DNA of 64,000 nt from positions 18,852-82,851 of the IMG/VR virus record IMGVR_UViG_3300036760_000945. One strand, written 5' to 3'. Source of the stretch: a virus. Below, piece after piece: positions 1-64,000 of this stretch. The notes beneath the pieces are model-generated. The model saw nothing but the letters and a program-made list of their open reading frames with translations. It searched no databases and was not told where the DNA came from. The position numbers were made by a program, and so were the translations under genes. How positions within the stretch are numbered: the stretch's first letter is position 1; every line of letters starts with the position of its first letter.

Positions 1-216
1 GAGTAACATATCGAGGAGGCGTATACTCAACCATTACACCAATGGTGGTGGTTCTTGCCATATGAGGAGGCAAGTATTCAACTATTGCTCCGATATCGGT
101 AGTTCTGGCCTTGTGAACGGGCGCAAATTCAGCTATTGCTCCGATATTAGTAGTTCTTATTTTGCGGAGATCAACAAATTCGACTATTTCGCCGATATTG
201 GTAGTTCTTTTTGCCA
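1..216 (-). CDS. Repeat-containing virion protein, C-terminus outside window
   Basis: Open from an ATG at 216 to the window edge (72 codons), with GGAG about 9 nt upstream. The protein is built of 17-residue tandem repeats around the core A-R-T-T-x-I-G-x-I-V-E-Y-x-P-P; four units are complete here. It follows two lectin-like tail genes on the same strand, 4 nt after the stop of the first, so a tail fibre or tip protein is the likely role. I do not recognise the family. The repeats keep the reading frame and vary mostly at conservative positions, which argues for selection on protein. Confidence 0.7.
1..216 (-). repeat. 51-bp tandem repeat (17 codons), at least 4 units
   Basis: The same segment recurs with starts near positions 28, 79, 130 and 181, exactly 51 nt apart. 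It lies inside the partial gene at 1-216 and may continue beyond the window. Confidence 0.85.
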
Positions 217-220
217 TAAG

Positions 221-1228
221 TTAGCTCCGGGTCTTGGGACCAACTTGTAAGGCATCTAATTCTGCTACTGTCCATGCAAGTCCAGTTTGTGGGTTGACAA
301 GATATTCGGTTCCGAAAATCCGTTTATTGTAAACACTTAACAATTCAACATCCGGACCCGCATACTCAACAGCATGTGTCTTCACCACAAGAGAAATCAG
401 ACCCCCCGCTGCAACAGTATCTTTTGCTCGTGCTTCTGCATAAACGCGGAAAATGGTTACGTTTGCCAGATTACTTGGCGATAAATTATATAAATCTTTT
501 TCATCAACAGTTGCTCCTTCAACATAGGTTGTGTCGCCGTCTGCCGGAATATCATCCACAAGCAAGTAATTATCAACCTGATTTGCATCTGAGCCCGTTA
601 ATTGAGAAAGATCACCATTGGCGTTTGGCCGCAACAATATAATCCTTCCGTCCCCACACCAAGAATCATCAACTCCTCCAGCCAAATCATTCAAAGCCAG
701 ATCGTCGAAATATTCAGTGGCATTATCTCCAAACATTAAATATACAATATCCGCAGATGATGCAGTGAATGTATCTCCAGTGAATGTTACATCCAGCACA
801 CCATCAATTCTCACCTCGACTATGCCTCCAACATTTGCTACCCCAATATGAATCTCTACTAGATGCCATTCATTTAGTGATATTGGAGTTGTGCCTCTTG
901 CTACTTCTGTTGGATTACCTCCGGCATCAAAAAGGACGATCCCTATACCAATGCTACCAATAGCATTGATTGAACACATCTTTTCTGTGGGAGTATGTCC
1001 AAATGCAAAAATCTCCTGTGCGTTGGATGCGGTATAGTAGGCAAAGCGTAGATAAAGTTCAGTTAGAGGAGCTATCTGTTTCATTGATGGCGTCTGTCCT
1101 AAAGAATTGGCAGACCAACTCACTAAACCTGATCTTATATGGGCTGAGGACAGCGAATCACCCACACCGACGTAAGTCCAGAATAGTTCGTCTTGCATTT
1201 CAAAACCTTCAGTAAATATTCTAGCCAT
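221..1228 (-). CDS. Tail protein with LamG/concanavalin-A-like jelly roll
   Basis: 335 aa, start ATG with AGAGG upstream. Its beta-rich N-terminal two thirds look like a LamG/ConA-like lectin domain: L-N-E-W-H near residues 118-122, a V-x-V-R-I-D-G strand near 137-143 and F-D-D-L-A-L-N-D near 174-181, followed by a second beta domain after D-D-S-W-C-G-D-G. It is clearly paralogous to the next gene upstream (1274-2281). Such proteins decorate phage tails or capsids and may bind cell-surface sugars; the binding role here is inference. Cotranscribed with the tail-tip genes. Confidence 0.75.
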   Translation of the reverse strand: MARIFTEGFEMQDELFWTYVGVGDSLSSAHIRSGLVSWSANSLGQTPSMKQIAPLTELYLRFAYYTASNAQEIFAFGHTPTEKMCSINAIGSIGIGIVLFDAGGNPTEVARGTTPISLNEWHLVEIHIGVANVGGIVEVRIDGVLDVTFTGDTFTASSADIVYLMFGDNATEYFDDLALNDLAGGVDDSWCGDGRIILLRPNANGDLSQLTGSDANQVDNYLLVDDIPADGDTTYVEGATVDEKDLYNLSPSNLANVTIFRVYAEARAKDTVAAGGLISLVVKTHAVEYAGPDVELLSVYNKRIFGTEYLVNPQTGLAWTVAELDALQVGPKTRS

Positions 1229-1273
1229 TTTTATACCTCTTTCTTGTATAAATTGGGATCATTTTCTCTAAAT

Positions 1274-2281
1274 TCATCGAATTATACATCCGGCCTGGAG
1301 TGCGTTCACACGCGCTTCTGTCCAGGCAGCCGAGTCCGCAGGATCTGTTAAATATTCAGCAGACAAATAGCGGGCATAGGCAAGTGTTAGGGCTTGATCT
1401 ACGCCCTGTTCGTCCGTTGTGGCGCTGCGCAAGAGTGTAGCGATTTTATCTCCGTCCGCTGCTGTTTCAAGTGCATCCACTTCTACCCACACACGAGCAA
1501 TGGAAGCGCCACTAGGCAGTCCGGCAATGTCGGACAAGAGATAAGTGGACTTTTTGTCCACTGTGGACTCGTAAACATAGTCTGTGCTGTTAGCTGGGAT
1601 TTCATTTACGCAATCCCAAGCGTTGCCGGTACTGGCAATCAAGTCGGCGTATTCGGCAGCGCCAGTAATAGGTACTAACGCCGCAAGTACACCGCCGTCA
1701 CCGATCCAAGAATTATCAACAGCGCCAGCAGTATCATTAAAGGCAATATCGTCAAAATAAGAGTTGTTACTTCCACTAGGAGCAGTAACAGAACGACAGT
1801 AGAATCTGTCCATTGCCGCCTGAGCATTTGTTGCACCAGACCAATCAAGGACAAGCGTACCATCGAATTTGACCTGGAAGATCCCATTGGGGGCCGCTGC
1901 AATTTTGACGTGGACTTCAAATACGTGCCATTCATTCAGGTTCATGGTGAATAAGGAACTTGTTGCCCTTAATGTAGTACCATCATACATCTCTATACTC
2001 GCTACTCCATTTCCAAACGTCTTAGTTCGCAACGATCCGGCCTCACTCGCACCATTATTCCATTGAAAGAACCGGCAAGCACTCGAAAGGTCCACGCGAA
2101 AGGCAAAGCGGATATAAAACTCTGTCATAGAGGTAAGAACTTTCAGCGCCGAGTGAGCAGAAGAAGCAATTCTATATGAATAATTTCCTGTTCGTCTTGT
2201 TGTACTGATAGATACTTCTTCAACACTTGTCAATCTCAACAGATCACCGCTTTCTGCACCGTCTGTAAATAGTCGAGTCAT
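1274..2281 (-). CDS. Tail protein with LamG/concanavalin-A-like jelly roll (paralogue)
   Basis: 335 aa, the same length and domain order as the gene at 221-1228, with shared landmarks: an F-T-D-G-A-E start region, L-N-E-W-H, F-D-D-I-A-F-N-D, and S-W-I-G-D-G before the C-terminal beta domain. Start ATG with GGAG 6-7 nt upstream. The pair probably arose by tandem duplication and may give two binding specificities; whether the two assemble together cannot be told. Confidence 0.75.
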   Translation of the reverse strand: MTRLFTDGAESGDLLRLTSVEEVSISTTRRTGNYSYRIASSAHSALKVLTSMTEFYIRFAFRVDLSSACRFFQWNNGASEAGSLRTKTFGNGVASIEMYDGTTLRATSSLFTMNLNEWHVFEVHVKIAAAPNGIFQVKFDGTLVLDWSGATNAQAAMDRFYCRSVTAPSGSNNSYFDDIAFNDTAGAVDNSWIGDGGVLAALVPITGAAEYADLIASTGNAWDCVNEIPANSTDYVYESTVDKKSTYLLSDIAGLPSGASIARVWVEVDALETAADGDKIATLLRSATTDEQGVDQALTLAYARYLSAEYLTDPADSAAWTEARVNALQAGCIIR

Positions 2282-2290
2282 GTTATTCTC

Positions 2291-3436
2291 CTAGCTATAA
2301 ACCACGTGAACCGTTAGATTTTCGCCAGCGACAGAACTGCCAATTTGGTCAATATCTGCTGTCAGATACTCGCCATCTTCCAGGGTGATAACATCAATGG
2401 TTGTAGTATAACCCGTATGTTCTCCGGCTGCAACCTGTGGGCGATTCCCCTGAGCAGTAAAAATGGTCGTACCAGACTTGTGAATATCTACGATAATTGC
2501 CGCGCCCGTAGGTGCAGTGCCTACAGCAAGGAACACTTTTGAGATAGTTAGCGTTCCACCAAGATTGTTGTAGATGCGGATCGCGCCTATAGCCAGCGTT
2601 AGTACATCCTCATAAGTGAAAATAAACACGCGCTTTGACACCGTTGCATTAGTTTCAACGTAATATTCTATAATTAACCCATCACCAACCTCAGGCACAA
2701 AGTTCAATATCAATATAGGCTTGCCATAATCATCGGTGTCTAATATATATATCTCTGGTTCCTGACGCAAACCATTGTAGAACACAGAGACCTGCTCAGA
2801 AAATGGATCTCGGCTAAGGTCAAATGTATCTGTTATTCCATCAATTTGGCTAGTAAGATTTTCTATAAACCCAGAGAGGTTGCCTCCACCGCCAAGTGTA
2901 ACTACCGAGGCATCGCCTACCTCATCATCTTCCACCTGAACGTTGAGGCCAACGAAATTGAGTTTTGTACGTTGGGCAAGTGGTGTGCCCTCGTCTTGGA
3001 TGATATGGCCGCCGCCAGCTCCAAGATTTCCATGTTCGTCTTCTGTGAGATGATAATATTCTGCCGGTGTGCCCTCAGAGGGCGCCAACCCTCCCTGAAT
3101 GCCAGATAGATCATTATGCTGTCCACCATAAGGCGTGGGCTCGGTTGGCGGCGGTACCACGGGTGCTGGAACGAACGTTCTCCTCGCTGCCGTTGTTATT
3201 GCTGTATCAACATTCCCGCTTGCAGTATGAACTATGGGCGTGCCACTACGGTAATCTACATAGACAGAATCGCCGATGGAGGGAGAGGCACCTAAGAAGA
3301 TCAAGCCATGCAAGAGCTTTCCGACACCGCTAAGACGAACACTACAAAACCTTCCCAGCACATCGACTACAGTTGCGGGGATAATCTTTTGCTTGGAGAG
3401 CTTTGAGATCTCGGACGAAATTCTTGTGCGTGCCAT
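2291..3436 (-). CDS. Tail fibre/baseplate protein, OB-like N-terminus
   Basis: 381 aa. Residues about 18-70 resemble the OB-fold seen in baseplate proteins (I-P-A-T-V-V-D-V-L-G-R, then G-D-S-V-Y-V-D-Y). A proline-rich linker (about 88-103) leads to a fibre-type motif H-N-D-L-S-G-I-Q-G-G and E-Y-Y-H-L-T (about 107-131), common in tail fibres. The C-terminal 200 residues are beta-rich. Placed between the tail-hub genes and the lectin-like genes, it is probably a fibre or adaptor at the tail tip. Confidence 0.65.
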   Translation of the reverse strand: MARTRISSEISKLSKQKIIPATVVDVLGRFCSVRLSGVGKLLHGLIFLGASPSIGDSVYVDYRSGTPIVHTASGNVDTAITTAARRTFVPAPVVPPPTEPTPYGGQHNDLSGIQGGLAPSEGTPAEYYHLTEDEHGNLGAGGGHIIQDEGTPLAQRTKLNFVGLNVQVEDDEVGDASVVTLGGGGNLSGFIENLTSQIDGITDTFDLSRDPFSEQVSVFYNGLRQEPEIYILDTDDYGKPILILNFVPEVGDGLIIEYYVETNATVSKRVFIFTYEDVLTLAIGAIRIYNNLGGTLTISKVFLAVGTAPTGAAIIVDIHKSGTTIFTAQGNRPQVAAGEHTGYTTTIDVITLEDGEYLTADIDQIGSSVAGENLTVHVVYS

Positions 3437-3438
3437 TG

Positions 3439-4401
3439 TTAGGTCTTCTTCCTACCAGAAACCGACATTCGATAAGCGCCGTCTTCTAATCTTATCTGGA
3501 TCCCCTCTACAATTATATTATCCTCTATGTGCCTGAGAGTACTGGTTGCGATCAAGTCCACAGCGAGAATGTCCCGCGCCTCGAGACGTGGATCCAACCG
3601 TGCGTCGACAGTTTTTTCATGCCTCTTCTGCAAAGCGGTAATTTGATATTTTCGCGCCGCCTCGATTGCGCCAGAGCTTAGCTCGCTTAGCCTATATAGC
3701 CTCGTGATTAAACCAACCTCTTCGGCGGTGGCCGCGTCTATCGCCAGGGCAACGTCCTCGCCCTGGATAATACCATCCGAGCTAAGTTGCAGATTGTCCT
3801 CTAGGGTATCTGCATATTGCTTGATGTGGTGCGCAAGCACAGTATCCTTTACTGCTGAGTAGGTGAATTCCAGGTTTCTGTCCACGCCGGCGTTTATCTC
3901 TATTGGGCGCTGCTGGATCACGGACTGGATCGCACTCTCGGTATTGGCCTCATAGTCAACATAAACTGCCTCGCGCTGATCGGCTAACTCCGAGCGGCAA
4001 ATATTTCCAAGCACGAGTGTACCAACGGTCACACTTAGACTGGCTGTTACCGTAGCCAGATAAGTAGCGGCCCCAACGGCATAGCTGTATACACAACACC
4101 CATTACAATACCCAGAAATATATTGGTCGTAGATGAAGATACGAATTTCAAAGTCCAAGGCTGCATCCTCTCCAAGTTGGAAGTTGGAGACATCAACAGT
4201 ATCGGCCCCCATAAGCGTCTTGAATTTCACATACCGATCGCCATCTATTGTCTCTGCCTCAACACTTACTTTGAGCGCAGCGGCCGCATCACCAGTAGTA
4301 TAGTAAGCAGGTAATGCCTGTATATCAGTAGTAAGCACAATGGTTCTTCCTACTACGGGTACAAAAGAGAAAAATACTTCGAGGCTGCCGTGTTCTGCCA
4401 T
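3439..4401 (-). CDS. Tail hub-like protein, C-terminal part of tail-tip complex
   Basis: 320 aa; its ATG overlaps the stop of the 1136-aa tail gene upstream, so translation is probably coupled. The C-terminal 60 residues (R-L-E-A-R-D-I-L-A-V-D, then V-E-G-I-Q-I-R-L) resemble the end of tail-hub/Tal-like proteins. With its large neighbour it may form the equivalent of one longer hub protein of other phages. No enzymatic motif seen. Confidence 0.6.
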   Translation of the reverse strand: MAEHGSLEVFFSFVPVVGRTIVLTTDIQALPAYYTTGDAAAALKVSVEAETIDGDRYVKFKTLMGADTVDVSNFQLGEDAALDFEIRIFIYDQYISGYCNGCCVYSYAVGAATYLATVTASLSVTVGTLVLGNICRSELADQREAVYVDYEANTESAIQSVIQQRPIEINAGVDRNLEFTYSAVKDTVLAHHIKQYADTLEDNLQLSSDGIIQGEDVALAIDAATAEEVGLITRLYRLSELSSGAIEAARKYQITALQKRHEKTVDARLDPRLEARDILAVDLIATSTLRHIEDNIIVEGIQIRLEDGAYRMSVSGRKKT

Positions 4402-7400
4402 TAGAGCTCAAACTCCTCGCCAGGGCTATATGTACCATTAGCCAGGATAATATCTCCTGGAAAGGCTGCATCGGTGCCCGCTATTCTGCAAAACTTCTCC
4501 AAGAGTGAGGTAATGGAATTGTCGTGGTCATTGCTGGAGGCATAGAAACCCTTTAGTTCCACTGTATCCTTGGAGTGAATATAAACAAAAGTTCCTTCAG
4601 GATAAGAAACGCCCTCCGCCGGCGTGGCGATCAAGGAGACCCCGGTCAACCCATTGACAAGATACATTTTCTCAGAGCACGAGGCGGAGTAGTCTGGGAT
4701 ATCCTCTGAATAATGTCGCGCCCTTTCTCTTGCCCAGACAACCTGTCCAACAGTTGTAATCCACACCTTCCATTGTGTGTTCTGGTTCAGCCAAGCATAG
4801 CCAGCACTTGTGGCAACAATAGCACCCTCAAGATCATCTGAATGTGCGGCGCCATCGAGCCATTTGAATTGATAGAATTCTACTGCCATCCCGCCTTGGT
4901 AAGTATAGCCGCCACCGGGATCAGAGTTATATGGCGTGCCCCAATCTGTGTAGTTCCGCAACTGGAATGGCCCATTGGGTGGATTATCGACATCGTTGAA
5001 GAATTCGTTTTTCCCAGTATACTTATAGATCGTGCCGTCAATATCAACCTCTCCCGCTGTAGGGAAGTCAGTCACGAAGTCGGAGTCAAGGCTTGTATCA
5101 TCCATGTCCAATGGCAGGACAGGAATAATTGCCTCAGTGGAGCAAAAGCCGGTTGTTCTAAAGCGCGGCGGATCAATGAAGCCATAAATGCCAACATGGA
5201 ATATATCGTTAACTGTAACTATGCTGCCATCGGCTTCTAGCCAGGAGTATAGCAGTTGCGAGCCCCTGGTGGGCCATACTACAGTAGTGATCTCTTTTAC
5301 CTCAAGGCCGAAGAGGCCGTCTCTATGCCAAAGGCGCATATCGTAGTCAGTGCCTCCCACAATATCTCCGTTGTTCTGCTCGAGGAGGATTGTCTTCCGG
5401 CCACCGCGGATCTTGGCAAGACCCATCTTCCCCTCTGAGATATAGCCGAGAACGAAGTTGTCTTTGTCACTGCCAAGACCAAGAGGTCCAACGGACGTGT
5501 ATTCTCCTTTGAATTGTACCCTAACATCGCAGTCGAAATTCCAAGCCGAGAACGGGCGCGAGGAGAATAGGATTTGTGGGATACCCTTTACTTTACTTCT
5601 CATAACTGTTGGCAAGTCTCCGCCACCACCGACAGAGCCAGCAGTCACATTAATACTTGCTGCTATATATTTATTGGTATCCCAAAAAAGAGGTACTATG
5701 CCACCATCGATTGTGAACCAGTCGCCTGATTGTATATCAGTTTCGAAGGTGTGCTCGAAAGTATGACTGTAGGGGTTAGTGCGAGTAAAAACCTCACTAT
5801 AGGCATCCTCTACAATGGCGCCGAATTGTCCGCCTCTTTTATGTACAATATTATATTGAATTGTATTACCGCCGCCGGTTGGGCTTCCAGAGAAAGTAAT
5901 GCTAACTGTGACCTGGCCGCCAGTGCCGTGATTCGGACTTAATTCAAAGACGATCTTCTCGTCATCCCAACACAGGTAGTTCCAACCGTGTGGTCCGGCA
6001 AGATATTCAAGTGAGTCTGACCATATATTTGGGTCCCACGGATTTTCAGTCTCGCCGTTTATCTGATGAACACTTCCCACCTCTTCTTCGACCACAAAGC
6101 CAGGCTGATATGTTGACTCTATCGGTATCAGATTTACTGTGATGCCCGGCAGCTCAACACGCTCGGGATAATAAACCGTAGCACCACTATCTGATATTAC
6201 GCGTATGCCAACCTTGATGAGCTTCTTGCCCTCGCCTGGGTTTACCATTTGATAGACTACTGGGTATGAGCCCGCGCGTGCTCCTTCAGGGAAGTAGGTT
6301 TGCGGCGGATTTGAATAGCCACCATAGTCATCATCCAGCTCCTCGAGTGTAGACACAACTGTACTTTGTAAACCGTTTTCATCCTCTACCAATAAGAGTG
6401 CATAGAAGTCATCATTTGGCGAGTTGTGCGGTGTTGGATCATACGGATTGGGCTCCGGTGCGCCGCTGTCAATGCCGGCCCGGCTCCAACCGAAGCTGCG
6501 AACTTCTATGGTGGCCGCGTCATCGAGCACGGGATATTCTGTACAGAAAGTCTCAATATCAGCACACCAGTGATCTGTGGCAGTTGCAGCTTCGTGACAT
6601 TGATATCCAAGGCCGCCGCCTTCGGCTAGGATTTCTGGTGTCCAGAAGTCGCAGGACAATGTCCAGGTTGGACCAGCATCAGAGTTGACATCATAGAGAT
6701 TAGATTTATCCTTGACCAGGTCCAGAATAGACTGCTTGCCCTGCAGCTCCAGGTAAAAGGGGTGCGTCATTGAAGATGTATGCCACAGGCCATCGGGAAG
6801 AACAGAAAGATCATAGCCTCTTACACCATCCCCGAAGGATTTCACAATGCGTGCAATCACAACATCGTGATACTTGAGCCATTCCAAACCAGCAATTGTG
6901 TGAACACCAATTTCCAGCTTGGAATATGTGCCCGTGTCAAGGTAGGGATTGTCGAGGTAGAGCTCATCGCTGGCCTTCGCCTTTACTGCCCAGCCAGCCT
7001 GGGGATCGCCACTAATATTATCAAGGACAATGTCGACAGAGGGTGTATCCTCCCCAATAACCTGATACGGCGCAACGGTTCGATAGAGTTGTGTGTCTGT
7101 GAAAAAGACAATATCGCCACTTTCCTCATCGTAGCGCGCCGAGAAGCGAAGATCTACCTGGCTGACAAGTACTCTTCTATCAAGAGAGAAAACGATACCA
7201 TCGTCAGAATGGGACAATAGTGTATAGACAGTACTTGTCTCAAACTCTTCTTGTCGATAGAAACGACCAACCATGAACACGCGCTCGTTATATACAAAGA
7301 CGCCGGTTATGTCGAAATTGCTGAGGTCCTCGGGGATCGCAATAAAGAAGTCGGACCAGGAACCATCCTTGTTGTTAGTAGCCAATTTATAGTAAATACC

Positions 7401-7811
7401 CTGAACCGCCCCATCGTATCTAGTAAAGTAGGCAAAGATTTTGTCCCCAAAGATAGCGGCGCCAGAATTTATTAGTTGGGCAGAGTCGTCTTCATACTCG
7501 TCTATAAGAGGCAGAACGTTAACTGGGTCAAATATCCTTCCCGGAGAAATGTGGACAGCATCGTCGCCATCAATATAGGCAATTCTAACAGCCCCCTCAT
7601 CAAAGTAAAACCTGATCTTCTGTGTGGCCGATACCGGATGAGTAACATCGTCAACGCCAACTATAGTTGGAAGGGTTGGCGTATATACTTCATTTACGAG
7701 GTCCGCGGCATCGAAATAGACACGCGACTTATAGGCCGTAAGTCTGCCAGTTGCCTTGAAGCTCTCGGGAATAGTGATCGCATCTTCGAGTTCCGTGCCT
7801 GTTTGTCTCAT
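4401..7811 (-). CDS. Large tail-tip protein (1136 aa)
   Basis: The frame opens further upstream (to 7853), but I place the start at the ATG at 7811. It has AGAGGAG about 10 nt upstream and a 1-nt stop/start overlap with the preceding gene. The product is beta-rich with no signal peptide or transmembrane segment; residues about 40-280 look propeller-like. Its position two genes after the tape measure is that of Tal/hub or central fibre proteins. No hydrolase motif was recognised, so the role is inferred from size and synteny. Confidence 0.65.
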   Translation of the reverse strand: MRQTGTELEDAITIPESFKATGRLTAYKSRVYFDAADLVNEVYTPTLPTIVGVDDVTHPVSATQKIRFYFDEGAVRIAYIDGDDAVHISPGRIFDPVNVLPLIDEYEDDSAQLINSGAAIFGDKIFAYFTRYDGAVQGIYYKLATNNKDGSWSDFFIAIPEDLSNFDITGVFVYNERVFMVGRFYRQEEFETSTVYTLLSHSDDGIVFSLDRRVLVSQVDLRFSARYDEESGDIVFFTDTQLYRTVAPYQVIGEDTPSVDIVLDNISGDPQAGWAVKAKASDELYLDNPYLDTGTYSKLEIGVHTIAGLEWLKYHDVVIARIVKSFGDGVRGYDLSVLPDGLWHTSSMTHPFYLELQGKQSILDLVKDKSNLYDVNSDAGPTWTLSCDFWTPEILAEGGGLGYQCHEAATATDHWCADIETFCTEYPVLDDAATIEVRSFGWSRAGIDSGAPEPNPYDPTPHNSPNDDFYALLLVEDENGLQSTVVSTLEELDDDYGGYSNPPQTYFPEGARAGSYPVVYQMVNPGEGKKLIKVGIRVISDSGATVYYPERVELPGITVNLIPIESTYQPGFVVEEEVGSVHQINGETENPWDPNIWSDSLEYLAGPHGWNYLCWDDEKIVFELSPNHGTGGQVTVSITFSGSPTGGGNTIQYNIVHKRGGQFGAIVEDAYSEVFTRTNPYSHTFEHTFETDIQSGDWFTIDGGIVPLFWDTNKYIAASINVTAGSVGGGGDLPTVMRSKVKGIPQILFSSRPFSAWNFDCDVRVQFKGEYTSVGPLGLGSDKDNFVLGYISEGKMGLAKIRGGRKTILLEQNNGDIVGGTDYDMRLWHRDGLFGLEVKEITTVVWPTRGSQLLYSWLEADGSIVTVNDIFHVGIYGFIDPPRFRTTGFCSTEAIIPVLPLDMDDTSLDSDFVTDFPTAGEVDIDGTIYKYTGKNEFFNDVDNPPNGPFQLRNYTDWGTPYNSDPGGGYTYQGGMAVEFYQFKWLDGAAHSDDLEGAIVATSAGYAWLNQNTQWKVWITTVGQVVWARERARHYSEDIPDYSASCSEKMYLVNGLTGVSLIATPAEGVSYPEGTFVYIHSKDTVELKGFYASSNDHDNSITSLLEKFCRIAGTDAAFPGDIILANGTYSPGEEFEL

Positions 7812-8260
7812 TATGAGGACTCCTCTGTAGGTCCTATAAACAGGAACGTACATTGTATCACATAGAAGGAGTATATGCCCTCTATCTCGATACCAAGGAT
7901 CTTCTCTGCAAAACTACCAACCATAAGTACATCATAGTCGTCACCGAAGTGTGTGGTCAGGACCAGGATATTCGAAGGTGTTCCGTTTGGATTATTATAG
8001 GAGAAGAACGTCTTTAGATCCTCGAGTGTTCCCCAGTCACTCTCTTCGTATTCGTCTTCTTCCTCGGTGTGCCGTACACGTACCAGGTATTCATGCTGCT
8101 CATAGAGCCCGCCCATGGACACATCAAGGCCGCCATCAAGCGTCCTGTCAACCGTTTGTGACTTTTCCATAGTAGGGTTATATCCCTCAAAAAGGACATG
8201 AAACCTTTTAGAGAGGGTGTCATTGCTATTTGTCAAAACGAAATATTTGTTCGTGGTCAT
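7811..8260 (-). CDS. Minor tail protein after the tape measure
   Basis: 149 aa, one nucleotide from the tape-measure stop. In siphoviruses this slot often holds the distal tail protein, but this product is short for that family and has no motif I recognise. An acidic stretch (E-E-E-D-E-Y-E-E-S-D) lies near residues 66-75. Annotated by synteny only. Confidence 0.6.
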   Translation of the reverse strand: MTTNKYFVLTNSNDTLSKRFHVLFEGYNPTMEKSQTVDRTLDGGLDVSMGGLYEQHEYLVRVRHTEEEDEYEESDWGTLEDLKTFFSYNNPNGTPSNILVLTTHFGDDYDVLMVGSFAEKILGIEIEGIYSFYVIQCTFLFIGPTEESS

Positions 8261-8261
8261 G

Positions 8262-11200
8262 CTAGCTCCTCAGCTCCTTCGTGACCGCATCGAGGACAAA
8301 GGAAGAGAGTTTCTCGTTGCCAATATAGATGTTCACAATCTGTGGCGCACCGGCCTTCTTGCCGCCCATTGGAATATAGGATGAACCGCCAGCAATTGTT
8401 ACGCCGACAGGGCGCTGGAAAAGATTATGAATACGTTTCAGACTCTCCCATTCGCTGTGTGGAATTACACGGCCGCCGACGATGCCTTCAGTGCCCTGTT
8501 CGCCAACTTCGACTGCGCCACTAGCAAGACCTCGAAGAATACCACCTGCGGCTTTCATGCTTTCAAGGTTATGAGCCAATACTCCGCCAGCAAAATAGCT
8601 ATGTGTCTCGTCATCCGTTCCGAAGTTATAGGACGGTACCTGTTCTCCGTTCCAGGAAAGATCTGTTACAACAACGTCTTTTCCATCTTTGTCCAGTAGC
8701 GCATCTCCAAGTCGTAAAGTCTTGGCATGTGCCCACTCGCCATTAATAGACATTGGGTGTCCCGCTGTTACGCCAAGGTGCTTATTGATAGTAATATAGC
8801 CACAGTTGCTTTTAGCAGAGTGATGAAACACTTTATTGACCCTCGCATTTACCGGCTCGCGAGTCTTGATATTCATCGAGAGAACCATATCTCCAACCTG
8901 AACCTCTTCAATGGGTTTGGTCAAGCCGGCTACCATTGTTATCATTGTTCCTGCAATGAAGCATGGTGCATTTCCTTCACCTTCGCCATGCTCGGTTGTG
9001 ACTCCTGGCATCCGTAGAAGTTGATCAATCCACTTTTTGAGAATAGGTATAGAAGTGGACATGGCGGTTTGCCAATCCATTAGGGCATCGTCTGTCAATA
9101 GACTGAGTGCGCCCTTGGCATTATCGGCATAGATCTGGAACTTGACCATTGCGTCGTTCAGATCTTTTTGCTGTTTGGCATAGAAGGCAGTAATACCAGC
9201 CGACTCTTTCTCGAGCGCCATCTGCTGGATATACTGTGCGCGTTCGAGCTTGGTCTGCTCTTCCTGGAGTATCTTGTTCTGCTGGTAATACTCGATGGAC
9301 TTATCGAGTTGTTCCTGTTGCATCTTTAGATTCTCTTTGAACTGTTTGTTCTGAAGAGCAAAACGCTGATCTTCAAGTTTCCAGAGTTCCTTCTGCCTAT
9401 TCTTTTGTTTATCGATCTGCTCACCTTCAAGATCGTGCATAATTGTCTCGCGGCCCATTTGCCGTTCTGCAAGTTTGCGTTCACGCCCAGTCATGAAACG
9501 GATATTTTCGGCGTAGTCTTCCTGGCGCCAGCCCCACTGAAGTTCGCGTGTTTGGGTCTGATAGCCCCAGTCTTGCTGTGTCCAGCCGCGTTGCATTTGC
9601 GTACCGCGTTGATTGAGTGCCATGTTCTCCTGGAACTGCTGCGCGCCAAGGTTCATGCCTCTCTGCTGAAAACCGAATTGCCATCCCTGTTGTTGATAAC
9701 CAAGTGCGCGTTGTGCGTCCTGCAGACCCCAAGTACCGCCCTGGTACAACGGCCCAAACGGCTGCCCGGTCTGTGGATTGATTGTACCCGCATATTGTTG
9801 TATGCCAACGCCGGTCGTAAAGGCCAGATTCTGATTTACACGTTTCATCGCCAGGCCAGCAGAGGCCATTGCCTGATTGTACTGAGACTGGTTCTGCATG
9901 AACTGTAGTGCATACTGGCCACCAATATTGCCAATTGTTTCACCGCTGGCAAGTGTCATTGGCCCACCAGGAATTGCAATACCACCAGCCATGCCAGCAA
10001 TGAAGGGTGCAGCCAGGCCGGTAGAGGTTTGCCAGTTTCTACCCCAGATCTGTTGTGCAGTCTGGAGTCCAGTCTGGCCAACCTGTGCCAAACTACTCTG
10101 TCCCCAATTCAAACCTGTTGGCTGGTTGGTCCCCATACGTATATCGGTCAAGGCCATATTGTTAATACCCATAGTCTGGCCAGTGATCATGGGGAAGCGC
10201 TGGGCCATCAACTGTGGCGATATTCCGCCCGTTGCAGCAAGTGCAGCAACTGCAGTTGGTTGTGCATTATACAACTGGTTATAGAACCATTCCTGGCCTT
10301 TGGGCATTGCACCAGAAGTGAACTGTTGATATAACTGGTTGCCGAGTGCAGGACGGTTAAATTGATAGGCTTGCTGTTGTAACTGCGCACCAATACCAAT
10401 GCGATAATTGGCCTGAGCCTCCTGGGCACTCCAAGTCGCAGTCTGGCGAGCTGCTTCTTCTGGCAACATAGCGACAGCCTCACCACCAGATATATATTCT
10501 GTCTGAAGAGGTGCGGGAGTCCTAGTTAGACCTGCTGCGCGTTGTGCCATCCATGCAGAGTAACGCGCCTTATAAACATCTCCAGCGGGTTTATTGTAAA
10601 GAATACCATTGGCTATTTGGTTATCCAGATACTTTTTCATATCTGTGTCTGTTCGAAGTTGACTTGCCGTTGTGACATTTCCAGGAAGCCACGCTGCAGC
10701 TGCACCAAAACCACTCGTGTATTGTCCACCAAGTCCCAATAGTGCTTGTTGGTTTGCAGTTGGATAGTTTTTACTAATATAGTTGGCCAGAGCACCCTGA
10801 ACTGTAGTGGTTACCCCGGGAATAAGTGCAGTCCCTGCCGTTGTTTGTCCAAGAGCAGGCGGTCCCTGCAGGGTTCCATAAAGAGGAGCTGCCGCAAATG
10901 CACCTGCACCCATACCAGAGGCAGACAAAATACCTGCTGCCAGTTCACCTGGTTGCATACCTTGTTGATATTGTTCAGCAAAGCGCTGCCAATAACTCTG
11001 CGGAAGGTTTTGGTTTGAAACCAGAGTAAATGCTTTGGCAATTGCATCAGGAGCCAGATCTGTTCTTTGGCCCTGAGCGATCTGCATTGTTGTAGAAAGT
11101 GCTTTAACATATTGAGTTGTTCCAGGAAGAGTGCCAGCAAGTTGCCACATTTGTGCATTGGGCTGTCCTGACATCATCTGGCGTAGAACTGTCCATTTCG

Positions 11201-14200
11201 CTGTTTCTTTATCCTGATCGGTACCACCTAGGCCAGCAGCAATACCTGTCGTAGAAAAAACAGTCAGGAAATTCTGCAGGGAGGCATATGCCCCACCAGT
11301 AGCAGCAACCTTTGACATTTGGTAGGCCACGGTTTCGGGGGCTTGCATTTTTTGATAAGTTTGTGCAGCTATATTAAGTCCTGCAACGCCCGCAGCAAGC
11401 GCAATTGCACCGGGGCCCTTTGCAAAACTCATCATCCCCGTACCTTCACCTGCCCACTGGCCAAATTGTTGAGTAATAGCATAGGCACCAAGCCCAGCTA
11501 CTCCCGTAGAAGTAATGTCGGATAGTAATGGGTTTTGCGCTATTATCATCTTTCCAGCAGTTACTGGGTTGACCTGGGCACCATAAAGTGCAGTTATATT
11601 CTGTGCTGCACGTAATTGGTTATAGGGCACATAAGCAGCTCCACCTGCTTGCGAGGCAGCACCAGCAAAGGTATCTTGCATTGCCAACGCTTCTTGTTGA
11701 CCCTGTCCTACACCACCCGTTATCATCCCCGCAATACGGGCCATGTACATCATGCCCCAGCCCCCTAGCGCTCTCCTTAGAAAGGATCCTCTAAACAACT
11801 GTGGGGTACCGGTTATATCCTCCTGAAGTTCGCCCTCTTGCCTACCAAGACGACCCAATTCGCCTTCTGCTCTGCGTATCTTGCTGGGTAGACCAGGTTC
11901 TACTGCACCGGCTCTATATTGTTCACGATAACCAGCAAGTTCTGCTGTTACTGTTGCCCTTTGCTGCTGTACTTCAGCAAGTCTTATTTGCCGCTCAGAA
12001 TTCTCATACTGCTTGAGTTCGGCCTTGTTCATATTTTCAAGAGAACCGCCGGCCTTATCGAGTAAACCTTTCTGTCTCTCCATTAACTGGTTATATTTCT
12101 CGACAGACTCTATTGGCAACTGGATCAGCTCTTTGGCGCCCGCGCCACGTCCGCGGCCAGCACCGCCAGTAGTACCCAAGTCCTCACTTCTACCAAGAAT
12201 TGGGGAGCCAAACACACCCAGTTGCTGAAGTGCATCATAGGTCGCGCCGCCGGCTACAGCACCAGCCCGCAACATTTCATATTCTGCACCGGCACCCAGG
12301 CCCAGTTTCTCTGTAGCATATTTGAAAGCGCGTTGCACCTGTGGTGCATTTGCGCCAATGCCCTTAAGCAGTTTCTGCACAGGGGCAATAGCAGCGCCAA
12401 ACTGCTCAGGGGCATTCTCCAGGGCCCAGCCAATACGTTGGTACATCTCTCCTGCAGGTGCACCAAGTTGAGTTAAAACACCCTCAATGCCAGCCCGCAT
12501 AGGTTCAAGATATGGCCTGGCGCCCTGTAACCACGCTACAGTAGCTTGATAGTCACGCGAACTCATATAGGGAGGTTCTTGTAGTTCTCCAAAGGAACTC
12601 CATCCTCTGCCACCCCCACCGCCTCTACTTCCACCCGCGCCTCCACCCTGACCGCCACGCCAACCGCCGCCGCTCGGCGGTCTATTGCCGCCGCCGGCCA
12701 TCATTCGAAGATCGGCTTCTCTTTGTTGGGCCCGCGCCGATGGAATATCTTGCTCTCTGCGGAAGCGCTGATAGGCCTCAGCATCCATTTTCGTCTGCTC
12801 AGGCGTCTTTGTTGGATATTCAGTTGCCCTCTGTGGCGCACCTGTAACCGCAGTTGCCGCCTGGCGCTGGCGCTCAATCGCAGCCTCTATTTGCCGATTT
12901 AGCCCTTGGCTTTCTTCTACCTTGCCAGGATCAATTATATCGGTACCAGGAATAAATGTTGCAGTAAGTTTTGTTTTGAGAGAAGCAATTGTATCCTCTG
13001 CTACACCAAGAGGAATACCGGTGCCAGCAAGCATTGTTTCCCAGGGCGCTCGAGCGGCAGCAGGTAGAGTAGCCATGGCCGCTGTAATTTCATGTCCGCC
13101 AGGGATTTTGCCTGCCATAAGATTTGCAATTGTACCCGTGGCCTGCCACTGCTTATAGAGTTCAGGGAACTTCTCTTGGAACTTCGCTCCAAGTTGGAGA
13201 GCGCCAGCCTTTGTCGTCGCCATGCCGCCGAGAGCAGTCATGATAGGTAGTCCCATCATTTCGCCGTAGCCCTGTTTCTCTAGTTGTTGCCACAGGACTT
13301 CTTTTCTACCGGCAATTGGTACACCCTGGAGTTGCTTGAGCAAACCCTCATAGCCACTTGCAGGTGCAAACATACCCGCAAGCATCTCGCTTGCAATCGG
13401 GTAATACTCTTTGCCTTTCTCTACGATCGGACGTGTAGCAATATCGGCAATGCCATGTAGAAAGTTAGAAACCCCGCCTGCGGCAGCGCCCTCGGCACCT
13501 AATACATATTTGCTCTTGTAGCGTCCACCAGCACCCAACACGCCAGCCATTAGTTCGCCCTCGGGGGTAAACTTGGCACTACCAAGCAGAGAAGCAAAAG
13601 GTACGCCGCTCTTGCCTGTAAGCCACTTATCGAGACCTGTCTGGTAGGGCTGTATCAAGCTCTCTGATACATCTGCAATGGTTTTGGCAGAATAGCCAGC
13701 CATTTGCATTGCAGGATACATGGGATTGCGGATATTATAGGTCTGCCCCATAGTTGCCTGTGAATACACTGCCATTTGGCGGTGCACAGCCTGTGCCTCT
13801 TTCATACCGCCCCATTGTAGATCATTGCCCTTGCCAAGAGGATCAACGCCCTGAATAACATCCTTCATCGCATTGAAGGTCGAGGACGATCTCTGGTAAA
13901 TACCAACATCCTGGAAGCGTGCTTTTGCTATACCCGTGGCCTTTTCGGGGGTCAGGGCTGCATTTTCTTTCCAGAAATCCTCGGTTGCAAAAGTTTCTAG
14001 TTTGCCCTCTGGAGTTCTACGCAACATCTGAATTACCGTTGCGATATCCCTGTCCAGATCGCCCTGAGAGGCTTGCGTACCCGCGGCAAAACCAACAAAA
14101 GCGCCCCCTCTATTCTCGGGGTTTGCGAGTGCGGCAGCCGCGGCCTCAGAGCCAACGCGAGCCGCATATTCACCATAGCCAATTTCCCGCATGGCCAGAG

Positions 14201-17200
14201 AACTCTCCGCGCGCGAACCTACGGGAATACGGGTAAAGGTAGCTGCGAGTTTGCCAGATGTGGCAATAGTTTCATATTGCTGCCTGGCACCGGGCAGCTC
14301 GCTCTCCGCAAAACCAAGCCTGCGAAGCACCAGATCCCTTGTATCGGGAGCCATAAGCATTTCGTTTGTCTGTAATCCGGGCAGACTTGCATAACGCAAT
14401 GTTGCGCCACTCGGTACTTCCCTGGAGGCGATCTCTTTATAGGCCTCGCCTCGCTCAGAGAAGTTCTGTTTGAAGAGATTATATAGACCTGCAATACCAC
14501 CAAGGGCAGCAGTGCGAGAGCCGGCCTGCTCCGCTGCCACGGCAGCCCTAAGTGCCTTGAAATAAGTACGCCCACCACCGCCGATCTCGGTCCCAAGTGG
14601 TGCATACTGCAGTTCCTGCATTGCCCTGGGTGCCACAAGCGAAACACCTGTCCTTGGGAAATAAGGTACGCCAGCAGTCTCTCCGGCATCGCCAATAACA
14701 CCACGAAAAGCCTCAAGGCGCTCACGAGAAGGCATGCCTCGAGTGCCCTCTAGGACTGCCGAGGCCCGTTGCAGCAACGCGGGCGTCATCTCGATCGCGT
14801 TTTCTGGTCTATAGCCTTGCCCAGCCGCGACAGACTTGGTTTGTGCATAGAAGCCAAAGGCCTGTTTCCAGGCGCCCTGCATTCTTGTAGCGTCGCCGGG
14901 CACAGTATTCAGTAGGCCTAACCACTTTGACATCTCCGGCCATTTCTGCGATAGGCCAGCACCAAGTTCCATATTTACACGTGCGCGACCGGCATACTCG
15001 GGTACCATGTAGTTCATTGTTCTTGCATAGGGTACAGCACCTGCAGCAGTCTGTGTTAGAAGTGGATACTCGGCGCGGTTTCCCTCTACATCAGCCAAGA
15101 TGGAAGTTGCTATCTGACTAGGCGTACCACCCTCTGCAGAAGTAGAATATCTCTGTCTTGCAGCCGCCTCAAGTTGTGCCTCGGTAGCATTCTTGAATTC
15201 CGGCATAGTGCGCAGAACCTCTTTGGCCTGCATCGTCATGAAGTTGATCATGTCTGGTGAAGCACGATAAGAGAAGGAAGGATCTCGCACTAACCCAATC
15301 TCGTGTTCCCTTAGATGGCGAATATTCTCAGGAGACTCCGGCGTCACGCCCTTGAAGAAAACCGTATTGAAAATATCCGCAGCCGCCTCCATACCCGTAC
15401 CCGTGAAGGGCACATCGCTCTTTCGGGTCTGTCTTTGCCAGTATTGCCCAAGGCGTTCAAGATCTAACTGCATACCACCGGCGCCCTCGGGGAAATTCTT
15501 CCCAACCCAGCGAGACAACCTGGCTGCTTCTGGCGTACCAGTCTTACCTGCATATTCCTGGAAGATATTGAGGATCTGCGAGCGGGACTGCGCTGCCATG
15601 ATGCCCATAACGTCCATTATGCCGGCACCCTTGACCTCGCCATGTACGTCGGTCACTGGTAGGTTAAGACCGCCTTGCTGGACAGAAGCAGTTGTGCCGG
15701 CAGAGAAAGCACCGATTTTCTCCCCAAGTCCACGCGCCTTCGCGCCAACATCATAAGCCATGCCATAAGCAGAGAGGTTTACTGTACTGATGTTGGATCT
15801 GTTAATTATAAGATCGGGGTATTGTGCCTGGAGTTGTGCAACTAGAGGCTCGGTAGAAACTCCCTTCGCTACGGCCTTACCCGTTACCGGATCCCAGAAA
15901 GAGGGAATATTCAAGTAGGCGGCACGTACCTGGAAATTGCTAACAGAACCAGCCACGCCCATGAACTTACTGGGTTCGCCCACCTCGGTTGGGCGTCCAA
16001 TAATTTCCTCTTCACCCCTTGGTAGTCTGAACCTGCCAAGTGTCAAACCAGGACCGCCAGCAGGCACCGTTCTACCAACAAGTCCCTTCTGAATTGCCAG
16101 AGAGCCCGGCCCCTCACCAAGTAGGGTGCGTAAGTCCTCTACTGGAATATCGGGAGAGACATAGCGGCGTTGAAAACCAAAAGTCAGATTCTCGGGGCGT
16201 GCAGGATTCTCATAACTTACTGCTGCACCGGGGATGCCCGTGGGTGCAAACAGGGTTCTTCTAAGTTCACCAATGCGCCCCTCTTTCTCTCCGGGGTAGA
16301 GAATATTGGCTCTCGCAAGATATTGTTCTCCGCCCGGAGTAATAACCTCGGGCTTGATGGCCCTCAACATAGGCCGACCCGTAGAATAATCCATCACATA
16401 GGCATTGGCTTGCTGTGTGCCGAAGAAGAGAGAAGAGGATTTGAAGGTTTTCTCGGGCTCGCGTGGGCCGAGCATTTCCCTGGTCAGAACTGTTTGCTCG
16501 CCAGGCTGGCCCGCATAAGTACTTCTAACACCACCGGCACCACCAAAGGCCTGTGGCTCTAGCATCCCAGACTTGCCATACATGAGACCATATTTAGCCA
16601 GCTCGGTCCAAGTATATGGCTTGCCCTCTACGATTCTCCCTGAGAGAGAGGCAATCCTTGCCTCAATATCTTTCCCAACATTCCCAGGCACCCAGGGTGG
16701 TATATCTTCAGCCTTGCCAGTTGTACTCTCGAAAGCAAACTGAACACGCCCCTGCATTCTCTGTCTTTGTGCAGCGCCTTGTGGGTTCCAGACATCAAGA
16801 TATGCAGGGGGGATACCCAACATAGTATCGCCATAGGACAACAGTCTACTAAAGGCTTTCTCTGCTGTTTCCCCAGGCCGCTTTGTCCCAAATGCGCCAG
16901 AGACAGTCATTGCCAGGCGCTCCGCAGGAGAAAAGACCTGTGGTGTCTCAGCGTATTCTTCTGTCTTCGGATTTACGCGAAACTTGAAAAAGCCAGTTTC
17001 CACATAGGGTTGCTGGCCTGCTGTTTGCCTGCCGATAAGATAAGTCTGTCCTAGAGGCCCCCCATATCCTTCTGCAATATCCAAAGGCAGCGTTTCCCCA
17101 CTACCGCTCATTGTGATAAAGTAACGTGGATATTTCTCTACAAGCTGCCGCGAAATAGCATATTCGCCGCCCAGCATACTCCGTAATCTGGCAGTGATCG

Positions 17201-17240
17201 GATCGTTCTCTTGGCTGGAGAATGGAACTCTAAGTGGCAT
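8262..17240 (-). CDS. Tape measure protein with internal Hint domain
   Basis: 2992 aa, by far the longest gene, directly after the overlapping chaperone pair, as in siphoviruses. I choose the ATG at 17240 because AGGAG lies 9 nt upstream; an ATG at 17276 lacks such a site. Visible parts: a glycine/proline-rich N-terminal half, a Gly-rich low-complexity patch encoded near 12600-12680, a helical segment near 11840-12120 with Leu/Glu/Gln repeats, a Gly/Ala-rich hydrophobic region around 11700-11780 typical of tape measures, a Gln/Trp-rich region near 9480-9720, and a coiled coil near 9100-9460. At residues 2760-2891 an intein-like Hint domain is inserted, leaving 101 C-terminal residues. Tape measures set tail length; at about 0.15 nm per residue this would fit a tail of several hundred nm. 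Confidence 0.9.
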   Translation of the reverse strand: MPLRVPFSSQENDPITARLRSMLGGEYAISRQLVEKYPRYFITMSGSGETLPLDIAEGYGGPLGQTYLIGRQTAGQQPYVETGFFKFRVNPKTEEYAETPQVFSPAERLAMTVSGAFGTKRPGETAEKAFSRLLSYGDTMLGIPPAYLDVWNPQGAAQRQRMQGRVQFAFESTTGKAEDIPPWVPGNVGKDIEARIASLSGRIVEGKPYTWTELAKYGLMYGKSGMLEPQAFGGAGGVRSTYAGQPGEQTVLTREMLGPREPEKTFKSSSLFFGTQQANAYVMDYSTGRPMLRAIKPEVITPGGEQYLARANILYPGEKEGRIGELRRTLFAPTGIPGAAVSYENPARPENLTFGFQRRYVSPDIPVEDLRTLLGEGPGSLAIQKGLVGRTVPAGGPGLTLGRFRLPRGEEEIIGRPTEVGEPSKFMGVAGSVSNFQVRAAYLNIPSFWDPVTGKAVAKGVSTEPLVAQLQAQYPDLIINRSNISTVNLSAYGMAYDVGAKARGLGEKIGAFSAGTTASVQQGGLNLPVTDVHGEVKGAGIMDVMGIMAAQSRSQILNIFQEYAGKTGTPEAARLSRWVGKNFPEGAGGMQLDLERLGQYWQRQTRKSDVPFTGTGMEAAADIFNTVFFKGVTPESPENIRHLREHEIGLVRDPSFSYRASPDMINFMTMQAKEVLRTMPEFKNATEAQLEAAARQRYSTSAEGGTPSQIATSILADVEGNRAEYPLLTQTAAGAVPYARTMNYMVPEYAGRARVNMELGAGLSQKWPEMSKWLGLLNTVPGDATRMQGAWKQAFGFYAQTKSVAAGQGYRPENAIEMTPALLQRASAVLEGTRGMPSRERLEAFRGVIGDAGETAGVPYFPRTGVSLVAPRAMQELQYAPLGTEIGGGGRTYFKALRAAVAAEQAGSRTAALGGIAGLYNLFKQNFSERGEAYKEIASREVPSGATLRYASLPGLQTNEMLMAPDTRDLVLRRLGFAESELPGARQQYETIATSGKLAATFTRIPVGSRAESSLAMREIGYGEYAARVGSEAAAAALANPENRGGAFVGFAAGTQASQGDLDRDIATVIQMLRRTPEGKLETFATEDFWKENAALTPEKATGIAKARFQDVGIYQRSSSTFNAMKDVIQGVDPLGKGNDLQWGGMKEAQAVHRQMAVYSQATMGQTYNIRNPMYPAMQMAGYSAKTIADVSESLIQPYQTGLDKWLTGKSGVPFASLLGSAKFTPEGELMAGVLGAGGRYKSKYVLGAEGAAAGGVSNFLHGIADIATRPIVEKGKEYYPIASEMLAGMFAPASGYEGLLKQLQGVPIAGRKEVLWQQLEKQGYGEMMGLPIMTALGGMATTKAGALQLGAKFQEKFPELYKQWQATGTIANLMAGKIPGGHEITAAMATLPAAARAPWETMLAGTGIPLGVAEDTIASLKTKLTATFIPGTDIIDPGKVEESQGLNRQIEAAIERQRQAATAVTGAPQRATEYPTKTPEQTKMDAEAYQRFRREQDIPSARAQQREADLRMMAGGGNRPPSGGGWRGGQGGGAGGSRGGGGGRGWSSFGELQEPPYMSSRDYQATVAWLQGARPYLEPMRAGIEGVLTQLGAPAGEMYQRIGWALENAPEQFGAAIAPVQKLLKGIGANAPQVQRAFKYATEKLGLGAGAEYEMLRAGAVAGGATYDALQQLGVFGSPILGRSEDLGTTGGAGRGRGAGAKELIQLPIESVEKYNQLMERQKGLLDKAGGSLENMNKAELKQYENSERQIRLAEVQQQRATVTAELAGYREQYRAGAVEPGLPSKIRRAEGELGRLGRQEGELQEDITGTPQLFRGSFLRRALGGWGMMYMARIAGMITGGVGQGQQEALAMQDTFAGAASQAGGAAYVPYNQLRAAQNITALYGAQVNPVTAGKMIIAQNPLLSDITSTGVAGLGAYAITQQFGQWAGEGTGMMSFAKGPGAIALAAGVAGLNIAAQTYQKMQAPETVAYQMSKVAATGGAYASLQNFLTVFSTTGIAAGLGGTDQDKETAKWTVLRQMMSGQPNAQMWQLAGTLPGTTQYVKALSTTMQIAQGQRTDLAPDAIAKAFTLVSNQNLPQSYWQRFAEQYQQGMQPGELAAGILSASGMGAGAFAAAPLYGTLQGPPALGQTTAGTALIPGVTTTVQGALANYISKNYPTANQQALLGLGGQYTSGFGAAAAWLPGNVTTASQLRTDTDMKKYLDNQIANGILYNKPAGDVYKARYSAWMAQRAAGLTRTPAPLQTEYISGGEAVAMLPEEAARQTATWSAQEAQANYRIGIGAQLQQQAYQFNRPALGNQLYQQFTSGAMPKGQEWFYNQLYNAQPTAVAALAATGGISPQLMAQRFPMITGQTMGINNMALTDIRMGTNQPTGLNWGQSSLAQVGQTGLQTAQQIWGRNWQTSTGLAAPFIAGMAGGIAIPGGPMTLASGETIGNIGGQYALQFMQNQSQYNQAMASAGLAMKRVNQNLAFTTGVGIQQYAGTINPQTGQPFGPLYQGGTWGLQDAQRALGYQQQGWQFGFQQRGMNLGAQQFQENMALNQRGTQMQRGWTQQDWGYQTQTRELQWGWRQEDYAENIRFMTGRERKLAERQMGRETIMHDLEGEQIDKQKNRQKELWKLEDQRFALQNKQFKENLKMQQEQLDKSIEYYQQNKILQEEQTKLERAQYIQQMALEKESAGITAFYAKQQKDLNDAMVKFQIYADNAKGALSLLTDDALMDWQTAMSTSIPILKKWIDQLLRMPGVTTEHGEGEGNAPCFIAGTMITMVAGLTKPIEEVQVGDMVLSMNIKTREPVNARVNKVFHHSAKSNCGYITINKHLGVTAGHPMSINGEWAHAKTLRLGDALLDKDGKDVVVTDLSWNGEQVPSYNFGTDDETHSYFAGGVLAHNLESMKAAGGILRGLASGAVEVGEQGTEGIVGGRVIPHSEWESLKRIHNLFQRPVGVTIAGGSSYIPMGGKKAGAPQIVNIYIGNEKLSSFVLDAVTKELRS
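8568..8963 (-). other. Hint (intein-like) autoprocessing domain in the tape measure
   Basis: 132 residues from Cys2760 to Asn2891. Block A starts C-F-I-A-G-T-M-I and continues K-P-I-E-E-V-Q-V-G-D-M-V-L-S. Block B shows T-A-G-H (the T-x-x-H of inteins). Block F ends G-G-V-L-A-H-N. There is no endonuclease insert. The residue after Asn is Leu, not Cys/Ser/Thr, so standard splicing should not be possible; N-terminal thioester formation and Asn cyclisation could still cleave. This resembles bacterial intein-like or toxin-associated Hint modules. Confidence 0.85.
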
Positions 17241-17520
17241 TTGCAGAGGCTCCTGGTATACTTTCCATAATAGCAATTTGTTGTTCTATCACCGACCACT
17301 CCAAGAGCCAGATATGTGGTTGGTCGAGTACCCCACCGGCAACAAGTGGAAGGCCAGTAGATCTGCATCTTTCATACAAGGTCATAGCCTCAGGTTTTTC
17401 TGGGAAATCAACCTTGAGGCCTGCCTTCAGTTCATTGAGTAGACCATAATATTCTCTAATCTCGTCTCGTAACTTCTCCAATTTCCCCGCGACTAGGCTT
17501 CCCCCATCGGCCCAGCCCAC
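17230..17520 (-). CDS. Tail assembly chaperone, frameshift extension (GT-like)
   Basis: Open reading frame in -1 relative to the gene at 17493-17912, overlapping its end. Its only early start (GTG at 17520) has no ribosome site, so it is probably made as a fusion by a -1 frameshift on GGGGGAA at 17499-17505, just before the upstream stop. The product is helical with charged heptads (K-L-E-K-L-R-D-E-I-R-E). A G/GT pair before the tape measure is the standard arrangement. Its stop overlaps the tape-measure start. Confidence 0.7.
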   Translation of the reverse strand: MGWADGGSLVAGKLEKLRDEIREYYGLLNELKAGLKVDFPEKPEAMTLYERCRSTGLPLVAGGVLDQPHIWLLEWSVIEQQIAIMESIPGASANAT

Positions 17521-17912
17521 AGAGGATTCATCTCGAGGACTTTATCGTGGATCTCTTCGGCGACTATTGGAGGAAGCCCCGCCCAGCCTCTCTTGAAGGA
17601 GGCCGGATCTACCTTGCCGTCCTTGAAGAAGAAGGTCGGCTTCCCATTATCATTCTCGATATTGCAGCCCACCATTGTCAGCTCTACCTCTCTGCGATAG
17701 AGTTCCTCGGGGGAAAAGTGCTGAGATACAGTTAATTGGTCGCCATCGAAGACGCGGGTGAACTCCGACAGTAACGCATTGCGCACCTCACATTGGCCTT
17801 GAGTTGCCTGGCGGATACGGACAGTAGTATGATCATCCTTGACATCATATTCTTTGTCCGTCTTCTCGAGGATGAAGTCTTTCTCGATTGGTGCAGTTAG
17901 TTTTAGTGCCAT
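17493..17912 (-). CDS. Tail assembly chaperone (G-like)
   Basis: 139 aa, start ATG with AGGAG 7 nt upstream. It lies between the tail tube and tape measure genes, the conserved position of chaperone G, and its 3' end overlaps a -1 ORF as expected for the G/GT frameshift system. The sequence itself is not diagnostic. These chaperones coat the tape measure before tail tube assembly and are absent from the mature virion. Confidence 0.75.
   Translation of the reverse strand: MALKLTAPIEKDFILEKTDKEYDVKDDHTTVRIRQATQGQCEVRNALLSEFTRVFDGDQLTVSQHFSPEELYRREVELTMVGCNIENDNGKPTFFFKDGKVDPASFKRGWAGLPPIVAEEIHDKVLEMNPLWAGPMGEA
17499..17505 (-). promoter_or_regulatory. Candidate -1 ribosomal slippery site GGGGGAA
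   Basis: In the zero frame this reads G GGG GAA, two codons before the TAG stop of the upstream chaperone. After a -1 slip the P-site codon is still GGG and the A-site becomes GGA. The -1 frame is closed upstream of about 17541, so the shift must occur between there and 17493, and this is the best heptamer in that stretch. Confidence 0.6.
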
Positions 17913-17934
17913 TTGTTTCTCCTATAAGGCTATG

Positions 17935-17970
17935 GAGGGGGGGCAAGATATTGGTGCCATGCCCCCCCTC
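17935..17970 (-). terminator. Strong GC hairpin between tail tube and chaperone genes
   Basis: Perfect 10-bp stem (GAGGGGGGGC with GCCCCCCCTC) around a 16-nt loop, in the 82-nt gap after the tail tube stop. No U-run follows on the minus strand, so it is more likely a partial terminator or an mRNA-stabilising end that lowers chaperone expression relative to the abundant tube protein. Confidence 0.55.
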
Positions 17971-17994
17971 TCTTGGGTTATCTATTTATCGTGC

Positions 17995-19071
17995 TTAGGT
18001 CGGCCAGATGTATTCCGGGACCAGGTTGCGCAGCGTGAAGGTTGCATAGGCGATATCGGGATCAGTCTCAAGTGCTACACCAGCAAAGCGCAGCAGGATA
18101 GACTGGTTGCCAGCCAGGGTAAGGCCGCCAACCTGTGACATCATGACTTTGTTAGCAGCAACCACCAGTGAATAGGGTTCAATGTCCTCGGGTGTATTCA
18201 TCGGAGAGACGGCCTTGACCTCGAAGGATGTGGTATACGGCTTGCCGGACCACTCAGTGCCAACAGCACTACCGGTCAGAAGGGCAGCATAAAGATCGGG
18301 GTTGTTCCATTTGACGGTCATATCGTAGGCCAAGCGCCGCTGAACGATCGTCACATCCTCAAGGAATGGACTGCCATAGACACGCTCTTGACGAATATCA
18401 AGAGGCACATTCTGGAAACCGACGGTTGCGGCAACCACAGGCAGCTCGTCGCCGCCATCGCCAATCTTGAGCCAGCCACCAGTCTGGCAACCTACGGGAA
18501 TTGATTCCCAGGACTCGAACTCGTTTTCCCATGACCACTGGTCCGGTGCATGATCGAGCTCGAACTCGCGCCCGAGCACATCGACACGCATCGTCAGTGG
18601 CGCGTCGTTGGGTAGTACCAGTGAAGCACCCACGATCTTGCAATCCCTGAAGATCTGGCCCAGATCGGTGGCCGGATTAGCCTCCTTGGGCGGGATATGC
18701 TTACGGAAACTCATCCAGGGGACATAAGATGGCTCAGCGGCAAAACCGAAGATATGCTTGACGATGTTCTCTGAATAGTCGTAGTCGTCATCATCACTAT
18801 CAACAGCACCCATGAGACCATACAGCAACCAGCCAAGTGTACTTTCAAGGCGCGGCTGGATCGTAAACCCGCCAGCAACCACGGGTCCGGCCTTATAGGG
18901 GAAAGTTGGCACGGGCACGCCGCCAATCTCCGGGACGCCTTCGCGAACTTCATCCATCACGTCCAGGTCGACCATGGTAGCCCGATGTTTGTACCAGTAG
19001 GGCGGACTGAAATCGCCCATGCCGGCTTGGGGGGCAAAGCCAATTATTGCCGAAGCAGCGGTAATTCCCAT
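17995..19071 (-). CDS. Major tail tube protein
   Basis: 358 aa, start ATG with AAGGAG. It stands between the connector genes and the tail chaperones, where the tube protein is found. The predicted fold is beta-rich, with a short N-terminal G-F-A-P-Q-A-G-M-G segment and no membrane segment, which fits Phage_tail_tube families. Expected to form the rings of the tail tube. The strong hairpin downstream may raise its share of the transcript. Confidence 0.8.
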   Translation of the reverse strand: MGITAASAIIGFAPQAGMGDFSPPYWYKHRATMVDLDVMDEVREGVPEIGGVPVPTFPYKAGPVVAGGFTIQPRLESTLGWLLYGLMGAVDSDDDDYDYSENIVKHIFGFAAEPSYVPWMSFRKHIPPKEANPATDLGQIFRDCKIVGASLVLPNDAPLTMRVDVLGREFELDHAPDQWSWENEFESWESIPVGCQTGGWLKIGDGGDELPVVAATVGFQNVPLDIRQERVYGSPFLEDVTIVQRRLAYDMTVKWNNPDLYAALLTGSAVGTEWSGKPYTTSFEVKAVSPMNTPEDIEPYSLVVAANKVMMSQVGGLTLAGNQSILLRFAGVALETDPDIAYATFTLRNLVPEYIWPT

Positions 19072-19119
19072 TGTAAAACTCCTTGCCTGTCATAGACAGG
19101 ACTTATAAAAAGATAAATG

Positions 19120-19659
19120 CTAGGGCCTTTCAGTAAGACATTGCCAGAGAACCTTGCCTCGGAAGATGAACTGTTTAGGCGGGCCACCGCTTTCAAAGAA
19201 AGTGTTGCCAAAACAGAACATCTTGATAGCATGTTCGCCGTAGTCGTCCGTCAGGCCGTATAAACTGGTATCTTCTATCGAACTCATCAATCTGCCAAGA
19301 ATATCATAGGCTGTTTCATGCGCCTCGTCCTCCGTGAGATTCTCGCGAATGAAGAAGCACTCAAGCCTTGCTACGCCTCTACGCCACCACATTTCCCCAC
19401 CACCTATTTCTCTGGCCGGTAGAGTAAAACCAATGTTGGGTAGCTTCTCAAGGGTCACAATGCCGTCAGTGTAAAGCGGATCCTCGTGATCACCGCCACT
19501 TACGCCGATCTGTATATTCTTCTGGGTCTTGTCGCTTTGGAGTAGACCCTTCTTAATAACATCGACATAGGTAGGATCGGTTTTACTAACATTGGTCTGC
19601 AGCACATCTGTGAGATGTGCCACCAGTGCATCGAGGATCAAGTTCACTACTTGTGTCAT
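19120..19659 (-). CDS. Head-tail connector / tail terminator-like protein
   Basis: 179 aa; its ATG overlaps the TGA of the upstream connector gene (ATGA). The N-terminal helix followed by a beta sheet, with synteny directly before the tail tube, points to a tail terminator or tail completion protein. No sequence motif proves which. Confidence 0.6.
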   Translation of the reverse strand: MTQVVNLILDALVAHLTDVLQTNVSKTDPTYVDVIKKGLLQSDKTQKNIQIGVSGGDHEDPLYTDGIVTLEKLPNIGFTLPAREIGGGEMWWRRGVARLECFFIRENLTEDEAHETAYDILGRLMSSIEDTSLYGLTDDYGEHAIKMFCFGNTFFESGGPPKQFIFRGKVLWQCLTERP

Positions 19660-20318
19660 TGTAATATGCCCTTTTGCCGTGTAGGTATCCTTTGCAGCTC
19701 GAGTTCGAAGCGCCGTAAGAAGAAGTCGGACATATCTTTCAACGGATTGTCAGTCGGTTGCCCGGAGTCAACTTTTGTGTCGAACTGCCGGATATTGGCT
19801 GAACCAACCGCTTTATTAAGTAGACAATAAGAGGCCGCAAATAAAACAAGAGCAGTGACTGTACTTTCCGGGGGTTCGAGAGCATCGTCGTCATCAGCCG
19901 GTTTAGTCCAGGAAGCACTATAGTAGATTTTTGCGCCGTCAGTGCCTAAAACATTGACGAAGGCGATCGTCCCTTCAGGATAGTCTGTCCAGGCATTCGT
20001 TTCAAATCCAACAAGAGTGTTCCTGTTTGCCTGTAGGCCCATCATTGGAAGGAATAAACCAACAGTCTTGTCATAAACGCCCTCAATGCCAATGGCATCT
20101 TCCGGGGCGTCATATTCAGACTCGCCGCCGCCAATTTCCTCTGTCTGAGACTTCCAAATTCTTACGGTTATTGCATCGAGTGCGGCACAGATCGCATCCT
20201 TTAGGGTATCGGCACTGTAAACAGTACCGCCAACAGTCTCGCCATAGTCTGGCTCAACTATATCGTCCGCCAGGATACGAATGACTTTCCTTTTCAGGTC
20301 GCCAAAATCAAGATCCAT
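19656..20318 (-). CDS. Head-tail adaptor protein
   Basis: 220 aa, start ATG with AGGAG. The helical N-terminus (L-K-R-K-V-I-R-I-L-A-D-D) and the helical stretch near residues 150-170 fit the gp6/gp15-like adaptor fold that binds below the portal. It sits directly after the capsid gene in transcription order and overlaps the next connector by 4 nt. Confidence 0.65.
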   Translation of the reverse strand: MDLDFGDLKRKVIRILADDIVEPDYGETVGGTVYSADTLKDAICAALDAITVRIWKSQTEEIGGGESEYDAPEDAIGIEGVYDKTVGLFLPMMGLQANRNTLVGFETNAWTDYPEGTIAFVNVLGTDGAKIYYSASWTKPADDDDALEPPESTVTALVLFAASYCLLNKAVGSANIRQFDTKVDSGQPTDNPLKDMSDFFLRRFELELQRIPTRQKGILQ

Positions 20319-20340
20319 GCCGCACTCCTATATACTTTGA

Positions 20341-21765
20341 TTAGCTGCCCAAATCAGGGGCAGGCGGTGCAATCACGCCACCGGGTTTCGGCAAGGTGAC
20401 TGCGGAGAAGTGGCACTCAAAGAGGGACGGTTCCCAAATATTGTAGCCAGCAATGATGTCCCAAACATAGCGCCAAACACTCTCGAAGTCGTCAACGGGC
20501 TTCGGTTCGTAGAACGCGAGCGGCTGGTTGACGTTGCCTTTGATGCCACCGCGAGAGCCCAGGACCAGGTTGAAGGCAACGTGCGTGCCCTTGGTCACAT
20601 AGGCAAATTCGTCGGTGCCCAGATCGACCGTATAGGGCTTCATGATCGGGCGATCAAACGATAGTGTCTTATCGCCATACTCGCCATCGTTAATATCCAC
20701 GATGCGGCGCACAATGGTCTTGCCACTCAGGAAGTTCACGCCGTTGACCACACCAAAGTCGCTGGTCCTCTGGGTATGGATGGATACCTGATCGTTCAAC
20801 TCGAAGATGGACATATCGGTGTCATCGGCCAACGTAATGAAGTGCGTAACGCCCCTCTGGCCGACATACCAAACATCGTCAACGGCAGTGTTTTCAGGAT
20901 CCGGACAACCATCGCCGCGGTTGATTGGCTCTTTGACAACGGCCTGGACAGCAATGGGACCAGCATTGTAGAGAATGGCTGAGTTCTGGCCATAGGTATC
21001 ATTCGGGCACTCGACGAAGCGAATGTTCTTGTAGACACCAATCTCGTACTGTAGCTTGTCCTTGTAAAGGGACGCATCGCGCCACATCTGGGCCTCACTC
21101 GTGCTGGCGCCGGCCAGCGATTCCTGGAAGTCATAGATGACGCCAGGAGGAACGATAGCGAGTTTCGCAGAAGCAGCGGTGCCAGGGATGATCGGCGTAC
21201 CGATATTGCCCAGGCGCAGGTTCCAGGCATTAACAGCACTCAAGGAGAACTTGTTTTCCGCGCTGAGATCTCCAAAGTCCTCGGCGCCACCGGCATAGGT
21301 CCAATAGGAACGAGGGCCGAGCAGGTGTGCATTACGTGCAAGGATCTCCAGCTTTCGGCGCACATTGTTGCCCAAGAGGCCACGCAGAAGCGGGCGCCAG
21401 TCGCGGCCACCGGACATCCGCCACATCTGGAAGACGCCGGAACTCTTGGCATATTGCACCTTGTCGCCATATCTTTTGACCATGAGCTTGCGCTGTCTGG
21501 AGTCGACGCCGGCAGGCTCGGGGATGTATTGGTCAGTGATTGCGATTTCATCATTGTCCACATCGCCCTCGAGCAGGTCAGTAAATATGGATGTTGAAGC
21601 TCCAGTCGCGCGGGACTGATCTACCCAGTCGATCAAGGGGGTATAGATAGTCGGGCCGCGCTGGAAGTTCAGGATAACCTCGGGGACCTTGTCGTCCCAA
21701 AGGTTCTGATCAACCACAGAAATCGGGTTGATATTGTAATAGTCTTCAAAAGTTAAATCAGCCAT
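20341..21765 (-). CDS. Major capsid protein
   Basis: 474 aa. The ATG at 21765 has GGAGG 6 nt upstream; an in-frame ATG 12 nt earlier lacks it. The gene follows scaffold and portal, and its composition (few cysteines, many short beta segments, a long helix near residues 130-150) fits an HK97-fold capsid protein. No protease gene was found in the packaging block, so capsid maturation probably uses the separate scaffold protein without prohead proteolysis, or an unrecognised protease. Confidence 0.85.
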   Translation of the reverse strand: MADLTFEDYYNINPISVVDQNLWDDKVPEVILNFQRGPTIYTPLIDWVDQSRATGASTSIFTDLLEGDVDNDEIAITDQYIPEPAGVDSRQRKLMVKRYGDKVQYAKSSGVFQMWRMSGGRDWRPLLRGLLGNNVRRKLEILARNAHLLGPRSYWTYAGGAEDFGDLSAENKFSLSAVNAWNLRLGNIGTPIIPGTAASAKLAIVPPGVIYDFQESLAGASTSEAQMWRDASLYKDKLQYEIGVYKNIRFVECPNDTYGQNSAILYNAGPIAVQAVVKEPINRGDGCPDPENTAVDDVWYVGQRGVTHFITLADDTDMSIFELNDQVSIHTQRTSDFGVVNGVNFLSGKTIVRRIVDINDGEYGDKTLSFDRPIMKPYTVDLGTDEFAYVTKGTHVAFNLVLGSRGGIKGNVNQPLAFYEPKPVDDFESVWRYVWDIIAGYNIWEPSLFECHFSAVTLPKPGGVIAPPAPDLGS

Positions 21766-21794
21766 GACAGCCTCCAAAAATTGCTAAACAGGAT

Positions 21795-22463
21795 TTATGC
21801 TTTTTGGGTGGCCTTTACATACTTATCGTACAACTCATTGTACAACTTCTGGTCGCCAGCAATGGCGGCGGCATTGATCTGCAGCATTAGTGCCTTCGCG
21901 CCTTCGGGCTCCGTGGTCTTTGGCGGTGGAGGCGTGGTCACGCCGCCTTTCCCAAAGTCCTCTTTGCCCTTTTCTTTGATGACACCGAGCTTGGTCAAGA
22001 AGTTGCCGAAAGTCTCTTCGAGCTTTTCCTCTTCGGCCTCTGGAAGCAATCCATCAGCCTCAAAAGTTGCAAGTTCTGGAAACTTTCCCATAATGAGACT
22101 TGCTCGCTTATCCTTGCGGCGCAAGGTCTCCAACTCAATCTCCTGTCCAGTCTTCTCGGTTTCCAACTTGGAAAGGGTGTCCTGGAAGGAACTTTTTTCG
22201 CTGGTGAGCACGGTCAGTTCACCTCTGAGCTGTTCAAGTTCTGTTGTAGTCACCTTATGAGCATCTTGTTCTTTCTGGTATGTGACTTGCAGGCCAGCGC
22301 GCCTTTTTTCAGCAGTGTCCAATTCCTTGGTCGCTTTGGCTTGCGCTTCCTCATATAGTTTCTTGTAGTCTGTTTTATCCTGTTGACCAGCGATGTCGGA
22401 CGGAGTGGTGGTACCACCACCGGCGCCCGGATCCTGATCAAGGGTCGGGGAAGGGTTGGACAT
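21795..22463 (-). CDS. Scaffolding protein
   Basis: 222 aa, Glu/Lys-rich, with a long coiled coil from about residue 30 to 120 and a proline-rich linker near 170-185. Position between portal and capsid genes, plus this composition, is typical of capsid scaffolds, which guide shell assembly and are released. Start ATG with AGGAG. Confidence 0.75.
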   Translation of the reverse strand: MSNPSPTLDQDPGAGGGTTTPSDIAGQQDKTDYKKLYEEAQAKATKELDTAEKRRAGLQVTYQKEQDAHKVTTTELEQLRGELTVLTSEKSSFQDTLSKLETEKTGQEIELETLRRKDKRASLIMGKFPELATFEADGLLPEAEEEKLEETFGNFLTKLGVIKEKGKEDFGKGGVTTPPPPKTTEPEGAKALMLQINAAAIAGDQKLYNELYDKYVKATQKA

Positions 22464-22481
22464 GATATTTCTCCTATAGAA

Positions 22482-22703
22482 CTAAATTAGTCCCGCCTTT
22501 TTGTCCTCTAGCCAGGCCTGATGAGCCATCTCGGGTACAAATTTAGCGGCGGCGCGGATTATCTTTCTACGCTCTTCCTTCGAGCGGGACTTACCACGTA
22601 ATTTCAGGGCACTGATAGCCTGTTGCTTGGTAGCAACAGGAAATCGGCCCCCTCCAACGGCAGAATGTTTCTTTCTATCCTCGGCATCTACATGAGCGGC
22701 CAT
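22482..22703 (-). CDS. Small conserved phage protein (DUF6582-like)
   Basis: 73 aa, basic and helical, with D-A-E-D-R-K-K, G-G-G-R-F-P-V-A-T and A-L-K-L-R-G elements like the DUF6582-type segment found in phage head proteins. It lies between portal and scaffold. The function is unknown; in related genomes such segments accompany capsid maturation genes. ATG with AAGGAG 8 nt upstream. Confidence 0.6.
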   Translation of the reverse strand: MAAHVDAEDRKKHSAVGGGRFPVATKQQAISALKLRGKSRSKEERRKIIRAAAKFVPEMAHQAWLEDKKAGLI

Positions 22704-22715
22704 AATTGCATCTCC

Positions 22716-24236
22716 TTAAGCTACGATAGGCTCGGTATCCTTTCGGATACCCGGTTTCTTGCTATTATCGGGCAGATTGCCTATGGGTTTTTGTGGTGCA
22801 GCCGCAGTCTCTTCCTTGATCTTAACCTTCTCTTCTTCGATGTCAGGAATGTCACCAAAGAGGGACATGAGATGCTCCTGCGAGCCTAACTTGTATTTCG
22901 CGCGGATGCCAGCCTCATTGATAAGTGCAGTACGATCTACAGGCAACATCGGTGCCCAGGAAATGATAAGCGGTGTAGCAATATGTTCCTCTGTGATCTC
23001 GTTGATACCCTTGATAGACATCATCTTCAATAAGATCCTGCAGAACTTAGCCAGGCCGACTGTCCAGAAGATGCGCTCCATCTCAGCGTGTGTGACCAGC
23101 GGCCACATCCTTGTAGAGAGGGTCAAGCTCGAACGTTGCGAACCCTCGTCTTCCCCATCTGCAACTGCCGGATGAATGGCCTCGCGGCGATAGATATCGT
23201 AAAGTTCTCCGCCAAGTCTAAGCATTACATCCGAAGCAGTTTTGAGAGAGACCGTCAGTAGGTCCGGGTTTGCCTCATTACCCGCAAGGCCTGTAGTACT
23301 GCCAAGGTCAAGGATGGGCCGGCCATCTATCTTCTTGACCTGTACAGCGCCTCTTACATTGCGCATTGCAATTGGCTGATGCGAGTCGTCGCTGACCGCA
23401 TCGCCGGTATCTGCCCAGCGTAAGTTTATTTCTCTGATAACACCCTTGATCATCTCAGAGATAATGGAGTTGCCAAGGAATGTAGTTGTCCGTAAGTGTG
23501 GGATATATTCTATTGGGACAACCCCAAAGGGATTTACGCCCTTTTGAGGCGTGTCACCGAACATGATTGTCTGCCCGTTGATCGCAATCTCGTATTCTTC
23601 TTCTGTCCAGTGTTCCGTATAGAAATACTTGAGGTCATTCTCGCTAAGGGCATACTCGGTCTTATAGGACTTGATATCGTCTTTGGTAATCTCCCTAACG
23701 ATCCAGGCCTCTCTTAGCTCCCAATAATTGGCGCCTTTGGGAAAACCGATGAACTCTTTTGGCGAGGGATTGAAAATGCCAATCCGCTTTTCTATTGGCA
23801 GCCAACTAGCACTAAAGACACAGCCGCGGAGGTATTGCGAGATAATTCCATTCGAGATGAATAATGCGCCGCCGCCGTTGTCTTCAAAGACATTTTTCAG
23901 TGCCTTCTCGACCGCCTTGCCTTGTGTTTTCTTGCCCTTCTCTACATCAGCCAATATTCTGACCGGTACGCCTCCGTAGTGAATGCTGTCCAGTGTCTGC
24001 CCGAATAACGCCGATGTATGTCGCTCACAGGTACCCTTCAGCGGATTGATCTTGATAGGGTATTTATCTATCTTCTTCCCGGAGGCAGTATCTACGGTGA
24101 AGTCGTCCAATTTGGCGCCGGAATACCAATCCTCGAGCATGGCATAGTTCTCGAGTTGGGTCATATAGGTCGTATACGGGAACCCCTTGAGTTCCTGAAG
24201 AGTAAAGGGTGCAGAGAAGTTTGTTAGCTCAGCCAT
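22716..24236 (-). CDS. Portal protein
   Basis: 506 aa, typical SPP1/gp6-type portal length. The central region carries the alternating beta/alpha pattern, and the E-I-N-L-R-W segment and polar C-terminal tail fit portal proteins. It lies between terL and the scaffold. It forms the dodecameric DNA gate and docks terminase. Oddities: no Shine-Dalgarno sequence precedes the ATG, and a terminator-like hairpin with its T-run ends only about 7 nt upstream, so expression must depend on readthrough or another mechanism. Confidence 0.85.
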   Translation of the reverse strand: MAELTNFSAPFTLQELKGFPYTTYMTQLENYAMLEDWYSGAKLDDFTVDTASGKKIDKYPIKINPLKGTCERHTSALFGQTLDSIHYGGVPVRILADVEKGKKTQGKAVEKALKNVFEDNGGGALFISNGIISQYLRGCVFSASWLPIEKRIGIFNPSPKEFIGFPKGANYWELREAWIVREITKDDIKSYKTEYALSENDLKYFYTEHWTEEEYEIAINGQTIMFGDTPQKGVNPFGVVPIEYIPHLRTTTFLGNSIISEMIKGVIREINLRWADTGDAVSDDSHQPIAMRNVRGAVQVKKIDGRPILDLGSTTGLAGNEANPDLLTVSLKTASDVMLRLGGELYDIYRREAIHPAVADGEDEGSQRSSLTLSTRMWPLVTHAEMERIFWTVGLAKFCRILLKMMSIKGINEITEEHIATPLIISWAPMLPVDRTALINEAGIRAKYKLGSQEHLMSLFGDIPDIEEEKVKIKEETAAAPQKPIGNLPDNSKKPGIRKDTEPIVA

Positions 24237-24242
24237 AATAAA

Positions 24243-24291
24243 CGCAAAAAAGAGAACAGAATAGATATATCCCTCGTCTCGTCTGTTCTCT
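24243..24291 (-). terminator. Rho-independent terminator-like hairpin before portal
   Basis: On the minus strand a perfect 10-bp stem (AGAGAACAGA / TCTGTTCTCT, 24251-24291) is followed at once by a run of six or more T. It ends a few nt before the portal ATG at 24236. Confidence 0.75.
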
Positions 24292-24362
24292 TCTAGTTTA
24301 CTTCTGGTCTAGGCTAGATTATAAGGTGTTATCCTGAAAAAAGCAAGCTCCACCCGGAAATG

Positions 24363-24665
24363 TCAAATCTCCAACCTATCGCAGAGGCATCGGAGCCGTG
24401 AGTTCAGTATATCAATATATAGTATGTGCTTGCTTAATTCCTCTGCCATTTGCGATATCGGCAAGACTTTCTCTTGATTTTCATTGCAGCTCGGTGCTGG
24501 AATGGCAGGAACCAAGGCCGAACTAAGTCTATTCTCTAGTTTGCCAATGGTCTCCTCGAGTTCCGACAGACTCTTGGCAATTCCTTCCGAGTACATCGGG
24601 ATGTTCCTCTTTGCCTCAGGTCCTGAGGCTGGCACACACGCGGAAGACAAATTAGTGGTTGACAT
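24363..24665 (-). CDS. Small coiled-coil protein of unknown function
   Basis: 100 aa from the ATG at 24665 (GAGGAG 7 nt upstream). A helical segment with heptads (S-L-S-E-L-E-E-T-I-G-K-L-E-N-R-L) suggests a coiled coil. It has its own upstream extended -10 promoter (24701-24709) and a terminator downstream, so it may be expressed as a separate unit between terL and portal. Function not recognised. Confidence 0.65.
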   Translation of the reverse strand: MSTTNLSSACVPASGPEAKRNIPMYSEGIAKSLSELEETIGKLENRLSSALVPAIPAPSCNENQEKVLPISQMAEELSKHILYIDILNSRLRCLCDRLEI

Positions 24666-24666
24666 T

Positions 24667-24852
24667 TTACATCTCCTCTTGAATTTGGTTTGTTCCCTCA
24701 ATTATACCATACTCCCGAAAGTATCTACGAAAGAGTATTCTGGGCGGCCAAAATCTAATGGCCAGTATACCACAATGCCCAATGCAGACAATAAGATAAT
24801 AGGGGCCCTGGCGAAAATCGTCTATCTGATCATAGCCGATCAACTTCCTCAT
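24667..24852 (-). CDS. Possible small membrane protein
   Basis: 61 aa between terL and the next gene; stop codon one nucleotide before the next ATG. GGGAG lies about 10 nt before the ATG. Residues about 17-34 are hydrophobic (P-Y-Y-L-I-V-C-I-G-H-C-G-I-L-A-I), followed by Arg-rich sequence. A promoter for the next gene lies inside it. Confidence 0.45.
   Translation of the reverse strand: MRKLIGYDQIDDFRQGPYYLIVCIGHCGILAIRFWPPRILFRRYFREYGIIEGTNQIQEEM
24701..24709 (-). promoter_or_regulatory. Extended -10 promoter TGGTATAAT
   Basis: Minus-strand TATGGTATAAT about 36 nt before the ATG at 24665. No good -35, as usual for TGn-extended promoters. One of several copies in this window. Confidence 0.6.
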
Positions 24853-24896
24853 CTTGCTTTTCTCTGCTCCCTATCTATCGACCTTTCCTTTTTTCT

Positions 24897-27563
24897 CTAT
24901 CGAGGCCACGTCGTTGACGAACCTGCCTCGTCTCGCCTGCGGGTACGTACTTCATTTCTATCATGTCGGCGCCCCGAGACAAGTCCAGGGCTATCATCGC
25001 CAGTCTCGCTGCTGTTTTCCTCTCCAAAATCGCCATAATAAGCCCGGATCGCAAACGCACCCATTGCCAACGTTGCAACAACGTCTTGCGCCAGCTTGCC
25101 ACCACTTGCTTTATCCGCGATAGGATCATAGTTTTTTAGTTGGCTTCCTATGCCAGTACAGATCGAAGGCCATGAGAGCATCTTGCTTTCGAGCGATAGT
25201 CTCAGTGCAACAAGGTAACTATACCTTTTTGCGCCCGAAAAGTCAAGACCGGTTATTGAAATGACCGACTTCTTCTTGCCGTAGATATAATCCGTGCTGA
25301 TCAGCTCCGCCGTACTCTTCTGGGGCCCGGTATTGTCCACGGCAGCCAATATGGGTCCATAAGTATCGATCCACTCGATAAAACGGCTCACAAAAGGCAT
25401 GATCGAGCCTGCGCCATTACCCCACCAGAAAGCAACTATTGGACTATGCACTGGCGCCTCTGTGACATCAAAAACGATGATACAGGGAGCATTTCGGGAG
25501 GGTGCCACGCCTGTGCCTGGGTCGCCAATGATGAAATATTGGCGTCCTGCCTTACGTGGCTGTCTGAGATAGAACGCACCCATGTGCGGCAAGGTCTCCA
25601 TCTCATAACCAGCCTCGCCTTTGTCGATGGCATTCAGGACTATCTCTGATTGCCCGGCATCCAAGCAGGGATCAACAGTCGAGGCCGGGAAGTAAGAACC
25701 CTTACCCTGTGGGCGGTCCCCGGTCATGAAACGGTTGTGCAGTTCTTTGGGGATCATCTTCAGCGCAAAGCGGATCTGTTTATCGGTCGTATTCTTGTTA
25801 TACTTGGTGTCAATGTTGAATACCAGCCCGTCCTCTTTGTCCGCTGCTGCCATATCATAGAGTTGCCACAGCTCGGGGTTTTCCCACGGGTTAGAGATGA
25901 GCGAAAGCCGGCCTAGATAGGGGCGGTTCTCGGCAGTGCCGCCAGTAAGGCGGGTGACTAGGTTTGTCACCACCACCCCCAAATCGTCTATTTTCCCGGC
26001 TTCTTCGATATTGATCCAGTCGCCGCGGTAGGAAAAGATGTTTTCTGCAGTCCCCTCCTCACCCAATGTCTGAAATTCCAGAAGCGAGGAGAATTTCTTG
26101 GTGCCAATATAATACTCGAGGGCAACCTGCGGCCAGGGGCGCTTTGGCGCAGAGACAATGAGTTTTTCAAAGGGTGTGCCCTCGACCTGCTCCATTAGCG
26201 CTCGATACATAAGCATTGACTGCCAGGCACTGGGTGCAACATTCATAAACTTGAATAATTGCGTCAGCGCCGCATGATAGGCGGCACCCATCACCACGCC
26301 GACGGTTTTGCCAGAATTATGAGAGACAACACCCTCCATAACATAATTTTCGTAGCCGGGAACATGGATATCATATAGATCTATTTCTCCAACATCCTCT
26401 ATTTTAGTAATAATTGGTGTATAATAGTCCCACTTATTATTCTTGGGAGAGAAACATGGATCAGGAAGAACTTCAAATACTTGTTGATCAATTTGGGACA
26501 CAGACGGCTGTAGCAAAGCGCCTCGGGATAAGACAGCAAGATCTCTGGTATCTGGTAAAGAAAAATCACTGGCATATTCACTATGATATAACTCGCCGCA
26601 GAAAGAAGGGCTCGAAACTTGATCCTTATTCTCTAATACTGAAACATCTGGGAGATCTTGGTTGGAGTTGCCAGAGAATTGTTGATGCCCTCGAACTAAA
26701 GACCGATCCTGAGCACGTTCGTCGCTGGTTGGTTGTCCATTGTCCCCAAAAACGGAACAGGAAGCACGGTGGTGTGGGGGAAAGAAGTCCTGCCTTTGTC
26801 GATGGTGACTATTATAATAGGAAGGATAATTCTTATAACTTTGTACCCGCGCCAGAGGGGTATATGGGTCAGAAGAAATCAAATGGTTGGGTTGCAGAAC
26901 ATCGTCTTGTCGTTGAAAAGGAACTTGGCCGACTTCTTCATCCGGGCGAGGTTGTACATCATATTGATGGGGATGGAAAGAATAATCTCCCTGGAAACCT
27001 GATGACTTTCCCGACAAATCGCGAACATCTACTGTGGCACTGGGAGCAAATGCAGGCAAAATATGAGGAGCGATTAGAACATCTCCGAGCCGTAGATCGC
27101 GAGTACGTACAAACCCTTGGCTGGCAGTCATAAAACGATGATCCAGAGAGACGGTAATTGTATTACCATTAGAGAAGGAAAGTCTTTTTGCCCTGGCCTT
27201 TCCCTTGTAGAACGGCAGTGTTGCCTGGACCATTGCCCATCCTGATATGCCGCGGGCTAAAACAACTGGCGCCCTCTTATTATCAAGAAGCCACCTAAAT
27301 GATACATATCTCCCAAGTTCTACATCATAGAGATGACTATCAATGTCGGCGCAACTGATCCCACAGATGGCAACAATAAACGATTGCGTTGCCATACACA
27401 TTGTTTCTTGCCATTTACCCTCTGACTCGAAGTTCCAGTCCAGCATCCATCCGTGTTCTTGGTTTGGTTTTCTGAACCAGTAATCACAGAAAATATTGGG
27501 ATTGGCCGCCCCGGCCCTAAGAATTTCAATCTCGGCAGCAGTCATTGCGTGAATCGAGGGCAT
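24897..27563 (-). CDS. terL: Terminase large subunit precursor containing an intein
   Basis: 888 aa precursor; removal of 346 intein residues (71-416) gives about 542 aa, a normal TerL length. The exteins join as C-G-I-S/S-G-K-T, restoring the Walker A loop. Walker B is W-I-N-I-E-E-A-G near 515-522, with the coupling motif I-S-N-P-W-E-N near 555-561. The RNase H-like nuclease shows I-I-G-D-P-G-T-G near 677-684, A-V-D-N-T-G near 740-745 and a late K-L-A-Q-D-V. The enzyme packages DNA into proheads and cuts concatemers. Without splicing the ATPase site is broken, so packaging depends on the intein. Weak site AAGGAA before the ATG. Confidence 0.92.
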   Translation of the reverse strand: MPSIHAMTAAEIEILRAGAANPNIFCDYWFRKPNQEHGWMLDWNFESEGKWQETMCMATQSFIVAICGISCADIDSHLYDVELGRYVSFRWLLDNKRAPVVLARGISGWAMVQATLPFYKGKARAKRLSFSNGNTITVSLDHRFMTASQGFVRTRDLRLGDVLIAPHILPAFAPSATVDVRDLSGKSSGFQGDYSFHPHQYDVQPRPDEEVGQVPFQRQDDVLQPNHLISSDPYTPLARVQSYKNYPSYYNSHHRQRQDFFPPHHRASCSVFGDNGQPTSDERAQDRSLVRGHQQFSGNSNQDLPDVSVLENKDQVSSPSFCGELYHSEYASDFSLPDTRDLAVLSRGALLQPSVSQIDQQVFEVLPDPCFSPKNNKWDYYTPIITKIEDVGEIDLYDIHVPGYENYVMEGVVSHNSGKTVGVVMGAAYHAALTQLFKFMNVAPSAWQSMLMYRALMEQVEGTPFEKLIVSAPKRPWPQVALEYYIGTKKFSSLLEFQTLGEEGTAENIFSYRGDWINIEEAGKIDDLGVVVTNLVTRLTGGTAENRPYLGRLSLISNPWENPELWQLYDMAAADKEDGLVFNIDTKYNKNTTDKQIRFALKMIPKELHNRFMTGDRPQGKGSYFPASTVDPCLDAGQSEIVLNAIDKGEAGYEMETLPHMGAFYLRQPRKAGRQYFIIGDPGTGVAPSRNAPCIIVFDVTEAPVHSPIVAFWWGNGAGSIMPFVSRFIEWIDTYGPILAAVDNTGPQKSTAELISTDYIYGKKKSVISITGLDFSGAKRYSYLVALRLSLESKMLSWPSICTGIGSQLKNYDPIADKASGGKLAQDVVATLAMGAFAIRAYYGDFGEENSSETGDDSPGLVSGRRHDRNEVRTRRRDEAGSSTTWPR
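26420..26425 (+). promoter_or_regulatory. Possible -10 box for the antisense HNH gene
   Basis: TATAAT on the plus strand, 31 nt before the HNH ATG, inside the intein coding sequence. No convincing -35. The predicted start would leave a leader of about 24 nt holding the GGGAGAG site. Confidence 0.4.
26456..27133 (+). CDS. HNH homing endonuclease coded antisense inside the terL intein
   Basis: 225 aa on the strand opposite terL, wholly within the intein. The ATG at 26456 follows GGGAGAG by about 5 nt. The N-terminus has a helix-turn-helix-like segment (T-A-V-A-K-R-L-G-I-R-Q-Q-D-L). The C-terminal half has a clear HNH domain: E-H-R-L-V-V-E-K-E-L-G-R, H-H-I-D-G-D-G-K-N-N, and R-E-H-L-L-W-H. It is presumably the homing endonuclease that mobilises the intein. 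The C-terminal 25 or so codons overlap, in antisense, the conserved block B end of the intein, so the same DNA codes for two constrained proteins there. HNH proteins of this form are common in phages. Confidence 0.88.
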   Translation: MDQEELQILVDQFGTQTAVAKRLGIRQQDLWYLVKKNHWHIHYDITRRRKKGSKLDPYSLILKHLGDLGWSCQRIVDALELKTDPEHVRRWLVVHCPQKRNRKHGGVGERSPAFVDGDYYNRKDNSYNFVPAPEGYMGQKKSNGWVAEHRLVVEKELGRLLHPGEVVHHIDGDGKNNLPGNLMTFPTNREHLLWHWEQMQAKYEERLEHLRAVDREYVQTLGWQS

Positions 27564-27564
27564 C

Positions 27565-27858
27565 CTAGTTCCTTAGACTATCGCGTAAGAGTGCTAATCC
27601 GTTCTCCCAAATCTCGTCGGCCAGGAGTACATCCCGGTAGTCTGTTGGGAGTTCCATATTACTGAGCATCGCATCTTGCAGGAACCGGATTTCCTCCCTA
27701 TCGAAGACAAAGATCATCCGTCGGTCCTCACGTTCAAGGCATATCGGCTGGATCTTGTGAGAAAGGAAGTATTTGACTGTACCCTCACGGTCAAACTCTG
27801 CTCTATTCTCTGGTTTTACGGTCTTTCCAGGAGTAGTTGATAATACCAATCGTGCCAT
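27565..27858 (-). CDS. Unknown protein upstream of terL
   Basis: 97 aa from the ATG at 27858 (GGAG 7 nt upstream); its stop is 1 nt before the terL start. This is the position where a small terminase often lies, but there is no helix-turn-helix; the sequence looks like a small alpha/beta protein with an acidic C-terminal helix. Function not recognised. Confidence 0.7.
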   Translation of the reverse strand: MARLVLSTTPGKTVKPENRAEFDREGTVKYFLSHKIQPICLEREDRRMIFVFDREEIRFLQDAMLSNMELPTDYRDVLLADEIWENGLALLRDSLRN

Positions 27859-27926
27859 TTTGTTCTCCATTGTCCCTCTACCGTGGGACATATATAGGGT
27901 TTTTTACTCTGCTTTATTCTTATCAT

Positions 27927-28823
27927 CTATTCTACTTCTTCCAGATAGACAACGAAGCCATTTTTGACGAGCACCCACAAATTCTCGCCAACCCTGCCAA
28001 ATTCCTGGCGATCAAGTTCGGTGGGGGCCTCAAGAAGTTTGATAATGTCTCCCTCGTGAAGTCTACCACGAATACTCGCGCCCAGAGTTGGACTTGAGCG
28101 CAGTGCCGTTGATTGTACACACTTCATCTTCCAGACCTTGGGAATTGACGATATTTCAGTGGCTTTCGCCTGCTCTTTGATAACTGTGCCCAAGATAGCG
28201 GTATAGGGGAACAGGAATACCTCATCGTAGTCCTGCCCCAGGGTCTTGAGTGTGATTTCCAGTTCTTCTGGGGTACAGGCACCCATAAAAATGCCTGGGA
28301 CCTGTTTATACCCACGTGCTTGTGGCTGATTTAGTGTTTTCCAAGAGAGTAAAGGCGAGAAATAGAGGTTATCTGGTCCAATTCTGTCTTTAAGGCCGCG
28401 GAATACCTGCCCGAGTGCTGTTTTTGTCATATTCGGGCTCGCAAGTGCACCGTAAACACAGATTTTTATGGGAAAACCCACATCGGCCAGAAATCTTGTC
28501 AGTCTTTCGGCTATATCTTCTGGTAAGGGGCCCAATGTCTCATAAACACGGACAAAAACACGCGGAATTTGGTATTTCTGGACCACATCGAGCATCGGTG
28601 CCAACCAGGCGAGTTTTCTTCTCCAGGTTGGAGAGAAAATCAAAGCCGCCTCAAGCTGGTTCCCCTTTATCTCCCAGAATAACCGTTCAATTTCCGGCAT
28701 CTTGGTGTCGGCGTCCACGCTGACTATAACGAAGTCAACCCCAGTGTTCGCGAGCCGTGGAACGGTATCCCCGGGCAATCCCTGTAGGATGTCATCCTTA
28801 CTGAGAAGTACACCTATTTTCAT
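27927..28823 (-). CDS. Unknown protein with C-terminal SH3b-like domain
   Basis: 298 aa. Residues 1-225 alternate strands and helices as in a TIM barrel or other alpha/beta fold (G-V-D-F-V-I-V-S-V-D-A-D near 28-38). The last 70 residues (M-K-C-V-Q-S-T-A-L-R-S-S-P through W-V-L-V-K-N-G-F-V) match the SH3b pattern that binds cell wall. The N-terminus overlaps the HAD-like gene by 26 nt. Close to the muramidase gene, which also ends in an SH3b-like domain, so a cell-wall role is plausible. Confidence 0.6.
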   Translation of the reverse strand: MKIGVLLSKDDILQGLPGDTVPRLANTGVDFVIVSVDADTKMPEIERLFWEIKGNQLEAALIFSPTWRRKLAWLAPMLDVVQKYQIPRVFVRVYETLGPLPEDIAERLTRFLADVGFPIKICVYGALASPNMTKTALGQVFRGLKDRIGPDNLYFSPLLSWKTLNQPQARGYKQVPGIFMGACTPEELEITLKTLGQDYDEVFLFPYTAILGTVIKEQAKATEISSIPKVWKMKCVQSTALRSSPTLGASIRGRLHEGDIIKLLEAPTELDRQEFGRVGENLWVLVKNGFVVYLEEVE

Positions 28824-29367
28824 TGTGCCTCATTGCCAATATTACCTCAAGCTCTCTATCGAACTCATCAATGTTCGAAAATCTCGGTACCGAACTCGCT
28901 TCATTCCACGGTTGGGCAATCAAGAGTGCTGGAATGCCCAACTTCTTGGCTTTTAGGGCTACATCGGCAATATCGTCCACTATAAACAGTGGTTTTAGCG
29001 ATGCAATGATCTCCATCTTGTCTCCACCGTTCATCAGCAGTGTGCCTAACCGAAAATCCTCTGCATCCAGCCAGAACTGAGTTATACCAACGGCCTCTTT
29101 GGGCCGAGAGGTTACAAACCAGATCTTGAAATCTCTTGCAAGCAATTCGTTATAGACCTGTACGCCTAGAGAAATGGGCTTCAGATCGATATAGGTCTTG
29201 GGGTTGTCCACGAACCACTTTACTTCTTTCCTCCAGTACGGATGTCGCTGCTCAAGACTGACCAGGCGCCTATTTTCGTAGCCAAAGTTATAGCAATACT
29301 TCCCCTCGAAGTCGGCCAAAACCCCATCTATGTCCAGAACTACTTTCAGAGAATTGTTTCTATCCAT
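28798..29367 (-). CDS. HAD-superfamily phosphatase, 5'(3')-nucleotidase-like
   Basis: 189 aa. Motif I is V-L-D-I-D-G-V-L-A-D-F near residues 10-20, motif II F-V-T-S-R near 84-88, and motif IV I-V-D-D-I near 128-132. These mark a Mg-dependent HAD phosphatase of the 5' nucleotidase, deoxy (NT5C) type that removes phosphate from nucleotides. It could tune dNMP pools during infection; substrate not proven. Confidence 0.75.
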   Translation of the reverse strand: MDRNNSLKVVLDIDGVLADFEGKYCYNFGYENRRLVSLEQRHPYWRKEVKWFVDNPKTYIDLKPISLGVQVYNELLARDFKIWFVTSRPKEAVGITQFWLDAEDFRLGTLLMNGGDKMEIIASLKPLFIVDDIADVALKAKKLGIPALLIAQPWNEASSVPRFSNIDEFDRELEVILAMRHNENRCTSQ

Positions 29368-29383
29368 CGTTTTAGTCTCTGCC

Positions 29384-30220
29384 TTATTCTTTCTTGAGAT
29401 ATTTCAGTCGTACCCAGCCGAGTGGTATCCTGGCCCAGTCATTTACAATATCGCTTACCACAACAATCTGCCCAATAGCTATGCGGCTAACTATTTTACA
29501 ATTGAGGCCATCGTTAGGGGTTTTAAAGATCCATGAGGCCGCCAAGACGGTATAGTTTCCTACTGGCGGGGGCGAAGGAGGAAGAATTGCCGGCGGCGTA
29601 GATGCGAATTTATACAATTCTTCTACGGTCCCGTGGAATAGGTTTTGATCTACGTCAAGACTTTCGCAACCGTATGCTTCGCCTTTACCTCTATCTGTAT
29701 ACTGCCAAAACGTCCATGTTGCCCATGGCCTGGGAGTCTTTATAAAGATTTCCCAACTATACCATGCCAGCCAGAATGGGAATATTTTCCAGCCAATGTC
29801 TACCGAACCAAATTCGTTCCAGTAATAATAACCGGAATAAATCGCGGGGATCTTCCCAAGTTTATCCTTTACATACTGTAGGAAGTTCCACAACCTCCCC
29901 CGTGCTTCGGCAGGACTTGGCTGGCCACTTGTTAACTTTTGCTCAAAGTCACAAACGGGCGGCAATTCACCGGGATCATCCTTGAGCAAACCCGTAAACA
30001 GCTTAGCCTGTTCGAGTTCACTCATTCTAAAATCCAGATAGTGATATGCACCGCGTAAAAGCCCTACTTTCTTTGCGGCTCTCCAGTATTCTAAGAAACG
30101 TAAATCTGCAATACGCTGAGACGCCTTGATATATACAAATGTTGCACCGTTCGCAAGCATTTTTGCAAAGTCTACTTCACCATCCCACCAACTTATGTCT
30201 ACGCCAATTGCTCTAGTCAT
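29384..30220 (-). CDS. Endolysin: GH25 muramidase with C-terminal SH3-like domain
   Basis: 278 aa from the ATG at 30220 (AGGAGA 7 nt upstream; the longer frame lacks a site). The GH25 barrel shows G-V-D-I-S-W-W-D-G near residues 6-14, Y-I-K-A-S near 31-35 and the catalytic D-F-E near 92-94. A proline-rich linker (about 206-214) precedes an SH3-like wall-binding domain (about 216-278). It cuts the N-acetylmuramic acid-GlcNAc bond of peptidoglycan at lysis. No holin was recognised next to it. Confidence 0.85.
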   Translation of the reverse strand: MTRAIGVDISWWDGEVDFAKMLANGATFVYIKASQRIADLRFLEYWRAAKKVGLLRGAYHYLDFRMSELEQAKLFTGLLKDDPGELPPVCDFEQKLTSGQPSPAEARGRLWNFLQYVKDKLGKIPAIYSGYYYWNEFGSVDIGWKIFPFWLAWYSWEIFIKTPRPWATWTFWQYTDRGKGEAYGCESLDVDQNLFHGTVEELYKFASTPPAILPPSPPPVGNYTVLAASWIFKTPNDGLNCKIVSRIAIGQIVVVSDIVNDWARIPLGWVRLKYLKKE

Positions 30221-30524
30221 GATTTTTCTCCTTGCTATCAAGATCTTTGAGTAACAACGAGGTATCCATGCCAATGTCTCCAAGAAACTGGTATAGCGAG
30301 GTTTCGAGGCCCGATATCTGCTCGTGGGGCAAACTAAACTGGAGATGATAATTTATCGCTTCAAGTACTTCGTGTAACACCGTTGACTCCTGCGACTGCC
30401 TGTGTTGGTCCGGGTCAACATTGATAATCTGTTTCACGGTATGGAGTCTCCCGGCCTGATCCATGCCGCCGTTCTCCATAGAGGGCGAATATTTCAATTT
30501 ATAATTGTAGCCGAATATTCTCAT
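30213..30524 (-). CDS. Putative zinc metallopeptidase-like small protein
   Basis: 103 aa. The segment T-V-L-H-E-V-L-E-A-I-N-Y (about residues 48-59) followed by L-P-H-E-Q-I-S-G-L-E matches a phage family with a degenerate H-E-x-x-x metallopeptidase-like helix. The ATG overlaps the HNH stop by 4 nt and its ribosome site lies inside the HNH gene. Confidence 0.6.
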   Translation of the reverse strand: MRIFGYNYKLKYSPSMENGGMDQAGRLHTVKQIINVDPDQHRQSQESTVLHEVLEAINYHLQFSLPHEQISGLETSLYQFLGDIGMDTSLLLKDLDSKEKNHD

Positions 30525-31126
30525 TTTGTCTCCTTCTTTCCTACTTTCTGCAGATAATTAATTGCACTTATTAGAATTTCTGTCGAGTCGTTGGCACTGC
30601 CAAGCATTGTATTGCATTTAGTACATAGAAATCCACGGATTTTACCCGTAGAATGATCATGATCTACGGCAAGATGTCTCCCATTGGGAGAACCGCCACA
30701 GATAGCGCAAATGCCTCCTTGATTAACAAGGATCACACTATATTCCTCAAGAGTTAGGCCATGGTCTCTTTTAAGACTGCCTCTTCTGCCTCTGATAGTA
30801 CCATTTTCTTTGTGGCTTCTGTGATATTCTCTGTTCTTGGCGCGAATTTCTTCTCCTTTTTCTTTATAATAACTGATCCCATAGGAGCATCTTTCCTTTT
30901 TATGCTCCTCATAATATTTTTTGCTACCGGCTACTATTTCTTCACTGTGCCTCTGGCGATATTCGGCTTGTTTAGCCAAAATAATTTCCTTATTCTTCTT
31001 ATAATAATTATGACTTCTGGAGGTAATTTTCCTCTTGTTTTCTATATAATACCTGGCATCATAGGCACTTGTTTCCTCTTTATGTTTCTTGCGATACTCT
31101 CTCTGATATTCTCTCCTATTTGCCAT
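30521..31126 (-). CDS. HNH/endonuclease VII-like nuclease with N-terminal repeats
   Basis: 201 aa from the ATG at 31126 (AGGAGA). Residues about 1-120 consist of degenerate Lys/Glu/Tyr repeats of about 17 residues around Y-Y-K-K-N-K-E-I, likely DNA-contacting helices. The C-terminal domain is recombination-endonuclease-VII-like: C-A-I-C-G, V-D-H-D-H-S-T-G, G-F-L-C-T-K-C-N. It is probably a mobile free-standing nuclease. Both ends overlap neighbours: the start lies in the tail of the upstream gene, and the last codons hold the ribosome site and start of the next gene. Confidence 0.8.
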   Translation of the reverse strand: MANRREYQREYRKKHKEETSAYDARYYIENKRKITSRSHNYYKKNKEIILAKQAEYRQRHSEEIVAGSKKYYEEHKKERCSYGISYYKEKGEEIRAKNREYHRSHKENGTIRGRRGSLKRDHGLTLEEYSVILVNQGGICAICGGSPNGRHLAVDHDHSTGKIRGFLCTKCNTMLGSANDSTEILISAINYLQKVGKKETK

Positions 31127-31394
31127 CGGTCTTCTCCTTTTTTGATAGAAGCCAAAAAATAGCCAGGTATTGATCGGCAATGCGCCGATCGCTTTCTTTC
31201 TCTTGTTCACTCAGTTCCTTGTATTTCCGGGACATTTGCGCGGTCCAGCGATCAACGAAGTCCTTCGGCAGCGTCCAGGTGCCGTTATCGTTGAATACAC
31301 CCTTGCCGAACATATAACTGAGCCACTTCGTCCATACTCGGTGTGCGTGGTCTGCTATTGCCTCTCGCAGAGGTTGTTTGACATCATCGCCCAT
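31116..31394 (-). CDS. Conserved phage protein of unknown function
   Basis: 92 aa. The pattern H-R-V-W-T-K-W-L-S-Y-M-F, V-D-R-W, Y-K-E-L-S-E-Q-E-K-E-S-D-R recurs in many phage genomes, but no function is known to me. First gene after the extended -10 promoter at 31426-31434; leader about 25 nt with only a weak AGG site. Confidence 0.7.
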   Translation of the reverse strand: MGDDVKQPLREAIADHAHRVWTKWLSYMFGKGVFNDNGTWTLPKDFVDRWTAQMSRKYKELSEQEKESDRRIADQYLAIFWLLSKKEKTDGK

Positions 31395-31425
31395 GGCAAC
31401 CTGCCTTTTAGTATTCCTAGAGAAG

Positions 31426-31434
31426 ATTATACCA
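31426..31434 (-). promoter_or_regulatory. Extended -10 promoter TGGTATAAT
   Basis: Minus-strand TATGGTATAAT 32 nt before the ATG at 31394, directly after the stop of the glycan cluster's last gene. Probably starts the transcript for the nuclease, lysin and packaging genes. Confidence 0.65.
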
Positions 31435-31436
31435 TA

Positions 31437-33458
31437 TTATCTAATTCGTATAGCACTCCACAAACGCTCGACTTGATTGAAAGAGGCCCAATTGCCGGTA
31501 GGTATTACTTCTTCATCTACAACCCTGCAGACACCAGGATATTTAGGCAACTCGTGATCGTGAAAAGCTATATAACCGCCAATCGGCACAAATTTATTCC
31601 AGGCAAGCCAATCGGCGTGCACGTCCTCATATTTGTGACTGCCATCGATAAACAATAGATTAATGGGCTTGCCGCGCTTGGCGGCGGCCCTTAGGCTGGT
31701 CGTCATGTGTGGATGTATAAAGGACGGGAAACTGCCAAAGATCGAGATAATCTGTTCTTTGAAGATCTTTGGGGTTTCGGGCAAATGATAACGTAATGAA
31801 CCGGTACGCCCCATGGTCCAAATATCGATAGTATGCAACACTGCAGTAGTGTTCTCCGCAATCACCAATCCCATCCCCAAATAGCACGTGGACATACCCC
31901 GATAGGGACCTATCTCGACAATCGCACCGTCCTTGGGAATTTGGGTTGCCAGGTATGTCAAATACTCACCCTCCATTGGACTGATCCTGCCGTCTAGCTG
32001 GGCCAGCTTCTTCTTTTTGTCAATTAGGTCTGGCGTAAACACCACCACCGGTTCATTGCGCGCTATCTTTCTCTGCATATTCACGATCGTATCGGGCACG
32101 ACCTCTTGCACGCGCGCAAGTAGTAAATCCATGTCGCCGTGCGCCCCAGTGGCATGAAATTCGCCGCGGATGGCCTTGATATGCTTGAGTGGGACTAAGT
32201 CTTCGAGTATCTCGTATTCTGCGCCCTCGCAATCTATTAAGAGTAAAGAAATGGGTCTTTTGGTGCCCGTTACGGTGCTCAAGATTTTAGACAATGTGAT
32301 TGAGGGTACTTCTGGATCCCCGCCGGCGCCATAGATATGATGAGCACCACTATTCTTGCCCATGCTCATCCTTATTTTACGCCCATCTTTGGTAACAGCT
32401 AGATGATGAACCTTGACGAGATCAGTCAGTTTATTCTGCTGGATATTCTTGATAAGCCTCCCATAATTGAAAGGTGACGCCTCAAAGACATAGACACGAC
32501 AGCCATACTTCTTTGCCAGGGTCATACTGACTTCGCCAACGTGTCCGCCAATCTCTATCACGATATCTTTGGGGCCAAGTCCCCAGGTATCGGTACGATA
32601 GTCCGTTTGTATCTCCTTTAGTATAACCTTCTCCTCCCAACCCGGGTCCGCAAATACAAGGCCCAATGGATTAAGTGGATCGGTCACTGCCCGCTTTCCT
32701 TTCATTTCCACCAATTTTGGTGATGGATAACCGTCCCTTGGTATTGGATGCAAATCCCTGGCTAGTCCCCACATGTGGTAGACGAGGGTGTTCTCGTCGG
32801 GACTATTGTTGTTCCAGTCATTAGTAAGTCTCAACACCTTGACATCAGGGCAATTCTTCATTGCCCGAAGAAACGCCATTTCTTCCTGCCAGTTAGGTAT
32901 ACGTTTCCATTGTCTGTACCATTCATCGAAGAGTGTCGCAAGGCGCTCGTTCTTGTGGAAGAAAATGACTCCTGAATTGATATATGGGTGTTTATCTGGC
33001 GGATATCCGGTAAGGAACTTGCTAGTATGGTCTCTTTCCTTCCTCGGCGCATTCCAGTCCGGCTTTTTATTGTCTGGCTTGAACAAGTCCTCCAACATCC
33101 ACCGACATCCCTTGGATATGCACATATCATATTCCTTGAGATAGTCAAACCCAGGCATTATATCCCCCCATACCTCGGTGTCTGCATCGAGATAAAGATT
33201 GTACTCGAATGGAGTATATTTGTACAAAAACGGCTTTACGTTGCCGGCCCAAAATCTAAGTCGTCCAGGCACCGTTTCTGGCCCCCAGGGATTATTCCCT
33301 TCCCATTGAATAAAAGTTGTTCCAGGTACTTTGTGTGTCCCTATAGAAATAACAGGAAGATCTATCTTCTGCGCCCTAACCGACTTAAGACTCTCGATGG
33401 CAGCAAGTACCGATACAGGACCAAAGGTCATATATATTATTCCGAGATTCTCGCTCAT
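31437..33458 (-). CDS. Trifunctional glycosyltransferase-methyltransferase-methyltransferase
   Basis: 673 aa with three enzyme domains. Residues 1-255: GT8-like glycosyltransferase with L-Y-L-D-A-D-T-E near 88-95. Residues about 270-475: FkbM-type methyltransferase with V-I-E-I-G-G-H-V-G-E near 300-309 and L-L-I-D-C-E-G-A-E near 406-414. Residues about 480-673: a second class I methyltransferase with V-E-I-G-P-Y-R-G-M-S-T near 514-524 and F-I-D-G-S-H-K-Y-E-D near 603-612. It would add and methylate a sugar. The glycosyltransferase part is paralogous to the gene at 34683-35402. ATGA overlap with the upstream gene. The acceptor could be a virion protein or a host surface glycan. Confidence 0.85.
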   Translation of the reverse strand: MSENLGIIYMTFGPVSVLAAIESLKSVRAQKIDLPVISIGTHKVPGTTFIQWEGNNPWGPETVPGRLRFWAGNVKPFLYKYTPFEYNLYLDADTEVWGDIMPGFDYLKEYDMCISKGCRWMLEDLFKPDNKKPDWNAPRKERDHTSKFLTGYPPDKHPYINSGVIFFHKNERLATLFDEWYRQWKRIPNWQEEMAFLRAMKNCPDVKVLRLTNDWNNNSPDENTLVYHMWGLARDLHPIPRDGYPSPKLVEMKGKRAVTDPLNPLGLVFADPGWEEKVILKEIQTDYRTDTWGLGPKDIVIEIGGHVGEVSMTLAKKYGCRVYVFEASPFNYGRLIKNIQQNKLTDLVKVHHLAVTKDGRKIRMSMGKNSGAHHIYGAGGDPEVPSITLSKILSTVTGTKRPISLLLIDCEGAEYEILEDLVPLKHIKAIRGEFHATGAHGDMDLLLARVQEVVPDTIVNMQRKIARNEPVVVFTPDLIDKKKKLAQLDGRISPMEGEYLTYLATQIPKDGAIVEIGPYRGMSTCYLGMGLVIAENTTAVLHTIDIWTMGRTGSLRYHLPETPKIFKEQIISIFGSFPSFIHPHMTTSLRAAAKRGKPINLLFIDGSHKYEDVHADWLAWNKFVPIGGYIAFHDHELPKYPGVCRVVDEEVIPTGNWASFNQVERLWSAIRIR

Positions 33459-34051
33459 TTTTCACTCTCCGTTACTTTTCTCGAAGGTATTACTACTTGG
33501 TGTTGCACTGTCTTGAGATCGGGTTTCATGCGTTCAATGACCGACTTATAATTACCATGTCCGGCCATTAGTGTCCCCGATTCTCCGGCCTCGGGATCAA
33601 ATGTTCGCATATTTCCAACAAGCGAATCACAGCACGCAAAGATTATTTTGGTACATCCCATTACCTTAATAATTGCAATACCTACTCGAACACTCATTTC
33701 TCCCGCCGAAAGACCAAAATCATTGTGTACATCAATGAAAATTCTTCGCTTGTGCTTCGATAGACAAAACCTAGAATACTCAGCCAAAATCAGGGTTATG
33801 TCCTCAGAGGGATATGCCATTGGGGACTTGCATTCGTGATCCTGTATTCCGCGCAACTTGCAACCCTCTTTTTGCAATGAGTATATCGGATTGGGCAACC
33901 CAAGTTCTTGAACAACGAGAATTGCCTGATTCAATGTAATTACAGGACCAGGGCCAAAATAAGACGCATCAAGATACCATAAACTAGGTCCCTTGCCAAC
34001 CAAGTAAGCGGTACCATCGGGATATAAGTTTCGCAGTTCTTCGATCGTCAT
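33455..34051 (-). CDS. DUF115/MptE-like Rossmann-fold protein
   Basis: 198 aa from the ATG at 34051, 3 nt after the previous stop; AGGAGG stands 12 nt upstream. The N-terminal Y-L-V-G-K-G-P-S-L resembles the glycine motif of DUF115/MptE-like proteins, which occur with surface-glycan transferases. Later F-A-C-C-D-S-L suggests an active-site loop. Its place between methyltransferase and glycosyltransferase genes supports a glycan role. Confidence 0.6.
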   Translation of the reverse strand: MTIEELRNLYPDGTAYLVGKGPSLWYLDASYFGPGPVITLNQAILVVQELGLPNPIYSLQKEGCKLRGIQDHECKSPMAYPSEDITLILAEYSRFCLSKHKRRIFIDVHNDFGLSAGEMSVRVGIAIIKVMGCTKIIFACCDSLVGNMRTFDPEAGESGTLMAGHGNYKSVIERMKPDLKTVQHQVVIPSRKVTESEK

Positions 34052-34053
34052 AA

Positions 34054-34683
34054 TTATTCTTTGCCTCCTATAATATAGGGCGGTCTCTGCAGTATCCAGA
34101 CAAACTCGGCATATATACTTGGGCCAACAATGGACTTTACTATCCTGAAGCCGGCATTGACGATCCGTTGTTCCCACGATTCTCGATATAGATGCCATTC
34201 TACTTGTCGGTTGCCTTGATTGATACGCCGAAATCCCTCAATCTTCTCGCTCGATTTATAGGCAATACAGTTAGGGACTTCTACATACAAGATATTCCCA
34301 ACAAATGCGTGCAACCTTTCGAACATCGTGTCGTGATCCTCGATATGTTCAAGAACTCCGAGAGCTACAACAACATCAAACTTCCGGGGAGTGGCGTCCT
34401 CTATCGAAGAACACACAAAAGTGGCTTTTGGCACACGTCTTTTGGCGAGTTCTATTGCAACAGGAGATAGATCTAGGCCCCAGCATTCGGTGCTGGGCCA
34501 GCGCTCTGAAAACACCTCAACCGTGTGTCCATTGCCACAACCAATATCTAGGAATGTTTTGGGGGGACTACCAAGATATTCATTGATTGTCCTGAATGCA
34601 AATAGATCACGTGGTAGATCTGCCCAAAGATTGGGGTTTTTGGTGTAATACGCATCGTATTCTTCTATGGCCGTCTTGTCCAT
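34054..34683 (-). CDS. Class I SAM-dependent methyltransferase
   Basis: 209 aa. Motif I is F-L-D-I-G-C-G-N-G-H near residues 43-52, the acidic ribose-binding position is in W-G-L-D-L-S near 70-75, and G-V-L-E-H-I-E-D near 107-114 matches Methyltransf_11/12 small-molecule enzymes. It fits sugar methylation in this cluster. It shares 1 nt with the upstream glycosyltransferase stop. Confidence 0.8.
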   Translation of the reverse strand: MDKTAIEEYDAYYTKNPNLWADLPRDLFAFRTINEYLGSPPKTFLDIGCGNGHTVEVFSERWPSTECWGLDLSPVAIELAKRRVPKATFVCSSIEDATPRKFDVVVALGVLEHIEDHDTMFERLHAFVGNILYVEVPNCIAYKSSEKIEGFRRINQGNRQVEWHLYRESWEQRIVNAGFRIVKSIVGPSIYAEFVWILQRPPYIIGGKE

Positions 34684-35402
34684 TATACGCTCTTCGCCTC
34701 AGGTAATATATGTCGATCTCTGGCATATCCCCACTTGTGCCAGATTATCTTTGGCTTAGCAGGATTTTGTTCATTCCAAATAGATGATAAATGCTTTATC
34801 TTTGTTTCAGGACAAGTATGTTCTGCTCGGAGAAAGGCAAATTGCTCATCCCATTGTTCCCATCTCAACCATTCCTCATGCCACTTTGTAAAGAATTTCT
34901 GGGATTGGGTGCTCTTCCTGAAGAAGATCACGCCCGAGTTTATTTCTTGGCTCTTGGACTTCCCAAGAAAGGCGGAAGTGAAATCGCGTTCCTCCCGCGC
35001 CCAGTTCCATGCCTTGCCGAGTTTGTTGTGTTTGTATGTATCCTCAATGAAACGCCTATCGTCTGCAATACAAATATCGTACTCCCGCAGAAAATCAAAA
35101 CCGGGCATTATATTCCCACAGATTTCCGTATCTGCATCCAGGTACAGGGTGTACTCAAAGGGGCTATAGTTGTAAAGAAGAGGTTTCACTTTTCCTGCAA
35201 GGAATCTTCGCCCTGGTTGTGTGCCTGTCCATGGAGATCCCGCTTTCCATTCAAGATGGTCAAGCCCGGGAACGGGGTGGGTGCCAATGGTAATTGCTGG
35301 AATACCCTCACCTATACTTGCCCTGACAGAACGATAACTTTCAAGAGCCGCAGCAGCGGACTTCTCCCCAAATACCGCATAAACGATGCCCTTTCTAGGC
35401 AC
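34683..35402 (-). CDS. Glycosyltransferase, GT8-like
   Basis: 239 aa from GTG at 35402, chosen because GGAG lies 7 nt upstream and the following G-I-V-Y-A-V-F-G aligns with the start of the paralogue at 31437-33458. Metal-binding Y-L-D-A-D-T-E near residues 85-91 and N-S-G-V-I-F-F near 155-161 match the N-terminal domain of the trifunctional protein. The GTG lies inside the preceding zinc-ribbon gene (8-nt overlap). Confidence 0.8.
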   Translation of the reverse strand: MPRKGIVYAVFGEKSAAAALESYRSVRASIGEGIPAITIGTHPVPGLDHLEWKAGSPWTGTQPGRRFLAGKVKPLLYNYSPFEYTLYLDADTEICGNIMPGFDFLREYDICIADDRRFIEDTYKHNKLGKAWNWAREERDFTSAFLGKSKSQEINSGVIFFRKSTQSQKFFTKWHEEWLRWEQWDEQFAFLRAEHTCPETKIKHLSSIWNEQNPAKPKIIWHKWGYARDRHILPEAKSV

Positions 35403-35700
35403 TTGATTTCTCCAAGTCGGAAACTGATTTGCCGCAACTTCTACAATGGCCGCTCGCGGGAAATGGATAGCCACAATCACATAACCCGTAGTCTTGGGCC
35501 AACTCGTTGACAATTCGCCGGATCTCGTCCTTATTCGAGGCCTCTGCCTCCGAGATGCCGGTGTACGTCTCCAGATCGACTACTTTCTTGCACACCGGGC
35601 ATCTCCAGGTGCGAAATCCACACGTTGGAGCATAGGGGCAATTATCATCTATAAATCCACAACTTGGACACTCGACAATTATAATATAGCGATCTCCCAT
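35395..35700 (-). CDS. Zinc-ribbon protein
   Basis: 101 aa with three Cys pairs: C-P-S-C-G near residues 11-15, C-P-V-C near 34-37, and C-D-C-G plus C-R-S-C-G near the C-terminus. ATG with AGGAGG 6 nt upstream. Its first residues M-G-D-R-Y are identical to those of the HNH gene just upstream, although the codons differ, and its start lies inside the last codons of that HNH gene. Confidence 0.7.
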   Translation of the reverse strand: MGDRYIIIVECPSCGFIDDNCPYAPTCGFRTWRCPVCKKVVDLETYTGISEAEASNKDEIRRIVNELAQDYGLCDCGYPFPASGHCRSCGKSVSDLEKSSA

Positions 35701-36290
35701 AGCTTTCCTCCTTCAATTTTCTTAATATTTCGATGACAAGATACACACAATGTTGTTCCGTTTCCAGGATCCCACAATTCTTTACAGGACAAAGCGTCTT
35801 TAAGAGAAGATATGTGATTCTTTCTAAGAACTAAAGCAAATGGAGTTAAATGATGTGCATTCAACTTCACCAATCTTCCCCTTGCGCCACACTTTATACA
35901 GGTTTTCTTGTCACGCTTAAATACTTTTATTTTCCATTCCTTATAAATATCGGAATTTCTTACTTGCATATATAAAGACGTTATACCTCCTCTCCATCTA
36001 GGGCTTTTTTCTCCTGCCTGTACTCCCTTTAGTCCCCTATTCCATACACTATGTGTTCGACTCCAGTTTTTATCTCCTTTCTGGGCCACACCAGATAAAC
36101 TCAATAATCCTTGGGCGAACAGACCCTTCTTTGTATCAGAAATCTTCTTTTTCTTCTCTTTGCTACAAGGAATACCTGGCCTAACCCTTGAGTTATGCCC
36201 CGAGACAAATTGAGGAAGTCCGTAATATTTATGGTGTGGCCGAAATGCTATATTTTCACCACAGCCACATCCACAATATCTATCGCCCAT
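35679..36290 (-). CDS. HNH endonuclease inserted at the 5' end of the zinc-ribbon gene
   Basis: 203 aa from the ATG at 36290 (AAGGAG, 7 nt spacing). The first five residues M-G-D-R-Y copy the start of the downstream gene, then C-G-C-G-C-G begins the nuclease. A NUMOD3-like segment (S-K-E-K-K-K-K-I-S-D-T-K-K-G) near residues 43-56 is followed by an HNH core: C-I-K-C-G, N-A-H-H-L-T-P and C-V-S-C-H-R-N. The last codons contain the ribosome site and first codons of the zinc-ribbon gene. Probably a mobile endonuclease. Confidence 0.85.
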   Translation of the reverse strand: MGDRYCGCGCGENIAFRPHHKYYGLPQFVSGHNSRVRPGIPCSKEKKKKISDTKKGLFAQGLLSLSGVAQKGDKNWSRTHSVWNRGLKGVQAGEKSPRWRGGITSLYMQVRNSDIYKEWKIKVFKRDKKTCIKCGARGRLVKLNAHHLTPFALVLRKNHISSLKDALSCKELWDPGNGTTLCVSCHRNIKKIEGGKLWEIAIL

Positions 36291-36323
36291 TGACATTCTC
36301 CTTCTTGGATAGGCATCTCCTTG

Positions 36324-36680
36324 TTATCGAGCCATGCTGCATACGGCATAACCTTCTTTCAGAAATTCCTGCCAAAGATTCATCATCTCTACAGGTAGAC
36401 GTTTTTGCATGATCCTCTCTGGGTCTACCGGGTCCAGATAGTGTGCCAACTCGTGTGATATTACGGGAACCAATCCCATGCGATACTTTGGTTCCAAAAT
36501 ACGCACATCACTATAGTGTAAGATTACTTTGAGGACTTTCCCGAAGAGTGCTCTACCCATCAATGCCCCCTCGAAGGATTCATCATACACAACCTCAAAA
36601 ACTGTGTCTTGAAGCTCGGGAAAGTATTTCTTCTGGACACTAGTCATTAAGTCGGCAATCTTCGTCTCGTTTTGGTTCAT
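36324..36680 (-). CDS. Zinc metallopeptidase-like protein (HExxH)
   Basis: 118 aa. P-V-I-S-H-E-L-A-H-Y-L-D-P near residues 70-82 is a good H-E-x-x-H metallopeptidase motif, and the N-terminal helix (M-T-S-V-Q-K-K-Y-F) resembles SprT-like phage proteins. A later conserved Glu/Tyr region (L-K-E-G-Y-A-V) may hold the third ligand. Substrate unknown. Confidence 0.65.
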   Translation of the reverse strand: MNQNETKIADLMTSVQKKYFPELQDTVFEVVYDESFEGALMGRALFGKVLKVILHYSDVRILEPKYRMGLVPVISHELAHYLDPVDPERIMQKRLPVEMMNLWQEFLKEGYAVCSMAR

Positions 36681-36994
36681 ATATTAGATCCTTTCAATCT
36701 TGTCAACTGTTGTTGCCAAAATTCAGCTTCTTTCGGTGTAACAGCGGTAGTGATAAGTTCTTGCAAACTATTGGCGAGCATCTGAAGGGATTTATGGCGG
36801 TCCTCCTTTTGCTTTTGTGCTTGTGGATTGGAGCGGATTGTCTTGGGCCGAAATGTTTCTTTGGTTACGCCCTCGGGTCTGGCCCGTCCAATCCGTCCGC
36901 CGACGAAGACAAAACCCGATCTTGTGGCGGCTCGCATGGAACTGGGGAATTGCCGTTGGGGTTGGCGATTTGCTGGGGGGATATTGGTCAACAT
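36677..36994 (-). CDS. Basic protein of unknown function
   Basis: 105 aa, Arg/Lys-rich N-terminal half and a helical C-terminal half. GGAG about 6 nt before the ATG; ATGA overlap with the next gene. Function not recognised. Confidence 0.6.
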   Translation of the reverse strand: MLTNIPPANRQPQRQFPSSMRAATRSGFVFVGGRIGRARPEGVTKETFRPKTIRSNPQAQKQKEDRHKSLQMLANSLQELITTAVTPKEAEFWQQQLTRLKGSNI

Positions 36995-37013
36995 TCCAAC
37001 TCCTTCGGTGTCA

Positions 37014-37238
37014 TCATGATAGCTCCTCTTCGAGCGCTACCAGATAGTAGTCGGCCAGTGCCTGGTCTTCATCAATCGCGGCTATTGCAAGCCGCAATAA
37101 CTTTACATAGCCCTGGGATTTGGCAAAACTCTCGACCCTGCCTTTCCAAAGACAGTGTTGATTGATCGTGACGGCACAGTCATAGTTCCCTGTTTTATCG
37201 GTGCCCGTACTATCATTGCGAATCTTCAGTGTCAACAT
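37014..37238 (-). CDS. Small protein of unknown function
   Basis: 74 aa alpha/beta protein (M-L-T-L-K-I-R-N-D, then helices rich in Leu/Ala). First sizeable gene left of the control region. The ribosome site is weak (GAGAG). Probably transcribed from the promoters at 37402 and 37485. Confidence 0.6.
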   Translation of the reverse strand: MLTLKIRNDSTGTDKTGNYDCAVTINQHCLWKGRVESFAKSQGYVKLLRLAIAAIDEDQALADYYLVALEEELS

Positions 37239-37265
37239 TAGATACTCTCAATTCTTCATCGTGCC

Positions 37266-37397
37266 CTAATCGCCCAGGTAGTGATTTGCACACATTGTCC
37301 GCCGTGTAAGCCGACGATACCACTGACGATTTTCGCGTCTAGGTTTACGCCTGTTACGCTCCGGGCAACGATCGGGAAACCCTGATCCATCAATCAT
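37266..37397 (-). CDS. Possible Arg-rich peptide, perhaps leaderless
   Basis: 43 aa with 14 arginines (R-N-R-R-K-P-R-R, R-R-L-T-R-R). No ribosome site; the ATG lies just where transcription from the TGGTAGAAT box at 37402-37410 should begin, so it would be leaderless. It could be an RNA-binding peptide or a chance ORF. Confidence 0.35.
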   Translation of the reverse strand: MIDGSGFPDRCPERNRRKPRRENRQWYRRLTRRTMCANHYLGD

Positions 37398-37401
37398 ACC
37401 A

Positions 37402-37430
37402 ATTCTACCACAAAAGAACACCCGCCACAA
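37402..37430 (-). promoter_or_regulatory. Promoter TTGTGG-17-TAGAAT with TGG extension
   Basis: Minus-strand -10 at 37402-37407 preceded by TGG; a -35-like TTGTGG lies 17 nt upstream. It is tandem with the promoter at 37485 and reads left. Confidence 0.5.
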
Positions 37431-37484
37431 TTTGAGCTTGCAGACGCTCTGCGACTGCAGAGGCCTGGCGGGTATACTGTCCCC

Positions 37485-37521
37485 ATTCTACCATAGTCTC
37501 ACAATATGTCAAATGTGAGAC
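37485..37521 (-). promoter_or_regulatory. Promoter with operator-like palindrome over the -35
   Basis: Minus strand: consensus -35 TTGACA (37507-37512), 16-nt spacer ending in TGG, -10 TAGAAT (37485-37490). A perfect inverted repeat GTCTCACA/TGTGAGAC (37496-37503 and 37514-37521) brackets the -35, as expected for a repressor operator. Confidence 0.65.
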
Positions 37522-37537
37522 ACAAAACGATTGGTAT

Positions 37538-37621
37538 CTAATAGATGAGCCACAAAACCAGCCACCGCTTATCAACATAAGCAATGCCGATTAGCAATAT
37601 ACCGGCAAAGATTGTAAACAT
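37538..37621 (-). CDS. Tiny membrane peptide
   Basis: 27 aa, mostly hydrophobic (F-T-I-F-A-G-I-L-L-I-G-I-A-Y then W-L-V-L-W-L-I-Y) with a charged D-K-R break. It follows the 53-aa gene on the same transcript, but its ribosome site is poor. Confidence 0.4.
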   Translation of the reverse strand: MFTIFAGILLIGIAYVDKRWLVLWLIY

Positions 37622-37646
37622 GGTGAGGGCTGCAAAACCCCCGAAG

Positions 37647-37808
37647 CTATTGGGAATTGTACAAGGCCAACCAACACACACCATCTTTGCACATGCGTGC
37701 TCGCGGCTCGAGGTAGAATGCTACCCAGCCACGCCTGCGGAGAAAGTTCGCCATCAGGCGATGGTGAAAAGCCGAGGCATTATGCAACCAAACTAAGATT
37801 CTGTCCAT
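37647..37808 (-). CDS. Small basic protein of unknown function
   Basis: 53 aa with aromatic and Arg residues (F-L-R-R-R-G-W-V-A-F-Y-L-E). ATG preceded by AAAGGA at 7 nt, and an extended -10 promoter lies about 52 nt upstream, which together support a real gene. Function not recognised. Confidence 0.5.
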   Translation of the reverse strand: MDRILVWLHNASAFHHRLMANFLRRRGWVAFYLEPRARMCKDGVCWLALYNSQ

Positions 37809-37859
37809 TTTATTATCCTTTCTCTGAGAAAGAGCCTACAAGATTTGAGGTAGAAGCAT

Positions 37860-37868
37860 ATTATACCA
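37860..37868 (-). promoter_or_regulatory. Extended -10 promoter TGGTATAAT
   Basis: Minus-strand TATGGTATAAT facing left toward the small genes at 37808 and 37621. Confidence 0.6.
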
Positions 37869-37998
37869 TAGACCGGCAGTATAAAGCAGCAAGCAGTGCT
37901 CAATACCCCAAAAAACCTACGAGGGTGTAAAAGGGTAATAGTAGGGGAGAGAGAGGTGGGAAGTGAGCGGGGGGTATATATAAATATTTCCTGCGAGA

Positions 37999-38074
37999 CA
38001 CAGGAGGCGGGGAGAGGCTCTCCCCCCGTGTCCTGTGGCCCGCAGGGCCAGCGCCCAGCAGCGAGCGCTGCTGG
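37999..38074 (+). promoter_or_regulatory. Structured 5' leader: three hairpins in a row
   Basis: Hairpin 1 at 37999-38037 (CACAGGA/TCCTGTG, with inner GGGGAGA/TCTCCCC). Hairpin 2 at 38037-38049 (GGCCC/GGGCC). Hairpin 3 at 38055-38074 (CCAGCAGCG/CGCTGCTGG, perfect 9 bp). They end 4 nt before the AAGGAGG site of the first early gene. An AT-rich TATATATAAAT at 37975-37985 may be the -10. Could be a riboregulator or a stabilising leader. Confidence 0.6.
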
Positions 38075-38090
38075 AGAAAGGAGGCACGCA

Positions 38091-38264
38091 ATGGCTACAA
38101 CTACATCAACCCTGAAGGCGGCTGCAGAGCAAGCCCTAAAAGAGGCTGGCGATGCGGCAAAGCGGGGGGAGTATCACAAAGTAAAAGAGTGGATGGCCAA
38201 GTACCAGGAGCGCCGTGCTCTATATCTTGCTGCCGTCCACAGTTGCCTAGTGCCCTTAGGCTAG
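38091..38264 (+). CDS. Small helical protein, first gene of the early module
   Basis: 57 aa from the ATG at 38091 with AAGGAGG upstream. Ala/Lys/Glu-rich helix (L-K-A-A-A-E-Q-A-L-K-E-A, A-A-K-R-G-E-Y-H-K-V). The frame is open further upstream through the hairpins, but no site supports an earlier start. Function not recognised. Confidence 0.65.
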   Translation: MATTTSTLKAAAEQALKEAGDAAKRGEYHKVKEWMAKYQERRALYLAAVHSCLVPLG

Positions 38265-38276
38265 GCGCGGCAGGAC

Positions 38277-38305
38277 TTGGGGGACCTGCGTGGGCATGGT
38301 AAAAT
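38277..38305 (+). promoter_or_regulatory. Promoter TTGGGG-17-TAAAAT with TGG extension
   Basis: -35-like TTGGGG at 38277-38282 and -10 TAAAAT at 38300-38305, preceded by TGG. About 30 nt upstream of the ATG at 38336. Confidence 0.5.
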
Positions 38306-38335
38306 CAACCTATAAGCCCAGGAAAGGAGATCGAC

Positions 38336-38590
38336 ATGGCTGAGCAAGAACGCTCAAAGGGAGGGAAAGACAGCAAGAAGGTCAAGCGCGCACGGCGCCA
38401 TGCACATGGTGCATTCGTACCACGTGTGCACAATAAGACCAATTCTTTGCGGCGCATGATCCACAAGGGACAGGTCTTCAATGAGTATAAGGCGCGTGGC
38501 GAAAGCCCGTTCCTCATGCCCTTCGACAACTATCTGTGCCGCATGTTCGCATTCATGCGTGCACAAGGACTGCCCGCACCGCGCGGGTAG
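38336..38590 (+). CDS. Basic protein of unknown function
   Basis: 84 aa, strongly basic N-terminal half (K-K-V-K-R-A-R-R-H-A-H), with a helical C-terminus. AAAGGAG 6-7 nt upstream of the ATG and own promoter. May bind nucleic acid; this is inference from charge only. Confidence 0.7.
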   Translation: MAEQERSKGGKDSKKVKRARRHAHGAFVPRVHNKTNSLRRMIHKGQVFNEYKARGESPFLMPFDNYLCRMFAFMRAQGLPAPRG

Positions 38591-38596
38591 CTAGTG

Positions 38597-38668
38597 GCCC
38601 CTATAGCTCAATGGATAGAGCAACTGCCTTCTAAGCAGAGGGTCTGGGTTCGAGTCCCAGTAGGGGCA
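38597..38668 (+). tRNA. tRNA-Arg (anticodon UCU)
   Basis: 72-nt cloverleaf. Acceptor GCCCCTA/TAGGGGC, D arm GCTC/GAGC, anticodon loop CTTCTAA with U33 before anticodon TCT, T arm CTGGG/CCCAG with loop TTCGAGT, discriminator A. CCA is not encoded. It reads AGA/AGG codons, which are frequent in the phage genes here. Confidence 0.93.
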
Positions 38669-38714
38669 TTAGGACAGGGACGTACCCTGCCCACATTCAA
38701 AGAAAGGAGTAAGA

Positions 38715-38846
38715 ATGCTCAAATATCTGCTTCGCTTACTGCGGCAACTCTTGCATATCAGACAAGAGACTAGCAAGGGGGATATGTATTGTCCTCAGTG
38801 CGGTTGGGGGTACACTGAGATCGAGCACACGCAGCAATGCGGGTAA
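38715..38846 (+). CDS. Small zinc-finger-like protein
   Basis: 43 aa, ATG with AAAGGAG at 7 nt. Basic N-terminus (R-L-L-R-Q-L-L-H-I-R) and Y-C-P-Q-C-G-W-G-Y with a C-terminal C-G, possibly half of a zinc ribbon. A perfect 7-bp stem-loop (38794-38819) lies in its coding part. Confidence 0.55.
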   Translation: MLKYLLRLLRQLLHIRQETSKGDMYCPQCGWGYTEIEHTQQCG

Positions 38847-38859
38847 GACCATGATCGTC

Positions 38860-38902
38860 GAGCCTGTAGTGCGAGCAGGCTCACGAATATGGCACTTGCC
38901 AT
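38860..38902 (+). promoter_or_regulatory. Two intergenic hairpins
   Basis: GAGCCTG/CAGGCTC at 38860-38882 and ATGGCA/TGCCAT at 38889-38902, 22 nt before the next ATG. Part of the stem-loop-rich block. Confidence 0.5.
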
Positions 38903-38924
38903 AGACTGTTAGTAAGGAGGTCCT

Positions 38925-39110
38925 ATGATCAAGTTTGGCCTCAGCATCGAGGTCAAGCAGGAGAGGATTGGCAGTACCAATCCTTTCCCTGTGGTTTATG
39001 TGTACCAAGGGGGTGTACACATAAATCCTCTGGCACTTACAGATGGGGAAAATAAGACGCTGAAGAAACTATTAGCAGGGGTGAACTACAGGCTAATACG
39101 TTTGCCATAG
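38925..39110 (+). CDS. Small protein; gene contains strong stem-loops
   Basis: 61 aa, ATG with AAGGAGG. The coding sequence holds two perfect stem-loops: 8 bp at 38964-38984 and 11 bp at 38995-39025 (left arm TTTATGTGTAC, loop of 9). Function not recognised; the DNA may serve structure as well as coding. Confidence 0.55.
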   Translation: MIKFGLSIEVKQERIGSTNPFPVVYVYQGGVHINPLALTDGENKTLKKLLAGVNYRLIRLP

Positions 39111-39139
39111 ACTTAGACAAGGACCCTAAGGAGGTCAAT

Positions 39140-39385
39140 ATGTCTACTGTAGTTGCACACTTGGCTTCATTCGAGAAGCCAAGCCAAGTCCCATTGAATA
39201 GATGTCCAGTGGGACTGTCTCTTATCGTAGGGGGCAGGCTGATGTCTGTAGTCAGCCTGGGCAAGGGCAAGGCGCTGCACTCTGATGCGCCAATCCCTGC
39301 GCCAATCAAGCGCCCAGACGATGGGCGCACATTCGCGCGGGCACGCAAGAACAACTCGCCCGCAGTCTCAATGAAGGAGGAATAG
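39140..39385 (+). CDS. Small protein; gene contains four stem-loops
   Basis: 81 aa, ATG with AAGGAGG 5 nt upstream. Stem-loops inside: 39160-39183 (8 bp), 39188-39215 (9 bp with one wobble), 39235-39259 (8 bp), 39310-39328 (7 bp). The protein is Pro/Lys/Arg-rich at the C-terminus. Function not recognised. Confidence 0.55.
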   Translation: MSTVVAHLASFEKPSQVPLNRCPVGLSLIVGGRLMSVVSLGKGKALHSDAPIPAPIKRPDDGRTFARARKNNSPAVSMKEE

Positions 39386-39386
39386 C

Positions 39387-39533
39387 GTGTTGACAAGGCT
39401 CTTGGTACGCGGTCTATATCGCCTGCGCAGGCGATACTCTCAGGCTACATGCCTGAGGATAGGCAAGGAAGTCGCTTCCTATCCAGCGCTTCCATTCTAT
39501 GCAACAGTACTGTATCTGGCACTGTTCGTGTAA
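39387..39533 (+). CDS. Possible small membrane protein (GTG start) over a hairpin array
   Basis: 48 aa from GTG with GGAGG 7 nt upstream, 1 nt after the previous stop. Arg-rich N-terminus (R-L-L-V-R-G-L-Y-R-L-R-R-R-Y) and hydrophobic C-terminus (F-Y-A-T-V-L-Y-L-A-L-F-V). The same DNA forms three adjacent hairpins, so part of its constraint may be structural. Confidence 0.5.
   Translation: MLTRLLVRGLYRLRRRYSQATCLRIGKEVASYPALPFYATVLYLALFV
39417..39484 (+). repeat. 20-bp perfect palindrome and two adjacent hairpins
   Basis: 39417-39436 is a perfect palindrome centred on CTGCGCAG. It is followed by CTCAGGC/GCCTGAG (39439-39457) and GGATAGG/CCTATCC (39457-39484). A TTGACA at 39389-39394 with TCTATA 17 nt on suggests a promoter reading into the array. 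Confidence 0.65.
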
Positions 39534-39787
39534 TGGACTCCGCATCTGGGCTATGCGGGATAGAAATTAGCCCATTGTTTTTCTTTCGGCAGCACGTAAT
39601 CTACTCAAGGTGTTGCAGATGTTATGTTTATGTTGCATTTCATAGACATGTCATCCTCATCACATGTTGCAGTCTGTCAAGTCCATGTAATGTCAGCCCC
39701 ATAACAGGATCGCACTTGTTATGGGCATTATGCTGCAATGTTGCAGTAGAGTGTACCAGCACTTCCTGGCCAAGAAAGGAGAATAAG
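39534..39787 (+). other. Non-coding stretch with palindromes and TGTTGCAG copies
   Basis: 254 nt with no convincing gene. It contains CCGCAT/ATGCGG (39540-39558), CCCATAACA/TGTTATGGG (39698-39725), CTGCAA/TTGCAG (39732-39745) and three copies of TGTTGCAG (39611, 39665, 39739). It may be a long leader or carry binding sites. Confidence 0.4.
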
Positions 39788-39844
39788 ATGTCAGATACAT
39801 ACTTTTTTGTGGGACAATCAACTACATTAATGCAGTATTCGTGA
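39788..39844 (+). CDS. 18-aa leader peptide
   Basis: ATG with AAAGGAG 6 nt upstream. It encodes 18 residues and its TGA overlaps the ATG of the next gene (TGATG), so it may serve to couple translation. Confidence 0.45.
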   Translation: MSDTYFFVGQSTTLMQYS

Positions 39845-40026
39845 TGTCTAACGAGACACACGACCGGCTTTTCCCCGTCTGTCACGTACCAAATGAGCCG
39901 GGGGACGAACAACTCGGGACATGCAGCATGGGGGTGTGGGGTGAACCGTCAAACTTTGAAGAGGCAGTAGAGTTGGCAATCCGCTCTGCCGCGGAGTCGA
40001 ACGCAGAGGTCTTCTTTCTCGCGTAA
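39844..40026 (+). CDS. Small acidic protein of unknown function
   Basis: 60 aa. It has no separate ribosome site and is translated by coupling to the 18-aa peptide. C-terminal helix F-E-E-A-V-E-L-A-I-R-S-A-A-E. Function not recognised. Confidence 0.5.
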   Translation: MSNETHDRLFPVCHVPNEPGDEQLGTCSMGVWGEPSNFEEAVELAIRSAAESNAEVFFLA

Positions 40027-40084
40027 GCTCCTATCTCTTTCCGTGTGGCAGGTAATTGGCTCGAAGCCTGCGGAGAGGGACTAG

Positions 40085-40124
40085 TCGGGCTTGACCCGAT
40101 GAGCGACCTGGCGCTTTCCAGGTC
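40085..40124 (+). promoter_or_regulatory. Two leader hairpins
   Basis: TCGGG/CCCGA at 40085-40099 and GACCTGG/CCAGGTC at 40105-40124, in the 129-nt gap before the 194-aa gene. A looser compound stem lies just upstream. Confidence 0.5.
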
Positions 40125-40155
40125 TGTACGGCCATACTCATGAAAGGAGTTAACG

Positions 40156-40740
40156 ATGGCCAAAATGAAGGGTGTAAGTCTGCAAGAGGCTAAAGATCTG
40201 GTACCTCAGATCGAGCCCATCGTCCTTCCTATGGATTTCATCAATCTCCAGGAAGATAAAACTGCGCAAGCGCTGGAAGATGCAGCGCTGTTGCGCGGTC
40301 TTGCTTTCGAGTGCCTGAATCTGCGAAAGTCCGAGCTTGCAAAGCAGAAGGAAGCGCAGGGGAAACTCGAGATCTGGGAGTCCCGAACCAAGGAGAAACG
40401 TGCAGATGCCTGGAAGGCTTTCTGCACGCAGTATCCCGGCATGGCAGCGTTCATCTATTCCAATGCGCCCGGCGCTGAGAAGAAGAGGCACGAGATCAAT
40501 CAGCGGATTGATACTCTGCTGATCAGCGTCGATCGGGAATATGCCCGCTTCGTGGAACTCAAGGCAGAGGTGAACGCTATCGATGCCTGGCTTGGCTCGA
40601 AAGAAGCGCTGGCCTTCAAGACGCATTTCGAAGATGCAAGGAAGGCGTTGGAGAAAGTGGGCCTCGACTTCGATGAGATCTGGCCCTCTCGGAAGGCAGC
40701 CAAGGGGGAACAAATTGAGGCCGAGCAGAAGATGAAATAG
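40156..40740 (+). CDS. Helical protein of unknown function (194 aa)
   Basis: Almost entirely alpha-helical, rich in Ala/Glu/Lys with coiled-coil character (residues about 45-85 and 110-185). ATG with AAAGGAG. It precedes the 303-aa gene, with which it may form a functional pair since both have elaborate hairpin leaders. No motif recognised. Confidence 0.75.
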   Translation: MAKMKGVSLQEAKDLVPQIEPIVLPMDFINLQEDKTAQALEDAALLRGLAFECLNLRKSELAKQKEAQGKLEIWESRTKEKRADAWKAFCTQYPGMAAFIYSNAPGAEKKRHEINQRIDTLLISVDREYARFVELKAEVNAIDAWLGSKEALAFKTHFEDARKALEKVGLDFDEIWPSRKAAKGEQIEAEQKMK

Positions 40741-40744
40741 TCGG

Positions 40745-40792
40745 CCTGCCATAACCGCACTGGACACGGGGGGCAAGTCCAGTGCGGGCAGG
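40745..40792 (+). promoter_or_regulatory. Long leader hairpin with perfect 11-bp stem
   Basis: Inner stem CCGCACTGGAC/GTCCAGTGCGG (40755-40765 and 40777-40787) with an 11-nt loop; an outer CCTGC/GCAGG extends it. It occupies the gap between the 194-aa and 303-aa genes. Confidence 0.6.
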
Positions 40793-40828
40793 GGCAAACC
40801 GGCCCCACTTTCACGCAAGGAGGTAACT

Positions 40829-41740
40829 ATGGCACGTTCGAAGAAGACTAGTACCACAAGCAAGATCAAAGTTTCTACACCTGTTCAAAACAAGGAGGTA
40901 ACACCAATGTATGAGAATTTACCCGAGTTGAAATTCGCACCTGGCTATATCAGCATCGGCAAGTTTGGCGAAGGCGAGCCAATCATTCGCATCGACCAGT
41001 TCCGTGGCTTCAATAGCCGCGATCTGATCGTGGGCTTGCTGAATGGGATGTTCGATGCCAGCGCCGGCATCTATCCCGTGCTCGTGCCCGGCCTCCATCT
41101 AAAGCACACGATGGAAGAGTTGTGGGCGAAGGGATATGTGTCCAATGCTGGTTATGTCAATACCGAATATGCCGGCGAGTTTGCTGGTATGTTCGTAGAA
41201 CCGCTGCGCACTGGCTGGTGGAGCATCGGCTTCGTCGGCGGCCAGTTCGTATTCGAATGGCAGGCGAAGTATGTTGGCTATGTCGAAGGCGAGGCGCCGT
41301 GGGTACAGAAGTCCCGCAATGCCTTCTGCAAGCATGTCGGCCTCGAACTCCTGCTGAAGGGCAAGCCCATCATTCTTCACTACAACGTGAAGGATGAATG
41401 GATGTCCTCCAAAGTAGCCACCAAGGTTGCCCAGGCAGGGATGTCGGTTGCTGACCGGCTTATCGACATTCGCACGAAGGTCGCCCAGACACAGGCCTGG
41501 CGGGTAAACCAGCAAGTCGAGGCCATCTATGCCCAGCCCGACTATGCCCCGGTTGCACGCCTTGCAACTGTACGACTGCACGGTGGAGGCAATATGGAAC
41601 CAGAGGCGCTAGTTGGCCAGACGATCCTGAAGTGGATGGGTAACATCCGCGTCGGCGCAGTGGCGATTACTCCCGAGAACCTGCCAGCGCAGCTTGAAGT
41701 GCTGCGCCGCGGGCAAATGACCGTCGAGCTCGCCCAGTAA
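40829..41740 (+). CDS. Unknown protein (303 aa) with a second internal start
   Basis: ATG at 40829 follows CAAGGAGGTAAC. A second in-frame ATG at 40907 follows an almost identical CAAGGAGGTAAC, so a 277-aa form without the Lys/Ser/Thr-rich N-terminus is likely also made. The body is alpha/beta with many Gly/Val/Tyr residues and no motif I know. Base composition is more GC-rich than the genes after 42 kb. A hairpin follows the stop. Confidence 0.75.
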   Translation: MARSKKTSTTSKIKVSTPVQNKEVTPMYENLPELKFAPGYISIGKFGEGEPIIRIDQFRGFNSRDLIVGLLNGMFDASAGIYPVLVPGLHLKHTMEELWAKGYVSNAGYVNTEYAGEFAGMFVEPLRTGWWSIGFVGGQFVFEWQAKYVGYVEGEAPWVQKSRNAFCKHVGLELLLKGKPIILHYNVKDEWMSSKVATKVAQAGMSVADRLIDIRTKVAQTQAWRVNQQVEAIYAQPDYAPVARLATVRLHGGGNMEPEALVGQTILKWMGNIRVGAVAITPENLPAQLEVLRRGQMTVELAQ

Positions 41741-41750
41741 TTCCTGTCAT

Positions 41751-41777
41751 GGAGGGAGAAAAGGGGGATCTCCCTCC
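41751..41777 (+). terminator. Hairpin after the 303-aa gene
   Basis: Perfect 9-bp stem GGAGGGAGA/TCTCCCTCC with a 9-nt loop, 10 nt after the stop. There is no U-run, so termination may be partial. The promoter at 41783 follows. Confidence 0.5.
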
Positions 41778-41782
41778 CTCTG

Positions 41783-41791
41783 TGGTATAAT
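41783..41791 (+). promoter_or_regulatory. Extended -10 promoter TGGTATAAT
   Basis: Plus-strand copy of the recurring motif, 24 nt before the ATG at 41815. It probably starts the long small-gene operon. Confidence 0.65.
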
Positions 41792-41814
41792 ACGCCTGTA
41801 TAAAGGAGGCAGCA

Positions 41815-41904
41815 ATGGAATGCGTATTTCTGCTTATAATGGTTTACTTTGCCGTTGAGCTAATCTGCTGGCTTACAGGAGCTGACAAGAGAGGAGGCTT
41901 TTAG
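41815..41904 (+). CDS. Tiny membrane protein
   Basis: 29 aa, ATG with AAAGGAGG. One hydrophobic segment (V-F-L-L-I-M-V-Y-F-A-V-E-L-I-C-W-L) and a charged tail D-K-R. Confidence 0.6.
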   Translation: MECVFLLIMVYFAVELICWLTGADKRGGF

Positions 41905-41906
41905 CT

Positions 41907-42050
41907 ATGTCCATAAAAGGCGGTTCGACCAAAAAGGGCACTCTGCCTAATCCTTCCAAGAAGACGGCTGTACCTGGCACTGGTCGCAATAGACCTGCCA
42001 AGGGCTATGATCCTGTAACCAAGACCTGGCATCAAAGGGAGCAAAGATGA
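41907..42050 (+). CDS. Small basic protein
   Basis: 47 aa, Lys/Gly/Pro/Thr-rich, likely disordered. GAGGAGG in the end of the previous gene serves as its ribosome site; ATGA overlap with the next gene. Confidence 0.55.
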   Translation: MSIKGGSTKKGTLPNPSKKTAVPGTGRNRPAKGYDPVTKTWHQREQR

Positions 42051-42247
42051 AACGTATATGGGCGATCTGCCTTCTGATCTCTGCAATGCTTGCACTGCTC
42101 TGGGATATACTGCTTGCCTGCGTTCTTGTCTTCTTCAAGGTGCCACACATGTTCGTATATTTGTTCCTTAGCTTCAGCATCATCGTTCCTGCCTGCTTTC
42201 TTGTACTGGCTATGTGCGCTGCTGGAAGTGATGCAAGTTATGGGTAA
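42047..42247 (+). CDS. Small protein with two transmembrane helices
   Basis: 66 aa with hydrophobic segments about residues 4-30 and 35-58, joined by a short K-V-P-H loop. ATGA overlap with the upstream gene. The two-helix topology would fit a holin-like or other membrane protein, but there is no lysis context here. Confidence 0.6.
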   Translation: MKRIWAICLLISAMLALLWDILLACVLVFFKVPHMFVYLFLSFSIIVPACFLVLAMCAAGSDASYG

Positions 42248-42623
42248 ACGAATGCCTATACTTATGCTTACCAAACTCATTGGCAACAAGACTAATGCAA
42301 CGAGACTCGATGATGCGATGCGCGTCTGTAAGTACCTCTCCCTATATTTATCCAGGGCGCAGGCTGTTGTTCTATCCTTCAAGGGCATTCACACTGCTAG
42401 TCCCGAGTTTCTCAATGTTGCATTCGGGCAACTCTATGGCTCATTCGAGGGCGACTTCCTATCAAAGATGCTCTCTGTTGAAGATCTGCCTCCCTCGATA
42501 AGGCCAAAGCTGCGTAGAGCGATCAGTAATGCAAAGACATATTTCCAAGTTAGAAGCAAAGACATCCAGGAAGAGAAGACCCGCTTCGTAGATTGGCCCA
42601 CTCCAGATGAAAATGGTAGCTGA
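42240..42623 (+). CDS. STAS-like DUF4325 protein
   Basis: About 127 aa; the start is uncertain (ATG at 42231, 42240 or 42252; GGAAG lies at 42224). The segment A-V-V-L-S-F-K-G-I-H-T-A-S-P-E-F-L followed by G-Q-L-Y-G-S-F matches the STAS-like DUF4325 fold, where a strand ends in a hydrophobic-D/S-F-x-G-V motif. These are small regulatory or antitoxin-like modules of unclear role in phages. Confidence 0.65.
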   Translation: MGKRMPILMLTKLIGNKTNATRLDDAMRVCKYLSLYLSRAQAVVLSFKGIHTASPEFLNVAFGQLYGSFEGDFLSKMLSVEDLPPSIRPKLRRAISNAKTYFQVRSKDIQEEKTRFVDWPTPDENGS

Positions 42624-42747
42624 TAAGCGTATTGCACATTTGCTCGAACGCAACCGTCGGCGGGGAATAAACTTTACCCGCCGCATCCATGCTGAGACCA
42701 AAGCGCACCGTAAGCAAGCAAAATGTTCGCGCCGTATAAATAGGTGA
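42613..42747 (+). CDS. Small Arg-rich protein
   Basis: 44 aa (R-N-R-R-R-G, R-R-I-H, C-S-R-R-I-N-R). It overlaps the end of the DUF4325 gene; an ATG 6 nt earlier (42607) is also possible. May bind nucleic acid, judged by charge. Confidence 0.5.
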   Translation: MVADKRIAHLLERNRRRGINFTRRIHAETKAHRKQAKCSRRINR

Positions 42748-42763
42748 TGAAAGGAGAATAACT

Positions 42764-43006
42764 ATGACTAAGTCTATTACTGTAAAGGTACGCAAGATCG
42801 AAGATGGAACCACGGCTTACACAGAGGAACACCGAGATGCCTTTTATGTCGGGCATATGTATCCTGGTGAGACCATAAGCGTGATACCCAACGAAAACTG
42901 TCCAGGTTGGTATAAGAGCATAATAAATGGCTATAACTACCACAAGTCCTGGCTCATATTCCCCAAGGCCCGACATATTCGTGAAGGCGAATGTGCCAAA
43001 GCGTGA
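42764..43006 (+). CDS. Small protein, paralogue of 43789-44190
   Basis: 80 aa, ATG with AAAGGAG. The pattern M-Y-P-G-E-T-I-S-V-I-P-N, C-P-G-W-Y, Y-N-Y-H-K-S-W-L recurs in the gene at 43789. Probably a small beta-rich domain; function unknown. Confidence 0.65.
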   Translation: MTKSITVKVRKIEDGTTAYTEEHRDAFYVGHMYPGETISVIPNENCPGWYKSIINGYNYHKSWLIFPKARHIREGECAKA

Positions 43007-43016
43007 GGAGAGAATA

Positions 43017-43226
43017 TTGATATCCTCGTATACATGTCCATACACAAGACTAGATAACAAGCAGCATTCTCGTATGATTAATATCTATGAGCGTCCTCTT
43101 ATGGGGCTTGCTGAACATAAATACTGGTGGCTCCCTATCTTCAGTATTTCCCGGGACAGAAGATTGAGGATCGACTGGCTGGTCTGGAATATCTATATAG
43201 GAAAGAGCAAATTATGGTGGCAATAG
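43017..43226 (+). CDS. Unknown small protein (TTG start)
   Basis: 69 aa from TTG at 43017 with GAGGAG 6 nt upstream; no ATG in frame has a site. Trp-rich (Y-W-W-L-P, W-L-V-W-N, L-W-W-Q), basic. Confidence 0.5.
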   Translation: MISSYTCPYTRLDNKQHSRMINIYERPLMGLAEHKYWWLPIFSISRDRRLRIDWLVWNIYIGKSKLWWQ

Positions 43227-43274
43227 AGATTGAGATCGCAGATAGTACGATCGTTGAGTAAGGAAGAATTGATC

Positions 43275-43472
43275 ATGTACGAATATGAAGGCTTCCGAAG
43301 GCAGGCTTATGAGGGGGGACTGTCATTTATACCAGTCTGTACTATCTGTGGCCGTTTCGTCAAGGCGGACGAAACTGTTGTTATAAATGGATTAGGCGAA
43401 TATGTCACTGAATTGAATGCTACCTGTTCTAAATGTGGCAGGGTAGAAATGCCATTCGAGGGCTTTTCTTAA
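43275..43472 (+). CDS. Zinc-ribbon protein
   Basis: 65 aa from the ATG at 43275. C-T-I-C-G near residues 20-24 and C-S-K-C-G near 52-56 form a two-knuckle zinc ribbon. GGAAG serves as site. Confidence 0.6.
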   Translation: MYEYEGFRRQAYEGGLSFIPVCTICGRFVKADETVVINGLGEYVTELNATCSKCGRVEMPFEGFS

Positions 43473-43508
43473 TAGGCGAGTTATGGCGATAAAGATAAGG
43501 AGAGACTA

Positions 43509-43805
43509 ATGAAGACAGAGATCTATTTTCACGGCCAGGGCTTCGCTGACCCACCTGCAGCATTGAATCAAGCGAAGAATGTCATGCGCCTTGTTATTAG
43601 CTTGGCAGCCAAACTTGATATTCCTCTGCAAGATGCTGTGGATTGGCTGTATGAAGGTGATATACTTACTGGTAATGAGACTGTTGAGAACCTGGTTTAC
43701 CAATGGAATAACGAAAATTGGCAACTGCAAGCCGAGGGATATTACGCAAGAGAATCAACTATAATCTCCAAGTTAGAAGGAGAGAACAATGACAATCAAA
43801 GTTAG
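43509..43805 (+). CDS. Unknown protein (98 aa)
   Basis: ATG with AAGGAG. Helical with an acidic/Asn-rich tail; W-L-Y-E-G-D near residues 46-51. Overlaps the next gene by 17 nt. Confidence 0.6.
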   Translation: MKTEIYFHGQGFADPPAALNQAKNVMRLVISLAAKLDIPLQDAVDWLYEGDILTGNETVENLVYQWNNENWQLQAEGYYARESTIISKLEGENNDNQS

Positions 43806-44190
43806 AGTACGTATGATCCCCAAGAGAACTCAATTAACGAAGGATGGCTGGACGGACGTATTCACAGGAGAAAATATGAGGCCCGGCGAAGTTATTGAGG
43901 TTGTTCCTAACCATTGCCCAGGCTGGTATAGGGATGTCCCTAAGTCAGGCTCCTCCTCATATCACTACCATGATTCCTGGCTAGACTTCGATTTCGATTA
44001 TACGCCTATAGCAGTGCCTGATAATTACTCAAAGGCCGCCCGGCTCTGGAAGGGACTACTGCAAAAGTACCTGATATCTACTATTGGTGGCCGGTCTGAC
44101 CATGGGCCTATCATTGATGAGATCGAGGCAGCACTAAATGAGAGTGCACAAGAAGCGCTTGCACTTAGCGGCATGCGGGAGTCTCTATGA
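43789..44190 (+). CDS. Unknown protein, paralogue of 42764-43006 with extension
   Basis: 133 aa. Residues about 22-65 repeat the paralogue's pattern (M-R-P-G-E-V-I-E-V-V-P-N, C-P-G-W-Y, Y-H-Y-H-D-S-W-L). A helical C-terminal domain of about 65 residues is added. AAGGAG before the ATG. Confidence 0.65.
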   Translation: MTIKVRVRMIPKRTQLTKDGWTDVFTGENMRPGEVIEVVPNHCPGWYRDVPKSGSSSYHYHDSWLDFDFDYTPIAVPDNYSKAARLWKGLLQKYLISTIGGRSDHGPIIDEIEAALNESAQEALALSGMRESL

Positions 44191-44405
44191 CTGACACTGT
44201 TATAGGGAGATGGACAATGCATTATTACTTTAGAGATACATTGCCAATGGAATTTATAGGTGATCTCTATGATATTATGCGGGATCGGGATAATGATATG
44301 CTTACACCTGAGAGGCTAATTGACGACATTGTCGATTTGCTAAGGCGGTACATAGCTGCCCACTCAGAATCGCCTAAGGAGAAGTCAGATGAGACTAAAG
44401 GCTAG
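44187..44405 (+). CDS. Small acidic protein
   Basis: 72 aa, ATGA overlap with the previous gene and GGGAG 5 nt upstream; an ATG at 44217 with GGGAGA is an alternative. D-L-Y-D-I-M-R-D-R-D-N-D-M-L is predicted helical. Function not recognised. Confidence 0.55.
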   Translation: MTDTVIGRWTMHYYFRDTLPMEFIGDLYDIMRDRDNDMLTPERLIDDIVDLLRRYIAAHSESPKEKSDETKG

Positions 44406-44676
44406 TAATATTATGCAGAAGGGGGATATTATCCACTATAAGAAGGGTTCACTAAACCGAGACATAATAGTTGATGGTTGGGCCGGGTCCCAAGTAAGTG
44501 AGCTATTCTATGATCGAATGCTCGATTATGTAGAGCGTCCTGCGCCAATAGTTCTCCCAAGTTGGTCCCCTTGGTCCTGGCTTCCTCTGTATCTGCTCTG
44601 GGTAGTTATGGCCATTATTGTTACGGCCATACCCCTTATCGTGGTCAGCCTCATTGTTGCCAGGTTTGTGCCCTAG
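44389..44676 (+). CDS. Small membrane protein
   Basis: 95 aa, ATG with AAGGAG inside the previous gene. Soluble N-terminal 50 residues, then two hydrophobic stretches (about 57-72 and 74-93). Confidence 0.6.
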   Translation: MRLKASNIMQKGDIIHYKKGSLNRDIIVDGWAGSQVSELFYDRMLDYVERPAPIVLPSWSPWSWLPLYLLWVVMAIIVTAIPLIVVSLIVARFVP

Positions 44677-44691
44677 GAAAGAGATAGGCAA

Positions 44692-44859
44692 ATGAAACTA
44701 ATATTTTTCCTGCGCCCGCCCAGGTATTTCCTCCACAAAAACCGGTACGGCGTTCGTGCTTGCAATCTGTGGTATTGGCCATTCACGATATATATTTGGC
44801 TCTGTGATCTCGGCGCTACCACTTTTGGCTTTGCATGTGAGAAGAGGCCTAGAATATGA
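44692..44859 (+). CDS. Small aromatic-rich protein
   Basis: 55 aa with N-L-W-Y-W-P-F-T-I-Y-I-W-L-C as a possible membrane segment. The site is weak (GGAAAGAGATAGG). Confidence 0.45.
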   Translation: MKLIFFLRPPRYFLHKNRYGVRACNLWYWPFTIYIWLCDLGATTFGFACEKRPRI

Positions 44860-44924
44860 GAATTCGTGTGATTTTGTGTGATTTCCTTCCAACTTGGAAA
44901 ATGAGAGCCTACAAGGAGGACTAA
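44856..44924 (+). CDS. Possible 22-aa peptide
   Basis: ATGA overlap with the previous ORF; its stop touches the next gene's ATG and it contains that gene's AAGGAGG. It may exist only for translational coupling. Confidence 0.3.
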   Translation: MRIRVILCDFLPTWKMRAYKED

Positions 44925-45374
44925 ATGTCAGGAATGACTTGGATGAGAGAGCACTACCCAATAACTGCTGATGCAGCAGCCAGGCTTGGTCTGCTGGCTG
45001 CTGCCGAACACTCTTTACATAAGTGGGAGGGCTTTAGTAAAGAAGAGCGAAAGAAGCATAATGTCCACTTTGTCCATGGATATAGTATTACTTTAGCTGA
45101 TGCAACTGGGGAAGATATTATGAGCATGGGCAGCACTACGTGTGCATACTGTATACTCTTTTATGAATGTGGCGGGATTTGGTGCACAGGCTGTCCTTTG
45201 AGTGAGCTTCAGGAGAACTGTCTTGAGTCTGATAGTATCTATAAGTGGTTCATTTCTACCTTAGATCCTAGACCAATGATTAGACTACTCGAGAGAGCCC
45301 TCAGATTAGTAAAAGTAGATCTTATTATCTGTAGAAAGGGAAACCATCTACAGGGAGAGATTCTTGAGAAATAA
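44925..45374 (+). CDS. Cys-rich protein, paralogue of 46077-46478
   Basis: 149 aa, ATG with AAGGAGG. C-A-Y-C, then C-T-G-C-P-L and a further Cys form a likely zinc site near residues 72-102. S-T-L-D-P near 110-114 precedes a C-terminal helix. The same order occurs in the gene at 46077. Confidence 0.65.
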   Translation: MSGMTWMREHYPITADAAARLGLLAAAEHSLHKWEGFSKEERKKHNVHFVHGYSITLADATGEDIMSMGSTTCAYCILFYECGGIWCTGCPLSELQENCLESDSIYKWFISTLDPRPMIRLLERALRLVKVDLIICRKGNHLQGEILEK

Positions 45375-45383
45375 GGAGACAAA

Positions 45384-45617
45384 ATGCACCAATGCAACTT
45401 TTGCTCCCTGAGAAGTTTACAAGAACAATACGGTGATAACCTCATCTCTTATAAGGGAAGGTACTATAAAAAGAATTCGCCTCCATGCGAAGGACAGGGT
45501 GAACCTTTGAAACTCCCAGATGGTACTCCAATCTGCTTCCTGGCTTGGTTTATGGAAGTAGGAATAGACTGTACTTGTGATAGCTTTGATCCTAATTATG
45601 ATTTAGGAGATTACTAA
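45384..45617 (+). CDS. Cys-rich small protein
   Basis: 77 aa. C-N-F-C at the start, then single Cys residues and C-T-C near the end; possible metal binding. It lies between the two paralogues. ATG with AAGGAG. Confidence 0.6.
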   Translation: MHQCNFCSLRSLQEQYGDNLISYKGRYYKKNSPPCEGQGEPLKLPDGTPICFLAWFMEVGIDCTCDSFDPNYDLGDY

Positions 45618-45627
45618 AGGAGATGAA

Positions 45628-46062
45628 ATGCAAAGAGCTAATGTTTTCCGCCTGACCAATCAAATGATCTCACTGACTGAGATTTTACCTCCAGACACGC
45701 TTATCTGCCTGGCGCCAGAACCAGTGAAGAACTTTATGCACCTGTCTCTAACACATCTCTTAGAGGAAACCAGGTGGTTACTCCAGGAGGTTGCAAAGCA
45801 GCCCGAGTTTAATGCCTTGACCCCGGTCTATATCATCCTAGAGAATACTAAGAACGCTTGGATTGCCTCAAGGATGATCGAGGCAGCCTTCGCGCGGTTC
45901 AATAATGATCCAAAGATCTGGATCATACAGGGTGATTTCCGTGAGTTTGTTGATCTACAGAGGTTTATCGTGGAGGGAATAGATTTTGCTCAAACCTATG
46001 AATATGATCGCCGCAACCAAGTTGCTGAGTACCCAGGGCTGTCCTTTATTGACTGTCCCTAG
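45628..46062 (+). CDS. Unknown protein (144 aa)
   Basis: Alpha/beta protein with a strand-helix pattern (V-Y-I-I-L-E-N-T-K-N-A-W-I-A-S-R, W-I-I-Q-G-D-F-R-E-F). AAAGGAG before the ATG. Function not recognised. Confidence 0.65.
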   Translation: MQRANVFRLTNQMISLTEILPPDTLICLAPEPVKNFMHLSLTHLLEETRWLLQEVAKQPEFNALTPVYIILENTKNAWIASRMIEAAFARFNNDPKIWIIQGDFREFVDLQRFIVEGIDFAQTYEYDRRNQVAEYPGLSFIDCP

Positions 46063-46076
46063 AAGGAGAAAATAAT

Positions 46077-46478
46077 ATGTCTGGCAAAACCTGGCTCGCA
46101 GAATTTTATCCTGAGGAAGCTGCAGAGGCAGCTAAAAGGGGTATGATTGCTGCTGGAGAGCACTGCCTCCAAAAATGGTTAGGCTATACTCCCGAGGCGC
46201 TAAAGAAACACAATCTACGCTTTGATAAGTGGATCGGGGGCACCATATTAGCCTACAAGGACGATGTGGTTATACATGCGGGCCCCGGTGCTTGCGCCTA
46301 TTGCCAAGTGCCGGGGAATCAGCTAGAAGGTTGCAAAAGTTGCCCTCTAGCCAATGTGGCCCCCTGTTGCTTTGTCCTAAATGGTCCCTATCAGGAATTC
46401 CTAAGCACTCTCGATCCCAGTGGATTAATAAAAGCGTTGAGGGAAGCACTTGCCTGGGCACAGAAATCTGCAAAGTAG
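46077..46478 (+). CDS. Cys-rich protein, paralogue of 44925-45374
   Basis: 133 aa. C-A-Y-C, C-K-S-C-P-L and C-C form the shared Cys cluster (about 73-101); F-L-S-T-L-D-P and a C-terminal helix follow. Site AAGGAG. Last plus-strand gene before the minus-strand glycosyltransferase, whose stop is 4 nt away. Confidence 0.65.
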   Translation: MSGKTWLAEFYPEEAAEAAKRGMIAAGEHCLQKWLGYTPEALKKHNLRFDKWIGGTILAYKDDVVIHAGPGACAYCQVPGNQLEGCKSCPLANVAPCCFVLNGPYQEFLSTLDPSGLIKALREALAWAQKSAK

Positions 46479-46481
46479 AGG

Positions 46482-47594
46482 CTAGTCCTTAGTTGGGGGC
46501 TTTATATCTCCGCACTGCACACCCTTTACGAAGTTTATGATCGCTCGTGCTGCTACCTGTGCGCTACTTCCCAAGAAGGGATATAGTTCCTTAACTGCTC
46601 TCTTTCTGGGTTCTGCGAAGTGTGTTCTGTCCTTGAGCGCTCGCTCGATACAACCTCGTAGATCTTGAGGGCGCTCACACTGAGGCCCAATATCAGTGTA
46701 ATCCCACCAGCGAATACCGAAGTCTACAGTCTTGCGAAACCAGGGCGCGTTCAAGATTACTACTGGTCGATCAACACAAGCAAATTCATAAAGCGTACTG
46801 GACGAATCGTTGAGATAAATATCTGCTCTAGCCAAAACCTCTTCGAAAGAGGTAACTACTTCAATGCCCATTCCTTTGTACAGAGGTGCTAGCTTATCAA
46901 TGATCTTGGGATGCCCATGGCCAAGCACATGATAATGCTTGGTAAGACTTGGAAGAACGCCTTTGTAATATTCCCAAGCATTGCCGGCCTCAGGGCAAAC
47001 CCTCTTCCCATCCCAGTGAAACGCAACTGCGATTGTGGGTGGGTCATCTTGCACCTTTTTAGGTATATCTGCCCACTTATCCATCTTTGGCGTGCCCACA
47101 ACTATCTGAAAAGCACCCGGGAATGTCTTAGCGGTTTTCTTGCGAATGACCTCATTGGGAGCTAAGAATAAGCAAACATTGCAGCGTATCCCGCCTCCAC
47201 CGGCATAGCCAGGTGCATGTTCCGGGAAAGACAGTCCTACGCCGTGTTCCATAAGGATCTGTGGGCGCTTCGGGTTTTTACGAATACCCATTTTAGTATC
47301 CCCATAGGCACAAGTTACCAATGGCCCATCACCATCAGGCGTTATCTTCGCCGGGTCCCTGCTTGTGCGTTGGAACGGGGCTAATCCGGTTACTTCCTGG
47401 ATACCCAAACCGCGAGTATAATCTTTCAGGGAGATGGGCACATAGAAAGTTCCCCTCATAGTTACTGGAATGTTGTTCCAGATAGGCGCCAAGTGATCAA
47501 TAAAGTGAATCCGCCTGGCAAAGAAATCAATTGGCTTGAAGAAGTTCTGCCTGTTAAAAGTAGGGGTCCATACTGGTGATAGTCTACTCTTCAT
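46482..47594 (-). CDS. Glycosyl/glycerophosphotransferase-like enzyme (GT-B type)
   Basis: 370 aa from the ATG at 47594 (AGGAG 7-8 nt upstream). I-L-M-E-H-G-V-G-L near residues 112-120 and H-W-D-G-K-R plus Y-L-N-D-S-S-S-T-L-Y-E-F match the CDP-glycerol glycerophosphotransferase/GT-B pattern, in which a C-terminal acidic/Ser loop binds the nucleotide. It is oriented against the surrounding early genes, with its own TATAAT near 47636, so it looks like an independently acquired unit that alters surface or virion glycans. Confidence 0.75.
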   Translation of the reverse strand: MKSRLSPVWTPTFNRQNFFKPIDFFARRIHFIDHLAPIWNNIPVTMRGTFYVPISLKDYTRGLGIQEVTGLAPFQRTSRDPAKITPDGDGPLVTCAYGDTKMGIRKNPKRPQILMEHGVGLSFPEHAPGYAGGGGIRCNVCLFLAPNEVIRKKTAKTFPGAFQIVVGTPKMDKWADIPKKVQDDPPTIAVAFHWDGKRVCPEAGNAWEYYKGVLPSLTKHYHVLGHGHPKIIDKLAPLYKGMGIEVVTSFEEVLARADIYLNDSSSTLYEFACVDRPVVILNAPWFRKTVDFGIRWWDYTDIGPQCERPQDLRGCIERALKDRTHFAEPRKRAVKELYPFLGSSAQVAARAIINFVKGVQCGDIKPPTKD

Positions 47595-47664
47595 CCTCTT
47601 GCTCCTGTTAGGCTGTTCAATATCTCTACCTTGCATTATAATCTATATTCGATAGGAGATAAGG

Positions 47665-47859
47665 ATGAAAATAAAGGACTGCATTTTACTTACAATAGAG
47701 GGAGCACAAGAGGCTGAACGCCTAGAGCTAGCTGAAAGCAAGAATTGGACACCACTACTAATTTATATTCATGTAACTCGAATAACCATTGGTGCCATAA
47801 TTGGTTTCCTGGTGGGTATTAGCTTGATACCAGCACTATTAGTACTCCTAGGGAGATAA
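47665..47859 (+). CDS. Small membrane protein
   Basis: 64 aa, ATG with AGGAG. Soluble N-terminal 30 residues, then I-G-A-I-I-G-F-L-V-G-I-S-L-I and A-L-L-V-L-L as one long or two short membrane helices. Confidence 0.6.
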   Translation: MKIKDCILLTIEGAQEAERLELAESKNWTPLLIYIHVTRITIGAIIGFLVGISLIPALLVLLGR

Positions 47860-47994
47860 TATAGAATAGGCTATACTATATGTTTCACTAGTTAGATGCT
47901 ATTTGTCTGATATTAATAGATTTAGCCCCCTGGGGTGTAGAGCGAGCCTTCTATGCTAACACCAAAGGTTCCCGAAAGGAGAACGGGTAGCCCT

Positions 47995-48306
47995 ATGACT
48001 ATTAACGAAGAAGAGAACGATAAGAGGAAAAAGGACTTAAGGGACTTCATATTATCCGAGGCCACAAAGGGCAATATTGTGCTTACGACTATTGGGGGTT
48101 TAATGGTAGCAAATCTCAATGAGTTTGTTAAGCAATCAACTGAGGGGCTTCTATATGATCTCAATCGCGATAAGGCTACAGTTATAACATTCCTCTACGA
48201 TTCGAAATGGATAAATGATTTTGCAGTAGCACTTGTCATCGAGAGGTTGAAAACTATCATTGAGGAGTACGAAAATGAGAGCAACAAGAACCCAACGGGA
48301 GTATGA
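47995..48306 (+). CDS. Unknown protein (103 aa)
   Basis: The start is uncertain: ATG at 47995 has AAAGGAG at 13-14 nt, ATG at 47953 has none. Acidic/Lys-rich N-terminus (E-E-E-N-D-K-R-K-K-D), then a mixed fold. Overlaps the next gene. Confidence 0.6.
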   Translation: MTINEEENDKRKKDLRDFILSEATKGNIVLTTIGGLMVANLNEFVKQSTEGLLYDLNRDKATVITFLYDSKWINDFAVALVIERLKTIIEEYENESNKNPTGV

Positions 48307-48511
48307 GGAAGATGACTACGAGATCTCGTCAGTGCAACGTATATATGGCAAGAGTGGTACCTGTTATACCGTTCCCCCTCATGGAAGTATCCTGTATTCC
48401 TCCACTGAGTTAGATTATGTCTTCCTTTCCCATAAGGGACAATTGGTATTAATTATTGAAGAAGAAGAGATTGAAGCATTTGTGTATGATTTAGAGTATA
48501 TTAGAGTCTAA
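48275..48511 (+). CDS. Unknown protein (78 aa)
   Basis: ATG at 48275 with GAGGAG 7 nt upstream, inside the end of the previous gene. Beta-rich with acidic runs (Y-E-E-D-D-Y-E, I-E-E-E-E-I-E). Last gene before the split ssb locus. Confidence 0.6.
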   Translation: MRATRTQREYEEDDYEISSVQRIYGKSGTCYTVPPHGSILYSSTELDYVFLSHKGQLVLIIEEEEIEAFVYDLEYIRV

Positions 48512-48538
48512 TTCAAACTTTCAAAAGGAGAAAACAAA

Positions 48539-48598
48539 ATGTCTATTCATAAGGTAATCGCAGCAGGTTATTTGGGTCGTGATCCTGAAATGCCTTGA
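48539..48598 (+). pseudogene. Truncated 5' remnant of ssb
   Basis: AAAAGGAG and ATG followed by 18 codons matching the start of the intact ssb at 49092 in 16 of 18 residues, then Pro and stop. Only 38 of 54 nt match, and 12 of 18 codons differ. It is best read as the original start of ssb, cut off by insertion of the HNH gene. A 19-residue peptide may still be made. Confidence 0.85.
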
Positions 48599-48623
48599 CC
48601 CCGAAAAGAAAATATGATATATT
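48595..48623 (+). promoter_or_regulatory. Promoter at the HNH insertion junction
   Basis: TTGACC (48595-48600), 17-nt spacer, TATATT (48618-48623) preceded by TGA. It begins exactly at the end of the ssb remnant. The predicted start (about 48630) falls in the HNH ribosome site, which weakens the case. Confidence 0.5.
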
Positions 48624-48640
48624 GAACAAGGAGATAAATT

Positions 48641-49105
48641 ATGAAGTCTTGTTCAGTATGTCATATCCCTAAATCGCTTGAGGAGTTTAATAAACGGAGA
48701 TACTCCTCAGATGGTTATCGTTCTGAGTGTCGGGAGTGTCAGCACAAGGCACACCAGGCTTATTACTATATTGGGGGAGGCAAGAACCTAAAAGAGCAGT
48801 ATTATCTTGTCCATCGAGAGGAATTGCTACCCAGGCTACGACTCCACAGTGGTCCAACTCACTATAATCCCGAGACAGCTCCTGCACATAAAGCTGTTCT
48901 TCAAGCGCTACATCAAGGTACTCTTGTTCGTCCTAGTAACTGTGAAAATTGTAGTATTCCCTGTAAGCCGCAAGCTCACCATCATCATGGGTATGATGAA
49001 GAATATCATCTTGATATTATATGGCTTTGCATACCCTGTCATAGTTTAGCAGACAATTCTGGGTTTGCAAGCAGACTAAAGGAGAATAATAATGAGCATC
49101 CATAA
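48641..49105 (+). CDS. HNH endonuclease inserted at the 5' end of ssb
   Basis: 154 aa, ATG with AAGGAG 7 nt upstream. The N-terminal zinc motif C-S-V-C-H near residues 4-8 and C-R-E-C near 32-35 is typical of phage HNH proteins. The HNH core is C-E-N-C near 105-108, A-H-H-H-H-G-Y and W-L-C-I-P-C-H. Its last codons run through the ribosome site and first four codons of ssb (14-nt overlap). It is probably a homing endonuclease that targets the ssb start. Confidence 0.88.
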   Translation: MKSCSVCHIPKSLEEFNKRRYSSDGYRSECRECQHKAHQAYYYIGGGKNLKEQYYLVHREELLPRLRLHSGPTHYNPETAPAHKAVLQALHQGTLVRPSNCENCSIPCKPQAHHHHGYDEEYHLDIIWLCIPCHSLADNSGFASRLKENNNEHP

Positions 49106-49526
49106 AATTATCGCAGTAGGGTACTTAGGCAGAGATCCAGAGATGAAATACTTGCCCAGCGGTACTGCCGTAGTTAACTTCTCTATCGCAACCGATCGTG
49201 TATGGACTAATACTGAAGGCGAGAAGGTCAAGGTTACTAGTTGGTTCCGTGTCTCGGTCTTCGGAAAGATGGCCGAGAATTGCAATCAGTATCTCAGGAA
49301 GGGCAGCCAAGTCTTTGTCGAAGGACACCTGACTTCTGATCCTACTACTGGTGGCCCCAAGGTGTTCACAAGGCAGGATGGGACTATTGGTTCTTCCTAT
49401 GAACTCTTCGCAGAGACAGTAAACTTCCTGAGCAAGGCTCCTAGTAATGATAGTGCTGAGGGCGCTACTCAAACAACACTGCCCACAGCCACGGCGCCAG
49501 CCGGCGAAGAGGATGTACCATTCTAG
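49092..49526 (+). CDS. ssb: Single-stranded DNA-binding protein
   Basis: 144 aa. Residues 1-110 are an SSB OB-fold: G-Y-L-G-R-D-P-E-M, V-N-F-S-I-A-T-D, W-F-R-V-S-V-F-G-K, V-F-V-E-G-H-L. A Ser/Thr/Ala linker follows, and the C-terminal E-E-D-V-P-F is the acidic tip that recruits replication proteins. The ribosome site AAAGGAG lies inside the HNH gene. The first 18 codons are a differently coded version of the remnant at 48539. Confidence 0.93.
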   Translation: MSIHKIIAVGYLGRDPEMKYLPSGTAVVNFSIATDRVWTNTEGEKVKVTSWFRVSVFGKMAENCNQYLRKGSQVFVEGHLTSDPTTGGPKVFTRQDGTIGSSYELFAETVNFLSKAPSNDSAEGATQTTLPTATAPAGEEDVPF

Positions 49527-50047
49527 GTTATCTCTCTAACCTTGCCCTCGATTACTTCTTGGGGCTGGTCAGCAGTGATTTCGACAGTTGTTACTCTTTC
49601 CCTCTGTGTAATAACCGCTGTGCCCGGACGGAGCGTAGGCCCCGTGAGTTTCTTTAGATACTCTTCAGCTATTCTGCTGGACTCCGGGGTTGGCCCGCCT
49701 TTCTCTCCAAGTTGGAGTGCCAATCTATCCTCAATCTGGGCAAGCCTGAGCTCAAGTGACAGCACATCCCCTTGAGACAGGTTGGCCTCAGCAGCACGGG
49801 CTAATAGCTTATGAAGCAAGCCCCGATGCACCTCTTGAACCTTCTCGTAGTCTTCCCTCAACATTGCGCTTCGTTGCTGCACAAGTGGCGCTGCTATATC
49901 GGGATCTTCGTTCAAGCATTTACTCAATGTCCAGGCACTGATCCCTGCTTTCTTACAAGCATCTGCCTTCGTCATTCCCTCGTCGCCAACAAGGCGCAAT
50001 GCTTCAAGAACCTTCGCTCGCTTCATTTTCTTCAGTTGCTCGTTCAT
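49523..50047 (-). CDS. HTH protein, possible terminase small subunit
   Basis: 174 aa. A homeodomain-like HTH near residues 24-47 (M-T-K-A-D-A-C-K-K-A-G-I-S-A-W-T-L) is followed by a long coiled-coil region and a beta-like C-terminus. This order fits small terminases, which bind pac/cos DNA, and none was found next to terL. A transcriptional regulator is the alternative. It lies opposite to its neighbours, overlapping the ssb end by 4 nt, and its ATG stands only about 2-3 nt from the expected transcription start. Confidence 0.6.
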   Translation of the reverse strand: MNEQLKKMKRAKVLEALRLVGDEGMTKADACKKAGISAWTLSKCLNEDPDIAAPLVQQRSAMLREDYEKVQEVHRGLLHKLLARAAEANLSQGDVLSLELRLAQIEDRLALQLGEKGGPTPESSRIAEEYLKKLTGPTLRPGTAVITQRERVTTVEITADQPQEVIEGKVREIT

Positions 50048-50055
50048 AGTTTATA

Positions 50056-50064
50056 ATTATACCA
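50056..50064 (-). promoter_or_regulatory. Extended -10 promoter TGGTATAAT
   Basis: Minus-strand TATGGTATAAT ending 9 nt before the ATG at 50047; this implies a leaderless or nearly leaderless mRNA. Confidence 0.6.
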
Positions 50065-50093
50065 TAGCACAATATCTTTCTATAGGAGGTAAA

Positions 50094-50411
50094 GTGAAGG
50101 CTACCGAGATACTAGAGTTGTTCGATCAGATTATTATTCGAAAGGTCAACGGGGAATATTATGCTGCCCTTGAGACAGTCAAGCCACCCAATCAACGCCA
50201 TGCTATATTAGCAAGCGGGGAGTCTAGCCCAAGTCCCACGGAGGCATTGAAGAGATTACTTGATCAAGAGATTGTTCGCTGCCCAGAATGCCAAAATCGT
50301 ATGGAGTGGGCCAATCAACAGACAAGGGACGGGATTGAATTTCTACCCAGATGTCCTTCTTGTAAAAGGATCGGTAGTATGGAACTGCAAGCGGAAGGAG
50401 TAACTATATGA
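50094..50411 (+). CDS. Zinc-ribbon protein
   Basis: 105 aa from GTG with AGGAGG 5-6 nt upstream. N-terminal alpha/beta part like a type of small phage RNA/DNA-binding fold, then C-P-E-C-Q and C-P-S-C-K. Overlaps the next gene by 4 nt. Confidence 0.65.
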   Translation: MKATEILELFDQIIIRKVNGEYYAALETVKPPNQRHAILASGESSPSPTEALKRLLDQEIVRCPECQNRMEWANQQTRDGIEFLPRCPSCKRIGSMELQAEGVTI

Positions 50412-50632
50412 GTAGACCAGTGCCAGCAATAGAACCCATTGATGGTATGGGGGTATTCTGTAGGTACTTCAATGTTACTGGAAGGCTTCTCAATGACTGT
50501 GTATCAATCACCGCGAAAACTACAGCGAAGAAGACCAAGCAGCTATTCGCTTCAGATTTCTATATTATCTCGAGCGCAGCACTTCGGGTTGCCGCGGAAA
50601 TTCGCTTACATCAGAGAAAGATAGGAGGCTAG
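50408..50632 (+). CDS. Unknown protein (74 aa)
   Basis: ATGA overlap and GGAAGGAG upstream. Mixed fold with Lys/Thr-rich middle (T-A-K-T-T-A-K-K-T-K). Function not recognised. Confidence 0.55.
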   Translation: MSRPVPAIEPIDGMGVFCRYFNVTGRLLNDCVSITAKTTAKKTKQLFASDFYIISSAALRVAAEIRLHQRKIGG

Positions 50633-50633
50633 C

Positions 50634-51026
50634 ATGGGCACGAGAGGAATACGTCTCTCAAAGAAACATGGTGTTAACCCATCTCTAATAACCTGCTTTT
50701 ACTGTGGTGAGGACAGTGGGGTAGTGCTCTTTGGACACTTGCCCAATGATGCAGAGGCTCCTCATAGGGCCGGCTGTATAGATAGGCAGCCCTGTCCCAA
50801 ATGTGTGGAACGGATGAAGCAGGGGATTATTCTCATCTCGGTACGCGATGGTGAAGAGGGGGATAATCCATATCGTACTGGTGGCTGGGTACTGCTGAAG
50901 GAGGAGGCACTTCTTCGAGTGGGCATTCATCCACAAGAATTGCTAGATGATATTCTAAAGAGGCGAGTGGCTTTTATCCCAGATAATACCTGGGCAATGC
51001 TTGGCCTACCGAAGATAGGAGAGTGA
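50634..51026 (+). CDS. Cys-rich zinc-binding protein
   Basis: 130 aa, ATG with AGGAGG. C-F-Y-C-G near residues 21-25 and C-P-K-C near 52-55 form a zinc site, followed by an alpha/beta domain. Function not recognised. Confidence 0.65.
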   Translation: MGTRGIRLSKKHGVNPSLITCFYCGEDSGVVLFGHLPNDAEAPHRAGCIDRQPCPKCVERMKQGIILISVRDGEEGDNPYRTGGWVLLKEEALLRVGIHPQELLDDILKRRVAFIPDNTWAMLGLPKIGE

Positions 51027-51029
51027 AAT

Positions 51030-51221
51030 ATGCCCGAGACAGTGAGCGTACTCAAGGTTCGAGTGGTAGGATACTATACTGTTCCAGAGGCCGAGACCAC
51101 AGATTGTATATGCTGTCACGATGCTGATTGGGCCGATGTGTTAATCGAGGGTATCTGTGGCAGATGTCTCTTGGAGGCTTACCATGAAAGGGAGAAGCAA
51201 TGCGTCGAGGCAAGCGCGTAA
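51030..51221 (+). CDS. Small Cys-rich protein
   Basis: 63 aa. C-I-C-C-H and C-G-R-C suggest metal binding. AGGAG before the ATG; the end overlaps the next gene by 22 nt. Confidence 0.55.
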   Translation: MPETVSVLKVRVVGYYTVPEAETTDCICCHDADWADVLIEGICGRCLLEAYHEREKQCVEASA

Positions 51222-51361
51222 AAGTCGTAGAATTGCCAAAGGCTGATCCTGTTGAGATCCACTATGTGGTACAGCCAGGTATCCCCGTAGAGATCCCTGT
51301 TATGGAGCCCGTGAAAGTTGAAACTATCAAGAGCCCAGAAAGGAAGTTTGTGCGAAGATGA
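51200..51361 (+). CDS. Small Val/Pro-rich protein
   Basis: 53 aa, ATG with GGGAG 6 nt upstream. Basic at both ends with a Val/Pro/Glu centre; probably extended. ATGA overlap with the next gene. Confidence 0.55.
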   Translation: MRRGKRVKVVELPKADPVEIHYVVQPGIPVEIPVMEPVKVETIKSPERKFVRR

Positions 51362-51561
51362 AAAGGAATCTCACAACACGTAATAAATTTGACGCCAATT
51401 ATGTCCTTAAGGTACTCAAGACAACTTCTCCAGATCTTCTGGATCAAACCCCCGAACTCCGGCGGGTACTGGAAGAGGCATGTCACCTTATACTTATGCT
51501 AAACAATATGCTGGGCGAGATAGGCCTATGGTACAGAGACGCCCCGGAATGGATAGAATGA
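51358..51561 (+). CDS. Small helical protein
   Basis: 67 aa with two predicted helices (Y-V-L-K-V-L-K-T, V-L-E-E-A-C-H-L-I-L-M-L). Coupled by ATGA overlap. Function not recognised. Confidence 0.55.
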   Translation: MKRNLTTRNKFDANYVLKVLKTTSPDLLDQTPELRRVLEEACHLILMLNNMLGEIGLWYRDAPEWIE

Positions 51562-51597
51562 GGACTCTCTTTTATCTAAATAGCTCAAAGGAGAGCA

Positions 51598-52107
51598 GTG
51601 GCAACCTTATTTCTAAAAACGATCGCGTATGACGCAGACCGCAAAGGCTTTTATTCTCCAAGTTGGAGAGATTTCCTGTGGTCCCCGGAAATTGTTGTAG
51701 CCCAATGTGAAAAGTGTGCACCTACTGGAGAGATAGGGCTAAATTGTACTTGCGGTATCTATGGCAGCCCAAATATTGAGACGCTAGAGGAATATCACAA
51801 GTATCCCAATAGTGTTGTTGCAATCATGGCCGCCTATGGGCGCTTTGATATCTGGACGGGACCAGCAGATCTCGCTGCATTCTATGTAATCCGCTGCTGG
51901 GGCGCTAAGATAGTCAGCATCCTGATCACTGATATAGTCACAAAGTATAATGTTTCAGGTCAGCGCGCCATGAGTTTTGTGCGTGCCCTGGAGATGTTCA
52001 ATATCGAGGAGGGGAAGCAATTCTATCTTGCTAAAGAAATGGTACGCCAAAGCTGGCTCAAGACAGTGAATATCGATCCATTTATGCCCTATAAGGAGGA
52101 AGAATGA
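51598..52107 (+). CDS. Unknown protein (169 aa)
   Basis: GTG start with AAAGGAG 5-6 nt upstream. Q-C-E-K-C and C-T-C-G near residues 37-60 may bind metal. The middle and end are helical. It belongs to a run of coupled genes to 53629. Function not recognised. Confidence 0.65.
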   Translation: MATLFLKTIAYDADRKGFYSPSWRDFLWSPEIVVAQCEKCAPTGEIGLNCTCGIYGSPNIETLEEYHKYPNSVVAIMAAYGRFDIWTGPADLAAFYVIRCWGAKIVSILITDIVTKYNVSGQRAMSFVRALEMFNIEEGKQFYLAKEMVRQSWLKTVNIDPFMPYKEEE

Positions 52108-52307
52108 CCAAGGAGATGATTTGGGTAATGCCTGAGGCTATAGCAATGCTCTTTGAGGAGACTCTACAAATGGATTCAGAGTCTTCTTGGTTTGATCCAG
52201 AGTTGCGGACTCAACTAAAGCATGAACTTCAGGTAGGTAAACAATATACCGAAGAGAATTATCGCGAACTTGTCCTAAAGAAGATAGCGAAGGAGACAGG
52301 AGAATAA
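52104..52307 (+). CDS. Small protein of unknown function
   Basis: 67 aa, ATGA overlap with the previous gene and AAGGAGG inside it. Helical. Confidence 0.55.
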   Translation: MTKEMIWVMPEAIAMLFEETLQMDSESSWFDPELRTQLKHELQVGKQYTEENYRELVLKKIAKETGE

Positions 52308-52643
52308 ATGAATACAATTGAGGCACGTAGTGAAATCGAGAGACTTTTAGCTTCTGGCGTTTGTATTGCTATTGCGGGGAATCCAACCCCAGGCATCCCA
52401 ACTATCCAGGCGCTACCCGAGGCAGAACACTGTGGCTTTGGCTACTTTATAGGCAGCACCAAGACGGGGAAGAAATTCTCCTTTGATGGCGGTGGTGCAA
52501 TGCGCTCAGTTTATAAGGGCAAGGAGTGGCTCTTTTGTTGGACTTCAGTAACTGGCAAAGAAGCATATCCCGAGCTAGGCTTATCCCCGGTTGCTCAACA
52601 GCTTGAACTGGATCAACTCTTTGAGGATAACAAAGGAGACTAA
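52308..52643 (+). CDS. Unknown protein (111 aa)
   Basis: ATG directly after the previous stop, with AGGAG. Gly-rich loops (I-A-G-N-P-T-P-G-I-P, S-F-D-G-G-G-A) between strands. Function not recognised. Confidence 0.6.
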   Translation: MNTIEARSEIERLLASGVCIAIAGNPTPGIPTIQALPEAEHCGFGYFIGSTKTGKKFSFDGGGAMRSVYKGKEWLFCWTSVTGKEAYPELGLSPVAQQLELDQLFEDNKGD

Positions 52644-52841
52644 ATGGAAAGGTTTGCTGTTGAGGAGTTTGATAAGAACACCTATCAGATCATTGATCGG
52701 TTCGGCAATTTTGAGCTCTGCCGCTGCAACAATTTTGAGGGTCACGAAAATGCAAAGCACAGGGCTAAAACAATAGCAGCATCGCTAAATTTGCTTGAAC
52801 TTTTAGTTGCCAAGCTAATCGAGGAGATAGAGCTAGAATGA
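52644..52841 (+). CDS. Small protein of unknown function
   Basis: 65 aa, ATG directly after the previous stop, with AAAGGAG. Beta hairpin-like start then a helix; ATGA overlap with the next gene. Confidence 0.6.
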   Translation: MERFAVEEFDKNTYQIIDRFGNFELCRCNNFEGHENAKHRAKTIAASLNLLELLVAKLIEEIELE

Positions 52842-53629
52842 CAAACCAGATCCATATCATAAAACGTGGTTGTGGCTGGCCGGTCGCCGGAAAAATTTAT
52901 ATGAGTGTGCCAGCCACTGAAGAGAAAGGCGGCTTTTATGGCACGCCCATTTGGGACTTCGTTGTCTGCCCTACGGCGCCTCTTGGTACTTTCGAGATAT
53001 CTGCACAAGGCATGACTGATGTAAGCCGGCAGTGTACTAATGCCGAGGGTAAAGAGATCTTCGATATCTGGGACTGGATTGGCGCAAGTAACTATCCTAA
53101 TCCTACCGACTGGCTCTTGGAGGCAGACAAGTTTGGCTTCCATCAGTTGATCGAGCGTACATTCCCCTTCGAGAAGTTGACGCCTGAGTCTATGTATCTC
53201 GCAGTGCATCCGCGAGCCGGCATCAAGGATATTGTACCCTACTATCATAATAGGATACACACAGACTATCCTGATTGCCCCCAGAATCACGAGCTGCATA
53301 TCACACCCACGGAGGAGTGGCTCAATCTAATGCCTGATACTTGCGCTGGTCTGTTCTTCAATGATCTCGTTGAGGGCAATAAGCTCGCCGGTGCCCGGGA
53401 AGTAGAACGGGCAATGCCAAGTTTCAATTACCAAGGCTTTTCAGCACCCATTAAAAGCCTAGAGGATAGTGAAAATCATTATCCCGCGATCTTCTTTAAG
53501 CTGCCAATTGGGCGAATCGGCGATTGGCTAGTTTATGAGGATAGCGCCGAGAAAACACACGAGGATGCACTGAAGGAATTAGAGCGATTAGATAAGAAGC
53601 TGCAAAGGATACAAATTGTCCAGCTATAG
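52838..53629 (+). CDS. Unknown protein (263 aa)
   Basis: GAGGAG upstream, ATGA overlap. The N-terminal part (G-G-F-Y-G-T-P-I-W-D-F-V near residues 31-42) resembles a segment of the 169-aa protein at 51598 (G-F-Y-S-P-S-W-R-D-F-L), which hints at distant relation. Contains H-N-R-I-H near 132-136 and H-E-L-H near 148-151. No known family recognised. Confidence 0.65.
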   Translation: MTNQIHIIKRGCGWPVAGKIYMSVPATEEKGGFYGTPIWDFVVCPTAPLGTFEISAQGMTDVSRQCTNAEGKEIFDIWDWIGASNYPNPTDWLLEADKFGFHQLIERTFPFEKLTPESMYLAVHPRAGIKDIVPYYHNRIHTDYPDCPQNHELHITPTEEWLNLMPDTCAGLFFNDLVEGNKLAGAREVERAMPSFNYQGFSAPIKSLEDSENHYPAIFFKLPIGRIGDWLVYEDSAEKTHEDALKELERLDKKLQRIQIVQL

Positions 53630-53648
53630 TTTCCAACCTGGAGGATAA

Positions 53649-53909
53649 ATGGCACCCAAATTCAGCTTAGGCCAACTTGTAGCAACCCCTGGCGTATTAG
53701 GACTGGGGATAGATCTAACTCCCTATTTAGATCGTCATGTAAGTGGTGACTGGGGGGACTTAGAAGAGGAAGATAAAGCCGAGAACGAACTATCGCTGAA
53801 GGAAGGCTTTCGCTTGCTTTCGGCCTATAATACTATTGCTGGTAAATTTTGGATTATCACAGAGGCCGATCGTTCCTCAACGTGCTGCCTTTTACCTGAA
53901 GAATACTAG
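53649..53909 (+). CDS. Small acidic protein
   Basis: 86 aa, ATG with GGAGG. F-S-L-G-Q-L-V-A-T-P-G-V near the N-terminus and an acidic middle (L-E-E-E-D-K-A-E-N-E). The K-F-x-x-G-Q-x-V-x-T-P-G pattern occurs in small phage proteins of unknown role. Confidence 0.6.
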   Translation: MAPKFSLGQLVATPGVLGLGIDLTPYLDRHVSGDWGDLEEEDKAENELSLKEGFRLLSAYNTIAGKFWIITEADRSSTCCLLPEEY

Positions 53910-53921
53910 AAGGAGGATAAT

Positions 53922-54539
53922 GTGGAACCAATTGAGACCATCGAATATAAAGAGCACACTATTGAAATTCACTATGATCTGGACCCTGAGGATCCCCGTG
54001 AGTGGGAGAATCTGGCTACAATGTTTTGCCTCCATCACCGCTATAATCTGGGCGATAAACACAGCCACGAAACTGTCGAAACCTGGCTCGAAGAGTTAGC
54101 TTGCCCGGGCATAGAGGCAGATGAGCTGGAGGATCTCACAGAGGAACAACTATGGGAGCTTATAGACAAGCACTATATGTGGCTTCCCTTGTATCTCTAT
54201 GATCACAGCGGTATCACCATAAGCACCTCCCACCAATATCCCTATAATGATCGCTGGGATGCTGGGCAGGTAGGGTATATATATGTGAGCAAGGAAAAAG
54301 CATTGAAAGAGTATAACAAAAAGCGCTGGTCAAAGAAATTTGAGGCTGTAATTGTACACGCGCTTGAGACTGAGGTAGAAGTATATGATAATTACCTTTG
54401 CAATGAGGTCTATGGTTATATACTCAAGGACCAAAACGATAAAGAAGTAGACTCCTGCTGGGGCTACTATGGCGATACGGGCAAGAAGCAGATGATTCAA
54501 GAATGTAAAGAGGCGATTGATCGCCGCGAACGCAATTAA
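53922..54539 (+). CDS. Conserved phage protein of unknown function
   Basis: 205 aa from GTG with AAGGAGG 5 nt upstream. E-D-P-R-E-W-E-N-L-A-T-M, R-Y-N-L-G-D, L-P-L-Y-L-Y-D-H-S-G-I-T and W-D-A-G-Q-V-G-Y-I-Y mark a family widespread in phages of several hosts. I know of no assigned function. It is usually found among early genes. Confidence 0.75.
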   Translation: MEPIETIEYKEHTIEIHYDLDPEDPREWENLATMFCLHHRYNLGDKHSHETVETWLEELACPGIEADELEDLTEEQLWELIDKHYMWLPLYLYDHSGITISTSHQYPYNDRWDAGQVGYIYVSKEKALKEYNKKRWSKKFEAVIVHALETEVEVYDNYLCNEVYGYILKDQNDKEVDSCWGYYGDTGKKQMIQECKEAIDRRERN

Positions 54540-54577
54540 GTACATAGTAAAACTCTCAGATTCATAAGGAGGCTGCT

Positions 54578-54931
54578 TTGGGTTACGACACTTATCACCG
54601 ACTGATTGTTCTTGAGGAAGATGGAGTAACTGAAGTCCACGATTTACTACTCAATGATGAGCTTGTCGATGGAGATAGTACAACTATTGGCAATCTCATT
54701 AACGGCAACGTAGACGCTTGTCACTGGTATAATTCCCAAGAAGAAATGACTGTACTCTCTAAGAAGTACCCTCATTACATCTTTGACCTGACTGGGGACG
54801 GTGAGGATCAAGGAGATATTTGGAATGCGTTTTACTGGAATGGTCGTTCCTATAGGTGGAACCTGGAATATCAGATGCCACAGGTGGATGTGGAGCGGCT
54901 GAAGCAAGCTCCACTTGTTTTAGAGGAATAG
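54578..54931 (+). CDS. Conserved phage protein of unknown function
   Basis: 117 aa from TTG at 54578 with AAGGAGG 6 nt upstream. C-H-W-Y-N, L-S-K-K-Y-P and G-D-G-E-D-Q-G-D-I-W-N match small acidic phage proteins with the pattern W-Y, S-K-K-Y-P and G-E-x-E-D-x-W; function unknown. Confidence 0.65.
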   Translation: MGYDTYHRLIVLEEDGVTEVHDLLLNDELVDGDSTTIGNLINGNVDACHWYNSQEEMTVLSKKYPHYIFDLTGDGEDQGDIWNAFYWNGRSYRWNLEYQMPQVDVERLKQAPLVLEE

Positions 54932-54934
54932 CTA

Positions 54935-55108
54935 ATGAAATGCCCTATTTGCGAAGGCAAAGGTGGCTGGGATGAAAATCATGGCGAGGGCACAGTTATC
55001 CATGAGGCTTGCCCTAACTGTGACGACACTGGCAGGGTTGGTCTCTTTAACTGGCTCTGGCTCTGGCTTTTCAATCAGGGCCTGCTAGATTTTCTCTATG
55101 ATAGATAG
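54935..55108 (+). CDS. DnaJ-type zinc-finger protein with hydrophobic tail
   Basis: 57 aa. C-P-I-C-E-G-K-G and C-P-N-C-D-D-T-G-R-V match the CxxCxGxG repeats of DnaJ zinc fingers. The C-terminus W-L-W-L-W-L-F-N is a likely membrane or protein-contact segment. Confidence 0.6.
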   Translation: MKCPICEGKGGWDENHGEGTVIHEACPNCDDTGRVGLFNWLWLWLFNQGLLDFLYDR

Positions 55109-55116
55109 GAGCAAAA

Positions 55117-55269
55117 ATGGAGAAAGTTGACTTAATTGCAAGCGGTTATGAATGGGAATGCCTAGAGTGTAAAGCACTCAACCATGAAATCGAGGCTCTG
55201 GAAGAAGTTATTTGTGCAAACTGTGGAGCTAAATTTGATACTGATTTAGTGGAGCACGCTTACCCATAG
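55117..55269 (+). CDS. Small zinc-ribbon protein
   Basis: 50 aa with C-L-E-C and C-A-N-C-G, the RanBP2/rubredoxin-like spacing. AGGAG 6 nt before the ATG. Confidence 0.6.
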   Translation: MEKVDLIASGYEWECLECKALNHEIEALEEVICANCGAKFDTDLVEHAYP

Positions 55270-55277
55270 GAGGAACT

Positions 55278-55613
55278 ATGTATCAATACCAGCTTGATGA
55301 GATGGCAAATGTAATTGCTAGGAAGATAGCTGTTGTTTATGATGTTTTCGCTGGAGATGAGATAGAGGAGAATGTTCTTGACCTCAAGAAGCATATCCAG
55401 GCTGCGCTTGAGGAATACTGGGCAGGCAAAATAGCGCTTGTTTGGTGCATCGAGGATGTACTTGACAAAGCAGACGAACTAGGGATAGCGCTCTCAAATG
55501 AGGAAGCAGAGAATATCCTCGATGATATTTTTGATCACCACGACTGTGAGATGGGTGTATCTTGGGTCACTCTAGGCTGTGCTATTGAGGACTATCCTAG
55601 AAATGGAGAATAA
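55278..55613 (+). CDS. Acidic helical protein
   Basis: 111 aa, ATG with AGGAGG. Helical, Asp/Glu-rich, with D-D-I-F-D-H-H-D-C-E near residues 83-92. Function not recognised. Confidence 0.6.
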   Translation: MYQYQLDEMANVIARKIAVVYDVFAGDEIEENVLDLKKHIQAALEEYWAGKIALVWCIEDVLDKADELGIALSNEEAENILDDIFDHHDCEMGVSWVTLGCAIEDYPRNGE

Positions 55614-55813
55614 TGCCTACCTTTCAACTTGATTTTGAGGTCCTTTGTGCCTGTGGTGCTGGCCTCTGCTCAGTAAGTAGAGTATCTTATAACAGAGGTT
55701 ATCCTCAGGTAAAAGTAGAACCTTGTGAGAGGTGTTTAGAGAAAGCTGAAAACAAAGGCTTTGAAAACGGCTATGACAAAGCCCTAGAAGATCACCCTCA
55801 AGAAGGAGACTAA
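55613..55813 (+). CDS. Cys-rich small protein
   Basis: 66 aa; the ATG overlaps the previous TAA. C-A-C-G, then C-E-R-C. A short helix ends the protein. Confidence 0.55.
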   Translation: MPTFQLDFEVLCACGAGLCSVSRVSYNRGYPQVKVEPCERCLEKAENKGFENGYDKALEDHPQEGD

Positions 55814-55814
55814 G

Positions 55815-56000
55815 ATGATGAGTAAGAAATTCCTGAAAGAGCAGGCCACTGTTCTATATAAGATAATTACCAGCCAGACAGATGTTGAGAATGTGTTCGA
55901 GGGGCTCTTTGCTCTCGGTATCTTCATGACGGAATCGGGGCTAGAACTCACAGATCTAAGGTCAGAAAAGGACATAGCCAAAGGAGACAAAAATGATTGA
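55815..56000 (+). CDS. Small helical protein
   Basis: 61 aa, AAGGAG upstream (two adjacent ATGs; 55818 is equally possible). The end overlaps the ParB-like gene by 8 nt and holds its ribosome site. Confidence 0.55.
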   Translation: MMSKKFLKEQATVLYKIITSQTDVENVFEGLFALGIFMTESGLELTDLRSEKDIAKGDKND

Positions 56001-56775
56001 CATTTCCAAGCTCGTTGTTGAAATATGGGACTGCGATGATATACGCCTGCCCTTGAGTGGAGAGCTTACGCGTACTCCACCGGACATGGCGTTCATTCAG
56101 TCAATGATCGATCCTGGGCAGCTAGAACCTATTCTGGTTTGCCTTGATGCGGCAAACTATTTCTTAGCTTTTGGCAGGCGCCGGCTTCTGGCAGCCAGAT
56201 ATATTAAGGCTAACAATCTAGGCACAGGCGAGATCCTGGTGCGCGTGGTTGAGGCTGACCAAAATAATGTGATGCTATTCGGGCTCATTGAGAATGCACA
56301 GCGTAATGCCAACGGCATCTCCGACTATGTTGCGATCAAGACTATCTTAGAACGCGACAAGACTGCAACCTATAAAAGTATTGCTAAGGCGATTTGCAAG
56401 ACCGAGGCCTATGTCAAAACAATTGACAAGAAGTATGCCCGGGTTCCAGATTGGGCCCTGGAGGCCACACTCCAAGGCAAGATAGCAGAGACTACTGCTA
56501 TTCTTGTTGGCTCCTTCAGGCCCGCGGAGCAGAAGCAATGCCGCAATATGCTCAAGGAGAAAGACAAGCTCTCCCATGAAGAAGCGCAAAGCATCCGCAG
56601 GTTTGTCCAGAAAGAGGCCGTGGCAAGCATAATGCCTAGCCTTGGGCTGACTCCTGCTACTCCCACTAAGCAAGCCTTCTTCCCACGCAATAATATTGAG
56701 AAGATTGCCGAGCTACTCGAGGCCAAGAAGTATCCTGAGCTGCGCAAGTTTGTGGTACAATTGCTCTCTCAATAG
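55993..56775 (+). CDS. ParB/Srx-like nucleotide-binding domain protein
   Basis: 260 aa. Residues about 28-105 match the ParB N-terminal domain: G-Q-L-E-P-I-L-V, F-G-R-R-R-L-L-A-A-R near 54-63 and L-I-E-N-A-Q-R-N near 92-99. An HTH-like region (Y-K-S-I-A-K-A-I-C-K-T-E-A-Y-V) near 121-135 follows. In phages such proteins act in DNA binding, replication control or as nucleases; no centromere-like repeats were seen nearby. AAAGGAG before the ATG. Confidence 0.75.
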   Translation: MIDISKLVVEIWDCDDIRLPLSGELTRTPPDMAFIQSMIDPGQLEPILVCLDAANYFLAFGRRRLLAARYIKANNLGTGEILVRVVEADQNNVMLFGLIENAQRNANGISDYVAIKTILERDKTATYKSIAKAICKTEAYVKTIDKKYARVPDWALEATLQGKIAETTAILVGSFRPAEQKQCRNMLKEKDKLSHEEAQSIRRFVQKEAVASIMPSLGLTPATPTKQAFFPRNNIEKIAELLEAKKYPELRKFVVQLLSQ

Positions 56776-56803
56776 TTTCTAAGTCGGCAACTTAGGAGGT
56801 CGC

Positions 56804-57790
56804 ATGACTAAAGTAAACATACCAGCACCACTCAGCTATGAACCGCCGAGGTGGTACCTTGAGGATTTTGATAGCATGGATGAGGCTATCGCAAAGGATA
56901 TCACAAGTGCCATCTACTGGCGAAGAGTACACCAACTAGAAGAAGAGGGCAAGAGTTTCTCCGAAGGCGATGAAGTAGCCAGCGCAACACTGCTTGCCAA
57001 TGCCATTCTCTCTTCTGCGCTCCAGGCCGATAATATTTCTGATGGTGCACACCGCGCAATGCTGCGCCAACTATGGGAGGTACAGCGGAATGGACTCTTC
57101 CACATGGCGCCCGAGGAGTACGGCTCAGTCCAAGAATGGCTGATGGATCGTATTCCCAGGCTTTCCCCCACAAGTGGCGAGCTATCTGATGTAATGTTCC
57201 TATTGGAACATCTCTTCCCGATGCTTGAGAGAATAGGTAATGGCTGGGATCCAGCTACCCTGCTCTCATTCAAAGAGCACTGGTCTAAAACAAGGGCGGC
57301 TATCCCTTATATGCGGATGATCACCAAGCAAATGAATGCTGCACTAAGTGAGATTGATTCGCGTCTCGAGGAGGAGAAAAGAATTCTCTCATCTCTGGTT
57401 ATAGCCGGCGAAGAACCAGAGGCCATAGAGCACGAACGGCGAATACTGATAGCTGTTGGAGAAGAAAAGCGCGAGGCCGAAGAGAGGGAACTAAAAGACT
57501 GGCGCGAGGGCATCGAGAAAGCACTAAACGTCATTGCAAATCCAGAGATACCGGCCGGCGATGATAGGCAAATCAAGTCGGTGTTGTTTGGAGAGGGGAA
57601 ATATAGTTACTCTTTCACAGGAATGAAAGCGCTAGTCGGGAACAAGACCGCATACTATGTCGAGATTGATAAGGACTATGAACGCGCGATCGAGTCGGCC
57701 CTGCGCACAATCGTGGACTTCCAACTCACCGATCTCGCTGTTATTCATAACCAAATCAATACACACTTCAAACTCTTCAAAGGAGGCTGA
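56804..57790 (+). CDS. Unknown helical protein (328 aa)
   Basis: ATG with AGGAGG. Residues about 175-250 form a long charged coiled coil (S-R-L-E-E-E-K-R-I-L, E-E-K-R-E-A-E-E-R-E-L-K). Flanking domains are mixed alpha/beta. Coiled-coil and C-terminal domain are reminiscent of host-nuclease inhibitors, but I cannot assign a family. Follows the ParB-like gene. Confidence 0.65.
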   Translation: MTKVNIPAPLSYEPPRWYLEDFDSMDEAIAKDITSAIYWRRVHQLEEEGKSFSEGDEVASATLLANAILSSALQADNISDGAHRAMLRQLWEVQRNGLFHMAPEEYGSVQEWLMDRIPRLSPTSGELSDVMFLLEHLFPMLERIGNGWDPATLLSFKEHWSKTRAAIPYMRMITKQMNAALSEIDSRLEEEKRILSSLVIAGEEPEAIEHERRILIAVGEEKREAEERELKDWREGIEKALNVIANPEIPAGDDRQIKSVLFGEGKYSYSFTGMKALVGNKTAYYVEIDKDYERAIESALRTIVDFQLTDLAVIHNQINTHFKLFKGG

Positions 57791-58066
57791 ATGAAAGTAC
57801 AACTCTATGGTTGGTCTGTCAGAGGCCCAGAGAACCTTTTTCTTTATGAGAACCCAGGGCCAAAATATATAGTAGTGCTAGTCCGTTTCCCCGAGAGGGC
57901 CTTCTTAGCAGAGAACTTCCGCGATTCACTGGGGACAGTCCTTGAGACAGGCAAGATCTCATTTCATAATGACAGGAGCAAGAAATTCAAACTATCAGAA
58001 GAACAAATGAAGTGGCTGAAAATGGTTTCGGTGCTCGAGTGCCGAGTTATCAAAGTGACTGTTTAG
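57791..58066 (+). CDS. Small protein with V-Q-L-Y-x-W start
   Basis: 91 aa, ATG directly after the previous stop with AAAGGAGG upstream. Begins K-V-Q-L-Y-G-W; the same N-terminal pattern occurs at 58109 and 62783. Beta-rich; function not recognised. Confidence 0.6.
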   Translation: MKVQLYGWSVRGPENLFLYENPGPKYIVVLVRFPERAFLAENFRDSLGTVLETGKISFHNDRSKKFKLSEEQMKWLKMVSVLECRVIKVTV

Positions 58067-58081
58067 CTTAGAACATTTGAG

Positions 58082-58090
58082 TGGTATAAT
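58082..58090 (+). promoter_or_regulatory. Extended -10 promoter TGGTATAAT
   Basis: Plus-strand copy 19 nt before the ATG at 58109. Confidence 0.6.
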
Positions 58091-58108
58091 AGTAGAAAGA
58101 GAGCAAAG

Positions 58109-58333
58109 ATGAATAGAATAAAAAGGGTGCAACTCTATACCTGGGGGTTTGAGAACCATGGTGGTATCTTCTCGCGTGTAACTATGACCTTTATACGACA
58201 AAAATGTGCTCGCTGCTATGTACGCAGGCCACAGAATACATGGGTAAAGAAAGCACGCACCCTAAGCCATCCAGTACGCGGCACCAACGAGCTTCGTATC
58301 CCTGGCGGTTACATAGAAGGAGAATACCTATGA
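58109..58333 (+). CDS. Small basic protein with V-Q-L-Y-x-W start
   Basis: 74 aa, weak site (AAAGAGAG), own promoter. R-V-Q-L-Y-T-W near the N-terminus, then C-A-R-C and Arg-rich sequence. Overlaps the next gene by 4 nt. Confidence 0.55.
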   Translation: MNRIKRVQLYTWGFENHGGIFSRVTMTFIRQKCARCYVRRPQNTWVKKARTLSHPVRGTNELRIPGGYIEGEYL

Positions 58334-58548
58334 GCGCATTAGGCGACCTGGTTCATAATGCAGTCAGAGGCGGCGATATCGATGGGACAGCATATTCCTA
58401 TGCAGCAATGGCAGATATATCAGTTGAGGATGCAAGACAGATAATTCTGGGTGTTATACGATCATTCAAGGAGGCTACGCATGATAGAAAAGACGACTGC
58501 CCTCACAGAGAAGGCACTGGAAGCACTGTTAATCCTAACCGCGCGTGA
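58330..58548 (+). CDS. Small helical protein
   Basis: 72 aa from the ATG at 58330 (AAGGAG, ATGA overlap). Helices A-L-G-D-L-V-H-N-A-V and V-E-D-A-R-Q-I-I-L-G-V-I; Asp/Arg-rich tail. Overlaps the next gene by 68 nt. Confidence 0.55.
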   Translation: MSALGDLVHNAVRGGDIDGTAYSYAAMADISVEDARQIILGVIRSFKEATHDRKDDCPHREGTGSTVNPNRA

Positions 58549-58654
58549 TGAAGAGACTGTTACACCACAGGACCTAGAGGCTGATCTTTGGCATATGGTC
58601 GAGTGCTTTTGCCCGGACCTAATCAATCAACAACACCAAATGGAATACAACTAA
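58481..58654 (+). CDS. Small acidic helical protein
   Basis: 57 aa, ATG with AAGGAGG 6-7 nt upstream inside the previous gene. E-K-A-L-E-A-L-L-I-L-T-A-R-D helix. TAATG overlap with the next gene. Confidence 0.5.
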   Translation: MIEKTTALTEKALEALLILTARDEETVTPQDLEADLWHMVECFCPDLINQQHQMEYN

Positions 58655-58881
58655 TGAATAAAACACAGATGACAGACGCACTTGAATTCTTTGTTGATCT
58701 GGCCAAAGAGTGGAGTGAGGGGGAGGAACCATGCCAGCTAAGCCTGCTAGTAAACATTGATGGCTCCGGGGTTCTCTATTCCCGGAAGATGTCTAGCCGC
58801 TACCCAATAACGCAACTCATTTTCTACACGATAGAAGAACTTGCGAACTATCTGGCAAACTCTTTTGACTGGCCCGATTAG
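58654..58881 (+). CDS. Small protein of unknown function
   Basis: 75 aa, translation coupled by the TAATG overlap. Alpha/beta, acidic. Function not recognised. Confidence 0.55.
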   Translation: MNKTQMTDALEFFVDLAKEWSEGEEPCQLSLLVNIDGSGVLYSRKMSSRYPITQLIFYTIEELANYLANSFDWPD

Positions 58882-58890
58882 GAGATAGCC

Positions 58891-59433
58891 ATGAATGAGG
58901 AACAGATACGACGTGAGTTTCAGCAAGCAATGATAAATGTTGGCCTGGAGGTGTATCATCCACCTGATATACGCCAGACCGAAACAGCACGACCAGACAT
59001 ACTCTCGATCAACGGTGTTGTAGTTGAGTGTAAGACCATGAAGCCCAAGGAGAGGATAGAGCCCTGGTTCGATCCGAAGGAGATCAGCAATGGGCAGCGC
59101 AAGCACCTTGACTACTATTGCTGGGCCCGACACTTCCTTACATTCTTAGTGATCGGTACGCTCTGGAGACCACGCAGGCTATGGTGCATACCCTGGAAGG
59201 AATGGGTAGACATGGAGCACGTCGTGTCAAACCATGCAGAGAATCTAGCCTTCCGCATTAGCCTTTCCAAGTTGGAGGAGTTTCCCCAATATGAGCTTCC
59301 TTGGAGTCCAATAACTCACTTCTGGGTCTTCCCAGAAGGCCATCCAATCACACTTGCGCACAATCGCGGCCCTCATTTCCCTAGCGATTGGCTCCCCTAC
59401 TCGATACGATTCCCTGAGGAGAAAACAAAGTGA
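58891..59433 (+). CDS. PD-(D/E)XK-family nuclease-like protein
   Basis: 180 aa. R-P-D-I-L-S-I-N-G-V near residues 34-43 followed by V-V-E-C-K-T-M near 44-50 gives the P-D...E-x-K core of restriction-endonuclease-like nucleases; the later Q-R-K-H-L-D-Y-Y motif fits the RecU/VRR-type subgroup. It could resolve recombination intermediates or be a defence-related nuclease. ATG with AGGAG. Confidence 0.7.
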   Translation: MNEEQIRREFQQAMINVGLEVYHPPDIRQTETARPDILSINGVVVECKTMKPKERIEPWFDPKEISNGQRKHLDYYCWARHFLTFLVIGTLWRPRRLWCIPWKEWVDMEHVVSNHAENLAFRISLSKLEEFPQYELPWSPITHFWVFPEGHPITLAHNRGPHFPSDWLPYSIRFPEEKTK

Positions 59434-59573
59434 GAAATGAAGAAGAGATCAGGCATAAGCTCGCCGAGATCGAGGCAGATGAACGTATCCATTACCCAAG
59501 CGCTACCATATTCGAGAATTCGCCACTTGCGCTCATACAGGCAGAAGTGGACCAAAGTATGGAGGACAAATGA
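59430..59573 (+). CDS. Small acidic protein (GTG start)
   Basis: 47 aa, GAGGAG 8 nt upstream of the GTG. Glu-rich helix. Overlaps both neighbours by 4 nt, a sign of a real coupled gene. Confidence 0.55.
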   Translation: MRNEEEIRHKLAEIEADERIHYPSATIFENSPLALIQAEVDQSMEDK

Positions 59574-59902
59574 TAAAAATTGAGATCACCAAAGACGCAA
59601 TTGTGTACCTCGCAAGTTATGCTGAAACAGATCTTGAAGACGCAAAAGCTGCACTACAGATAGCCATTGGCATGTGCTATATCGCAGGCGCCAAAGATAG
59701 AGAATGGTTCAATGCGAAGACTATAAAGCCAAAATCTGGGCTCGCGGTCCTCGGCCACATTGTCGATGAAATGGGGCAATTTGTAGATATTGTCAAGTAT
59801 AACAACAGTGATAAGAGCTGGTATAGTGTTGATGACGAGTTAGGAGAAGTTCCTGTTGCCCACTGGATGTTATTTCCCAAGCCGCCAGATACAAAGGAAT
59901 AG
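59570..59902 (+). CDS. DUF551-like protein
   Basis: 110 aa. The C-terminal half, Y-N-N-S-D-K-S-W then V-A-H-W-M-L-F-P-K-P-P, matches the end of DUF551, common in phages and of unknown function. The N-terminal half is helical. Confidence 0.6.
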   Translation: MIKIEITKDAIVYLASYAETDLEDAKAALQIAIGMCYIAGAKDREWFNAKTIKPKSGLAVLGHIVDEMGQFVDIVKYNNSDKSWYSVDDELGEVPVAHWMLFPKPPDTKE

Positions 59903-59950
59903 GGGTAATAAAACTTACCCTTGAGTATATCCCTGACGAGAAGGAGAATG

Positions 59951-60409
59951 ATGGATAAAACCAAAGAGAAGATCCTACAGATAGCCAGGACCTGGGCGGG
60001 CCTGGACGAGAAGGCATTTATTGCCCTAGTAAAAGAAAAGAAGATCGATGGCAAGTTCAATCCCGCTAACTGGGATAAATATATGGCGGCCATCAAGAGC
60101 ATAGCAATGAGGCCCACCAAGGAGCCCAGGTGTGAGATCTGCCAAGCGCCAATGAGAAGGAGACACCAGGGTGGTTCCTTCCCCCAACAATGGACCTGCT
60201 CCGCAGTGGCAACCCATACCTTCGTCTGCCGTACCGCCAATCTCGCTCAGGCATTCAATCCAGGGCTCGATCGCGAGACAGCCTTGAAGTGGGCAACGGG
60301 CAAGAACTGCAAACACAAGATCCCGCTGTCTGAATGCCGAGAGTGTGGTATGGTGGCAATGCAAGCGAATATCAAGAAAAACTCACCTATAAAAGAAGAG
60401 GAGATATAG
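59951..60409 (+). CDS. Zinc-ribbon protein (152 aa)
   Basis: ATG at 59951 with AAGGAG; the frame opens earlier without a site. Helical N-terminal 50 residues, then C-E-I-C near 60-63 with R-R-R-H-Q-G-G, and C-K-H-K plus C-R-E-C-G at the C-terminus. Two zinc sites likely. Function not recognised. Confidence 0.65.
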   Translation: MDKTKEKILQIARTWAGLDEKAFIALVKEKKIDGKFNPANWDKYMAAIKSIAMRPTKEPRCEICQAPMRRRHQGGSFPQQWTCSAVATHTFVCRTANLAQAFNPGLDRETALKWATGKNCKHKIPLSECRECGMVAMQANIKKNSPIKEEEI

Positions 60410-60410
60410 A

Positions 60411-60935
60411 ATGTCAGAACAGATTTATACTGTCGATGGTAAAATTCTTGGCCCTGATGGTAACTCAGTTGAGTGGATAGAGCGAGAAATTAGTTTTGAT
60501 ATAAACGACAAAGATTGGGAATGCCTATGCTCGTTCCCCCCGGAGAGAAGCGAAGATATTACATCTGCTAAAGTCCGCAGCCTGGCGCTGCTTGGTGCCG
60601 CAGTTGTACTCCTCCACAACGGTGAAATCCAAAGCCTCCCTTGTTATCTGCCCCGGTGCGTGCCCAAAAATATACAAGAAGCCATTAAGAAAGCTATACC
60701 CAATAAGGAAAAAGAGATAATGCCGCTGATCGAAAGCTGCCCCTACTGCCAACAGCAGAATGTGGAGCTGGTCGAGGCATGGTCTGAGAATTTCCAAGAG
60801 AAGGGGCCGGCGGTAGAATGTATTGACTGCGGGCTGCGTGGCATGATTGCCCAGCAAGGCGACGATAGAACAGCAATTGAAGCCTGGAACGAGATAGCCG
60901 GTCTATTCGCAAGACACAGTGAGGAGCTGACATAG
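60411..60935 (+). CDS. Protein with C-terminal Lar (restriction alleviation)-like domain
   Basis: 174 aa. C-P-Y-C at 110-113, V-E-C-I-D-C-G near 135-141 and A-I-E-A-W-N at 155-160 follow the Lar-family order (CPxC, VxCxxCG, AIxxWN). Rac-prophage Lar relieves host type I restriction by affecting methylation; phage homologues may do likewise. The 105-residue N-terminal part is not recognised. GAGGAG before the ATG. Confidence 0.7.
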   Translation: MSEQIYTVDGKILGPDGNSVEWIEREISFDINDKDWECLCSFPPERSEDITSAKVRSLALLGAAVVLLHNGEIQSLPCYLPRCVPKNIQEAIKKAIPNKEKEIMPLIESCPYCQQQNVELVEAWSENFQEKGPAVECIDCGLRGMIAQQGDDRTAIEAWNEIAGLFARHSEELT

Positions 60936-60940
60936 TAAAG

Positions 60941-61015
60941 ATGGAGATGAATGAGGACAACGAACTTACAGAGGCGCTCCTTAGGAGAGCCAAACTCAAG
61001 GAGATAATCAAATGA
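60941..61015 (+). CDS. Possible 24-aa peptide
   Basis: Short ORF with weak site whose end holds the AAGGAG of the next gene (ATGA overlap). Possibly only a coupling ORF. Confidence 0.35.
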   Translation: MEMNEDNELTEALLRRAKLKEIIK

Positions 61016-61584
61016 GCGGACAAGGCAAAAGAGTTAGCGAACTACCGAAAGAACTCCAAGGTTTCTTCGCGCCCCAAGGCGGAGTAAAAGAGCCAAATGA
61101 GCCAGTTTATTCAAAGTTCACTCCCAGTTTTACGTTTGACTATATGATGTTCGAGCGCATCCTTGAGCATGGCTGGTATAAGGACCTGGAGGCACTGCGC
61201 AAGTACCTCAAGGCTGCGGTCGGGTACTACTGGGATATGAATGTGTTTAGGTTTTCGGATATCTATGGCCACGAATATTCGTTTGGCGTTTGCCTGGGCG
61301 CCGGAAAGCAACTAGGCAAAGATACAGTAACCATCTTCTCTGCTACGGGCAGCCACAATCTAGGCACATTCCTCATTGAGCCTGGTGTGACCAAGAAGCT
61401 CCTCAAAATAGCCGAGAAGTATACCGAGGGATTCTGCGCCTGTTCCCTGTGCGGGGAAATGATAAAGAAAGTGGATATTGCGGGCAGCTATTTCGGCGGA
61501 TGTTACTGTGTAAGCTGCTGGGAGACAGGCTATCAAGGCCATGAGTCAATGAAGGCGGTTGAGGCCAGAGAGAGCTACAATTAA
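61012..61584 (+). CDS. Unknown protein (190 aa) with zinc-binding end
   Basis: Alpha/beta N-terminal 130 residues. C-A-C-S-L-C-G near 141-147 and C-Y-C-V-S-C-W near 165-171 form a zinc site. AAGGAG upstream, ATGA overlap. Confidence 0.65.
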   Translation: MSGQGKRVSELPKELQGFFAPQGGVKEPNEPVYSKFTPSFTFDYMMFERILEHGWYKDLEALRKYLKAAVGYYWDMNVFRFSDIYGHEYSFGVCLGAGKQLGKDTVTIFSATGSHNLGTFLIEPGVTKKLLKIAEKYTEGFCACSLCGEMIKKVDIAGSYFGGCYCVSCWETGYQGHESMKAVEARESYN

Positions 61585-61594
61585 GGAGAAAACC

Positions 61595-61741
61595 ATGAAC
61601 AGTACTCTATCCCAACTGCCACTCTCAGACAGATACATACAAGGGCAAGAACAGGAGAAAAAATGTTCACTAGCATTGGAGGCTCGGGTGTCGGCGGAAT
61701 ATTCTTTACTGCCGACACCCACTGAATTTTGGCCACACTAA
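61595..61741 (+). CDS. Possible short protein overlapping the phosphoesterase start
   Basis: 48 aa, ATG with AAGGAG. Its first 23 codons lie before the phosphoesterase start and its later codons overlap that gene out of frame. It may be a real short gene or a coupling ORF. Confidence 0.35.
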   Translation: MNSTLSQLPLSDRYIQGQEQEKKCSLALEARVSAEYSLLPTPTEFWPH

Positions 61742-62240
61742 CATTTTGAAATACTGCAATCGTCCCTTCCACAGTATATGGGATATGGACGAGACGCTTA
61801 TCTCACGCTGGAATAATGAGGTTGGAGAGAAGGACGAAATCTACTGCCTTGGCGATTTCTGCTTTGGCAATCCCGTGAAATATCTTACGCGCCTTAGCGG
61901 GATCATCCATATCGTTCCCGGCTCTCACGATAGGGAGCTTCTGCACAAAAAAGAGTTCGCTTATTGGCTATGCCCACCGCTGTTCTCGATTGCACCAGAG
62001 GAACTTATAGATGAATATGGCAAACAGCGCACGATTACTCTTTGCCACTACTCGATGAGAAGCTGGCCCAGGTCGCACTATGCTTCCTGGCATCTCTGGG
62101 GACATTCTCATGGCCGGCTGGAGCCTTATGGCCTTTCCTTCGATGTAGGCGTAGACAGCCACGACCTCAGGCCCTGGTCACTCGAGGAAGTCCAAGAGAA
62201 GATGAAGACACTGCGTCCTATTGTCGATCTCCGCAAATGA
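61663..62240 (+). pseudogene. Metallophosphoesterase with a single-base frameshift
   Basis: ATG at 61663 (AGGAG, 6 nt) encodes the start of a calcineurin-like phosphoesterase up to F-F-T-A-D-T-H, then meets TGA at 61723. The next frame (-1) continues at once with N-F-G-H-T-N-I-L-K-Y-C-N-R-P-F, then G-D-F-C-F-G-N, G-S-H-D-R-E and H-L-W-G-H-S-H-G, all metal-binding motifs of the family, to a stop at 62240. One missing base (for example a G in CACTGG) would restore the frame. The break is a true lesion, a read error, or an unusual frameshift. Confidence 0.75.
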
Positions 62241-62329
62241 CAGTACCCCCACTGAGGAGGGCAGCGGGGGCACGGTCTAAGGAGGTCGCAGCCGCAGAAG
62301 AAAGGAGTAAACTTCTGTGGCAGGACATG

Positions 62330-62338
62330 ATTATACCA
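62330..62338 (-). promoter_or_regulatory. Antisense copy of the extended -10 motif
   Basis: Minus-strand TGTGGTATAAT just before the ribosome site of the 62353 gene. No minus gene follows, so it may make antisense RNA over the phosphoesterase, or be fortuitous. Confidence 0.35.
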
Positions 62339-62352
62339 CAAGGAGGTAGAAA

Positions 62353-62568
62353 ATGTTTACAAGACTTTGTGAGATATGTCGAGAAGACTCAGCAGTTATT
62401 CAGTGTGACAACCTGCTGTGGCTGTGCAAAAATTGTGCCATAAGCGCAGGCTATGACTACCAGGTTTATGATCTGCCAGATAAGCCCGACGAAGATGAGG
62501 AAGAGGAAGAAGACGACGAAGAAAGCGAGGATAGTGATGAATACGAAAGTGAAACACAACCGTGGTGA
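62353..62568 (+). CDS. Zinc-finger protein with acidic tail
   Basis: 71 aa, ATG with AAGGAGG. C-E-I-C and C-K-N-C near residues 6-9 and 25-28; the last 30 residues are mostly Asp/Glu. It resembles DNA-mimic or protein-binding acidic tails. Overlaps the LexA-like gene. Confidence 0.6.
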   Translation: MFTRLCEICREDSAVIQCDNLLWLCKNCAISAGYDYQVYDLPDKPDEDEEEEEDDEESEDSDEYESETQPW

Positions 62569-62782
62569 GGTGCTAGAATATATTATTCGCTGTTGGGAGT
62601 ATAAACATTTCCCTCCATCAACAAGAGAGATCTGTACCTTCTGTGGTGTCTCCTCAACTTCCGCGACGAGGCACATCTTGAGAGCGCTTGAGCGCGAGGG
62701 GAGCCTTATTTTACTTCCAGGAATATCGCGGGGCATCATACCCACAGGTATTGCCATTTCGGTTTCCAAGTCGGAGGAGTAA
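62537..62782 (+). CDS. LexA-type winged-helix DNA-binding protein
   Basis: 81 aa from the ATG at 62537 (GAGG 6 nt upstream). It matches only the N-terminal DNA-binding domain of LexA: P-P-S-T-R-E-I-C, V-S-S-T-S-A-T-R-H-I-L-R-A-L-E-R-E-G. There is no protease domain. Likely a repressor or anti-SOS factor; a candidate to bind the palindrome at 37496-37521, though that is untested. Confidence 0.75.
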   Translation: MNTKVKHNRGEVLEYIIRCWEYKHFPPSTREICTFCGVSSTSATRHILRALEREGSLILLPGISRGIIPTGIAISVSKSEE

Positions 62783-63007
62783 ATGACCAAAGGAGTTCAG
62801 CTCCATCTTTGGATTCTAAATGAGAAGCGGTATTACAGGGGACTGGGCGTCGTCTCTGGAGAGACGCTTGCGGAGGCCGTTGCAAAGTATGGCAAGGTAG
62901 CATATAAGCAGGGCTTTACAAAATATAGACCAGATGGTAGCTTCGGCTACTACGAAGACGAGAAAGGCAGAAGACTTTACGCCAGCTTCAAGAAGAGGAG
63001 ACCATGA
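62783..63007 (+). CDS. Small protein with V-Q-L-H-x-W start
   Basis: 74 aa, ATG directly after the previous stop, with GGAGG. G-V-Q-L-H-L-W near the N-terminus; basic C-terminus. Function not recognised. Confidence 0.6.
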   Translation: MTKGVQLHLWILNEKRYYRGLGVVSGETLAEAVAKYGKVAYKQGFTKYRPDGSFGYYEDEKGRRLYASFKKRRP

Positions 63008-63219
63008 AACAGTCCTGGTACACAATCTATGCGAGGAAGATGGATTCTGATTTCGCGAGAGTTGCCCAACTTAAGGGGGAAAACCTAACAGAACTTGTAC
63101 TTTCCGCGCTCTGGTCCGTTTATGGGAAAGCCAATGTCTGCGGCCTGCAGGGTCGCTGGCCGAATAATGAGGTAAAGAGGCTTATAAAGACGGGGATGCC
63201 TCTTCCTCTTGCAGAGTAA
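63004..63219 (+). CDS. Small protein of unknown function
   Basis: 71 aa, ATGA overlap and GAGGAG upstream. Mixed alpha/beta, basic. Confidence 0.55.
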   Translation: MKQSWYTIYARKMDSDFARVAQLKGENLTELVLSALWSVYGKANVCGLQGRWPNNEVKRLIKTGMPLPLAE

Positions 63220-63241
63220 CCATGCAAACAAAGGAGAAACA

Positions 63242-63595
63242 ATGACAGTGTTGGTCGAAAACAAGAAACAACGCGTAAGCTATGGTGGAGTGTGGCCCAC
63301 GAAAGAGAGGCACCAGGTCCGCCATTATGAATGCGCGGGCGCACCCGAGTATCAAGTCGTGCTCAACAAAATGTATATCAACAACAAGAAGTGGCTCTAC
63401 TCTTGCACAATAGAAAGAAATATCGGCGATGTCATTGAGAGTTTCACTTTGCATATTGGCGGCAGTAACTACTGGGGAGGGAACAGACCGTGGGAATTTG
63501 CAGAGGGGCAGATAGGATACTACATCGCCCAATATCTAAAGGAGAAGGAAGGAGAACGGCCATGCCCAATAGAGAACCAACAGACGAAGAGCTAG
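63242..63595 (+). CDS. Unknown protein (117 aa)
   Basis: ATG at 63242 with AAAGGAG. Beta-rich with aromatic residues (G-G-S-N-Y-W-G-G-N-R-P-W-E-F). Function not recognised. Overlaps the next gene by 34 nt. Confidence 0.6.
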   Translation: MTVLVENKKQRVSYGGVWPTKERHQVRHYECAGAPEYQVVLNKMYINNKKWLYSCTIERNIGDVIESFTLHIGGSNYWGGNRPWEFAEGQIGYYIAQYLKEKEGERPCPIENQQTKS

Positions 63596-63849
63596 AGAGA
63601 ATTAAAAACTGGGGACCGCTGGATCCGCGGGGGCTCATTGAGTTCATCAAGGACATTTGGTGGGAGCCTGACTGGGGCTTCAGACTGAAAGGCAAGCGAA
63701 TACTAAGGCTGGAGCTACACACTGGCGGCATGTCAGACAATGAGGCTATCATTGAAGCACTCCAGAGCAACTGGTTATTCTGGTCCCTATACTGGCGGCG
63801 CTCTGACTGTGGTGGGCACTATTACTTCAGGGTCTACCCACTTAAGTAG
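63562..63849 (+). CDS. Unknown protein (95 aa)
   Basis: ATG at 63562 with GGAAGGAG. Trp-rich (D-I-W-W-E-P-D-W-G-F, W-L-F-W-S-L-Y-W-R-R). Function not recognised. Confidence 0.6.
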   Translation: MPNREPTDEELERIKNWGPLDPRGLIEFIKDIWWEPDWGFRLKGKRILRLELHTGGMSDNEAIIEALQSNWLFWSLYWRRSDCGGHYYFRVYPLK

Positions 63850-63854
63850 ATATC

Positions 63855-63863
63855 TGATATAAT
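63855..63863 (+). promoter_or_regulatory. Extended -10 promoter TGATATAAT
   Basis: Plus-strand TGn-TATAAT 28 nt before the ATG at 63891. Confidence 0.5.
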
Positions 63864-63890
63864 ACAGGTGTACGAAAGAAGAATGAAACC

Positions 63891-64000
63891 ATGATAAAGA
63901 ACATCTTCTCAAAGAAGAAGCACAAGATCGGAGAGAAATTTACTATTACGAATAGACGTACTGGCCAACAAATGGAGGCAACGGTTATCAGGGACTACGG
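63891..64000 (+). CDS. Small basic protein, cut by window end
   Basis: 36 complete codons visible from the ATG at 63891. Lys-rich start (F-S-K-K-K-H-K-I-G), then beta-like sequence. Weak site (AAAGAAG). Confidence 0.55.
   Translation, partial: MIKNIFSKKKHKIGEKFTITNRRTGQQMEATVIRDY

Follow-up and report, generated by a model that had tools for sequence, protein, structure and literature searches.

Homing elements that lie within coding sequence usually need an intron or an intein for the host gene to survive. Synthetic cleave-and-rescue systems and the recoded rescue alleles of gene drives are designed so that a nuclease is linked to a synonymously different part of its target gene. In Aeromonas phage Aeh1, the HNH homing gene mobE splits the essential gene nrdA without an intron, and two working halves are kept. 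One such split reductase gene is mentioned in PMC10448857. In the mitochondria of the fungi Allomyces and Glomus, homing-type ORFs in atp6, atp9, cox2 and nad3 bring a foreign C-terminus; the native ends match relatives at 91–98% of bases and the inserted ends at 64–81% (PMC3630166). Similar C-terminal duplications are described in Endoconidiophora (PMC6279837) and N-terminal host-gene duplications in Tremella (PMC7315562). The SegG gene of phage T4 lies between genes 32 and 59 and targets gene 32, which encodes the T4 ssDNA-binding protein (PMC2988022). It is a standard idea that acquisition of a free-standing homing gene renders the recipient resistant, its target being replaced by that of the donor (PMC12724721).

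We analyzed a 64,000-nucleotide window of viral DNA (positions 18,852 to 82,851 of the IMG/VR record IMGVR_UViG_3300036760_000945) in which the first 18 codons of ssb, the ssDNA-binding protein gene, occur on both sides of a nuclease gene. The upstream copy is henceforth referred to as the stub and the downstream one as the working copy. The features of the locus, in window coordinates, are as follows.

48520–48538, + strand: ribosome-binding region (AAAGGAG) of the truncated ssb copy, by sequence reading
48539–48592, + strand: stub, ssb codons 1–18, matching the intact ssb start at 16/18 residues and 38/54 bases
48593–48598, + strand: CCT TGA, comprising the stub's stop and the left boundary of the insert
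48641–49105, + strand: HNH/His-Me-finger nuclease gene of 154 aa, assigned to the phrog_2340 family (E=3.6e-18 and family alignment)
49092–49145, + strand: working copy of ssb codons 1–18, overlapping the nuclease ORF by 14 bases
49092–49526, + strand: intact ssb of 144 aa (PF00436, E=2.7e-29), nearest to Chloroflexota SSBs (56–58%)
49523–50047, − strand: HTH gene convergent to ssb, with a similar convergent gene in uninserted relatives (L218 and L205)

The gene upstream of the stub stops at 48511. The stub (48539–48592) reads MSIHKVIAAGYLGRDPEM, and its TGA stop (48596–48598) is the second codon past codon 18. The intact ssb (49092–49526) begins MSIHKIIAVGYLGRDPEM and has its own ribosome-binding site and start inside the insert. 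The nuclease ORF is flanked on either side by the stub and the working copy of one ssb end, and a search of the whole 82,851-base viral contig found the ssb start sequence in these two places only. A preliminary description had reported that codons 1–18 are present twice, once in a truncated copy and again as the start of the intact gene, that the proteins match at 16/18 residues and the DNA at 38/54 bases, and that 12 of 18 codons are changed; we confirmed each of these points. Its statement that the upstream copy ends in a stop also held, although the stop lies one codon past the homology and not at its end. Likewise, the intact gene does lie behind the HNH gene, with the correction that the nuclease ORF runs into the new start by 14 bases. 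The nearest matches of the intact protein suggest, by sequence similarity, a Chloroflexota host for the phage.

This arrangement is most readily compared with the Allomyces and Glomus insertions, in which an endonuclease ORF also sits within an essential gene and the two gene ends differ chiefly by synonymous changes. There a divergent foreign end restores the gene while the native one persists as a stub, as we propose for ssb. Those cases are mitochondrial, involve LAGLIDADG or GIY-YIG enzymes and replace the 3′ end, and their native alleles were identified from relatives, whereas the window holds an HNH gene at the 5′ end of a phage gene and the native allele is assigned only tentatively, by position, with third-position GC content (GC3) leaning the other way. 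As in Tremella, a duplicated 5′ gene part lies beside a mobile element, and there too foreign sequence was proposed to have taken the place of part of a gene. The Tremella elements are described as introns with several RT-PCR outcomes, whereas no intron was detectable in the window. In Aeh1, too, an essential phage gene is broken up by an HNH gene (mobE) with no intron involved, but nrdA is kept as two halves whereas ssb is rebuilt by a second 5′ end. T4 SegG shares with our locus a free-standing nuclease gene adjoining the phage's ssDNA-binding protein gene; it is an intergenic GIY-YIG gene, and the sections of PMC2988022 on SegG describe no split ssb and no stub.

The duplication of the ssb start is more than chance. 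At the protein level, the stub and the working copy gave a segment-pair score of 88; the baseline, 139 mismatched left and right flank pairs around nuclease genes of the same family, averaged 34 (sd 8.8). Of the mismatched pairs, one reached 126 and the others 50 at most. None of 137 other ssb loci had an additional N-terminus of the ssb type. The homology between the copies ends at codon 18 and is absent from the 5′ leaders. Both share SIHK.IA.GYLGRDPEM, and they are identical to each other at 16/18 residues but to all other loci at no more than 13/18; being mutually closest, they point to one ssb lineage as the source of both. The left junction of the insert had no match elsewhere in IMG/VR, from which near-identical records may be missing, and the arrangement is known from one contig, as would be expected if metagenome assembly had joined two ssb alleles into a chimera. 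However, what lies at the break is an entire nuclease gene equipped with a ribosome-binding site of its own, and both sides are in frame with sensible starts and stops. We give an assembly artefact only a slim chance.

The two copies differ at 12 of 18 codons, and the divergence is mostly synonymous: ten changes are silent and two are conservative replacements (V6I and A9V). A stub without evident function is expected to decay. If the start of ssb had been duplicated in place and the stub had then drifted neutrally, 16 random base changes should have produced about 9.7 residue changes, and two or fewer were obtained in 0 of 20,000 simulations, whichever copy was taken as the ancestor. Neutral decay is thus refuted, barring a stub whose coding sequence is itself selected, as that of a leader peptide, and we regard in-place duplication as having next to no likelihood. 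Since neutral decay is excluded by the simulation, the copies diverged while both served functional ssb genes, and one of them therefore derives from another ssb allele. The working copy had been called recoded. We found nothing beyond natural divergence: base identity was 38 against 40.2 ± 2.3 expected under random synonymous codon choice (P=0.23), so the divergence is saturated, further recoding is not detectable and selection for immunity is not visible. Selected recoding past saturation was accordingly dropped as a candidate. Like the synthetic rescue alleles, the locus links a nuclease to a synonymously different copy of part of a gene; here the divergence looks natural and any resistance is putative.

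We assessed whether the nuclease belongs to a family with a record of insertion. No Pfam match above the cut-off was found for the nuclease ORF; phrog_2340 is annotated as 'endonuclease'. In an alignment of ten sequences, C4, C7, C30, C33, C101, C104, H113, H114, W128, C130 and H134 are invariant, and the window nuclease retains the zinc-finger-type cysteines and the HH of the family. The last histidine of the HxxxH motif, conserved in 67 of 69 relatives, is replaced by D in the window nuclease (HxxxD), as it is in one of the 69 (L169). Nuclease activity is uncertain because this H-to-D change affects a nearly invariant residue. In Sf6, Sortsne, Yersinia phage 30.14 and an IMG/VR sequence (L270), genes of the family adjoin the 3′ end of ssb. 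In the Seunavirus GAP31 (L081, 2961–3560), a member has entered precisely at the stop codon of a T7-like helicase gene (DNDTPF-stop), lengthening the helicase by 15 residues, and in EC152 (L093), which is 98.9% identical to GAP31 over the shared part, the site is empty. This presence/absence polymorphism was seen for GAP31 against EC152, and the window was compared with distant uninserted relatives only. The phrog_2340 family therefore has the behaviour of a mobile gene that settles at the ends of replication genes. The Sf6 ssb (DDSDIPF) and the Kashira helicase (DDDDDDSCPF), each next to a family member, likewise end in an acidic tip with a terminal PF, and acidic-tip codons may be a preferred target of these nucleases. 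The window gene shares with Sf6 gp26, GAP31_256 and the Sortsne and Yersinia phage 30.14 genes the family and a place beside ssb or a helicase gene. Those genes are at 3′ ends, and in GAP31 the member takes the place of a stop codon and no stub is seen; unlike them, the window member sits at the 5′ end of ssb.

The 3′ positions also bear on another origin of the stub, in which two complete, diverged ssb genes flanked the nuclease gene and a deletion removed the first from codon 19 onwards. Family members beside an ssb 3′ end in four phages are consistent with this, as is Yersinia phage 30.14, in which two adjacent genes annotated ssb precede the nuclease gene. A second ssb-type start was nevertheless found at none of the 137 related loci, and the 48 bases between the stub and the nuclease gene held, by reading, no remnant of an ssb 3′ end. 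We consider such a tandem pair quite improbable.

A scan for flank duplications covered about 68 loci with nucleases of this family. At one locus (L171, 1577–3296), a capsid-protein-like gene precedes the nuclease gene, and the C-terminus of the capsid-like gene (LIDLEAY) recurs beyond the nuclease gene (score 49). This is possibly a mirror-image 3′ duplication, tangled with intron-like sequence. A second candidate (L163) resembles a domain repeated between adjacent genes and is not clearly an insertion scar. In Papaline, a 5′ duplicate of the exonuclease was not seen upstream. The database record of Sf6 gp26 notes '14 residues identical to E. coli SSB'; we did not use it as a mirror case because no SSB remnant was seen in gp26 by eye.

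We searched for an allele of this ssb without the insert. The SSB protein was searched in phages, plasmids, GTDB, 400 Chloroflexota genomes and IMG/VR; phage DNA, degenerate DNA for the SIHK..IA.GYLG start, the neighbouring gene and terminase relatives were also searched. Nothing nearer than about 60% protein identity was found in any of these searches, and the IMG/VR, GTDB, phage and plasmid collections held no empty ssb allele close enough for DNA comparison. Distant relatives share the terminase at 52% (the contig of L201), 46% (L218) and 43% (L205) identity, and in all three ssb begins after an unrelated gene and no nuclease gene precedes it. The convergent HTH gene after ssb was recognized in L218 by a scored match and in L205 by position and reading, unscored. 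Given these terminase relatives, the simplest view is that the window lineage gained the nuclease gene, at family-level divergence. The comparison with uninserted relatives that the preliminary description had called for was thus possible at 43–52% terminase identity, and none was close enough for codons 1–18 to be compared as DNA.

A self-splicing intron with a duplicated 5′ exon would give the same outline. In that case the stub would be spliced to codon 19 and both starts would yield SSB; by sequence reading, stub codon 18 joined to codon 19 would indeed encode an SSB-like protein. A T is expected directly before a group I 5′ splice site, and the stub's last base is not T. Only 88 of the 553 bases of the unit (48 + 40) lie outside the nuclease ORF, too little for an intron core, which makes this alternative very unlikely, and we give it hardly any weight. 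Rfam returned no group I or group II match in the region. This negative carries little weight because a control on intron-like loci likewise gave nothing. One case of a real intron with an N-terminal duplication is known from Tremella nad4 (PMC7315562).

Which of the two copies is native was judged by position and by composition. Position favours the stub, which has its own leader and adjoins the preceding gene, and we infer that the working copy is the imported one, acquired through homing or co-conversion from the ssb of another phage. GC3 mildly favours the working copy as native, with 0.278 for the stub, 0.50 for the working copy and 0.508 for the rest of ssb. Overall codon usage had no signal discriminating the copies (mean log-likelihood −1.099 for the stub and −1.113 for the working copy) and was dropped as a guide to polarity. 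In the opposite polarity, the left flank, the stub and the nuclease gene would form one block co-converted from another phage, so that the downstream ssb would be native including its codons 1–18, the stub would be the donor's and no gene end would have been replaced. The left side is AT-richer (GC 0.401 for the upstream genes, 0.428 for the nuclease gene and 0.507 for ssb), and A9 of the stub is unusual among ssb relatives whereas V9 of the working copy is typical. Yet the stub is in frame after its own leader and next to the preceding gene, like the ssb of uninserted relatives; the GC3 value comes from 18 codons only, and 7% of the phage's other genes have a first-18-codon GC3 as low. Moreover, the donor would also need a stub, and the same insertion event must then be assumed there. 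We regard this reversal as unlikely. Both polarities share the anatomy and a foreign allele, and they differ in which piece is foreign.

The explanation that we favour, and judge probable, is that ssb was invaded at codon 18/19 by a mobile nuclease cassette and that a divergent 5′ end brought in with the cassette restores the gene. This explanation builds on the anatomy of the locus, on divergence shaped by purifying selection, on the lack of a nuclease gene at the ssb of relatives and on the insertion behaviour of the nuclease's own relatives. A free-standing phrog_2340 HNH gene would have inserted between codons 18 and 19 of ssb, placed there by homing or by illegitimate repair. The cassette would have consisted of the nuclease gene and, fused to it, a divergent allele of codons 1–18 with its own ribosome-binding site, and no splicing device. 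The gene would thereby have been rebuilt as a chimera of new codons 1–18 and native codon 19 onwards, leaving the old 5′ end as the stub. The earlier proposals that ssb is interrupted by a gene from a mobile nuclease family, that a truncated 5′ copy is left and that the divergent copy restores the gene are thus supported.

The divergent copy may also protect the new allele, which we consider possible but doubtful. In this case the target would lie across the codon 18/19 junction, which the insert disrupts on the left and sequence divergence changes on the right. A role in immunity needs a site spanning the junction, because the stub would preserve any site wholly within codons 1–18. Two further candidate features lie at the left end of the insert.

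48595–48623, + strand: promoter-like site, TTGACC-17-TATATT with TG before the second hexamer (10/12 matches)
48596–48611, + strand: TGACCCCGAAAAGAAA, a 13/16 match to the rebuilt empty junction (stub codons 14–18 plus codon 19; P=0.064 against shuffles)

Nine promoter-like sites occur in the region against 5.1 ± 2.2 in shuffles, which is weak support for the first. The second is suggestive only; it could be an operator resembling the homing site or, possibly, an older, third echo of ssb codons 15–19 (DPEKK). I-TevI of T4 is autorepressed through an operator that is similar to the homing site of the enzyme and lies across its promoter (PMC2988022). The likeness of 48596–48611 to that operator is a lead, not a result. 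In its fullest form, the proposal would be an intron-free 'cut and rescue' cassette: the HNH enzyme would target ssb across codon 18/19 and carry a cut-resistant synonymous 5′ end, so that each invasion would replace the ssb start and create an immune allele, perhaps with an operator copy of the target in the promoter. We advance this version tentatively and hold it to be on the unlikely side. If true, the target would be an essential spot that the phage cannot escape by gene loss.

The favoured explanation implies that a spare, divergent gene start appears to keep ssb alive in place of an intron or intein. Gene-end rescue is known in fungal mitochondria, and a search, limited to the open-access literature, found no earlier phage report of a stub with a replaced 5′ end. 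If the reading is true, a phage 5′-end version on a replication gene would show gene-end rescue to be a general solution and would add a natural example of the logic behind recoded rescue alleles. It would also be a way for mobile nucleases to join foreign segments to essential phage genes. The immune-rescue function of the divergent ssb start is a hypothesis.

Other features were noted in the window. Two further putative mobile nuclease genes lie at 30521–31210 (− strand; Endonuclease_7 type, E=4.2e-23) and 35679–36296 (− strand; HNH_2 type, E=4.3e-5), and flank duplication was not seen around the other nuclease genes of the window. An ORF of 3004 aa has a HINT domain in its C-terminal part (8262–10262, − strand; PF07591, E=1.4e-13). 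The large terminase gene (24897–27563, − strand) contains an intein at residues 120–416 (PF14890, E=5.1e-12). The internal linker of the intein is the antisense of an HNH gene at 26414–27133 (+ strand; HNH_3, E=8.9e-9; PHROG HNH, E=2.3e-17), and a homing nuclease encoded antisense within an intein is unusual.
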